This document shows, piece after piece, positions 1-37,256 of a DNA stretch of 37,256 nucleotides. The notes beneath the pieces were generated by a model. The model was not told the origin of the DNA, did no database searches, and saw nothing but the letters and a program-made list of their open reading frames with translations. Within the stretch, counting starts at the first letter, position 1. Every line of letters starts with the position of its first letter. The translations under genes and the position numbers were made by a program. The stretch is from Labilithrix sp. (lineage in GTDB: Bacteria; Myxococcota_A; Polyangia; Polyangiales; Polyangiaceae), in contig JAQBQJ010000548.1 in the NCBI GenBank assembly GCA_028287065.1, positions 1-37,256 on the forward strand, given 5' to 3'.

Positions 1-2015
1 GCCGCCGCAAACCCGCCGGGACCGCCGCCGCCGGTGAGCGTCGACGAGGAGCGGGCCGCCATCGGCGGAGGCGGCGCGCCCAGCGAAAAGCGCATGGCGC
101 GCGCAGGTGCTGCTGCGGGAACGCCCATGCTCGCGATGCCCATCCCGCGCGAGCGTGCCTGTCGGAACATCGCCCAGTCGGCGGGAGCGTTCACGGGGAC
201 GGCGCGCGTCTCGGCCTGCTCGTTGACGCGCCGATCGCCGCTTCGCTTCTCGACCACGACGAACGACGTGTACTTCGACGACACCCCGTGCTCCTTCGCG
301 AGATCGACGATGCGCTGCTTCATCGCATCCGCCCGGCGGCCGCCGAGCGCGGCGCGCTCGAGATCGCGGATGCGTGCCTGCGCCCAGAGCTTCGCGACCG
401 ACGGCCGTGCCTCGTGATCGGGCAGGGCGAAGGGCACCTCGAGGTAGAACGTCTCGCCCTCGTACATGCCGCGGAGCTCGACCGCTCCGACGCCGGCCGC
501 CTCGTATGTGCCGAAGACCGTGAACGGCTCGCCGTCGACGAGCGACGTCGGCTCGGCCGGAGCGATCTCGCCCACATCGACGCCGCGGAACGTGACCTTC
601 AGGTCGGTGACGCGAGGCGCGGTCGCACGTGCGAACTGCGCGACGACCTTGTCGTCGACGCGCTCGCCCGGATGGATCATCTCGACGGCGCCGCCCGTCT
701 TCTCCGCGAGACCGACGAGGAGCGCGTCGCTCACGTTCGTGCCGATGCCGAAGCCGTAGACGCGCGCCGCTTTTCGCTTCGCGAGCAGCTGCTCCTGGAT
801 CTCGTCCTCGTTGCCGACCTGGCCGTCCGTGAGGAGCACGATGACGCCGTTCGGCGCGAGCTCGGTCGCCCGGACGAGCGCCTCGAGCATCTCGGTGCCG
901 CCGCGAGCGTCGATCGCGTCGATCCAGCGATCCGCGGCGCGCAGCGTCGCCGGTGTGAGCGTCGTCATCGAGGGAGACATCATGTCGATCGCGTCGTCGA
1001 AGGCGATCACGGCGAAGCGATCGCCCTCGCGGAGCTGCCGCAAGCAGAGGCGCAGCGCCGTCTTTGCCTCGGCGATCGACGAGCCGCCCATCGAGCCGGA
1101 GCGATCGATGACGAAGACCACCTCGCTCTTCGCGTCGCGGCGCTTCAGGCCGCCGGCGAGGTCGGGCACGAGCGAGAGCGCGAACGCGCCGGCTCCCCCG
1201 CCCTGCTTCGAGGCAGGATCGCGATGCGCGACGACGGTCGCGAGCGGCGCGGCCTCGAACGCGCTCTTCTTCGGAAAGGCGGTCACGACGATGTCCCGAT
1301 CGAGCGCGACCTCGCGCTGGACGAACGAGACGCGCGTGCGCGGCGCGTGCCCGTCGACGCGCTCCGTGCGGATGTGATGCGACGGGCTCTCGACGTCGAC
1401 GTCGCAGCCGAGATCGAAGACCAGCTCGAGCGCGAGCCCGTATTGCACGTCCGCGATGGGCGGGGAGATGCGGTCGGCGTCGGGCACGCGCGTGGTCGGC
1501 TCCGAGGTGCCGTGGGCGGTGCGGTCGCCCGCGACGTTGCCGGGCATGTAGCGCGGCGCCACCAGCGTGGGGAGCGTCCAGCGGATCGCGCCCTCGTCGG
1601 CCTGGACGGGCTCGACGTACTCGATCTCGATGACCGTCTCCTCGCCGGGCAGCAGGTTGCCGACGTTGGCGGTGAAGACGTTCGGGCGCTCCTGCTCGAG
1701 CAGCGCGCTGCCGTGGCCGGCGCTGATCGCGTCGTCGTAGCGGCGGAACGCCTCCTCGCGCTCGTGGACCTCGCCCGTGAGCTGACGGCCGTTGACCGTC
1801 ATCGCGAAGCCCGTGACCGCTCCACGCGCCGGCAGCGGGAACGTGTAGATGGCCTCGATGGGCCGCGTCTCGTCGTTGCGGTAACGCTGGCGAACGACGG
1901 CGCGCGCGTGACCTGCGAGCACCTCGGCCTGCACCTCGACACCGAGCAAAGGTACGGGGCGATTCACACCCGCGAACAGCCCGGCCCGCTCGACTCCACC
2001 CTTGGCGCTGTTCAT
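1..2015 (-). CDS. VIT and VWA domain protein (partial, C-terminus outside window)
   Basis: An open frame runs from an ATG at 2015 to the left edge (671 codons, no stop seen). The N-terminal ~130 residues look like a vault/inter-alpha-trypsin (VIT) domain, with an RYRNDE...IEAIYTFPLP stretch and an LLPGEE turn. A von Willebrand A domain follows: its MIDAS motif DRSGS starts at about residue 304, followed by GGTEM and LLTDGQ, which supply the expected Thr and Asp metal contacts. The last visible part is Gly/Pro/Ser-rich, like a linker to another module. In this family the VIT-VWA pair is a divalent-metal-dependent protein-binding module. No clear signal peptide is visible at this start. The ATG overlaps the TGA of the upstream MerR gene (ATGA), so the two are probably translationally coupled. 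The partner and true function are unknown. Confidence 0.9.
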   Translation of the reverse strand, partial: MNSAKGGVERAGLFAGVNRPVPLLGVEVQAEVLAGHARAVVRQRYRNDETRPIEAIYTFPLPARGAVTGFAMTVNGRQLTGEVHEREEAFRRYDDAISAGHGSALLEQERPNVFTANVGNLLPGEETVIEIEYVEPVQADEGAIRWTLPTLVAPRYMPGNVAGDRTAHGTSEPTTRVPDADRISPPIADVQYGLALELVFDLGCDVDVESPSHHIRTERVDGHAPRTRVSFVQREVALDRDIVVTAFPKKSAFEAAPLATVVAHRDPASKQGGGAGAFALSLVPDLAGGLKRRDAKSEVVFVIDRSGSMGGSSIAEAKTALRLCLRQLREGDRFAVIAFDDAIDMMSPSMTTLTPATLRAADRWIDAIDARGGTEMLEALVRATELAPNGVIVLLTDGQVGNEDEIQEQLLAKRKAARVYGFGIGTNVSDALLVGLAEKTGGAVEMIHPGERVDDKVVAQFARATAPRVTDLKVTFRGVDVGEIAPAEPTSLVDGEPFTVFGTYEAAGVGAVELRGMYEGETFYLEVPFALPDHEARPSVAKLWAQARIRDLERAALGGRRADAMKQRIVDLAKEHGVSSKYTSFVVVEKRSGDRRVNEQAETRAVPVNAPADWAMFRQARSRGMGIASMGVPAAAPARAMRFSLGAPPPPMAARSSSTLTGGGGPGGFAA

Positions 2016-2533
2016 CGCTTTCGCCCTCCTTCTTTCACGTTGTGGTGCACACGCTCCTCCAGGATCGCCAGCATCTCGTTGACCAGGTTCAGGGATTGCT
2101 CCGGCGCGTCATCTGCCACTGTCAGGTCGACACCAGGAAAGAGCTCGATGCGCCGGAACACGCGTGACGCTTCGCGGGCGATCGCAGCGCGTGCATCACG
2201 GCGCGGCGGATCGAGCGGCGGTGGCTCGCTCGCCGGCGGGGCCGCGCCACTGCGTGAAGGTGACGCCGGCGTCACTTTTCCGTCGGCAATCCGCTCGATC
2301 TCGCCGACCGAGCGCCCCTCGAGCTCCGCCGCGATCGCGTCGAGCGGAAAGAACGCCTCCTGGAGCCGCCGGATCGCCCGGAGCCGCACGAGGTGCTCGT
2401 GCCCATACGCCGTGTCCTTGCCCCGGAACGCGGCCGCGGGGATCAGCCCGCGCTGCACGTAGTAACGCACCGTGCGCGCGGACATCCCGGCGGCACGGGC
2501 GAGCTCGTCGATCTTGTACGCCTTCTCCGTCAC
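2012..2533 (-). CDS. MerR family transcriptional regulator
   Basis: A 173-residue protein. Residues 6-75 form a MerR winged-helix DNA-binding domain (YKIDELARAAGMSARTVRYY, then a GLIPAA wing and a long helix). A Pro/Ser-rich linker (about 88-110) leads to a short helical C-terminus with no Cys or His metal site, so this is not a metal sensor of the classical MerR type. The start is GTG; no later start would leave the helix-turn-helix intact. A GGAGG sits only 1 base before the GTG, too close for a normal ribosome site, and the candidate promoter places the transcript start near the GTG, so the message may be leaderless. Its TGA overlaps the ATG of the VIT/VWA gene, its likely target together with itself. 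The effector is unknown. Confidence 0.88.
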   Translation of the reverse strand: MTEKAYKIDELARAAGMSARTVRYYVQRGLIPAAAFRGKDTAYGHEHLVRLRAIRRLQEAFFPLDAIAAELEGRSVGEIERIADGKVTPASPSRSGAAPPASEPPPLDPPRRDARAAIAREASRVFRRIELFPGVDLTVADDAPEQSLNLVNEMLAILEERVHHNVKEGGRKR

Positions 2534-2539
2534 CCCTCC

Positions 2540-2579
2540 ACTGTGATTCTTGCCACCATCGCTGTCAAGTAGACACTTG
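2540..2579 (-). promoter_or_regulatory. Candidate merR promoter with overlapping inverted repeat
   Basis: On the minus strand a perfect -35 box TTGACA lies at 2568-2563, and a weak -10 candidate CACAGT at 2545-2540 after a 17-base spacer. An inverted repeat CAAGT-GTCT-ACTTG (2566-2579) overlaps the upstream side of the -35 box; with one mismatch the arms extend to GGCAAGT/ACTTGAC. Its placement suggests an operator, possibly for the adjacent MerR protein. Typical MerR operators lie between -35 and -10 with a 19-base spacer, which this does not match, so simple repression by overlap with -35 is as likely. Confidence 0.45.
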
Positions 2580-2674
2580 CCAAACGACCACGGATTTCCG
2601 TGCTCCCGGCCAGCTCAGGCCGCGGCAACGCGCCTTTTTTGGTCGCAGGCGCTGCGCGTAGTAGATGGGACGTG

Positions 2675-3115
2675 ATGGTGCTGCGTCCCGCGTACGTCCA
2701 GGCCGTCTCGGTCGTGTCGGGCGTCGTCGTGACGTTCGGGATCGCGGGCGCGTTCGCGTGCGGGACCGAGCCGGTCGGCGTCGATGCTTGCCGCCAGATC
2801 GAGACGGCGCGCTGCGAGAACGCCAAGAGCTGCGGGATCGACCTCTCGAAGCCCGTCCACCGCCGCGACGGCAACAGCCCCGAGAAGCAAGACCAGCAGG
2901 ACGTCGGCGCGTGCAAGCGCTTCTACGACGAGGAGTGTCTGCACGGCCTCGTCACGACCGTCGATCCCGGCGCGATCAAGACCCAGGCGTGCGTCGACGC
3001 GATCAACAACGCGACCGACTGCGACATCGTGAAATTCCCGGAGAAGAGCCCCGCGTGCGACTTCTTGCTCCCGCCGGCCGCTCCGGCGACCGCTGCCGAC
3101 GCCGCGACCGAGTGA
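2675..3115 (+). CDS. Small Cys-rich putative lipoprotein
   Basis: A 146-residue protein from an ATG at 2675 (a GTG at 2672 is an alternative; the frame also extends to a GTG at 2600 without gaining plausible sequence). A hydrophobic stretch (residues 8-28) ends in AGAFAC, an imperfect lipobox with Cys29. The mature part carries about eight Cys, spaced as CRQIETARC, CGID, CKRFYDEEC, then single Cys, suggesting disulfides in the periplasm. The tail is Ala-rich. I do not recognise a named family; the layout is like the many small Cys-rich lipoproteins of myxobacteria. It is transcribed divergently from the MerR gene and ends 4 bases before the convergent phosphoesterase gene. Confidence 0.72.
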   Translation: MVLRPAYVQAVSVVSGVVVTFGIAGAFACGTEPVGVDACRQIETARCENAKSCGIDLSKPVHRRDGNSPEKQDQQDVGACKRFYDEECLHGLVTTVDPGAIKTQACVDAINNATDCDIVKFPEKSPACDFLLPPAAPATAADAATE

Positions 3116-3119
3116 CGAC

Positions 3120-4373
3120 CTAGCCGTCTTCTCGTGCGTCGGCTTCGTCGCCTTCGTCGACGTCGAGGAGGTCGACCACGGAGTCGACGAGCGCCTCGGT
3201 CACGCTGGCCGGCGGGTCCTCGTCCTGCTCGAGCGCCTGGACGGGAACGCGGACGCGCGACGCGCGCATGTGCTCGTCGAGGTCGATGCGCCAGAACGAG
3301 GGATCGTCGCCGCTCCTGCACCCCAGCGTGAGCGACGGTGACGCGAGGATCGTGAAGTTCGAGCCGGCGGGCTGACGCTGCTCGCTCACGTGGCGATGAC
3401 CGTGCAGCACGGCCGTCGCGCCGATCTCGTCGAAGACCTCGGCGGCGCTTCGCGCGTCGTCGAGACGCATGCCGATCTCGCTCGGTGCACGCCGCCCGAC
3501 GCCGTGCGGCAGCGGAACGACGTGGTGGTGCAGCATGACGAGCCGATGGCGCGCCGCCTTGAACTCCGGGCGGTCGCCGATCTCGCGCAGCCACGCGAGC
3601 TGAGCGGGGCCGATCGCGCCGTTGTGCCGGAAGAAGCGCCGCTGCGGCCTGGCGCACGAGTCGAGGCCGACGAACACCGCGTCCGCCTCGGGCACGTGGC
3701 GGTACCAGCCGCCGGACTCGTGCAGCTCGAGGCCGATGCGCGCCGCGAACGCCTTCCACGCCGCCCGCTTCGACTCCGCCGTCGGCTTCGGACGGCCGCT
3801 GCCGCGCAGCGGGAACAGGTAGAGATCGTGGTTGCCGGGAATGACGAAGAGGCGCCCCTTGTCCTTCCAGCGCGCGAAGGCCGCCTCGACGAGCTCCCAG
3901 CCGACGCCGTCGTCGGTGACGTCGCCCGTCACGACGACCGCGTCCGCGTTGCTCTCCTCGATGGCCTGGACGGCGCGGAGCAGGCGCACGTTCGAGCTCC
4001 GCGGTGTGCCCTCGAAGAGATGACGGAGCGCGCCCGGGCTCGGCACGTGCTGCGCGAGCGTCGGCGCGCGCCGCGCCTCGAGGTGGCACGCCTTCGCCGC
4101 CGCGCGCTCGACCGGGTCGAGGACGCCGCCCCCTTCCTTGCGTGACGGGATCGGATGCTGGTAGCCGGCGGGATCGACGAGCGCGATCTTGGCGGTTCGC
4201 TTGCCGCGCTCGTGGAAGACGCGCCAGCCGGCCTCCTCCCAGACCACCTCGTACTTCGCCGTGTCGTTCGGGAAGACGTTCACGCTCCGCTTCACGACGC
4301 GTAGGCGGTCGTGGAACGTGTCACCGAACTCGGAGACGTGCAGGTCCGAGACGTGAGCTACGACGAACGCCAA
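3120..4373 (-). CDS. Metallophosphoesterase (calcineurin-like)
   Basis: A 417-residue protein with the ordered motifs of the calcineurin-like phosphoesterase fold: DLH at residues 9-11, GDVTDDG, GNHD, LHHHVV and GHRH. These supply the Asp, His and Asn ligands of a two-metal centre. An insertion of about 100 residues lies between the first and second motifs. The best general match is the class III cyclic-nucleotide phosphodiesterase/CpdA-like group, but the substrate cannot be read from sequence. The acidic C-terminus (after about residue 375) is probably disordered. No signal peptide is seen, so it is likely cytoplasmic. It starts 9 bases after the NTF2-like lipoprotein gene and is probably co-transcribed with it. 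The stop is TAG. Confidence 0.9.
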   Translation of the reverse strand: MAFVVAHVSDLHVSEFGDTFHDRLRVVKRSVNVFPNDTAKYEVVWEEAGWRVFHERGKRTAKIALVDPAGYQHPIPSRKEGGGVLDPVERAAAKACHLEARRAPTLAQHVPSPGALRHLFEGTPRSSNVRLLRAVQAIEESNADAVVVTGDVTDDGVGWELVEAAFARWKDKGRLFVIPGNHDLYLFPLRGSGRPKPTAESKRAAWKAFAARIGLELHESGGWYRHVPEADAVFVGLDSCARPQRRFFRHNGAIGPAQLAWLREIGDRPEFKAARHRLVMLHHHVVPLPHGVGRRAPSEIGMRLDDARSAAEVFDEIGATAVLHGHRHVSEQRQPAGSNFTILASPSLTLGCRSGDDPSFWRIDLDEHMRASRVRVPVQALEQDEDPPASVTEALVDSVVDLLDVDEGDEADAREDG

Positions 4374-4382
4374 CGCCTCGTC

Positions 4383-4871
4383 TCACATGCCTGCGAGGAT
4401 CTTGAACGACTCACCGTCGGCAACGATCTCGAGGCGGTTGTCGGCGACGGTGTGCTTCCACTCCTCGCCCTTCAGGCCCGGGATACGGTAGCTCGCCGAG
4501 AACGTGTACTCGATGTAGATCTTCTTGTTCTCGTTGAAGGTCACGCGCCGGTAGCGGATCTCGTACCGGATCGTCTGCGTCTTCACGAACGTCGAGGTCA
4601 GGTAGTCCTTGAGGCCGTCGAAATCGATGTCGTCCTCGGGGTTGGTGTTGCCGCCGTCCTCGTAATACCGAGGGCTGGCAAGCTTGAGCAGACGCCCGAC
4701 GTCCTTGTCCTCGACCGCGTGCCGGTACTCCTCACAGAAGGTGATCACCTTCTTGTTCTCGCTCGAGTCCTCGACGTCCGTGTTCGGGATGTACGACTTC
4801 GAGCACCCGGCGGCGCCGAGCGACACGACCGAGGCGAGTGACAAAATGACGGCCGTTACGACGTTTCGCAT
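4383..4871 (-). CDS. NTF2-like putative lipoprotein
   Basis: A 162-residue protein with a clear lipoprotein signal: basic MRN, a hydrophobic core and LGAAGC with Cys23. The mature region begins with a helix (FCEEYRHAVEDKD, then LLKLASPRYYEDGG) followed by strand-rich sequence (IRYEIRYRRV, IYIEYTFSASYRI). This is the order expected of an NTF2/SnoaL-type cone fold. No catalytic residues can be assigned. A GGAG lies about 5 bases before the ATG. It begins 42 bases downstream of the second ketosynthase and 9 bases before the phosphoesterase, so it may be the anchored, ligand-binding member of the ketosynthase operon or head a two-gene unit. The fold call is inference. Confidence 0.75.
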   Translation of the reverse strand: MRNVVTAVILSLASVVSLGAAGCSKSYIPNTDVEDSSENKKVITFCEEYRHAVEDKDVGRLLKLASPRYYEDGGNTNPEDDIDFDGLKDYLTSTFVKTQTIRYEIRYRRVTFNENKKIYIEYTFSASYRIPGLKGEEWKHTVADNRLEIVADGESFKILAGM

Positions 4872-4913
4872 TTGTGCTCCAACAAGGAGGACCTTACGGG
4901 GATTCCGCGCGAA

Positions 4914-6872
4914 TTAGAGCCAGAAGAACCGCGCGTTGGCAAATCCTCCCCACGGAGTCCGCGCTTCGAGCCCGTCGGGGCGGAGTTTCGGGTCCGCGAG
5001 CGGCAACAGCGGCCGGTGTGCCTCGACGGCCGGCGCCGAGACGATCGCGTCTCCCTCGGCAAGCCGCGCGGGCAGCCGCACCGACCACGACTCGAGCCGC
5101 GCGGCAAGCGCGTCTTTCGAGACGAGGAGCGCGACCACACCGGGCCGCGTGGCCGGCGCGACGCGCCGCGAGCCCTCGCCCGCCTCGTCGACGGCGACGA
5201 CGACGATGCGGTCGGCGACGCCGCCCCTCACGAGATCGGCCGCGACCGCGAGCGCTTCGAGCCCTCCGTGCGGCCCACCGCCCACCGCGAATGCAGGACC
5301 GGTGAGGCCGAGCGCGACGGCGCATTCGCCCGCAGGTGCGTTCGGCGTCGTGTACGGGAACCGTCGTGGCTCGCCGCGGCTCGCGCCCGCGGCACGGATC
5401 CGCGCGAGGTACGCCGCGTTCGTATCGATGGTCGCAAGGCCGTGACCGACGAGGATGCCGGCGCCGTCGAGCGTCCCCTGCCCTGCCGCGGCGAGCTGCT
5501 CGCGGAGACGGACGACCGCGGCCATCGCGAGCCGCACGAGGCCGTCGGCGCGAGCGAGCTTGTCCTCGGCGTAGCCGGTCTTCTCCGCGAGCCCGTGCGC
5601 GTCGATCGCATCCGCGACCCCGTCGACGATCGCGACCGCGCGTGACACGTACACCGCGCGTTGGCGCTTCGTGCTGGTGCTCGTGCTCGATCTCGCGTCC
5701 GGCCGCGTCACGACCAGCGCAGCGTTCGCTCCCCCGAACGCCGCCGACAGCTTGAGCGCGGCGCCCGCGTCGTGCCGCTCGGCGCGTTCGAGCACGCGCA
5801 CGCCGCCCTCGATCGCACCGTCTCCCGCCGACGCGGGCGCGATCCCGAGCTTCATCGCATGCAAGGCAGCGAGCGTCTCGAGCGCGCCCGCAGCGCCGAG
5901 CGTGTGCCCGATCCCGCCCTTCAGCGCATGCAGCGGGACCTCGCCGAGCCGCGCAGCGAGCACGGCCCTCAGCGCGTTGGCCTCCGACCCGTCGTTGAAC
6001 ACGGTGGCGGTCCCGTGCGCGCTCACGAGGTCGATGCGCGGCCGACCGGCGTCGTTCATTGCCTGCTCGGCGGCACGTGCGAGGCCTCGTCCTTCGCGAT
6101 CGGGCGCCGTGAGATGGACGGCATCGCACGTCGCGCCGAAGCCGACGACGAGCCCTCGCGACGACGCAGCCGCGCGCGCCGGCGCGGGCACGTCGTCGCC
6201 GCGCACGAGCGCCATCACGGCCGCACCCTCGCCGAGCGCGAGACCGTCGCGGCCGGCGCGGAACGGGCGCGGGACGCCATCCGTGCATACTGCACGTAGC
6301 ACCTCGAACCCCGACGCCACGAACACGCTCACGGCGTCGAACCCGCCACACAGCGCGATCTCGCACGAGCCCGCGAGCAACCACTCGCGTGCGAGACCGA
6401 TGGCGAGCGTGCTCGACGCGCATGCGCCCAGGACGAACGCGACGGGCTCGAAATCGCACGGTCGCGCCGCGGCGAGCACCGGGCCGAGGTACGTCGCGGC
6501 CGCCGAGCCTTCGGCCACGCCGCCCTCCGCGAACGCGGCCTCGAACGAGCGCATGCCTCCGCTCGACGTCCCGATCGCGAGACCGACGCGCTTCGTACGC
6601 CAGCCCGGCATCGAGGCGTCGAGCTCCTTCGCGCATGCGCCGAGCGCGCGCGTGAGCAGGACCGTCGCGCGGTCGGCATCGCCTGCGACGTCGTCGATCG
6701 CGCGGACCCTCGCGCAGAACGGACGCGTGAGCGCCGCCGCGACGAGCTCGGCGTCGCGCGTGATGGCGACCGGCGCTCGCTCGCCGACGGCCCCGACGCC
6801 GAGCGCAGCCTCACCCTCGCCGAGGGCCGACGACGCACCGAACGCGATCACTGCACAGTCGCTGCTGCTCAT
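4914..6872 (-). CDS. Two-part beta-ketoacyl synthase (second copy)
   Basis: A 652-residue protein. The N-terminal 390 residues are a condensing enzyme of the KAS I/II thiolase fold with a complete triad: Cys151 (GACASST), His286 (SAHGTAT) and His323 (GGIGHTLGAAGA). A Ser/Thr-rich linker (395-405) leads to a second ketosynthase-like segment (about 406-652), recognisable from GECAVALGLTGPAFAV, in which the nucleophile region reads GGGPHGG, with Pro where Cys should be. The second half is therefore not catalytic. The expected reaction of the first half is decarboxylative condensation of malonyl-ACP with an acyl chain. Its ATG overlaps the TGA of the upstream lipoprotein gene. It shares architecture with the 765-residue protein at 7687-9984, suggesting duplication. 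Confidence 0.9.
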   Translation of the reverse strand: MSSSDCAVIAFGASSALGEGEAALGVGAVGERAPVAITRDAELVAAALTRPFCARVRAIDDVAGDADRATVLLTRALGACAKELDASMPGWRTKRVGLAIGTSSGGMRSFEAAFAEGGVAEGSAAATYLGPVLAAARPCDFEPVAFVLGACASSTLAIGLAREWLLAGSCEIALCGGFDAVSVFVASGFEVLRAVCTDGVPRPFRAGRDGLALGEGAAVMALVRGDDVPAPARAAASSRGLVVGFGATCDAVHLTAPDREGRGLARAAEQAMNDAGRPRIDLVSAHGTATVFNDGSEANALRAVLAARLGEVPLHALKGGIGHTLGAAGALETLAALHAMKLGIAPASAGDGAIEGGVRVLERAERHDAGAALKLSAAFGGANAALVVTRPDARSSTSTSTKRQRAVYVSRAVAIVDGVADAIDAHGLAEKTGYAEDKLARADGLVRLAMAAVVRLREQLAAAGQGTLDGAGILVGHGLATIDTNAAYLARIRAAGASRGEPRRFPYTTPNAPAGECAVALGLTGPAFAVGGGPHGGLEALAVAADLVRGGVADRIVVVAVDEAGEGSRRVAPATRPGVVALLVSKDALAARLESWSVRLPARLAEGDAIVSAPAVEAHRPLLPLADPKLRPDGLEARTPWGGFANARFFWL

Positions 6873-7690
6873 AGCGCCGTCCCTGGCTCGTCCGGATCCG
6901 CGAATGCATCGGGGTCGGGCTCCGTGGGGAGCACCTCCTCGACGACCACCTCGACGCGAAGCCCGAAGCGACCCTCGATGTACCGACCGCGCTCACCTGA
7001 TTGCGGCACGAGCCCTCGTGAGAGCCACTCGATGCCCTCGAGTGTCTCGCCCTCGCGGCGCAGCGCTACGAAGCGACGGCCGTCGCTGCGCACCGTGACC
7101 GTCGCGGCCCCGTCGCGGAGAACCCATGCGCTCTCGGCTTGCGACGAGCGCGCGAGGAGCAATCGACCTGCGAGGGGTGAGAGAAACCACCAACGAAGCA
7201 TACCGATCGGCAGCCCCTTCGCGTCCGCGGGATCGGTCCCACCGCGCTTCTCGAGCTTGATCGCCGGCACCGCGAAGCGGAAGCGTTCCTTGGTGACCCA
7301 CACGTCGAGCGCGGTCGTTCCTCCCGGACCGACGAGGATCATGCGAGCTGCGCGGCCGGGACTGACCGCGACGGCGCCGCGCGCCTGGTACCGACGTCCG
7401 GTGCGCGGATCGTCGATCGCGAGACGGACGCGTTCGACGAACGGCTTGTCCGGCCGCCCGCGACGGAGGCGTTCGAGGCGATCGCGCGCGATCGACCACT
7501 CGTACTGCGTCACGTCAGCGAGGATCGGCGTGGCTTCGGACGCGCCTTCGGGCGTGAGGATCTCGTACGGGGTCCGCAAAGACGCCGCCGTCGGCTTGCC
7601 GCCGCATCCGAGCATCGAGAGCGACAGGGAGAGCGCGAGACCCGCCGCCGCGAGGCCGACGCGGCCCGCGGGCCCAGCGCGCCCCGTCAG
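6869..7690 (-). CDS. Putative lipoprotein between two ketosynthase genes
   Basis: The protein has a lipoprotein signal ending SMLGCGG, then about 245 residues rich in beta strands (YQARGAVAVSPG, RMILVGPGGTTALDVWV, RFRFAVPAIKLEK) and an acidic C-terminus. The strand pattern resembles LolA/LolB- or DUF3261-type lipoproteins that accompany aryl-polyene-like clusters; I treat this as a weak family inference. No ATG, GTG or TTG precedes the signal sequence in frame. The best start is CTG at 7690, whose TG is shared with the TGA stop of the ketosynthase (CTGA), which would give 273 residues with Cys29 as the lipid site. The next ATG (in SMLGC) would destroy the signal. The stop overlaps the ATG of the following ketosynthase. 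Confidence 0.75.
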   Translation of the reverse strand: MTGRAGPAGRVGLAAAGLALSLSLSMLGCGGKPTAASLRTPYEILTPEGASEATPILADVTQYEWSIARDRLERLRRGRPDKPFVERVRLAIDDPRTGRRYQARGAVAVSPGRAARMILVGPGGTTALDVWVTKERFRFAVPAIKLEKRGGTDPADAKGLPIGMLRWWFLSPLAGRLLLARSSQAESAWVLRDGAATVTVRSDGRRFVALRREGETLEGIEWLSRGLVPQSGERGRYIEGRFGLRVEVVVEEVLPTEPDPDAFADPDEPGTAL

Positions 7691-9984
7691 GATGACCCCG
7701 CGCGCCAGCGTCCGAGCGTGATCGCGTAACCGGATCCGCGGGCGACGCCGACGCAGAGCACCGCATCGATCGAGCTGTCCTTCGCGAGCGTCGCCGAGGC
7801 GACCGCGACGGCGATCGCGCCCGCGGCCTCGTGCGAGCCCGCGCGGTCGGCGCAGGTGATGCGGCGGCACTCGCTCCAACCGGCGCGCGCGAGCACGGCG
7901 TCGATGGCGCCGGCCGCGGTCCCGATCACGACCACGGCGCCGCCGCTCGCTCCGCCGGGTGGCGGCGCAAGGTCGGCGATCGCGGCGTCGTCGTGCCACC
8001 ACGACAGAACGTGGTCCACCTTCGCGAGGATCGGCAGACCCCGCGCGACGGCGACGTCCTCGGCCGCGAGGACGATCGCGCCCGCGCCCTCGCGCCGCAA
8101 CGGGCGGCTCTTGGCCGACGTGTCGCGACGGTCGGGACCGAACACGACGCGGAAGACCTCGTCGACGATCGTGCTCTTCTCCTCGACTGCGACGACCGCG
8201 ATGCGATCGGTCTCGCCGGCCGCGACGAGCTCGTAGCCCTGCGTGACGGCACACTCCCCGGAGGTGGCGAGATCGGCGACGGCAAGCGTGGGGCCCGTGA
8301 GGCCGAGGTAGATCGAGACGTGCCCGGCCGGCGAGCTCGGCACGAGGCTCGGGAAATCTGCAGGGCTCGCGAGGCGCGCGCCTTTCTCGCGGAGCCGGCG
8401 CATGAATGCCGACGTTCCGTCGACCGCGCCGAAGGCGTTGCCGAGGACGACGCCGGCATCACCGTCGTGCCCCGCGCCCGGCGCTGCGCCGCGCACGACA
8501 TCGACCGCGGCGCCGCGCTCTCTGCCGAGCGCGCGCTCGCATGCGATCGCGGCGAGCCGCGATGCGCGATCGAGCCGGCGTGCGCGATCGATGTCGAGCT
8601 CGGCCGCGATGTCGTACGCGATCGCGTCGCTCTCCGTGGCGCGGTCGGGGACATCGGCGACGTCGAGCCCGCTGAACACGCCGCTCGGCGTGACGACGGC
8701 CGCTCCGGTGACGACGACGGAGCGAGCCTTCCGGCGCGCACGCGATGCGCTCTTCGCGGCATCCGCGCGGCCGAGGACGAGCACGGTATCCATGCCGCCG
8801 AACCCGAACGAGCTCGAGAGCGCCGCACGGATCGGACGTGATTCCGCGCGACGAACGTGGAGCAGCGGGCACTCGGGATCGGGATCCTCGAGCCCGCCCG
8901 TCGGCGGAACGATGCCGTTCGCGATCGCGAGGGCGGTGATCGTCGCCTCGATCGCGCCCGCCGCGGCGAGCGTGTGACCGAACTGACCCTTCTGGCTCGA
9001 GACGGGGACGCGCGAGATCGCGTCGCCGAGCACGGCGGCGAGCGCACGCGACTCCATCGGATCGTTGAGCGGCGTTCCGGTGCCGTGCGCGTTGACGTAG
9101 TCGATGTCCGCGGGCGTGAGCCCGGCTCGCGCGAGCGCCGCGCGCATGGCGCGAGACGGCGCATCGCCCGTCGGCTCGGGATTGGTGATGTGGTGAGCCT
9201 CTGCCTGCGCCGCCCATCCGAGGAGCGTGCAGACTGCATCTTTCGCGCGCGCTGCCGCGCCTTCGGCATGCTCGAGGACCACGAAGCCGGCGCCTTCACC
9301 GAGCGTGAGTCCGCGCCTCCGGCGATCGAACGGACGCGCGCCTTCCGGATCGAGCGCGCCGAGCGCGTTGAACCCTGCGAGCGTGACGCGGCACAGGGCA
9401 TCGGCCGCGCCGCAGAGCACCGCGTCGACGAGCCCGAGCTCGAGCCACGTCGCGCCGACGAGCATGGCGTTCGCCCCGCTGGAGCATGCGCTCGAGAGCG
9501 ACCGAACGCGCGTGAACGGACCCAGCTCGCGTGCGAGGCGATCGGTGGGCGCGCTCAACGGATGGCTGAGCATGCGCCGGAGCGCCTCGTCGCGGACCTC
9601 GGGATCGACCGTGCCCTCGGGGCTCAGGATGACCGAGAGCGTCGACTCGGTCTCGAGCATGCCCGCGGTGCTGCCGCCGACGACGAGACCGACGCGCTTC
9701 GGCCGCTCGCGCGCGTCGAGCGCGTGCGCGTCGGACCGAAGGAGCCCGGCCGACGTGAGCGCCTCGCGCGCGGCCTGCAGCGCGAGCTCGCTCGTGCGCG
9801 AGAAGTCGTCCGGCCCCTCGCGCTTCATGCCCGGCACCTCGCCGACGATGCGCACGCGGTAGCCGTCGGCCGGGAAGAGCGAGAGCTCGGTGAGCGCGCG
9901 GTCTCCGCGCACGACACGGTCCCACGTCTCGGAGGCGGTCGCCCCGAGCGCAGTCACGGCGCCGAGCCCGGTGACGACGATCAC
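7687..9984 (-). CDS. Two-part beta-ketoacyl synthase (first copy)
   Basis: A 765-residue protein from GTG 9984, chosen because MIVVTGLGAVTALG is the canonical start of KAS II-type enzymes and it follows the ACP stop by 4 bases. Residues 1-408 form a complete ketosynthase: Cys167 (SSACSSG), His300 (NAHGTGTPLND), His337 (GQFGHTLAAAGA) and a C-terminal GFGG. After a basic linker, a second ketosynthase-like domain starts at about residue 421 (RSVVVTGAAVVTPSG). At the nucleophile position it reads DLATSG, so Ala573 replaces Cys. The pairing of an active and a dead condensing domain recalls KS/chain-length-factor pairs, here in one chain. It should use the ACP encoded directly upstream. Product chain length and chemistry are unknown. 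Confidence 0.92.
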   Translation of the reverse strand: MIVVTGLGAVTALGATASETWDRVVRGDRALTELSLFPADGYRVRIVGEVPGMKREGPDDFSRTSELALQAAREALTSAGLLRSDAHALDARERPKRVGLVVGGSTAGMLETESTLSVILSPEGTVDPEVRDEALRRMLSHPLSAPTDRLARELGPFTRVRSLSSACSSGANAMLVGATWLELGLVDAVLCGAADALCRVTLAGFNALGALDPEGARPFDRRRRGLTLGEGAGFVVLEHAEGAAARAKDAVCTLLGWAAQAEAHHITNPEPTGDAPSRAMRAALARAGLTPADIDYVNAHGTGTPLNDPMESRALAAVLGDAISRVPVSSQKGQFGHTLAAAGAIEATITALAIANGIVPPTGGLEDPDPECPLLHVRRAESRPIRAALSSSFGFGGMDTVLVLGRADAAKSASRARRKARSVVVTGAAVVTPSGVFSGLDVADVPDRATESDAIAYDIAAELDIDRARRLDRASRLAAIACERALGRERGAAVDVVRGAAPGAGHDGDAGVVLGNAFGAVDGTSAFMRRLREKGARLASPADFPSLVPSSPAGHVSIYLGLTGPTLAVADLATSGECAVTQGYELVAAGETDRIAVVAVEEKSTIVDEVFRVVFGPDRRDTSAKSRPLRREGAGAIVLAAEDVAVARGLPILAKVDHVLSWWHDDAAIADLAPPPGGASGGAVVVIGTAAGAIDAVLARAGWSECRRITCADRAGSHEAAGAIAVAVASATLAKDSSIDAVLCVGVARGSGYAITLGRWRAGSS

Positions 9985-9988
9985 GGCT

Positions 9989-10288
9989 TCACCCGTTCGG
10001 TGCGGTGCCCGCCTTGGCGTCGCGCTCTTTTCCGATGAACTCGGACAGCGAGCTGACGGAGCGGAAGATCGGACGAGCCTCGTCGCCCTCCGGAACGCGG
10101 ATGCCGAACTTCTCCTCGACGAGCATCGCGATTTGCAACGCATCGAGCGAATCGAGCCCCAGCCCGCCCGAGCGCGACTCTCCGAAGAGCGGAGCGTCGT
10201 CCTCGATGCTGCTCGGATCGCGTCCGGTCAGATTCAGCTCCCGGACGAGGAGCTGCTTGATTTCACGTTTGAGGTCGTCACGTTGCAT
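9989..10288 (-). CDS. Acyl carrier protein
   Basis: A 99-residue protein. The phosphopantetheine site is Ser47 in GLGLDSLDAL, preceded by an acidic DDAPLFGE loop and followed by helix III-type sequence (LVEEKFGIRVPEGDEA). This is the usual layout of a type II carrier protein, and the GLGLDSLDAL form is like the ACPs of aryl-polyene and related clusters (family knowledge). It is the first gene of the ketosynthase run and lies 148 bases from the divergent enoyl-CoA hydratase gene, so the promoter should lie in 10289-10436, where I found no convincing box. No strong ribosome site precedes the ATG. The C-terminal tail (KAGTAPNG) is probably disordered. Confidence 0.93.
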   Translation of the reverse strand: MQRDDLKREIKQLLVRELNLTGRDPSSIEDDAPLFGESRSGGLGLDSLDALQIAMLVEEKFGIRVPEGDEARPIFRSVSSLSEFIGKERDAKAGTAPNG

Positions 10289-10436
10289 GTGAAGCTAGCG
10301 GCGGCGGACCGTCCGAAGAGAAGCGGACCACGTACCACGACTGGCCTTTTCCGCCAAACCGAAGCGCTGCTACAAGGGGATCCACCGCTTTTGACGCTGC
10401 GTTGCATCTTGCCGCAGCCGGCCGGAGACATGACAG

Positions 10437-11231
10437 ATGGGCACGCTCGTCAACTACATGACCGAAAAGGGTGTCGCCGTCCTGACGCTCAACGATCCCC
10501 CGGTGAACGCCTACAGCTACGAAATGCTGAAGGAGCTCGACGGGTACATCCTCGAGGCGCGCTTCGACAACGACGTCCACGTGATCGTGCTGACCGGGTA
10601 CGGCGAGAAGTTCTTCAGCGCCGGCGCGAACATCAACATGCTTCGCGAGGCCGACACCACGTTCAAATACTACTTCTGCCTGCATGCGAACGAGACGATC
10701 TCGCGTCTCGAGCAGACGCCGAAGCTCGTGATCGCCGCGATGAACGGACACGCCGTGGGCGGCGGCCTCGAGATCGCGCTCGCCTGCGACATGCGCATCG
10801 CGCGCGCCGGCGACTTCCAGATCGGCCTTCCGGAGGTCGCGCTCGGCGTCCTTCCCGGCACGGGCGGGACGCAGCGGCTCGCGCGCTTGATCGGGAAATC
10901 CCGGGCCATCGAGATGATGGTCGAGGGCTCGAAGATGAACGTCGGCCGCGCCGCCGAGCTGGGCCTCGTCAACAAGGTCTGGTCGACCGAGTCGTCCGAG
11001 GAGTTCGTCCGCAAGGTCATCGACTACGCGCACGCGTTCTGTCCGCCGAACGGCGCAGCCATGGCCGCGGGTCGCATCAAGCGCGCCGTCCAGAGCGGCC
11101 TCGAGATGAGCCAGGATCAGGGCCTCGCCTTCGAGCGCGAGCTGCAGGCGGAGCTGTTCGCCTCCGCAGACGCGAAGGAAGGCCTGAACGCCTACGTCGC
11201 GAAGCGGAAGCCCCAGTTCCGAGGACGCTGA
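10437..11231 (+). CDS. Enoyl-CoA hydratase/isomerase family protein
   Basis: A 264-residue crotonase-fold protein. The oxyanion-hole segments are FFSAGANI (about 60-66) and GHAVGGGLEIALACD. Both catalytic glutamates of the hydratases are present: Glu112 in GGGLE and Glu133 in LPEVALGVLPGTGGTQRL. This supports true hydration of trans-2-enoyl-CoA, as in beta-oxidation or a related CoA pathway, rather than one of the family's other reactions. A GGAG lies about 10 bases before the ATG. It is divergent from the ACP gene and convergent with the lipoprotein gene whose stop is at 11239, so it is probably a single-gene unit. Substrate length cannot be told. Confidence 0.92.
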   Translation: MGTLVNYMTEKGVAVLTLNDPPVNAYSYEMLKELDGYILEARFDNDVHVIVLTGYGEKFFSAGANINMLREADTTFKYYFCLHANETISRLEQTPKLVIAAMNGHAVGGGLEIALACDMRIARAGDFQIGLPEVALGVLPGTGGTQRLARLIGKSRAIEMMVEGSKMNVGRAAELGLVNKVWSTESSEEFVRKVIDYAHAFCPPNGAAMAAGRIKRAVQSGLEMSQDQGLAFERELQAELFASADAKEGLNAYVAKRKPQFRGR

Positions 11232-11238
11232 ACCGAGC

Positions 11239-12588
11239 TCAGTGACCGCGAACGAGCGCGTGCCCCTCGAGGTAGCGCGCGAATTCCTTGTTCGTCGTCT
11301 GCTTCACCGTGTTCTTCACGCGACACGACTCGGACGACTGATCGTCCCGACACGCAGCGGTGACCCACACGCACGACTTCTTCTGCGGCGTGCCGTCGGC
11401 GATCTTGCAGCGAAGCTTCTGCTGGCAGCTCTTGAAATCGCATTCGTGCGAGTAGTCGTTCTGCGACCGCATCGGCGAGAACGCCGCGCCCGACGCCGCG
11501 GCCGCGAAGAGCTTGGTTCGACAATCATCGAACCAGGCCGGGTCCTTCGACCCGGAGCAGAAGAAGTCCGCGAGGACCTCCTTCACGTCACCGTCGCTCG
11601 AGGCACGGTCGATCGGCTCGATCGACGCGAAGGCGTACAAGCTCGTAGCCATCCCTCTCGCGCACGTCTTCTGCGGATCCGCGTAATCGCAGAAGAACTT
11701 GTAGTAGCCGAGCCCGTACTGGAACCCCGTGTTCGGGTTCGCCCACACGCCACGGTACGGCGAGTCCTGCGGCTTCATGCGGACGCACGCGCCGGCGCCG
11801 CACGACGGCGTGCTCGCGGGCCCGAACGACTTCTCGTTCTTCGCGGCTCGGCGCGTGTCCGGAGGCGAGAAGCCTTCGTCGTTGAAGTACCAGCGGCCGT
11901 CGCTCATCAGCTCCTGGAAGTTCGAGCCGGTGAGCGCGCCGGAGACAGGCAGCTCCCATAGCTTCGACAGCTCAGGGGCGACGTGCGCGGCGCCGTTGCA
12001 GCCGTTCAGCGTGACGTACGGGTTCGTGTCGCGCGCGAAGTTGTCCTTGAGAGACGCCATGTTGCCCGGCATCGACGGCGCGAGGACGCGGTTGTCGCCC
12101 GACGACTCGAGGAGCGCTCCGAACGGCGACGAGTGCCCGAAGAAGTCGATGCTCGCGATGCGCGCGAAGCGATCGAGCGCGGCGACGAGCTTGGTCGTCG
12201 TGAGCCGACTCAGATCCGCGAGCGCCACGTTGTTCCCGAACGGCTCCTGGCGGACGACCGTGGCGCTCGTCTGCGCGACCGTCGCGGAGGTGACGTCCTT
12301 GGTCACGAACAGGACGATCTGGTCGTTCGGATAGAGCTGCGCGTACCGCCGCGCGCGCGTCGTCGCGGCGTAGAGCGGGAGCTCCCCGAGCTCGTCGGAG
12401 TCGCCGACGAGCAAGATGTGCGAGGTCTTCGTGACGTCGATCTTCCCGGTCTTGTCGAAGGTCGCGACGAGCTGATCTTCCGTGGCGTCGGGGTCGTCGG
12501 CGTCGGCGCCGTCGTCGGAGGTGCACGCCATGGAGGCGAGCGGAAGGAGGAGAGCGAGCGCGGCGACGGCGACCAACGAGCGAGCCAT
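11239..12588 (-). CDS. Putative lipoprotein with caspase-like His/Cys pair
   Basis: A 449-residue protein. The signal sequence ends LASMAC (Cys22), followed by an acidic Asp-rich spacer. Residues 55-200 look like an alpha/beta Rossmann-type region (HILLVGDSDE, DQIVLFVTKDV). A strand ends in FFGHSS (His152) and another in YVTLNGCNGA (Cys197). That spacing and context resemble the His/Cys dyad of caspase-fold (clan CD) peptidases such as CHAT or C25-like proteins. This is pattern recognition, not a confirmed match. The C-terminal 200 residues carry about 14 Cys and resemble an extracellular disulfide-rich module. It is probably surface or periplasmic. It is convergent with the hydratase gene, with 7 bases between them. 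Confidence 0.72.
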   Translation of the reverse strand: MARSLVAVAALALLLPLASMACTSDDGADADDPDATEDQLVATFDKTGKIDVTKTSHILLVGDSDELGELPLYAATTRARRYAQLYPNDQIVLFVTKDVTSATVAQTSATVVRQEPFGNNVALADLSRLTTTKLVAALDRFARIASIDFFGHSSPFGALLESSGDNRVLAPSMPGNMASLKDNFARDTNPYVTLNGCNGAAHVAPELSKLWELPVSGALTGSNFQELMSDGRWYFNDEGFSPPDTRRAAKNEKSFGPASTPSCGAGACVRMKPQDSPYRGVWANPNTGFQYGLGYYKFFCDYADPQKTCARGMATSLYAFASIEPIDRASSDGDVKEVLADFFCSGSKDPAWFDDCRTKLFAAAASGAAFSPMRSQNDYSHECDFKSCQQKLRCKIADGTPQKKSCVWVTAACRDDQSSESCRVKNTVKQTTNKEFARYLEGHALVRGH

Positions 12589-12766
12589 GCCCGGTTCCGT
12601 GCACAGTGTAGGCCAAGCTCCTACCCGCGATATTTCGAACCTTTGCGGCGATCGAAGGGTGATCCGGGGCAGCGCTCGCCCAACGTCGGATCGGGCTCGA
12701 TCCCGGCGCCGGCTGCTTCGACGATCTTCGAAACAGCGACGAACGGCAGGACGAAGGGCGGCCGGA

Positions 12767-14332
12767 CTAGCCCGCGCGCGCGAACAGCTTCGCGTAGTAG
12801 TCGCTGATCGCGTCGCCGCCGAGCCGCGTGAAGAACGTCGAGTACGCCATCCAGATGGCGAGGCCGTTCAGGTCGCGGAACATCGGCGGCAGATAATGCG
12901 GCGGCTTCACGACGCCGTCGTTCACGCGTCGCGCGAGCACCGGCACGTCCTCGTGCGCCACCTTGCCCACGAACAGGAACGGAATGAGATCGACCCTGTT
13001 GTGCTGGATGGCGCTCCGGATAAACGCGTAGTTGAGGACGATCCCCTTGCAGTAGCAGGCGTCCTTCGTGAACGGAGCGCCGCCCTCGACGACGCCGCCG
13101 CGGAAGATCCGACGCGTGTTGTGGAAGCACTCCTCCTCGTCGTAGCCCTCGGTGCGGAACCACTCGAACACGTCGATGAAGCTCGCGCCGTCCTCCGCCT
13201 TGTCGACCGCGAGGACGCGATCGTTCAGACGCCGCGCGCGCCTCGGGTACGTGCGGAACGTGAAGATCTCGCAGAGCGCCGCGAGGCCCTCCTGCACCGT
13301 GGTGGTACGCGGCGGACCCTTGCTGAGCCACTTGGCGACGGTCTGTGCCTGGCCGTTGAGCGACGTCGCGACATGGACCCAGCCCTCGTACACCTCGAGG
13401 ATGTCGATGTCGCGCGTCGAGAACTTCGCGCCGGAGCGGACCTTCACGTAGTCGCTGCCCGCCGCGGCGTCGCTGAGCAGCGTGTCGTCGACCTCGACGC
13501 GCACGGCGCTGTCGCCGAAGTACGCCGCGAAGCGCTGGTTCAGCTCGGCGGCCGCGTCGGGCGCCTCGATGGTGCGCTCGTACTTCATGCCGAGCAGCGT
13601 CTCGTCGATGTTCGTGAGGATCTCGTAGAGCAGGTGACCGAGATCGCGAAGCGACGTCTTGCCGTCCGGGAACTTGTCCTTGCACGAGCCGTACAGCTTC
13701 CGCGAGTACCCGTAGAAGAGCGGCGTGCCGCGCGACCCGAGCATGCGCACGACGTCGCGATACTCGATGGCCGTGCTCGTCAGGATGTTTCCGATCGCGT
13801 CGGACTCGCCGAGCTCGCGGTCGATCTCGCGCGCGATCTCCTCGAACTCCGCCGCCTTCTCCTTGGGGTCGAAGCCGAGCTCCTGCTTCGCGTAGTAGTC
13901 GGCGTCGGCCTTCGGCAGCTCGCGGAAGCGGCTCTTCCGGAACTCCTCCTCGATCGAGCCGTCCCAGCGGATGGCCTGGAGCACACGGATGGGGCGCTGC
14001 GCTTCGACGATCTTCGTCGCGATCTGCGCGACGATCTCCTTGTAGCTGCGCCACGGACCGGCGGCCGGCAGCGGCGGGATCGACGGATGCGGATCCTTCT
14101 GCGGATCCTGGAGGTTCGGGCCGCTCGGGCGATCGGCTCTCGAATCGGCTTTCGAAGCCGTCTTGCTGTCGGGGGCTGGGGGGCTCGCCGCCGGCGGCGG
14201 GACGCTGCGGCCGTTCCCGTTCTTCTCGGGCTTCTCGGCCTTCTCGGCCTTCGCCTCACGCTCCGGCTTCGCGTCGTCGGGCTCTTTGCCCTTCCGTCGC
14301 TCCGCTTCGCCCGACGGGGCTCGTTCGGCCAT
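12767..14332 (-). CDS. QEGLA-motif (DUF1704) protein
   Basis: A 521-residue protein. Residues 1-95 are a Lys/Glu/Ala/Pro-rich, probably disordered region with KAEKAEKPEK repeats. The remainder matches the family annotated as flavohemoglobin expression-modulating QEGLA motif protein (DUF1704). QEGLA is at 347-351, preceded by EVYEGWVHVATSLNG (313-327). In the related metallopeptidases such as MATCAP this segment reads HExxxH; here the first His is Tyr315, while Glu316 and His320 remain, so metal-dependent hydrolysis is uncertain. Three Cys cluster late (CYCKG and nearby). An AGGGA lies 4 bases before the ATG. It starts divergently from the beta-helix lipoprotein gene across a candidate operator. 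The 178 bases to the next gene hold no recognisable feature. Confidence 0.85.
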   Translation of the reverse strand: MAERAPSGEAERRKGKEPDDAKPEREAKAEKAEKPEKNGNGRSVPPPAASPPAPDSKTASKADSRADRPSGPNLQDPQKDPHPSIPPLPAAGPWRSYKEIVAQIATKIVEAQRPIRVLQAIRWDGSIEEEFRKSRFRELPKADADYYAKQELGFDPKEKAAEFEEIAREIDRELGESDAIGNILTSTAIEYRDVVRMLGSRGTPLFYGYSRKLYGSCKDKFPDGKTSLRDLGHLLYEILTNIDETLLGMKYERTIEAPDAAAELNQRFAAYFGDSAVRVEVDDTLLSDAAAGSDYVKVRSGAKFSTRDIDILEVYEGWVHVATSLNGQAQTVAKWLSKGPPRTTTVQEGLAALCEIFTFRTYPRRARRLNDRVLAVDKAEDGASFIDVFEWFRTEGYDEEECFHNTRRIFRGGVVEGGAPFTKDACYCKGIVLNYAFIRSAIQHNRVDLIPFLFVGKVAHEDVPVLARRVNDGVVKPPHYLPPMFRDLNGLAIWMAYSTFFTRLGGDAISDYYAKLFARAG

Positions 14333-14357
14333 CGATCCCTATTTTCTGCCTCGGCGC

Positions 14358-14380
14358 GTGCAATATCCAGCAATTTGCAC
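14358..14380. promoter_or_regulatory. Inverted repeat in divergent intergenic region
   Basis: GTGCAA at 14358-14363 and TTGCAC at 14375-14380 form a perfect 6-base inverted repeat with an 11-base AT-rich centre. It sits in the 99- to 129-base gap between the divergent QEGLA and beta-helix lipoprotein genes, which is the most AT-rich stretch nearby. The half-site spacing (17 bases centre to centre) suits a dimeric regulator. No regulator is encoded next to it. It could also contain promoter elements (GATATT on the minus strand). Confidence 0.35.
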
Positions 14381-14461
14381 AAATAGGATCGCGCGCGAGC
14401 TCCGGCCATCCTCGAGCATCGTGCGTCGCCAATGACCGGAGGCGCTCCTGCCGGCTACGTT

Positions 14462-16447
14462 ATGCGCATGGGAGGGCCGCGCTCGATCTCCGTCCGCGTC
14501 GGAATCGCGTGCATCGCCTCGATCGCTGCGGTCCTCGCGTCGGTCACGATGGGCGCGGTCGCGTGCGTCGGTCTCGACGGCCTCGCCGGCGGCAACGGCG
14601 ACGGAGCGGTCAAGCCGCCCCTCGACGACGCCGGTCGCGAGGACCCGTGCGAGAAGAGCCTCGACGACGATCACGACAACTGCGGCGCATGCGGCACCGT
14701 CTGCGGAGGCATGGAGCACTGCCTCGGCGGCAAGTGCGCGCCCGGGTGTCCCGATCACGTCGTGTACGTATCGGCCGACGGCAACGACAACGCGTCGGGC
14801 TGTACGACGAAGACGCCGAAGCGCACCGTCGGCGCCGCGCTCGCGCTCCTGAAGACGCTCTCCGCGCAGAAGCACGAGGTGCACGTGTGCCGCGGTCAGT
14901 ACGACGAGGCCGTCGCGCTCGATTACCCGACGTCGATCCTCGGCGCGTACGAGTGCTCGACGTGGAAGCGGAGCACGAGCTACGGCGCCCCCACGTTCGA
15001 CGGCGTCAACGAGAGCGTGATCCGCGGCACCCCGACCTCCCCTCCGCTCACGGCATCGTCGATCGAAGGCATCGCCGTCGACGGCCTCACGCTGCGCGCC
15101 GCCGACGCCACCAGCGCGCGCCTCCCCGCCGTCGTCGTCCAGAAGAATGCGAAGCTGAAGCTCACGAATACGAAGGCCCTCGCCGGCGGCGGCAACGCCA
15201 ACGACTCGCCGGGCTCCGTCGGGCTCCTCGTCGACACCGGCGCGTTCGCCGACATCGCGAGCGCGATCATCGACGGCGGCGCGGCGACGAACAAGACCAC
15301 CGGCGGCTACGGCAGCGCGGGCATCTTCATCACCGCGAAGGGCGGCGGCGTGCACGTCGCCGACGCCAGGATCCTCGGGGGCGGCGGCATCGTGACCTCC
15401 GGCACCGGCTCGATCGGCATCCTCGCGCTCGGCGGGACGCTGCCGAGCACGGTCGAGCGCTCGAACGTGAACGGCGGCACGGGCCACACCGGCGTCGGCT
15501 CGGCGTCGTACGGCACCGGCTTCTTCGGGGCGGCCACCGACGTCACGGTCGTCGACTCGATCGTCACGGGTGGCGCGAGCGGTTGCACGAACGGCTGCGC
15601 CGTCACCGGCCTCGCGGTGTCCACCGCGGGCAAGGTGACGATCAGAGGCAACCGCATCACCGGCGGCGAGGCGAAGTCCGACATGTTCGGCGATATCTCG
15701 TTCACCGGCCTGCACCTCACCGACTATCTTTCGGCCGACGTGCAGAACAACTCGGTCTTCAGCGGCAACACGAAAGCGGCGTTCTCGTCAGGCGCCGCTG
15801 CCCTCGAGCTCACGCGCGGCGCCGGCAACGCGCTCGTCGCGAACAACACCCTCGCCGTCGGGCCCTCGAAGTCCGGCGCGGGCTCGGTCGTCATCGCGAC
15901 GTCGAAGACCGCCACGTTCGTGAACAACCTCTTCCTCTACGGCACCGCCGGAACGACCGGTGCCGCCGTCGCCCTCGACGCGTGCGCGGGCCGCACGTAC
16001 GCGCTGAACGCCAACGCATGGGTCGGCTTCCCCGCCGGGACCCCGCTGCTCCAGATCTCCACGGGGACGATGGGAGCGAGCTGCACCAGCGCATCGGACG
16101 CGACCGTCGACGCGCTCCAGGTGAGCGCCACGGTGAAGCTCGGTCAAGGAACGAGCGCGGGCAACACGCGCCTCGTCGAAGTGTGCGCGGACGACACGCA
16201 TTGCATCGCGAACGCCGCTTGCAGCACGGCGAGCTCGTGCATCGGCACCGTCCTCACCGCCTGGGACAAGACCACCGCGGGCGACCTCCTCGGCGCGGGC
16301 TGGACGCTGAAGGCCGGCGTCGCGTGTGCGATCTCGCTCGGAGGTACGACCGTGCCCGGCCTCGCCACGAGCGACGGCTACGGCGTGATGCGCACGAGCC
16401 CGTTCTCGATGGGCGCGAACGAGCACGACACCGCCTGCACCAAGTGA
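14462..16447 (+). CDS. Parallel beta-helix putative lipoprotein
   Basis: About 661 residues from ATG 14462 (ATGs at 14432 and 14468 are alternatives; none has a clear ribosome site). A signal sequence ends GAVAC, then comes a short Cys cluster (CGACGTVCGGMEHC, CAPGC) typical of myxobacterial surface proteins with C-G-x-C-G modules. The body starts VYVSADGND, the usual opening of DUF1565/right-handed beta-helix proteins, followed by many short turns rich in Gly, Asn and Val with repeated xIxGG and NNTL/NNLF steps. Such folds occur in polysaccharide lyases and adhesins, but no catalytic Asp set can be assigned. It is probably displayed on the cell surface. It ends 7 bases before the MOSC gene on the same strand. 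Confidence 0.82.
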   Translation: MRMGGPRSISVRVGIACIASIAAVLASVTMGAVACVGLDGLAGGNGDGAVKPPLDDAGREDPCEKSLDDDHDNCGACGTVCGGMEHCLGGKCAPGCPDHVVYVSADGNDNASGCTTKTPKRTVGAALALLKTLSAQKHEVHVCRGQYDEAVALDYPTSILGAYECSTWKRSTSYGAPTFDGVNESVIRGTPTSPPLTASSIEGIAVDGLTLRAADATSARLPAVVVQKNAKLKLTNTKALAGGGNANDSPGSVGLLVDTGAFADIASAIIDGGAATNKTTGGYGSAGIFITAKGGGVHVADARILGGGGIVTSGTGSIGILALGGTLPSTVERSNVNGGTGHTGVGSASYGTGFFGAATDVTVVDSIVTGGASGCTNGCAVTGLAVSTAGKVTIRGNRITGGEAKSDMFGDISFTGLHLTDYLSADVQNNSVFSGNTKAAFSSGAAALELTRGAGNALVANNTLAVGPSKSGAGSVVIATSKTATFVNNLFLYGTAGTTGAAVALDACAGRTYALNANAWVGFPAGTPLLQISTGTMGASCTSASDATVDALQVSATVKLGQGTSAGNTRLVEVCADDTHCIANAACSTASSCIGTVLTAWDKTTAGDLLGAGWTLKAGVACAISLGGTTVPGLATSDGYGVMRTSPFSMGANEHDTACTK

Positions 16448-16454
16448 TCGGCCC

Positions 16455-17268
16455 ATGCGACTCGTCGAGATCCACGTCTATCCACTGAAGGGCGCCGGCG
16501 GCATCGCGCTCGAGCGCGCCGACGTCCTCGCCGGCGGGCTCCGGCACGATCGCCGGTTCATGCTGCTCGGCGCGGACGGCTCCTTCCTCACGCAGCGGCA
16601 GCATCCCGAGCTCGCGCTCGTGACGGCGGCGTTCACCTCGCTCGCCGACGGAACGCCCGCTCTCGCGGTCGGTACGCCCGGAGGCGGCGCGCCCACGGTG
16701 GTCTCGCTGTCGCCCGACGCGGGTCCGTCGAAGAAGCCGCGCCGAACGGTGCGCGTCTGGGACGACGACGTCGAAGCGATCGACGTCGAAGGTCCGATCG
16801 CCGAGCGTCTATCCGAGCATCTCGGAGCGCGCTGCTCGCTCGTCTTCATGCCCGACGACGTCGTGCGGCCCGTCGAGGAGCCGTACGGAGCGCCCGGTGA
16901 CCGCGTCGGGTTCGCAGACGGCTTTCCGGTGCTGCTCGCCGCGAATGCGTCGCTCGCCGATCTCAATGCGAGGCTGGCCACGCCGGTGCCGATGAACCGG
17001 TTCCGCCCGAACCTCGTCGTCGACGGGGGCGCAGCCTACGACGAGGAGCGCTTCGGCCGTGCGCGCGTCGGCGACGTCGTGTTCCGCATGCCGAAGCGGT
17101 GCGCGCGCTGCTCGGTCACCACCGTCGACCAGCGCACGGCGGAGGTCGGCAAGGAGCCGCTGCGCACCCTCGCCGCGTACCGCACCGAGAGCAACAAGGT
17201 GTATTTTGCACAGAACCTGATCCCCGAGGCGGCCGGAACGATCGCCGTCGGCGACGAGGTCGTTTACC

Positions 17269-17276
<8 letters not shown>
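16455..17276 (+). CDS. MOSC domain protein
   Basis: A 273-residue protein with an N-terminal MOSC beta-barrel (MRLVEIHVYPLKGAGG, GLRHDRRFMLL, FLTQRQHPELA) and a C-terminal MOSC domain (NRFRPNLVVDG, PKRCARCSVTTVDQ, EPLRTLAAYR). Cys216 and Cys219 lie in the PKRCARC motif; the conserved MOSC Cys is thought to carry sulfur or bind the molybdenum cofactor. The closest characterised type is YcbX/mARC-like, which reduces N-hydroxylated compounds using Moco. No ferredoxin domain is fused here, unlike E. coli YcbX. The gene overlaps the convergent MoxR gene by 8 bases. The electron donor is unknown. Confidence 0.9.
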
Positions 17277-18363
<1,087 letters not shown>

Positions 18364-18456
18364 CGCCCTCTCTGTTCGCACGACTCCACGGCGCGTGTCA
18401 AAGCGGCTTTGGTTCAATTGCGCGCCGCGGCGTCTACGCGTAGAAGCTCGGAGGGA

Positions 18457-18648
18457 ATGCTTCAGCCGACCGAGACCGTCACGCGCCCGGATCCGGGGCT
18501 TGCGCGCGGCAAGTGGGAGGCCCCGGCGTGGGCGTTCTGGGTCGCTCTGGCGGTGATCGTCGTCGGAACGACACTCTACGTCCTGCGGCGACTCGGGATG
18601 CTGCGGTTCAGCTCGTCCGGGCAACGCGGGAAGGGACCGCACTCATGA
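18457..18648 (+). CDS. Small single-pass membrane protein
   Basis: A 63-residue protein: a hydrophilic N-terminus with Pro and Thr, one transmembrane segment (AWAFWVALAVIVVGTTLYVL, residues 24-43), then a basic RRLG and a polar C-terminal tail. GGAGG lies 2 bases before the ATG, which is close but in the correct order. Its TGA overlaps the ATG of the next gene (ATGA), so it is coupled to the flippase-like protein and may be its small partner. By the positive-inside rule the C-terminus should face the cytoplasm. I know of no named family. Confidence 0.7.
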   Translation: MLQPTETVTRPDPGLARGKWEAPAWAFWVALAVIVVGTTLYVLRRLGMLRFSSSGQRGKGPHS

Positions 18649-19646
18649 AGGCGAACATCCGCAAGATCCTCTACGCGATGCTCCTGGGCGTCTGCGTGTA
18701 CTTCGCCTTCGCTCTGTATAGCGGGCTCGGCGCGATCCGCAGCTCGCTGGCGATCTTCCACGTGGAGACGTTCGTCTTCGCGTGCGGCCTCGCGTTCGGC
18801 AACTACGTGCTGCGCTTCCTCAAGTGGGAGTTCTATCTCGGCCGCCTCGACATCCGCGGCATCCCGAAGCTCGACAGCTTCCTCACGTTCCTCTCCGGCT
18901 TCGTGCTCACGGTCACGCCGGGCAAGGTGGGCGAGGTCTTCAAGTCGCTCGTGCTCTTCGAGACGCACGGCGTGCCGATGACGAAGACCGCGCCGATCGT
19001 CGTCGCCGAGCGCGCGACGGACGTGATCGGCATCGTCGTGCTGATCGTGTTCGGCTCGCTCGGTTTCTCCGGCGGCCTGCTGTGGGCGGGCATCGGCTCG
19101 GGCCTCGTGCTCGCGCTCATCATCGTCGTCGGCAACAAGCGTCTGTCGATGGCGCTGATTCACCTCGTCGGCCGCATGCCGGGCAAGCTCGGGAAGATCG
19201 CGCCGAAGCTCGAGGCCGCGTACGAGAGCCTCGCGACGATGCTTCGCTTGCGGAACCTGCTGGTGCCGAGCCTGCTGTCGGCGGCGGCGTGGACGCTGGA
19301 GTGCCTTGCGCTCTGGGTGATCCTCGGCGGATTCGGCCAGGCGACGAGCATCCCGCTCGCGACGTTCTTCTATGCGACGAGCACGCTGGTGGGCGCGATC
19401 GTCCCGGTGCCGGGCGGGCTCGGGATCACGGAGAGCGCGCTGATGGGCCAGATGACGGAGATCGGCCACGTCGAGAAGGGCATCGCGACGGCCGCGATGA
19501 TCCTGGTGAGGTTCGCGACGTTGTGGTTCGCGGTGGTGGTCGGGTTCCTGGCGCTCTCGTGGATGAAGCGACGGCACCCGGGGCTGCTCGGGAAGAACGA
19601 CCCGAACGTGGCGGCGATCAGCGAAAAGAGGAAGGACGCGGCTTGA
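18645..19646 (+). CDS. Flippase-like membrane protein (UPF0104/LPG synthase TM region)
   Basis: A 333-residue integral membrane protein with about eight hydrophobic segments. It has the conserved features of the lysylphosphatidylglycerol synthase TM-region/AglD family: FLTFLSGFVLTVTPGKVGEVFKS near residue 80, a central VVAERATDVIGI, and VGAIVPVPGGLGITESAL near 250. Members lacking the synthase domain are thought to flip or transport lipid-linked molecules. No catalytic C-terminal domain is present, and the tail is short and basic. The start is the ATG overlapping the stop of the small membrane protein; the open frame extends upstream, but only through sequence belonging to that gene in another frame. 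It converges on the lipoprotein gene ending at 19660. Confidence 0.88.
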   Translation: MKANIRKILYAMLLGVCVYFAFALYSGLGAIRSSLAIFHVETFVFACGLAFGNYVLRFLKWEFYLGRLDIRGIPKLDSFLTFLSGFVLTVTPGKVGEVFKSLVLFETHGVPMTKTAPIVVAERATDVIGIVVLIVFGSLGFSGGLLWAGIGSGLVLALIIVVGNKRLSMALIHLVGRMPGKLGKIAPKLEAAYESLATMLRLRNLLVPSLLSAAAWTLECLALWVILGGFGQATSIPLATFFYATSTLVGAIVPVPGGLGITESALMGQMTEIGHVEKGIATAAMILVRFATLWFAVVVGFLALSWMKRRHPGLLGKNDPNVAAISEKRKDAA

Positions 19647-19659
19647 AGGCTGCCCCTCC

Positions 19660-20181
19660 TCAATAGACCCCACCCGTCACACACGCATTCATGCACAGCA
19701 CCTCGTTCGTCTGACAATCCCCGGCGCACGACGCGTAGTCGCTCCCATCGCCCGCCGGCGTTCCGATCGGCACGAAGCCGACGCCCGGGAGATGCACGAC
19801 ATGCGGGTAGTGCGTCGACGCACAGACCGCGTTGCACGCCGGATAGCCCGACACGCGGTCCGTCGCGCAGCGGCTCGCGCACATGGCCGACGCGCGCGCT
19901 GCCGCCGCGATGCCCGAGGCGGGGTTCTGGCGCGCACCGTCGCCGCCGTAACCGCCGCTGTTGTCGGTCGAGAAGCCGTCGGGGCCCTCGCCCGGGCATC
20001 CCGCGACCGTGAAGTGACAGTTCACCGTCGTGCCGAGCTTCAGCGCATCAGGCGCCGTCGTCGTCGTGGTGTCGACGTGCACCGCCGTCTCCTCGGACGG
20101 AGCTTCGACGGCGCAGCCGCCGAGCACGACGGCGAACGAAGCAACAGAGACAGCGGCAGCGAGACGAGCGAGCGAGAGCAT
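19660..20181 (-). CDS. Cys-rich putative lipoprotein
   Basis: A 173-residue protein from ATG 20181, preceded by GAGG at a good distance; a longer frame exists but adds only basic residues. The signal ends in the near-ideal lipobox VLGGC. The mature protein begins with an acidic, Thr-rich spacer, then NCHFTVAGCPGEGPDG and a Gly/Asn patch. It ends with repeated CxxxC pairs (MCASRCAT, ACNAVCAS, SCAGDC, CMNAC). This suggests a small disulfide-stabilised surface or periplasmic domain. No family is recognised. The gene stands alone between the flippase-like gene (convergent, 13 bases) and the pseudouridine synthase (119 bases upstream, same strand). Confidence 0.75.
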   Translation of the reverse strand: MLSLARLAAAVSVASFAVVLGGCAVEAPSEETAVHVDTTTTTAPDALKLGTTVNCHFTVAGCPGEGPDGFSTDNSGGYGGDGARQNPASGIAAAARASAMCASRCATDRVSGYPACNAVCASTHYPHVVHLPGVGFVPIGTPAGDGSDYASCAGDCQTNEVLCMNACVTGGVY

Positions 20182-20300
20182 CAGTACCTCGTTGGAAAGG
20201 AGCCGCGCTCCATCGCGCGACGACCTTCTTTTCACCCGAGATCACGCCGCCGTCATGTCGCCCGAACGTGGGTGAGCCGGGTGGCCCTCGACCGATCCGA

Positions 20301-21386
20301 TCAGGGAATCGCCCGCAGCGCCGTGAGGATCACCTCGAAATCGGCGGGCGGATCGACCTCGAACCGCACCTTCTTCCCGGTCACCGGATGCACGAACCCG
20401 AGCAGCCGCGCATGCAGCGCAGGACGGCCGAGCGCCTCTGCGGCCTCGCGGAACACCGGATGCTTCGGCGGCTTTCCGCCGTAGAGCGCATCGCCGAGGA
20501 TCGGCGTCTTCGCGTCCGCGAGATGGACGCGGATCTGGTGCGTACGCCCCGTCTCGAGACGGCATGCCACGTACGTGGCGAGGCCGTGCGCGAGTCGCTC
20601 GAGCGGACGCACGTGCGTGACCGCGCGCTTGCCCGTCCTCACCTTCGACGAGAACTTCAGCCGGTCCTTCGGATGACGGCCGTGCAGCGTGTCGAACGTC
20701 TGCTTCTTCACGTCGCCGAGACAGATCGCGACGTACTCGCGCTCGATCGTGTGCGCCGCGAACTGCGCCTTCAGGTGCTCGCGCGCGCGCGGATGGCGCG
20801 CGACGACCATGAGCCCGCTCGTCCCCTTGTCGAGACGATGCACGATGCCCGGCCGACTCCGATCGAGATCCGCAGGCGGCGACGGCGGGATCTTCATGTC
20901 GTCGGCGTCGGCGGCGGCGCGCTGCGCCGGTCGTGACGGCGAACGGACCGACACGCTCGGGCGCTCGTCGACGTCCTCGTCACCATCGGGCGGATCGAAC
21001 ACGCCGCGCGCGAGCAGGCCGTTGACGAGCGTGCCCGTCCGGTGGCCGCGGGCAGGATGGACCACCAGCCCCGCGGGCTTGTTGAGCACGATGACCGCGT
21101 CGTCCATGTAGACGACGTCGAACTCGATCCCCTCTTCGGCGAGGGCCTCGGTCGGAGGCGGCGCCTCCGGCTGGACCGTGATGCGCGAGCCTTCGCGCAG
21201 CTTCTCGGCGGCCTTCTTGACGACGCCGTCGACCGTCACGCCGCCGTGCTCGATCCAGCGCTGGAGCTCCGAGCGCGAAGGCCCGTCCTCCATCGCGGAG
21301 AGCGTCGACGCGAGAAAGCGATCGAGACGCGCGCCGGCCGCCTCCCGAGGAACGATGAGGCGGATCGTGCCGCGAGGCGAAGAAAT
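20301..21386 (-). CDS. RluA-family pseudouridine synthase, probable ATT start
   Basis: The catalytic motif HRLDKGTSG contains the nucleophilic Asp (residue 186 from the proposed start), with NKPAGLVVHP and TGRTHQIRVHL on either side, as in RluC/RluD enzymes that isomerise uridines in 23S rRNA. The first ATG (21293) would cut into the N-terminal S4 RNA-binding domain. The frame stays open upstream and encodes IRLIVPREAAGARLDRFLA, the expected S4 beginning, but contains no ATG, GTG or TTG. An ATT at 21386 is preceded by GGAG at 5 bases and gives 361 residues. An acidic and Pro-rich insertion (about 133-177) separates the NGLL and HRLD motifs. It starts 11 bases after the small gene upstream, likely in one operon. 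Confidence 0.88.
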   Translation of the reverse strand: MSSPRGTIRLIVPREAAGARLDRFLASTLSAMEDGPSRSELQRWIEHGGVTVDGVVKKAAEKLREGSRITVQPEAPPPTEALAEEGIEFDVVYMDDAVIVLNKPAGLVVHPARGHRTGTLVNGLLARGVFDPPDGDEDVDERPSVSVRSPSRPAQRAAADADDMKIPPSPPADLDRSRPGIVHRLDKGTSGLMVVARHPRAREHLKAQFAAHTIEREYVAICLGDVKKQTFDTLHGRHPKDRLKFSSKVRTGKRAVTHVRPLERLAHGLATYVACRLETGRTHQIRVHLADAKTPILGDALYGGKPPKHPVFREAAEALGRPALHARLLGFVHPVTGKKVRFEVDPPADFEVILTALRAIP

Positions 21387-21397
21387 GAGCGCTCCGG

Positions 21398-21661
21398 CTA
21401 CCAGATCTTCGACTTGATGTGGCCCTTGGCCTTGATCAAGATGTCGACGAGCGCGCGATCGTAGAAGTTACGCGGGTAGAGCTCGGGGGCGACGCGACGC
21501 TTGTACAGCGCGCGGCCTTCCTCGATCTCCTCGGCGAGCGTCTCGAAGAGGTTGTCGTTCGTGACGCCGTTGACGATCTTCTCCTCGTTGTAGAGCGAGA
21601 GATCGCTCGCGATCGCACGCGCCAGACGGCGTGCGGCTTCCTCGGTCTCGATGAGCGGCAT
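21398..21661 (-). CDS. Small protein of unknown function upstream of the pseudouridine synthase
   Basis: An 87-residue soluble protein, mostly helical by appearance, with an acidic middle (ETLAEEIEEGRALYKRRV) and an aromatic, basic C-terminus (PRNFYDRALVDILI, then KSKIW). GGAG lies 8 bases before the ATG, and a promoter candidate lies at 21690-21719. The even composition and its fixed place before a pseudouridine synthase suggest a real conserved gene. I do not recognise a named family and assign no function. It is lower in GC and more charged than the random overlapping frames here. Confidence 0.75.
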   Translation of the reverse strand: MPLIETEEAARRLARAIASDLSLYNEEKIVNGVTNDNLFETLAEEIEEGRALYKRRVAPELYPRNFYDRALVDILIKAKGHIKSKIW

Positions 21662-21689
21662 CGGCAGGTCTCCTCGGTTCTCGAGTGAC

Positions 21690-21719
21690 AGTATCGCGAA
21701 CGCGTGCCGCGGATGTCAA
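21690..21719 (-). promoter_or_regulatory. Candidate sigma70-type promoter
   Basis: On the minus strand, TTGACA (21719-21714) is followed after 18 bases by GATACT (21695-21690), matching 6/6 and 4/6 of the consensus. It lies 28 bases before the ATG of the small gene at 21661 and would serve that gene and the pseudouridine synthase. Confidence 0.55.
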
Positions 21720-21901
21720 AGGGACCTCGTCGCGTGGTACGCCTTCAGCATGGATTTGGCCCTGCAGCGCCTCCCGGACGGCCCGGCAGCACTCGGCAGG
21801 CTGGACGAACCTCCGTCGTCGTGCTGCTCCGATCGCGGCAGGAAGTACCACCCGCGGCATGCCGGCTTCGCATGCCTGCATTTCTCCATGACTCGGCCCC
21901 G

Positions 21902-21914
21902 GTACTATCAGTAC
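21902..21914. promoter_or_regulatory. Inverted repeat over candidate -10 of the FAAL gene
   Basis: GTACT-ATC-AGTAC is a perfect 5-base inverted repeat ending 23 bases before the GTG start of the acyl-AMP ligase gene. It contains TACTAT (21903-21908), a 4/6 match to a -10 box, but no good -35 is visible. Just upstream, GCATGC occurs twice (21857-21862 and 21870-21875), spaced 13 bases apart. Operator function is inferred from position only. Confidence 0.35.
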
Positions 21915-21937
21915 AGATACGAAGCGAGACCGACCCC

Positions 21938-23803
21938 GTGAGCACGCGCACGTTCCCTCCCTTTCCGACCTTTGCGGCGGCCCTCGAGGACGCGGCCAAG
22001 GCCGACCCTACGCTCGGCTTCCGCTTCATCTCGGAGGACGGCGTCCCGGGCTTCGCCCCGAAAGCGCAGAGCGAGGCCTCGTTCTCGTACACCGCGCTCG
22101 AGCGCGCGAGCGCGCGTTATGGCGGCGCGCTTCAGGCGCTCGGCCTCCAGAAGGGCGATCGCGTCGCCCTCATCCTCCCTGCCGCGGAGGACTTCGTCCT
22201 CTGCTTCTTCGGCGCGATGCGCGCAGGCATCGTGCCCGTGCCGATCTATCCGCCGCTCGGGCTCGGCCAGCTCCAGGGTTATCTCGACAACACGCGCCAC
22301 ATCGTCGCGAAGGCCGGCGCACGTGCGCTCGTCACGACCGCGCAGATCAAGCGCATGCTCGGGACCGTCCAGGCCTCGTGCCCTTCCCTCGAGCAGGTCG
22401 TCGCGGTCGAGGCCATCCGCGAGTCCCTCGAGCCGCTCAAGCCCGTGAAGCTCACGGGCGACGACATCGCGTTCCTCCAGTTCACGAGCGGATCCACGTC
22501 ACGTCCCAAGGGCGTGATGCTCACGCACGCGAACCTGATGGCGAACGTGAAGTGCATCACGCACGACGGCCTTCACATGACGGGCGACGACGTCGGCGTG
22601 TCGTGGCTGCCGCTCTACCACGACATGGGGCTCATCGGCTTCGTGCTGGCGCCCATCATCTACCGCACGCCGATCGTGTTCTTGCCGCCGCTCCTCTTCT
22701 TGAAGCGCCCGGTCAGCTGGCTGCAGGCGATGACGCGTCACAAGGGCTCCATCTCGTTCGGCCCGAACTTCGCCTACGCGCTCTGCGTCAAACGCATCCG
22801 CGAGCGCGAGCTCGATCGGATCGATCTCACGAGCTGGCGCGTGGCGGGCTGCGGCGCCGAGCCGATCCGCCCGGAGACCCTCGAGGCCTTCGCCGAGAGC
22901 TTCGCGAAGGTCGGCTTCTCGAAGAACGCGCTCCTTCCCTCGTACGGAATGGCCGAATCGTCGCTGGCGATCTCGTTCACGGAGCTGTCCGAGGGCATGA
23001 AGACGCTCTCCGTCGACGGCGAGACGCTATGGGCGGAGAACCTCGCGAAGCCCGTGCGCGACGACGACCCGCGCGCCGTGCGCCTCGTCTCGTGCGGACG
23101 CAAGTTCGCCGATCACGACATCGCGGTGTTCGCACCGGAGGACGCCGAGAGCGCGACGCCGCTTCCCGAGGATCACGTCGGCGAGCTCCGCATCAAGGGC
23201 CCCAGCGTGATGAAGGGCTACTGGCAGGACGACGAACGCTCGCGCGAGGCCTTTGCCGGCGCATGGCTGAAGACCGGCGACCTCGGTCTCCTCCACGAAG
23301 GCCACGTCTTCATCTGCGGTCGCTCCAAAGAAGTCATCATCGTCAACGGCCGCAACTACTACCCGCAGGACATCGAGTGGGAAGCCAGCCACGTCGACGG
23401 CGTGCGCAAGGGCAACGTCATCGCGTTCGGCGCGCGTGACAACACCGAGCGCGATCGCGAGCGCGTGGTCGTCACCTTCGAGGTGCAGGATGCGCCGAAG
23501 CACCTCGATCCCAAGGACCTCGTGCAGCAGAAGCAGGCGCTCGTCACCGCGGTTCGCAAGGCGGTCCTCGACGGCATGAACCTGTCGCTCGACGACGTCG
23601 TGCCGCTCGCGCCCGGCGTCCTCCCGAAGACCTCGAGCGGGAAGCTTCAGCGCGCGAAGACGCGCGAGCTCTACGAGTCCGGCGCGCTCCTCGAACGCCG
23701 GAGCGCGCGCGACGAGGACAAGCTCTCCGTCCTGAAAGAGGCGGCGAAGAGCCAGCTCTCGTACTTCAAGCTCGCCGTCCTGGGCGGCCGCAAGAAGGAC
23801 TGA
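21938..23803 (+). CDS. Fatty acyl-AMP ligase (FAAL-like)
   Basis: A 621-residue ANL-superfamily enzyme from GTG 21938. P-loop TSGSTSRPKG (183-192), SWLPLYHDMGLIG, the adenine-site SYGMAES (335-341), LKTGDLG (444-450) and the C-terminal catalytic Lys569 (TSSGKLQ) are all present. The LPLYHDMGLIG, GNYYP-type and CGRSKEVIIVNGRNYYPQDIE segments favour the fatty acyl-AMP ligases, which activate fatty acids as adenylates and pass them to a carrier protein, over acyl-CoA synthetases. No carrier domain is fused. A free ACP is encoded 12 kb away at 9989 and may or may not be its acceptor. A longer frame runs to 21704 but its added sequence is not FAAL-like. It is probably monocistronic. Confidence 0.92.
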   Translation: MSTRTFPPFPTFAAALEDAAKADPTLGFRFISEDGVPGFAPKAQSEASFSYTALERASARYGGALQALGLQKGDRVALILPAAEDFVLCFFGAMRAGIVPVPIYPPLGLGQLQGYLDNTRHIVAKAGARALVTTAQIKRMLGTVQASCPSLEQVVAVEAIRESLEPLKPVKLTGDDIAFLQFTSGSTSRPKGVMLTHANLMANVKCITHDGLHMTGDDVGVSWLPLYHDMGLIGFVLAPIIYRTPIVFLPPLLFLKRPVSWLQAMTRHKGSISFGPNFAYALCVKRIRERELDRIDLTSWRVAGCGAEPIRPETLEAFAESFAKVGFSKNALLPSYGMAESSLAISFTELSEGMKTLSVDGETLWAENLAKPVRDDDPRAVRLVSCGRKFADHDIAVFAPEDAESATPLPEDHVGELRIKGPSVMKGYWQDDERSREAFAGAWLKTGDLGLLHEGHVFICGRSKEVIIVNGRNYYPQDIEWEASHVDGVRKGNVIAFGARDNTERDRERVVVTFEVQDAPKHLDPKDLVQQKQALVTAVRKAVLDGMNLSLDDVVPLAPGVLPKTSSGKLQRAKTRELYESGALLERRSARDEDKLSVLKEAAKSQLSYFKLAVLGGRKKD

Positions 23804-23845
23804 TTCCACGCGTGACGGGCCGTTCTCCGCCCGCGCCGGCGACCG

Positions 23846-23874
23846 TTGCAACTTGGAATCGTTCTTACTAAAGT
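23846..23874 (+). promoter_or_regulatory. perR promoter with PerR-box-like operator
   Basis: TTGCAA (23846-23851) and TAAAGT (23869-23874) are separated by 17 bases, a good sigma70-type promoter only 10 bases before the ATG, so the transcript has a very short leader. Inside the spacer, TTGGAATCGTTCTTA (23853-23867) matches 12 of 15 positions of the PerR-box form TTAGAATCATTCTAA known from Bacillus. A regulator bound there would block RNA polymerase, which predicts autoregulation of the whole operon and release by peroxide. Confidence 0.6.
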
Positions 23875-23884
23875 GCGCCTCCGC

Positions 23885-24319
23885 ATGAAGAATCGCGCCG
23901 ACAGCATGCTGGCCGATCTGAAGCGTGCGGGGCTCAAGCTCACGCCGCAGCGCATCGCGATCGTGCGGGAGATCGCCGATGACCTCACGCACCCGACCGC
24001 GCAGGCGCTCTTCGAGCGACTCCGTACGACGTTCCCGACGATGAGCTTCGCGACGGTCTACAACACGCTCGACGCGCTCGCCGGCTGCGGCCTCATGGGC
24101 AAGCTCGCGCTCGGTCCGGACTCGCGCGCGGTCCGGTTCGATCCCAACACCGAGGTCCACCACCATGCCGTGTGCGACGGCTGCGGGAGCGTCGTCGACA
24201 TCCCCGTCGAGACCGACGAGCCCGCGGTGCTCCCGCTCGCCGCAACCTTGAAAGGCTTCCGCGTCCTACGCGAGGAGCGCACGTATCGCGGTCTTTGCGA
24301 CCGCTGCAGCAGGTCGTAG
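23885..24319 (+). CDS. perR: PerR-type Fur family peroxide-responsive repressor
   Basis: A 144-residue protein. The N-terminal winged helix carries LKLTPQR and FPTMSFATVYNTLD. The regulatory-metal ligands of PerR are all present at matching spacing: His36, Asp86, His92, His94 and Asp105. The structural zinc site is two CxxC pairs (Cys97/Cys100 and Cys138/Cys141). Asp at position 105 is typical of PerR, which senses H2O2 by metal-catalysed oxidation of its His ligands; iron-sensing Fur differs there. The ATG is chosen over an upstream TTG at 23846, which lies in the -35 box. Rubrerythrin follows after 21 bases, a normal PerR target. Confidence 0.9.
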   Translation: MKNRADSMLADLKRAGLKLTPQRIAIVREIADDLTHPTAQALFERLRTTFPTMSFATVYNTLDALAGCGLMGKLALGPDSRAVRFDPNTEVHHHAVCDGCGSVVDIPVETDEPAVLPLAATLKGFRVLREERTYRGLCDRCSRS

Positions 24320-24340
24320 TTCACCAAAAGGAGAGTAGTC

Positions 24341-24763
24341 ATGGCCAAGTCGCTGAACGGGTCGAAGACCCACCAGAACCTGAAGGATGCATTCGCCGGC
24401 GAGTCGCAGGCGAACCGCCGTTACCTGTACTTCGCACAGCAGGCCGACATCGAGGGCCTTCCCGAGATCGCCGGTAACTTCAAGGAGACCGCCGACGGCG
24501 AGACCGGCCACGCGCACGGTCACCTGAAGTACCTCGCGTCCGTGGGCGATCCCGCGACCGGTCTGCCGATCGGCAATTCGGAGAAGAACCTCAAGGCCGC
24601 CATCGCCGGCGAGACGCACGAGTACGAGACGATGTACCCGTCGATGGCGAAGAACGCCCGCGAAGAGGGCTTCGACGACATCGCCGAGTGGTTCGAGACG
24701 CTCGCGAAGGCCGAAAAGAGCCACGCGGGCCGCTTCCAGAAGATGCTCGACACGCTCAAGTAG
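24341..24763 (+). CDS. Rubrerythrin (diiron domain only)
   Basis: A 140-residue four-helix ferritin-like protein. The diiron ligands are visible in two repeated pairs: Glu21 (GESQANRRY) and ETGHAHGH (Glu54/His57), then [11 protein letters not shown] (Glu91) and AEKSHAGRF (Glu125/His128). It reduces hydrogen peroxide to water. The C-terminal rubredoxin domain (two CxxC) of classical rubrerythrins is missing, so electrons must come from a separate protein, perhaps the Fe-S protein encoded next. AAAGGAGAG is an excellent ribosome site 5 bases before the ATG. It is the second gene of the perR operon. A GC-rich hairpin follows the stop. Confidence 0.93.
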
Positions 24764-24821
24764 CCTCACCCCCCCAGCGCCTCACCCCCCAGCCCCCTCT
24801 CCCGAAGCGGGAGAGGGGGGG
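24764..24821. repeat. GC-rich direct repeat and perfect 12-bp hairpin
   Basis: Two near-identical units CCTCAC...CAGC (24764 and 24780, C-runs of 7 and 6) precede a hairpin with a 12-base perfect stem, CCCCCTCTCCCG (24793-24804) and its complement (24808-24819), around an AAG loop. There is no U-run, so it is not a standard terminator. It sits between rubrerythrin and the Fe-S gene of the same operon and may stabilise the upstream message or be a dispersed palindromic repeat. Similar CCCTCTCCCG hairpins occur in many high-GC genomes (recalled, not checked). Confidence 0.7.
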
Positions 24822-24831
24822 CATGTGAACG

Positions 24832-26151
24832 ATGAGCAAGATCGATCCGAAGCCCAAGACGGCGCCCGCGTTTGGATTCAGTGATCCGCGGTACTGGGAT
24901 GAGCGCGATCTCGAGGGGGAGCTCAAGCGCGTCTTCGAGATCTGTCATTCGTGTCGGATGTGCGTGAACTTCTGCGGGAGCTTTCCCGACCTGTTTTCAC
25001 GCGTCGATCGCGACATCGAGACGAAGGATGCGCACGGCGCAGAGATGCTCGACATCGACGACTTCACGTCGGTGACCGACCTCTGCTGGCAGTGCAAGAT
25101 GTGTTACATCGAGTGCCCTTACACGCCGGACCAGGGGCACGCGTGGATGGTCGACGTCCCTCGCCTCCTCCAGCGTGAGAAGGCGCAGCGCGCGAAGCGC
25201 CAGGGCATCACGATGCAGGACCGCGCGCTCGGCGAGCCCGGGCGCCTTGGCTCGCTCATGTCCGGCACGTTCGCGCCGGTCTCGAACTTCGTGAACGCCA
25301 ATCGTCTCATGCGGAAGGTCAACGAGAAGGCCCTCGGCATCTCGAGCAAGTTCCCGGTTCCGGGCTTCGCTGCGCAGTCGTTCGAGCGCTGGCTCGCGAA
25401 GCACGAGCCGCTACCAAGTGCCGGTAAATCAGGCACCGTGGCGATCTTCGCGACGTGCCTCGGCGACTACAACTTCCCGAAGCTCGCCGCTGCGACCGTG
25501 CGCGTGCTCGAGAAGAACGGCTACGCCGTCGAGCGCCCGCGTCAGGAGTGTTGCGGCATGCCGAACCTCGACGGCGGCGACATCGACGCCGCGCGCGCGA
25601 AGGCTCGCTTCAACGTCGAGCAGCTCCTGCCTCTCGTCGAGAAGGGCTTCCCCGTGATCGTTCCGGGGCCGACGTGCTCGTACACGATCAAGAAGGAGTG
25701 GCCCGAGCTGCTCGGCACGCCCGAGGCGAAGAAGGTCGCCGCGAGCACCTTCGAGGCGATGGAGTTCATGGAGCGCCTCCGCCGCGAGAAGACGCTCGTG
25801 AAGGACTTCACGAAGGGCTTCGGCAAGGTCGCCTATCACGCCGCGTGTCACCTCCGCGCGCAGAAGATCGGCACGCCAGGCGCGCGCATCCTCGGCCTCC
25901 TCCCCGATACGGAGGTCGACATCGTCGAGAAGTGCTCGGCGGTCGACGGCACGTGGGGGATGAAGGCGCAGTACTACGAGATGGGCCGCAAGTACGCGCA
26001 GAAGCTGAAGCGCGGCATCGAGAACGCCGAGCCGAAGCTCGTCGTCACCGACTGCCCGCTCTCCGCGCAGCGCATCTTGCAGGAGAACGACGTGACCGCG
26101 CTCCATCCGATGGAAGCGCTCGCCGGCGCCTACGGCCTGAGCCTGACGTGA
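24832..26151 (+). CDS. Heterodisulfide reductase-related Fe-S oxidoreductase (GlpC/HdrD-like)
   Basis: A 439-residue protein with two [4Fe-4S] ferredoxin motifs, Cys38/41/44/48 and Cys85/88/91/95, and two C-terminal CCG domains. The first has Cys209 and the full CCG at 240-242; the second has Cys339 and Cys408, but its CCG reads CSAVDG (Cys368), lacking one Cys. Such proteins pass electrons from quinones or dehydrogenases. In many bacteria this type is encoded between rubrerythrin and a DUF3501 gene, as here, which suggests it feeds peroxide reduction by the rubredoxin-less rubrerythrin (inference). It starts with ATG just after the hairpin repeat and is followed by DUF3501 after 10 bases. 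No membrane segment is visible. Confidence 0.88.
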   Translation: MSKIDPKPKTAPAFGFSDPRYWDERDLEGELKRVFEICHSCRMCVNFCGSFPDLFSRVDRDIETKDAHGAEMLDIDDFTSVTDLCWQCKMCYIECPYTPDQGHAWMVDVPRLLQREKAQRAKRQGITMQDRALGEPGRLGSLMSGTFAPVSNFVNANRLMRKVNEKALGISSKFPVPGFAAQSFERWLAKHEPLPSAGKSGTVAIFATCLGDYNFPKLAAATVRVLEKNGYAVERPRQECCGMPNLDGGDIDAARAKARFNVEQLLPLVEKGFPVIVPGPTCSYTIKKEWPELLGTPEAKKVAASTFEAMEFMERLRREKTLVKDFTKGFGKVAYHAACHLRAQKIGTPGARILGLLPDTEVDIVEKCSAVDGTWGMKAQYYEMGRKYAQKLKRGIENAEPKLVVTDCPLSAQRILQENDVTALHPMEALAGAYGLSLT

Positions 26152-26161
26152 GGACCTCATC

Positions 26162-26761
26162 ATGAAACCGATCGAGCGTGGCGAAGTGCTCGGCCTCGCG
26201 GACTACGAGACCATCCGCGACCAGTTCCGGGCGCGCGTGATCGCCGAGAAGAAAGCGCGGCGAATCGCGCTCGGACCGAACGCCACGTGCGTGTTCGAGA
26301 ACCACGATACGGCGCTGATGCAGGTCCAGGAGATGCTCCGCACCGAGCGCATCACGCGCGAGGCCGCGATCCTCCACGAGATCGAGACGTACAACCAGCT
26401 CGTCCCCGGCGATCACGAGGTCTCGGCCACCGTGCTCATCGAGATCGAGGAGAAGGCCGACCGCGAGAAGTTCCTCTTCGAGGCGAAGGGCCTCGACCGA
26501 GCCTTTGCGCTCGTCGTCGACGGCACGCGCTGTCCTGGCAAGCACGACGAGGCGCGCGAGAGCCCCGACCGCACGACCGCGGTCCATTACCTGAAGTTCC
26601 CGCTCGAGCCCGCCGCGGAGCGCGCGCTGCGCGACGTGCTCACGAAGGCGAAGAAGCCTGCGGACGTCGTCGTCGAGCTCGTCGTCGAGCATCCGCGGTA
26701 CTCGGCGAAGACGACGCTGCCCACTTCGCTCGTGCAGAACCTCGCCGAAGACCTCGCCTGA
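26162..26761 (+). CDS. DUF3501 family protein
   Basis: A 199-residue soluble protein with the conserved DUF3501 features: IERGEVLGLADYETIRDQFR near the start, RIALGPNATCVFEN, EMLRTERITREAAILHEIETYNQLVPG, and a late HYLKFPL. Function is not known, but the family is regularly encoded with rubrerythrin and the HdrD-like Fe-S protein and is thought to belong to an oxidative-stress system. The gene lies 10 bases after the Fe-S gene (AGGAC before the ATG) and 4 bases before the thioesterase gene. Two Cys (in NATCVFE and TRCPGKH) are the only metal- or redox-capable pair. Confidence 0.85.
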   Translation: MKPIERGEVLGLADYETIRDQFRARVIAEKKARRIALGPNATCVFENHDTALMQVQEMLRTERITREAAILHEIETYNQLVPGDHEVSATVLIEIEEKADREKFLFEAKGLDRAFALVVDGTRCPGKHDEARESPDRTTAVHYLKFPLEPAAERALRDVLTKAKKPADVVVELVVEHPRYSAKTTLPTSLVQNLAEDLA

Positions 26762-26765
26762 GCTC

Positions 26766-27173
26766 ATGATCACGCACGACCGGCCCGTTCACTTCGAGGA
26801 CGTCGATGCAGCAGGGATCGTGTTCTTCGCGCGGTTCTTCGCGTACTGCCACGACGCGATGGAGCGCTTCTTCGACGACGTCGAGGGCGGCTACGTGAAC
26901 CTCATCACCGTGCGAAAGATCGGCTTTCCCGCCGTGCACGCGAGCTCGGATTTCAAGGCTCCGATCGCCTACGGCGACGTCGCGCGGATCGAGGGCACCG
27001 TCACGAAGCTAGGCAACACGGCCGCGCATTTTCGCTTCCTGATGACACGCGCGCGCGACGGCGCGCTCGTCGCGACGATGAACCACGTCCACGTGTGCAC
27101 CGACATCCGCACGATGACGAAGCTCGCCTTCCCGAGCGACGTCCGCGCGTCGCTCGAGAAACACCTCGTCTAG
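26766..27173 (+). CDS. Hotdog-fold acyl-CoA thioesterase (YbgC/4HBT type)
   Basis: A 135-residue protein. The N-terminal motif HFEDVDAAGIVFFARFF is the active-site segment of 4-hydroxybenzoyl-CoA-type thioesterases, with Asp14 as the probable catalytic residue; the central helix and SDFKAPIAYGDVARIEG strand are also typical. It hydrolyses an acyl-CoA thioester of unknown chain. It follows the DUF3501 gene by 4 bases, so it is probably the last gene of the perR operon, although no redox role is obvious. Its TAG overlaps the TAG of the convergent Lgt-like gene in the shared CTAG. Confidence 0.88.
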   Translation: MITHDRPVHFEDVDAAGIVFFARFFAYCHDAMERFFDDVEGGYVNLITVRKIGFPAVHASSDFKAPIAYGDVARIEGTVTKLGNTAAHFRFLMTRARDGALVATMNHVHVCTDIRTMTKLAFPSDVRASLEKHLV

Positions 27174-28141
27174 GCGCTCTGTCGGTACGCCGGCTCGTCC
27201 GGCAGCGGTCCGGCGCGAGGCAGGCTCACGAGGTCCATCGGATCGCGCCCGCTCGCCTTGAGCTTGCGGACCTGGACGACCATGTAGATGCCGAACAAGA
27301 AGAGCGCGACGCACATCCATTGGGCCGGCGTGAGACCGCCGAAGCGCGGGTCGGCCTGATCGACGTCGCGCACGCGGAGGAAATCCATCGCGAAGCGCAC
27401 GGGCGCATACGCGAGCGCGGTCGCGCACACGTACGAGCCGGTGGCGAGCTTCTTTCGCCATGTGAGCGCGAGCATGGTCGCGAGGATCACCGTGAACATC
27501 AGCTCGAGGAGCCCGAGATCGTATTGCGGGGCGTTTCCCCAACGCAGCTCGAGATCGCCGGTACCGATGCTCAAGATCTTCTGGATGCGCTCCGGCCGAC
27601 CGAATGCGACAGCGAGCAGCGCGCCGGGATCCGCCTTCATTCCCGGGTGATCGTGCACGACCGAGCAACCGCTCCGTCCGAAGACCCACGCGACCGGGAA
27701 CACGCTGAGGATGAGATCCGCGAACGGGAGGATCGGCATCGGCAGCTCGCGCTTCCGGTACTTCGGGATCATGAAGCCGATCACCGGGATCTCCTTCCAC
27801 GCGACGGCCTCGTAGTGCTTCCACAAGACGATGCCGATGAACGCGCCGATGAAGCCGCCGAACGAGCTGAGCCCCTCGTAGAGGAGGAAGATCGACCACG
27901 GCCGCTTCACGAACTCGGGCCAGTGATAGAAGACCTGGTCGAGCATGTGCCCGCCGAGGAAGCCGCACAAGAGCATCCACGTGATGAACGAGTTGAGCTT
28001 GTCGAGATCGAGGCCGCGCTGGCGCGCACGACGCGTCGCGAGATAGGTGCCCAGGATGACGCCGGTCGCGACGAGCAAGCCGAACGGATGCAGCGTCAGG
28101 GGACCGATCTTCAGGTCCGGCACGTGGATGTACGGGATCAT
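27170..28141 (-). CDS. Divergent prolipoprotein diacylglyceryl transferase (Lgt-like)
   Basis: A 323-residue membrane protein with about seven hydrophobic segments. Lgt features visible are HPFGLLVATG at the start, YEGLSSFGGFIGA (about 88-100), FGRSGCSVVHDHPG (154-167) and APVRFAMDFLR. Lgt adds diacylglycerol to the lipobox Cys. Compared with E. coli, the SFHGG segment reads SSFGG, so the His studied as essential is replaced, and the RxGN motif reads RSGC; only the Arg (156) is kept. It may be a lineage variant or a paralogue. Its ATG overlaps the TGA of an upstream lipoprotein gene (ATGA), an apt partner. Ends in the CTAG shared with the convergent thioesterase gene. Confidence 0.85.
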   Translation of the reverse strand: MIPYIHVPDLKIGPLTLHPFGLLVATGVILGTYLATRRARQRGLDLDKLNSFITWMLLCGFLGGHMLDQVFYHWPEFVKRPWSIFLLYEGLSSFGGFIGAFIGIVLWKHYEAVAWKEIPVIGFMIPKYRKRELPMPILPFADLILSVFPVAWVFGRSGCSVVHDHPGMKADPGALLAVAFGRPERIQKILSIGTGDLELRWGNAPQYDLGLLELMFTVILATMLALTWRKKLATGSYVCATALAYAPVRFAMDFLRVRDVDQADPRFGGLTPAQWMCVALFLFGIYMVVQVRKLKASGRDPMDLVSLPRAGPLPDEPAYRQSA

Positions 28142-29130
28142 CGAACCCCGTGGTTTCTAGCAGGGTTCGGGGCCCCGCGGATGACGATCGCGTCTTTTGC
28201 GCCCGCTTGCGCGGCCGGGGTCACGACGACCTCCCAGCCGTTGCACGCGCGATGATAGAGCTCGCGGTCCGAGCGCCGGTCGGGGCACGACGTCTCGGGA
28301 AAGCGGCGCTCGAATGCGCCGCCCAGGCGGTCCATCGCATGCACCTGGGCCTCCGTGCGATCCTCGGGCGCGGAGGGGTCGAGCTTCACGATCTGGTCGG
28401 CCTCGGCCCAGAGGACGAGCATGTTCGCGCCCTCGACGACTCCGCCGCTGACGAGGCCGTGGTCCTCGGTCAGCGTGATCTCGAGCGTCGCGAGGCGCGA
28501 CTCGCGCTCGGGACGCGTCGGCAGGAGGAAGTAGAGGTCCTCTTCGCGGCGCGCTGGCACGGTGCCCCATGTCGAGCCCGTGCGGCCGGTCATGAGCGTG
28601 CGGAGCGAAGGCGGGCCTTCGGTTCGCGGCACGCCGTACACGTCGTCGTCGAGGAGCACGCCGACCGCGCCGAGGATCGCCTCGCCGACGGCGCGCCTCT
28701 GCACGGCTGCGGACTCGAGCTTCGCGTCCTCGTACCGAACGCGACGCGCGATGTCGCGGAGCTCGGCGTCCTGCATCGTGGAGCCGAGCGCGGTGAGCAG
28801 CGCGAGCGCGGCCCGCGCATGCGGTCCGTCGGGGAGATCGGCGAGATACCGTCGCGCGCCCTCGTGCGTCGCTTGCGACGCCTCGAAGAAGCGCGGCTCC
28901 TCGTCGTCGAAGGCGGCGCGGACCTCGTCGGCGAACGCGCCTTTGGGATGACGCGCGAGATACGTCTGCGCGCGCGCGAGCCGCGTGCCCTGCGCGCCGG
29001 CGACGCGGAACGCGCGGTAGTCCTCCAGATCGCCGGGGCTCGCGATCATCGGCTTGAACGTGGCGCAGCCGGCGCTCGCGCATGCGATCGTGATCGTGAT
29101 CGCGGCAGCGCTCGCGAAGCGGCGGATCAC
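28138..29130 (-). CDS. Putative lipoprotein upstream of lgt-like gene
   Basis: A 330-residue protein from GTG 29130: a basic VIRR, a hydrophobic core and ASAGC (Cys22 as the lipid site). The first ~110 mature residues are helical with spaced Ala, Arg and Tyr (YRAFRVAGAQGTRLARAQTYL, FFEASQATHEGARRYL), reminiscent of TPR-like repeats. The second half contains strands (LATLEITLTEDHGLVSGGVV, MLVLWAEADQIV) and a Cys pair near the end. No family is recognised. The GTG overlaps the stop of the Cys-rich gene upstream (GTGA) and its own stop overlaps the Lgt-like ATG, so translation is probably coupled through all three. Confidence 0.75.
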   Translation of the reverse strand: MIRRFASAAAITITIACASAGCATFKPMIASPGDLEDYRAFRVAGAQGTRLARAQTYLARHPKGAFADEVRAAFDDEEPRFFEASQATHEGARRYLADLPDGPHARAALALLTALGSTMQDAELRDIARRVRYEDAKLESAAVQRRAVGEAILGAVGVLLDDDVYGVPRTEGPPSLRTLMTGRTGSTWGTVPARREEDLYFLLPTRPERESRLATLEITLTEDHGLVSGGVVEGANMLVLWAEADQIVKLDPSAPEDRTEAQVHAMDRLGGAFERRFPETSCPDRRSDRELYHRACNGWEVVVTPAAQAGAKDAIVIRGAPNPARNHGVR

Positions 29131-29549
29131 GGCGCGGCTCCGTCGCCCAGCGTGCCCGCGGGCGCAGCCGGCGGCACCTGACAGAAGTCGCACTCCGTGG
29201 GCGTGGCCGCGGACTCGTCGTCGACGTACGTCGCGTACGTGTCGCACGACGCGGCCGCGAGCGCGCGCAGGCAGACCTCGCCGTCGTGATAGAGCGGACG
29301 GCACGTCGCCGGGAGCGCGATCTCGGGCAGTTGCGTCTTGTCGCACGCGCGAAGGCAACGTGCCGTGTCGAGCCCGCATTCCCGGCATCGCTCGCAGTCC
29401 TGCAGCTTTCGCGCATTCGCGTAGCGATCGCGATCGAGCTCCGTCGCGGTCCGCCCGCACGCGCCGGTGTCGCCCACCGTGGGCGCCATCACGAGGAGCG
29501 CGAATGTCGCGACGACGAGCGAGAGCGCCCGCGGCGAGAGCCGGGTCAC
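29127..29549 (-). CDS. Cys-rich secreted protein
   Basis: A 140-residue protein from GTG 29549. A signal-like hydrophobic stretch (8-22) is followed by a dense Cys region: CERCRECGLDTARCLRAC (Cys52, 55, 58, 65, 69), then Cys83, 93, 102, 120 and 123. The early CxxCxxC looks like a metal or disulfide knuckle, but no known family fits. The first Cys after the signal (Cys31, DTGAC) lacks a lipobox Leu, so secretion rather than lipidation is more likely. It overlaps both neighbours by 4 bases (GTGA at each junction). It is probably periplasmic. Confidence 0.7.
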   Translation of the reverse strand: MTRLSPRALSLVVATFALLVMAPTVGDTGACGRTATELDRDRYANARKLQDCERCRECGLDTARCLRACDKTQLPEIALPATCRPLYHDGEVCLRALAAASCDTYATYVDDESAATPTECDFCQVPPAAPAGTLGDGAAP

Positions 29550-30174
29550 GGCAGCACCTCGTATGCGGCGACGAAGCCGAGCTGCCCGCTCAGCACGGGA
29601 TACGTCACCGTCGACTTCTCGCGCGTGCCTGCTCCGTAATAGACGTCGCCGACGATCTCCGCCGCGAGCCCGAAGCCGCCGAGGAAGAACCACGTGGCGC
29701 CGGCCGCCGCCTCGAGGCCCCACGTCACGTCCGGTGTGACGACGAGCGGGATCCCGGCGCGGCCGGAGAGCGCGATCGCGCTCCATCGCCGCCACGCGAG
29801 ATACGACGGCGTCATCACGATCTGACCGACGCCCGACACCGCCGCCGAGGTCCGCAGCGTGCCGCCGTGCTGCAGGCCGAGCGGATTGCCGAACGTAGCG
29901 CCGAGGCCGATGTCGATGTACGGCGCCGTCCTCGACACGCTCTCGGCGTCGCCGCCGAGGGGCGTCGAGAGGCGATAGGGATTGTTGAACCGCAGACCGT
30001 CGCCGAGGAAGCTCGTGACGAAGAGCTGCACGTAGCCGGGCTTCGTGCGGAACGGATCGGGCTCGGGCTTCGGCTTCTCGGGCGCGACCTCGTCGTCCGC
30101 GCTCGCGAGCCGCTCGCCTGCGAGCGTCGCGGCCACGATGGCCACCACGAGAACGCACCACCGCCGCGACGTCA

Positions 30175-30175
<1 letters not shown>
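29546..30175 (-). CDS. Putative outer-membrane beta-barrel protein
   Basis: A 209-residue protein. A signal peptide (to about residue 26, ERLASADD) is followed by a Pro/Glu/Lys spacer and then alternating hydrophobic strands with Gly and aromatic residues (YVQLFVTSFLGDGL, YIDIGLGATFG, WGLEAAAGATWFFLGGFGLAAEIVGDVYYG, LGFVAAYEVLP). This suits a small eight-stranded barrel, although the last residue is Pro rather than the usual Phe. No specific family is recognised. Its ATG shares a base with the rlmN stop (TGATG), and its stop overlaps the GTG of the next gene. Confidence 0.7.
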
Positions 30176-31410
<1,235 letters not shown>

Positions 31411-31419
31411 GATTCGATC

Positions 31420-32289
31420 CTAGCGCTTCTCGGTCTTTTCGGCCTTCTCGCGCGCCTTCGCTTCGTCCCAGTACGTGTCGAGGACCTCGAGCGGGAGGTT
31501 CTTCTCGCCGCCGGCGCCCCAACCGCCGTGCTCCTCCTTCACGCGCTTCTCGACGTGCGAGAAGCGGCTTTTGAACTTGTCGATCGTCCGGCGGAGTGCC
31601 CCCTCGGCATCGACCTTCGTGTGACGCGAGAGGTTCACGAGCGCGAAGAGCACGTCGCCCATCTCGTCCTCGATTGCCTGCGCATCGCCGCTCGCGATCG
31701 CGTGATCGAGCTCGGCGAGCTCCTCGGTGACCTTCGCGCGTGAGCCGCGGGCGTCGGGCCAATCGAAGCCGACGCGCTCCACCTTCTCGCCGATGCGCTG
31801 CGCGCGCGTCAGGGCCGGAAGGCTCCGCGGTACGCCGTCGAGGATCCCGCGCTCGCCCTTCTCCTTGGCCTTGATCTTCTCCCAGTTGCGGAGGACCTCG
31901 TCGGCGTCCTTGGCGTCCATGTCGCCGAACACGTGCGGATGCCGGTGCACGAGCTTCTCGACGATGCTCGAGACGACGTCGTCGATGGCGAAGGCGCCCT
32001 CCCTGCGGCCGAGCTCCGCCTGGAAGACCACCTGGAGCAGCAGGTCCCCGAGCTCCTCGCGAATGGCCTTCCGATCGCCGGAGTCGATGGCGTCGATGAC
32101 CTCGCAGGCCTCTTCGAGGGCGTATTTCCGCAGCGTTTCGAACGACTGCTCCCGGTCCCACGGGCATCCGTCGGGGGCGAGGAGCCGCTGCATGACCTGG
32201 ACGAGCCGCGTCAGCGTAGAGCCGTCCTGGGCTTCCAGGGGGGCTACGGGTCGCGGGAGGTCCTCGTCGAAGCGCGGAAGGGACGACAT
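31420..32289 (-). CDS. mazG: Nucleoside triphosphate pyrophosphohydrolase
   Basis: A 289-residue protein with two MazG domains. The N-terminal one has CPWDREQSFETLRKYALEEACEV (Glu59, Glu60, Glu63) and REELGDLLLQVVF (Glu78, Glu79, Asp82), the acidic residues that bind Mg. The second has VTEELAELDHAI and EDEMGDVLFALVNLSRH. It hydrolyses NTPs to NMP and pyrophosphate, a house-cleaning role. The C-terminus is Lys/Glu-rich. Between domains there is the usual NWEKIKAKEK segment. It is divergent from the permease gene, with only 21 bases between starts, so their promoters must overlap coding sequence. Confidence 0.95.
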   Translation of the reverse strand: MSSLPRFDEDLPRPVAPLEAQDGSTLTRLVQVMQRLLAPDGCPWDREQSFETLRKYALEEACEVIDAIDSGDRKAIREELGDLLLQVVFQAELGRREGAFAIDDVVSSIVEKLVHRHPHVFGDMDAKDADEVLRNWEKIKAKEKGERGILDGVPRSLPALTRAQRIGEKVERVGFDWPDARGSRAKVTEELAELDHAIASGDAQAIEDEMGDVLFALVNLSRHTKVDAEGALRRTIDKFKSRFSHVEKRVKEEHGGWGAGGEKNLPLEVLDTYWDEAKAREKAEKTEKR

Positions 32290-32310
32290 CGCGCGGACTT
32301 AGCACGTCCG

Positions 32311-33546
32311 ATGGTACAGTTCGAAGGGATGGCGGCTTCGAACAGCGCCGAGAAGGAGCCGGGGACGAGCTTTCGCCGGAAGATGATCTTCCTCGCGGTC
32401 GTGCTCGTGCTCGGCCTCGCGTATCTGCTGCGCGGCGTCCTCGTCCCGCTCTTCCTCGCATTCCTCCTCGCGTATGCGCTCGACCCGTTCGTCGATCGCC
32501 TCGAGGCGCTGCGCGTGCCGCGACCGCTCGGCGCGATCCTCGTGATGCTCGGCATCGCAGGGCTCGTGAGCGTGGTGCTCGTGTACGCGGTCCCGATGTT
32601 CGTCGACGAGGTGCGCGACGCATCCAGCGCCATACCCGATCAGATCCACGCGCTCCAGGCGCGCATCGAGCCATGGTTCGCGACCCAGCTCCACGTGAAG
32701 CTGCCGCATTCGATGGGCGATCTCGAGAAGGCCCTCACCGAGCGGATCCAGTCCGGGGGCGCCTACGAGAACGCGCGTTCGTTCCTCTTCGGCACGATCG
32801 GCTACGTCGGCGTCGCGCTGTCCGCGCTCATCGTCCCCGTGTTCGCGCTCTACCTGCTCATCGACTTCGATCGCATCGTCGAGCGCGTCGGGCAGCTCGT
32901 GCCGCGACGATGGTCGCCGCCGATCAGCGACGTCGCACGCCAGATCCACAAGACGCTCAGCGGCTACGTGCGCGGCCAGCTCACGGCGAACATCGTGCTC
33001 GCGGCGCTCTACGCGACGGGCCTCCGCATCGTCGACATCCGCCTCGCCGTTCCGATCGGCGTCCTCACCGGCATGATGGCCTTCGTGCCGTACGTCGGGT
33101 TCGCGACCGGCCTGCTCCTCGCCATGTCGATGGCAATCCTCGACTGGCAGGGCCCCGGCACGCTGGTCGGCGTCGTCGCCGTCATGGGCGGCGTGCAGGT
33201 AATCGACGCGATGGTGATCACGCCGCGCATCGTCGGCCGCTCCGTCGGCCTCGCGCCGCTCGAGGTGATCCTCACCATGATGGCGGCCGGGTCGCTGTTC
33301 GGCTTCCTCGGTGTGCTCCTCGCGGTGCCGCTCGGCGCGGTCGCGAAGATCCTCGTGCAGCGCGCAGTGAAGGCGTATCTCGCCTCGGAGTTCTACAACC
33401 GTTCGGCGGCGGCGGCGGCCTTGCTCCGGAGCGAGGCGGTGACGGTCACGACCAGCGCTCCACCACCTGCGGCTGCCGCGGTGTCTTCGGCTCCGACTCC
33501 TCTTCGTGGCGAGGCCGCGCGCGTCGTGGCGAAAGGAAAGCTCTGA
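32311..33546 (+). CDS. AI-2E family transporter-like permease
   Basis: A 411-residue membrane protein with 7-8 hydrophobic segments in the order typical of the AI-2E/UPF0118 family: two N-terminal helices (VLVPLFLAFLLAYALDP), an amphipathic extracellular part, FALYLLIDFDRI, SGYVRGQLTANIVLA, FVPYVGFATGLL and a final GFLGVLLAVPLGAVAKIL. Members export small molecules or exchange Na+ and H+; the substrate is unknown here. The tail is Ala/Pro-rich. The ATG at 32329 (after GAAGGG) is an alternative start. Its TGA overlaps the ATG of the next gene (TGATG), an unexpected partner for a permease. Confidence 0.9.
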   Translation: MVQFEGMAASNSAEKEPGTSFRRKMIFLAVVLVLGLAYLLRGVLVPLFLAFLLAYALDPFVDRLEALRVPRPLGAILVMLGIAGLVSVVLVYAVPMFVDEVRDASSAIPDQIHALQARIEPWFATQLHVKLPHSMGDLEKALTERIQSGGAYENARSFLFGTIGYVGVALSALIVPVFALYLLIDFDRIVERVGQLVPRRWSPPISDVARQIHKTLSGYVRGQLTANIVLAALYATGLRIVDIRLAVPIGVLTGMMAFVPYVGFATGLLLAMSMAILDWQGPGTLVGVVAVMGGVQVIDAMVITPRIVGRSVGLAPLEVILTMMAAGSLFGFLGVLLAVPLGAVAKILVQRAVKAYLASEFYNRSAAAAALLRSEAVTVTTSAPPPAAAAVSSAPTPLRGEAARVVAKGKL

Positions 33547-34325
33547 TGAGCGAAGTGACGGTCGAGACGACGGGGCGCACTGTGGTCGTGACGCTGAACC
33601 GCCCGGAGGCTCGCAACTCGCTCACGAAGCAGGTCGTGAAGGACCTCGCGTCCGCGATCGAGGGCGCCGGCGCGAAGCCGGAGGTGCGCTGCATCGTGCT
33701 CACCGGAGCGGGCGGTCACTTCTGCGCGGGCGCCGATCTGCGCCGCACGTTCGCCGAGGATCCCGACATCATGGATCACCTCGACGAGTACATGGACGCG
33801 TTCCATTCGCTCGTCCGCGCGATCGTGCGCTGCCCGAAGCCGACCATCGCGCAGATGGACGGCGCGGCCGTCGGCTTCGGCGCCGACATGGCGCTGGCGT
33901 GCGACCTCCGTGTGGCGAGCACGTCGGCGTACCTGCAGGAGAAGTTCGTCAACATCGGCCTCATGCCCGACGGCGGCGGGACGTTCTGGCTCCCGCGGCT
34001 GATCGGGACCGCGCGCGCGATGCGTGCGATCCTCCTCTCCGAGAAGCTCGAAGCAAAGGAGCTCGACGCGCTCGGCCTGCTCGCCGGCCTCGTGGCGCCC
34101 TCCGAGCTCGGCGCCGCGACGATGGCACTCGCCCAGCGCATCGAAGCGGGCCCTCCCCTCGCCTTCACGGCGGCGAAGAGCGCGATCTACGGCAGCCTGG
34201 GCGACATCGAGGCCGCGCTGAAACGCGAACGCGAGGGCCAGCTTCGCCTGTTGAAAAGCCAGGACGTCATCGAAGGCGTGATGGCGTGGGCGCAGAAACG
34301 CGCGCCGGAGTTCAAAGGCGCCTGA
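33546..34325 (+). CDS. Enoyl-CoA hydratase/isomerase family protein, PaaG-like
   Basis: A 259-residue crotonase-fold protein. The oxyanion segments are HFCAGADL and AAVGFGADMALACD. The two hydratase glutamates are absent (Asp114 at the first position, and the second is Phe or Val). Instead GLMPDGGGTFWLPR carries Asp142 at the place of the catalytic Asp of PaaG-type isomerases. An isomerase acting on unsaturated or epoxy acyl-CoA is therefore more likely than a hydratase. Coupled by TGATG overlap to the permease gene and convergent with the cysteine synthase gene (6 bases). The substrate is unknown. Confidence 0.9.
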   Translation: MSEVTVETTGRTVVVTLNRPEARNSLTKQVVKDLASAIEGAGAKPEVRCIVLTGAGGHFCAGADLRRTFAEDPDIMDHLDEYMDAFHSLVRAIVRCPKPTIAQMDGAAVGFGADMALACDLRVASTSAYLQEKFVNIGLMPDGGGTFWLPRLIGTARAMRAILLSEKLEAKELDALGLLAGLVAPSELGAATMALAQRIEAGPPLAFTAAKSAIYGSLGDIEAALKREREGQLRLLKSQDVIEGVMAWAQKRAPEFKGA

Positions 34326-34331
34326 ACGAGA

Positions 34332-35231
34332 TCACCCGAGCAGATAGCGTTCGCCGCTGTCGCACAGCATCGTGACGACTGGGCCTTTCACGCGCGTCGC
34401 GATTTCGCATGCAACATGCACGTTGGCGCCCGATGACGGGCCCACGAGGAAGCCCTCTTCCCGCGCGAGGCGCCGGGCCATCTTGTCCGCGGCGATGTCG
34501 CCCACGCCGATCACCTCGTCGACGAGCGACCGATCGAGGATCTTCGGGATGAAGCCCGCTCCGAGGCCCTGGATGCCGTGCAGCCCGGGCTCTCCACCCG
34601 ACAGCACTGCGCTCCGCGACGGCTCCACCGCAACGACGAGCACGTCCGGCCGCTCCTTATCGAGGATGCGCCCGACGCCCGTGAGGGTCCCGCCAGTGCC
34701 CACGCCGGCCACGAACGCCGCGAGGTCGGGGACGGCATCGAGGATCTCGCGCGCCGTCGTGCGCGCGTGGACGTCCGGGTTCGCCGCATTGTCGAACTGC
34801 CGCGGCATGAACGCGTTCTCGGTCCGCGCGACGATCGACTCCGCCGCGGACACCGCACCCGCCATTCCCCCGTCCGCCGGTGTGATCACGATCTCCGCGC
34901 CGTAGGCACGCAGGATCCGGCGCCGCTCGACGCTCATGTCCTCGGGCATGACGAGGATGCAGCGATAGCCGCGCACCGCCGCGATCATCGCGAGCGCGAT
35001 CCCCGTGTTGCCGCTCGTCGCCTCGACGACGACGCTTCCCTCGCGCAGCTCGCCGCTCTTCTCGGCGGCTTCGACCATCGCGAGCGCTGGACGGTCCTTC
35101 ACGCTTCCACTCGGGTTTTTCGCCTCGACCTTCACCAGCACGCGCGTGCCCGGCGGCGGAATGCGCCGGAGCTCGACGAGGGGCGTGTCGCCGATCAGCT
35201 CCAGCACGCTCCCGAGGATCCGTCCCGCCAT
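34332..35231 (-). CDS. O-acetylserine sulfhydrylase/cysteine synthase
   Basis: A 299-residue PLP enzyme of the cysteine synthase fold. The PLP Lys is Lys45 in NPSGSVKDRPA; the substrate loop is TSGNTG (72-77); the phosphate loop is GVGTGGTLTGVG (175-186); and GPSSGANV near the C-terminus binds the pyridine nitrogen. FDNAANPDVHARTTAREIL is typical of cysteine synthases rather than cystathionine beta-synthase. No C-terminal CBS or regulatory domain. CysK or CysM type cannot be told apart with certainty; the length (299) fits CysM-like. It lies 36 bases after the asparaginase gene on the same strand. Confidence 0.94.
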   Translation of the reverse strand: MAGRILGSVLELIGDTPLVELRRIPPPGTRVLVKVEAKNPSGSVKDRPALAMVEAAEKSGELREGSVVVEATSGNTGIALAMIAAVRGYRCILVMPEDMSVERRRILRAYGAEIVITPADGGMAGAVSAAESIVARTENAFMPRQFDNAANPDVHARTTAREILDAVPDLAAFVAGVGTGGTLTGVGRILDKERPDVLVVAVEPSRSAVLSGGEPGLHGIQGLGAGFIPKILDRSLVDEVIGVGDIAADKMARRLAREEGFLVGPSSGANVHVACEIATRVKGPVVTMLCDSGERYLLG

Positions 35232-35267
35232 GAGCGGAGCGTATCGCGTCCGCCCGGCGCGTGCTCG

Positions 35268-36281
35268 CTACGCGTCGCGTTCGCCGACTGCGCTCGCGCC
35301 GAAGTACGCGCGGAGGTCGTCGCCCGCGCCGTGACGGGCAAGGCCGATCATCATCTTCGCGAGCGCAGCCTCGACCGTCATGTCACCGCCCGAGATGGCG
35401 CCGGCGGCTGCCGCCGCGGCTCCGCCCTCGTAGCGTCCGAGGTCGACGAAGCCCCGCAAGCACTGCGACACGACGACGACGGGGACCCCGCGCTCGCGCG
35501 CCTCCTCGAGCGCCGGGATGAGCGAGCCACCGAGGTTGGGCAGCGTCCCCGTCCCGTAAGCCTCGAGAACGAGGCCGCGAACCCCGAGGCGAATCGCGCC
35601 GCGCACGAGATCCGGATCGAGGCCCGGAAACACGCGCACCGCGAGCACCCGCGGCTCGAGCCGGTCGTCGAAGGCCGCGAGCGGCCTCGGAGTCGCGACG
35701 TGCGGCGCGACCTCGATGCCGATGCCGAGCTCGACGAGCGGCGGCAGGTTCGGCGAGTCGAACGCGCTGAAGCCCCAGGCATCACGCTTCGTCGCCCGCA
35801 CGCCGCGCAGGGCGCGCGAGCCGGAGGCAATGCATACCTCGGGCACGGGCAGCGTCGCGACCAGCGCCGCGTCGATCAAGTTCTGACGTGCGTCCGTCCG
35901 CACCTCGACGATCGGCTTCTGCGAGCCGGTCAGCACCACCGGCTTGGGCAACGGCCCGAGCAACAGCGCGAGCGCGCTTGCCGTGTACGCCATCGTGTCG
36001 GTGCCGTGCACGATGACGATGCCGTCGTAGCTCGCGAGCTGCGCGTGTACCTCGCGCGCGATGGTCACCCAGTCGGCCGGCTGCATGTTGGCCGAGTCCA
36101 TGTGGAACAACAGCCGCGTGTCGAGGTCGGCGATGCGCGCGAGGCTCGGCACCTCGGCGACGAGATCGCGGCTCGTCCGCTCCTCGTCGAGCGTGAGCGG
36201 CCGCTTTGCGGCGCCGCTCGCCGGCGGGACCATGAGCATCGTCCCGCCCGTCAGGAGGAGGAGCAGGCGCGGGCGCGACAT
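35268..36281 (-). CDS. Type I L-asparaginase (AnsA-like)
   Basis: A 337-residue protein with the two catalytic Thr motifs: TGGTM (residues 11-15) and VHGTDTMAYTASAL (about 91-104). The VLTGSQKPIVEVRTDARQNLIDA segment matches the cytoplasmic AnsA type. No signal peptide is seen, supporting a cytoplasmic low-affinity enzyme that makes Asp and ammonia from Asn. It is 3 bases after the polysaccharide-export gene, which is an odd partner and may simply reflect compaction. The start ATG gives MSRPRLLLLLTGGT, the normal length. The C-terminus carries an Ala/Gly-rich stretch. Confidence 0.93.
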   Translation of the reverse strand: MSRPRLLLLLTGGTMLMVPPASGAAKRPLTLDEERTSRDLVAEVPSLARIADLDTRLLFHMDSANMQPADWVTIAREVHAQLASYDGIVIVHGTDTMAYTASALALLLGPLPKPVVLTGSQKPIVEVRTDARQNLIDAALVATLPVPEVCIASGSRALRGVRATKRDAWGFSAFDSPNLPPLVELGIGIEVAPHVATPRPLAAFDDRLEPRVLAVRVFPGLDPDLVRGAIRLGVRGLVLEAYGTGTLPNLGGSLIPALEEARERGVPVVVVSQCLRGFVDLGRYEGGAAAAAAGAISGGDMTVEAALAKMMIGLARHGAGDDLRAYFGASAVGERDA

Positions 36282-36284
36282 CGC

Positions 36285-36890
36285 TCAGAACAGCCGCTGA
36301 TCGACCTTGATCGTGTCGCCCTGCTGGAGCTTCACGTCGGCGCGCGCGTTGTCGGTGATGGCGTCGACGCTGATGATCGCGTTGACGGACTTCGTGCCGC
36401 CGACGAGGCGGATCACCTGCACGTGATTGGTGTCGGCGAGCGGCGTGAACCAGCCGACGGCAGAAATCGCCTGCACGAGCGTCATCCCGTCTTGGTAGGG
36501 GAGCGGACCGGGCTTCACGACCTGCCCGATGATCTGGATCTTCTTCGAGTTGAACTGCTTGACCTTGACCTGGACCTGCGGCGCCACGAGGAACTTCGAC
36601 TCGACGAGCTGCTCGCGGATCGCGGACGCGATCTGACGCGGCTCGAGGCCGGCCACCTTGATGCCCTGCGTGTAGGGGAAGTCGAGCGAGCCGTCGGGCT
36701 GGATCTCGTAGTCCTTCGGGAGCTTGTCTTCGCCGAGAACGATGACCTCGAGCACGTCGCCGGGCCCCACCTGGAGGTTCACGACCGGCGCGGGCAGATC
36801 GTGCGGCGGCGGGTAGTTGCGCCCGCAGCCGAGCGCCGCGACGACGAGCGCGCCGAGCGCAACGAAGCGGAGAAGGAGGCGAGCGATCAC
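36285..36890 (-). CDS. Polysaccharide export outer-membrane lipoprotein (Wza-type)
   Basis: From GTG 36890 the protein has 201 residues with a lipoprotein signal ending AALGC (Cys22). An ATG at 36938 would add 16 hydrophilic residues and is the alternative start; neither has a strong ribosome site. The mature protein opens with LQVGPGDVLEVIVLGEDKL, the hallmark of the Poly_export domain, then KDYEIQPDGSLDFPYTQGIKVAGLEPRQIASAIREQL, and a SLBB-like part (IIGQVVKPGPLPYQDGMTLVQAISAVGG-type). Such proteins form the outer-membrane channel for capsule or exopolysaccharide. It is short compared with Wza (about 380), having one SLBB repeat. A partial beta-barrel gene lies upstream on the same strand. 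Confidence 0.9.
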   Translation of the reverse strand: MIARLLLRFVALGALVVAALGCGRNYPPPHDLPAPVVNLQVGPGDVLEVIVLGEDKLPKDYEIQPDGSLDFPYTQGIKVAGLEPRQIASAIREQLVESKFLVAPQVQVKVKQFNSKKIQIIGQVVKPGPLPYQDGMTLVQAISAVGWFTPLADTNHVQVIRLVGGTKSVNAIISVDAITDNARADVKLQQGDTIKVDQRLF

Positions 36891-36940
36891 GCGAAGGTCA
36901 CCATGAGGACGCTGAGTGGCGGAGAGAGGCCCGCTCATTC

Positions 36941-36956
36941 AGGACTTCGTAGTCCT
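36941..36956 (-). promoter_or_regulatory. Perfect hairpin upstream of the export gene
   Basis: AGGACT and AGTCCT form a 6-base inverted repeat around TCGT, 44 bases after the upstream gene's stop. On the minus-strand message the GGAGG at its outer edge lies within the stem. If the ATG at 36938 is used, the hairpin sits 2 bases before it and could mask translation; if GTG 36890 is used it is a leader hairpin. Neither has been shown. Confidence 0.4.
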
Positions 36957-37000
36957 CCGTGTCGGCGCAGGTCAAGGCTGCCGGTGCTACGCGCGCGCGA

Positions 37001-37256
37001 TCAGAAGAAGTAGCGGACGCCCGCAAACGCCTGGAACCGTCGCCAGCTGAGGTCGTACAGGGCGGACGGCCCGCCGCCGGCCGCGACACCACCAGCGTCG
37101 AGCGACACGTCGCTGATCATCTGGGCGTAGTCGAACGTCGCGTTCAGGCCCAGCGCCGGGGTGACACGGTACTCGAGGAAGAGCGTGCCTCCGATGCGGT
37201 AGTTCGTGAAGTCGCCGGTGGGCGCGCCGTTCGCGCCGTTGACCGCCACGGGTCCG
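37001..37256 (-). CDS. Outer-membrane beta-barrel protein (partial, C-terminus)
   Basis: The last 84 residues of a protein whose beginning lies beyond the right edge; the frame is open at 37256. Strands alternate with turns (YRIGGTLFLEYRVTPALGLNATFDYAQM, WRRFQAFAGVRYFF), and the protein ends in Phe, the C-terminal signature recognised by the BAM complex. This supports an outer-membrane barrel, perhaps the partner of the Wza-type lipoprotein encoded downstream after 110 bases. The internal GTG at 37249 is not a start, since the frame continues upstream without a stop. Family cannot be named from this fragment. Confidence 0.8.
   Translation of the reverse strand, partial: GPVAVNGANGAPTGDFTNYRIGGTLFLEYRVTPALGLNATFDYAQMISDVSLDAGGVAAGGGPSALYDLSWRRFQAFAGVRYFF

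Follow-up and report, generated by a model that had tools for sequence, protein, structure and literature searches.

The window analysed here, a stretch of 37,256 nucleotides from a soil bacterium of the genus Labilithrix, raises the question of what could be made by an operon that encodes an acyl carrier protein (ACP), a lipoprotein and two ketosynthases (KS), each fused to a second, inactive KS-like half, with no reducing or loading enzyme beside them. The initial annotation had likened the proteins to a KS/chain-length-factor (CLF) pair fused in one chain, twice, perhaps in a compact, undescribed acyl-chain or polyene-type pathway, and our analysis supports this interpretation in part. On balance we favour the reading that the cassette is a minimal highly-reducing type II polyketide synthase (PKS), or aryl-polyene (APE)-type synthase, that makes a lipid for the outer membrane and relies on enzymes acting in trans for the steps it lacks.

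Architecture of the operon and its fused ketosynthases

The operon lies on the minus strand in the order ACP–KS2CLF–LolA/LolB-fold lipoprotein–KS1CLF. The 99-residue ACP (9989–10288) carries the phosphopantetheine site GLDSLDALQ and matches PF00550 with 33.1 bits; its match to NCBIfam PRK09184 (68.4 bits) falls just under the cut-off of 70, a point against our favoured reading. The KS2–CLF2 fusion (7687–9984, 765 residues, GTG start at 9984) consists of an active KS half (residues ~1–410, with C167, H300 and H337) and an inactive KS-fold half (residues ~415–765, with A573), the latter being the 351-residue CLF2 at 7687–8742. The KS1–CLF1 fusion (4914–6872, 652 residues) pairs an active KS half (residues ~1–390, with C151, H286 and H323) with a half-size inactive KS half (residues ~396–652, with P534); this CLF1 half (4914–5687) has 257 residues, compared with 239 in the ApeC chain of 6qsp.

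We aligned both fusions with their relatives, using 36 of 41 sequences for KS2 (alignment A1) and 33 of 36 for KS1 (A2), window included. The complete Cys-His-His site noted in each first half holds throughout, with Cys167/His300/His337 and Lys332 invariant in all 36 KS2 sequences and Cys151/His286/His323 and Lys318 invariant in all 33 KS1 sequences. In the second half, no sequence has a Cys at the column of the nucleophile: KS2 has Ala573 (A16 G11 S5 E2 Q1 D1, n = 36) and KS1 has Pro534 (P16 L13 S1 I1 A1 V1, n = 33). One KS2 sequence of the 36 has a Cys at the adjoining column 574. Profiles made from the second halves alone nevertheless find FabF-type KS (E 8e-29 for CLF2 and 8.5e-15 for CLF1), and PF00109 matches 35/36 KS2 and 33/33 KS1 second halves at E≤0.1, so the KS likeness is not due to chance. 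KS2 and KS1 are thus each an active KS and a Cys-less, CLF-like KS-fold partner in one chain. In CLF2, R469/R470 are invariant in 36/36 aligned sequences and may correspond to the conserved Arg30/Arg31 that PMC8358021 describes in ApeC.

Across 40 loci from many genera, 35 keep the same gene order, and in 39 the ACP gene lies immediately upstream of KS2 (gap −4 to 104 bp); as the loci were chosen from KS2 matches, these order counts are conditional on KS2. This constancy, together with the invariant catalytic residues (36/36 and 33/33), makes it scarcely credible that the cassette is the remnant of a decaying aryl-polyene cluster, even though relatives of APE genes that stand without tailoring genes are what such decay might leave.

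The lipoprotein between the fusions (6869–7690, minus strand) has a lipobox Cys that is invariant in 24/24 sequences (24 of 29 used in alignment A5, window included), and probably starts with the CTG at 7690, which overlaps the KS2 stop (CTGA). A further alignment, A6, took in 28 of 31 sequences, again with the window. Its predicted model has a LolA/LolB fold, which places it in that superfamily. Among the 24 members, Pfam returns two weak matches, to single members each (0.014 and 0.068), DUF3261 not among them, and the operon holds no second Lol-type component. A match to BamD (E 7.8e-5) was set aside, as it spans only profile positions 10–76 and includes the signal peptide. Counting against our reading, 9 of the 35 loci that have both KS2 and KS1 show no lipoprotein between them. 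The initial annotation had counted lipoproteins, in the plural, with the cassette. The one at 6869–7690 does belong to it, but that at 4383–4871 falls beyond the interval and is found across the phylum, since its profile matches 200 of 377 phylum genomes (sampled evenly from a larger set), and many of these 200 are cassette-free; in one cassette genome (G120) it is nearly 290 kb from KS2, and its best PDB match has an E of 0.05.

Descent and structure of the two halves

Phylogenetic trees, built on a further subset of loci with aurachin and actinobacterial KS-alpha/CLF left out, support the polyene-type assignment. The KS halves cluster with those of APE systems, apart from FabF/FabB, and the second halves fall with ApeC, opposite every KS domain tested, so that the cassette contains KS-CLF pairs of ApeO–ApeC kinship. 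The second-half split is informative for CLF versus KS only, not for the order among CLF groups, and long branches may distort this tree. The pocket residues of KS2 match those of APE KS, while the KS1 pocket is differently lined. Against our favoured reading, KS2 scores higher with FabF (TIGR03150, 350 bits) than with PRK09185 (312 bits), a phmmer search of the PDB with KS2 ranks FabF-type enzymes best and ApeO (6qsp_A) lower, and the ApeC family PF13723 matches CLF2 with 12.9 bits (cut-off 25) and CLF1 not at all. At E≤0.1, PF13723 is found in 15/36 KS2 relatives and 21/33 KS1 relatives.

The confident model of KS2 (765 residues) has the PfaC KS-CLF didomain 6riw as its best match over both halves (TMq 0.77, rmsd 6.7), which agrees with the profile matches in giving the second half a KS fold; its VIA-align matches reach residues 1–413 at most. 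The nearness of KS2 to FabF (350 bits, TIGR03150) would suit KS halves that work as ordinary homodimers of fatty-acid synthesis, with fused halves that serve as scaffold and form no pocket. We find this improbable given the alignment with 6riw over both halves, the invariant R469/R470 of CLF2 (36/36) and the separate FabF-type genes present in cassette genomes G118, G121, G145 and G146.

The KS-CLF structures 6kxd, 1tqy and AntDE are among the structural matches of KS2's KS half. They would be expected if the cassette were a non-reducing minimal type II PKS, in which KS-CLF and ACP make an unreduced poly-keto chain that cyclises by itself or through unlinked cyclases; KS, CLF and ACP are what the cassette holds, and no reductase would be needed. 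However, the KS halves group with the reducing APE KS rather than with FabF (in a tree without actinobacterial KS-alpha), the KS2 pocket residues match APE KS, and no cyclase or aromatase family was found among the window proteins scanned. We regard this alternative as unlikely, though it would account for the gene content described below.

Tailoring steps, distribution and proposed pathway

In agreement with the initial annotation, which noted no reductase, dehydratase or acyltransferase, and against our favoured reading, scans of the operon proteins with Pfam and NCBIfam profiles gave no match to a ketoreductase, dehydratase, acyltransferase, AMP ligase or MMPL family, and no exporter was found there. 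The ApeI/ApeP dehydratases and ApeQ ketoreductase of an APE cluster are accordingly missing from it. Around KS2, tblastn with one query each, which is not sensitive, gave a reductase-like match in only 1 of 40 loci, and the queries for ApeP-type dehydratase, FabD, AMP ligase and MMPL exporter matched in none; as far as tested, the pathway is indeed compact. Ten neighbouring ORFs recur in 8 to 17 of the 40 loci and match amidotransferase, PDZ/C2, pseudouridine synthase, mannosyltransferase, patatin, PALP or nothing, and none is a ketoreductase, dehydratase or acyltransferase.

The missing genes were also sought elsewhere in the genome, as the initial annotation suggested. In the 108 genomes of the family, ApeP (PF22817) reaches its cut-off in four, all cassette-free, and ApeI (PF22818) in one, with weak sub-cut-off matches in 23 more, both of which speak against our reading; the only cassette genome with any PF22817 match (G104) is below cut-off, and neither family matches in the window's own genome (72% complete). 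Of six cassette genomes searched for FabA/FabZ (PF07977), four have it, in G146 only within a 2549-residue frame, but it is absent from the 72% complete own genome and from single-contig G144, so FabZ is not a general partner in trans. An enoyl-CoA hydratase gene at 10437–11231 is not supported as the missing dehydratase, having close orthologues (78–79%) in cassette-free genomes G153, G154 and G107.

With presence cut-offs of E≤1e-80 for KS2, E≤1e-30 for KS1 and E≤1e-13 for APE, 69 of the 108 family genomes have KS2, 68 have KS1 and 75 have either, Sorangium, Polyangium and Minicystis being among the carriers. Some KS2 matches cover the KS half only (G124, G068, G081 and G077). All ten genomes with strong ApeC matches are without the cassette, a mutual exclusion with a Fisher value of 2.4e-6, not corrected for kinship. 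PMC8436480 reports a pair of 'arylpolyene' clusters for Minicystis rosea, and the cassette locus may be among them; aryl-polyene clusters are also reported from some bins of Polyangiales (PMC11821767).

In the pathway that we propose, each fusion would act as a single-chain KS-CLF pseudo-heterodimer in which the Cys-His-His site of the N-terminal half would catalyse condensation of malonyl-ACP with an acyl chain, and the C-terminal half, lacking the nucleophile, would give the acyl pocket and the ACP docking site their shape, as ApeC is the partner to do so in ApeO–ApeC. The dedicated ACP would carry the growing chain. As its pocket residues match APE KS, KS2 is likelier to be the elongating synthase, and KS1, with its differently lined pocket, likelier takes another substrate, as starter enzyme or in the first or last steps. 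Enzymes encoded elsewhere, probably the fatty-acid synthesis set, would supply malonyl loading, keto-reduction and dehydration. The product would be an acyl or polyene chain attached to lipid, which the LolB-fold lipoprotein may receive at the outer membrane, the role proposed for ApeN in APE. A bolder hypothesis, which we offer tentatively, is a family-wide, largely vertical Polyangiaceae envelope-lipid pathway in which a single ACP serves, in relay, two single-chain KS-CLF synthases that differ in their pockets, primary metabolism supplies every reductive step, and a dedicated LolB-fold receptor takes over the product. Such a pathway would replace the aryl-polyene pathway, seen only in cassette-free relatives.

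KS-CLF enzymes are usually two-protein pairs, and natural single-chain forms from the cultivable genera Sorangium, Polyangium and Minicystis would be convenient subjects for structural and engineering studies. Much of a natural-product-rich family shares the cassette, yet it comes without the tailoring genes that usually mark such pathways; the identity of its product and the possible replacement of protective aryl polyenes are testable questions.

Comparison with known systems

A literature search, conducted mostly without subscription papers, returned no description of the cassette. The fusion itself is not unique. PigJ of prodigiosin biosynthesis is a KS/CLF-type fusion; the cassette's active KS maps to residues 496–715 of the 759-residue PigJ model, so that the order looks reversed, and the NCBIfam match is 75 bits against a cut-off of 900. 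The PUFA synthase PfaC (6riw) has KS then CLF in one chain, as in the cassette. It belongs to a type I system with dehydratase domains after KS-CLF (PMC3098273), whereas KS1 and KS2 end after the CLF.

In the AmcF–AmcG (KS-CYF) system of cispentacin, a KS likewise has a short, motif-less partner, there as a separate protein; PMC10698177 describes AmcG as lacking functional motifs and pairing with a KS, with fatty-acid-synthesis enzymes borrowed. A cassette of this kind would perform one elongation round and ring closure, with the second half as cyclisation factor. AmcF matches KS1 (136.5 bits) and KS2 (243.2 bits), and AmcG matches the KS1 second half (29.9 bits, E 3.8e-7), but the respective cut-offs of 325 and 80 are not reached, the operon showed no AmcH-type enzyme, and CLF2, at 351 residues, greatly exceeds the 157 of the AmcG model, making this alternative highly improbable.

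The APE-type synthase that we favour has counterparts within the family itself, where at least four loci of the ten genomes with strong ApeC matches fuse KS and ApeC. In these Polyangiaceae loci (L090, L094, L095 and L097), KS then CLF follow in one chain of 670–705 residues, as in the cassette, although unlike the cassette they match PF13723 well above its cut-off; the L097 KS branches away from the other APE KS. L095 is a full APE cluster with an ApeP-like dehydratase, a reductase, a second KS and MMPL. The APE pathway (ApeO–ApeC, the ApeE/F ACPs and LolB-like ApeN) is further set apart from the cassette operon by its ketoreductase, ApeI/ApeP, AMP ligase, glycosyl/acyltransferase, thioesterase and exporter. 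The two are kin in both KS and CLF halves and have in common an ACP of related type, a LolA/LolB-fold lipoprotein and more than one condensing enzyme, but in the cassette both condensing enzymes are KS-CLF, and both are fused.

Organization and conservation of the operon

The window comprises the entire contig C419 of a 7.1 Mb source genome that is 72% complete. The operon lies on the minus strand, where the ACP gene (9989–10288) comes first in transcription order and is followed by KS2 (7687–9984; 765 aa, with a GTG start at 9984), a first lipoprotein (6869–7690), and KS1 (4914–6872; 652 aa). No ATG, GTG, or TTG is present near the signal peptide of the first lipoprotein. At 7690 there is a CTG that shares the stop codon of KS2 (CTGA, 7687–7690), and this near-cognate codon seems to be the start of the lipoprotein; 15/28 relatives have a 4-bp overlap at this junction. 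KS1 is followed by a second lipoprotein (4383–4871; 162 aa), which has no Pfam match and is present in 200 of the 377 genomes of the Myxococcota phylum that were searched. After it come a phosphoesterase, a MerR regulator, and a VIT-VWA protein (3–2015) that runs off the contig end and is a relative of marine sortase target proteins (TIGR03788), scoring under that family's cut-off. Elsewhere in the window, 12767–14332 strongly matches MATCAP (microtubule-associated tyrosine carboxypeptidase; PF08014, 427.6 bits), a eukaryotic-named family in a bacterium.

Using cut-offs of E ≤ 1e-80 for KS2 and E ≤ 1e-30 for KS1, each is present in 72/183 genomes of the order, with 69 of the KS2 and 68 of the KS1 carriers among the 108 genomes of the family. 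Both occur together in 64/183 order genomes, and 75/108 family genomes have at least one. The first lipoprotein, of predicted LolB fold, is found in 55/183 order genomes, in every case with KS1 or KS2; across 31 loci, its named carriers are, among others, Labilithrix sp., Polyangium fumosum DSM 14668, Minicystis rosea DSM 24000, Byssovorax sp., and Sorangium cellulosum So0157-2, So ce26, and So ceGT47. Across 40 loci picked by KS2, with gene starts set by script, 39 have the ACP ahead of KS2, 35 have KS1 downstream in the same orientation, and 28 have the lipoprotein after KS2. Overlaps of 4 bp join ACP to KS2 (9/39), KS2 to the lipoprotein (15/28), the lipoprotein to KS1 (23/26), and KS2 directly to KS1 (8/9). 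In a second family (G050 and G052), ACP-KS2 and lipoprotein-KS1 sit on separate contigs within one genome. In another genome (G105), the lipoprotein directly follows ACP (contig C4, 7797–10131) with neither ketosynthase between them, and KS2 is on a different contig. A patatin-like phospholipase (PF01734; 3864–5036 in locus L050) lies near the cassette end, and its ORF family occurs in 8/40 loci.

Active and inactive ketosynthase halves

It is certain that KS1 and KS2 are each a ketosynthase fused to a nucleophile-less ketosynthase-like half. The Cys, both His, and Lys of the first halves are invariant in our alignments (36/36 KS2 and 33/33 KS1), in which the catalytic residue numbers of the initial annotation proved exact. 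At the nucleophile column of the second halves, Cys is found in 0/36 KS2 and 0/33 KS1 sequences; KS2 has mostly Ala or Gly (Ala573 in the window protein) and KS1 mostly Pro or Leu (Pro534). That the second halves are ketosynthase relatives, as had been proposed, is borne out by profiles built from them alone, which find FabF (E 8e-29 for KS2, 8.5e-15 for KS1), and by PF00109 matches at E ≤ 0.1 in 35/36 KS2 and 33/33 KS1. At the same threshold the ApeC family PF13723 matches 15/36 KS2 and 21/33 KS1 second halves, and neither second half of the window proteins reaches the PF13723 cut-off. The KS1 profile also weakly matches the aryl-polyene (APE) chain-length factor 6qsp_B (8.8e-4).

AlphaFold2 modelled KS2 with high confidence (pLDDT 89.9, pTM 0.94), and the model's top PDB match using Foldseek is the PfaC KS-CLF didomain 6riw (E 1.1e-45; query TM 0.77 over 904 columns, rmsd 6.7). 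As single FabF chains reach a TM of only about 0.49, the predicted model suggests that both halves of KS2 align together in one arrangement, like those of PfaC.

Missing tailoring steps

The initial annotation described a gene set without reductase, dehydratase, or acyltransferase, and family searches of the operon proteins agree, finding no member of the KR, DH, acyltransferase, AMP ligase, and MMPL families. An AMP-binding enzyme (21704–23803), a 4HBT thioesterase (26766–27173), and another enoyl-CoA hydratase (32673–34325) are on the same contig, each >10 kb from the operon and with no sign of linkage to it. When the 40 relatives' loci were searched by tblastn (E ≤ 1e-6, 40% coverage) with APE reductase, ApeP, MMPL, AMP ligase, and E. 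coli FabG/FabD/FabH, the sole match was a reductase-like (FabG/KR) gene in a Minicystis locus (L052), 1.2–1.3 kb from KS2.

The steps without a gene in the operon would have to be supplied in trans, as in cispentacin biosynthesis, for which PMC10698177 proposes such supply of FabD and FabI. FabA/FabZ (PF07977) is found in 4/6 cassette genomes searched; it has no match in the single-contig cassette genome G144, which counts against simple supply in trans. In G146, of the same genus, PF07977 matches solely inside a 2549-aa frame. The 72% complete source genome gives no match to ApeP-like PF22817, which exceeds its cut-off in 4/108 family genomes; ApeI-like PF22818 does so in 1/108, with 23 weaker matches.

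Kinship to aryl-polyene systems

By plain sequence, FabF is nearest to KS2. In the KS-half tree (aLRT/UFBoot), KS1 clusters with APE-type KS (92/97), and one node unites KS2, KS1, APE KS, and the fusion from locus L097 (93.5/98; placement of L097 itself is weak, 46.8/85). A single KS of ~410 aa (L121; G003, contig C14) joins this KS-CLF-type group next (97.3/100) rather than FabF; FabF, FabB, and ApeR fall outside. A second tree, built from second halves, ApeC, and 14 KS N-domains, splits all second halves plus ApeC from all KS N-domains (100/100), and the branching order of CLF1, CLF2, and ApeC has support of 0/61. Kinship of KS1 and KS2 to APE-type KS-CLF is well supported, and the placements indicate that the two are old paralogues and not a recent duplication. 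At pocket positions 108/137/198 (FabF numbering), KS2 has Thr/His/Thr (16/16, 13/16, 16/16), as does APE KS (6/7, 7/7, 7/7), whereas KS1 has Ser/Ala/Val (12/15, 12/15, 14/15); this difference in residues suggests that KS1 and KS2 take two different substrates.

Strong PF13723 matches (E ≤ 1e-13) occur in 10 family genomes, and these do not overlap with the 75 that carry KS1 or KS2 (Fisher 2.4e-6, uncorrected for kinship). Five of these 10 loci were scanned with Pfam: PF00109, PF02801, and PF13723 share one frame in L090, L094, L095, and L097 and are split over two genes in L091. L095 is a full cluster, in which the KS-ApeC fusion is accompanied by an MMPL protein, a second KS, a reductase, and an ApeP-like dehydratase; no such accompanying gene is among the five proteins scanned in L090, and an oxidoreductase is the sole such gene next to the fusion in L097 (two proteins scanned). 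The fusion has thus arisen or persisted outside the cassette too. Compared with an APE cluster, the cassette lacks tailoring genes and its PF13723 matches fall under the cut-off, so that several defining APE features are absent and we do not class it as one. The pathway itself is inferred; the cassette probably works like a reduced APE cluster.
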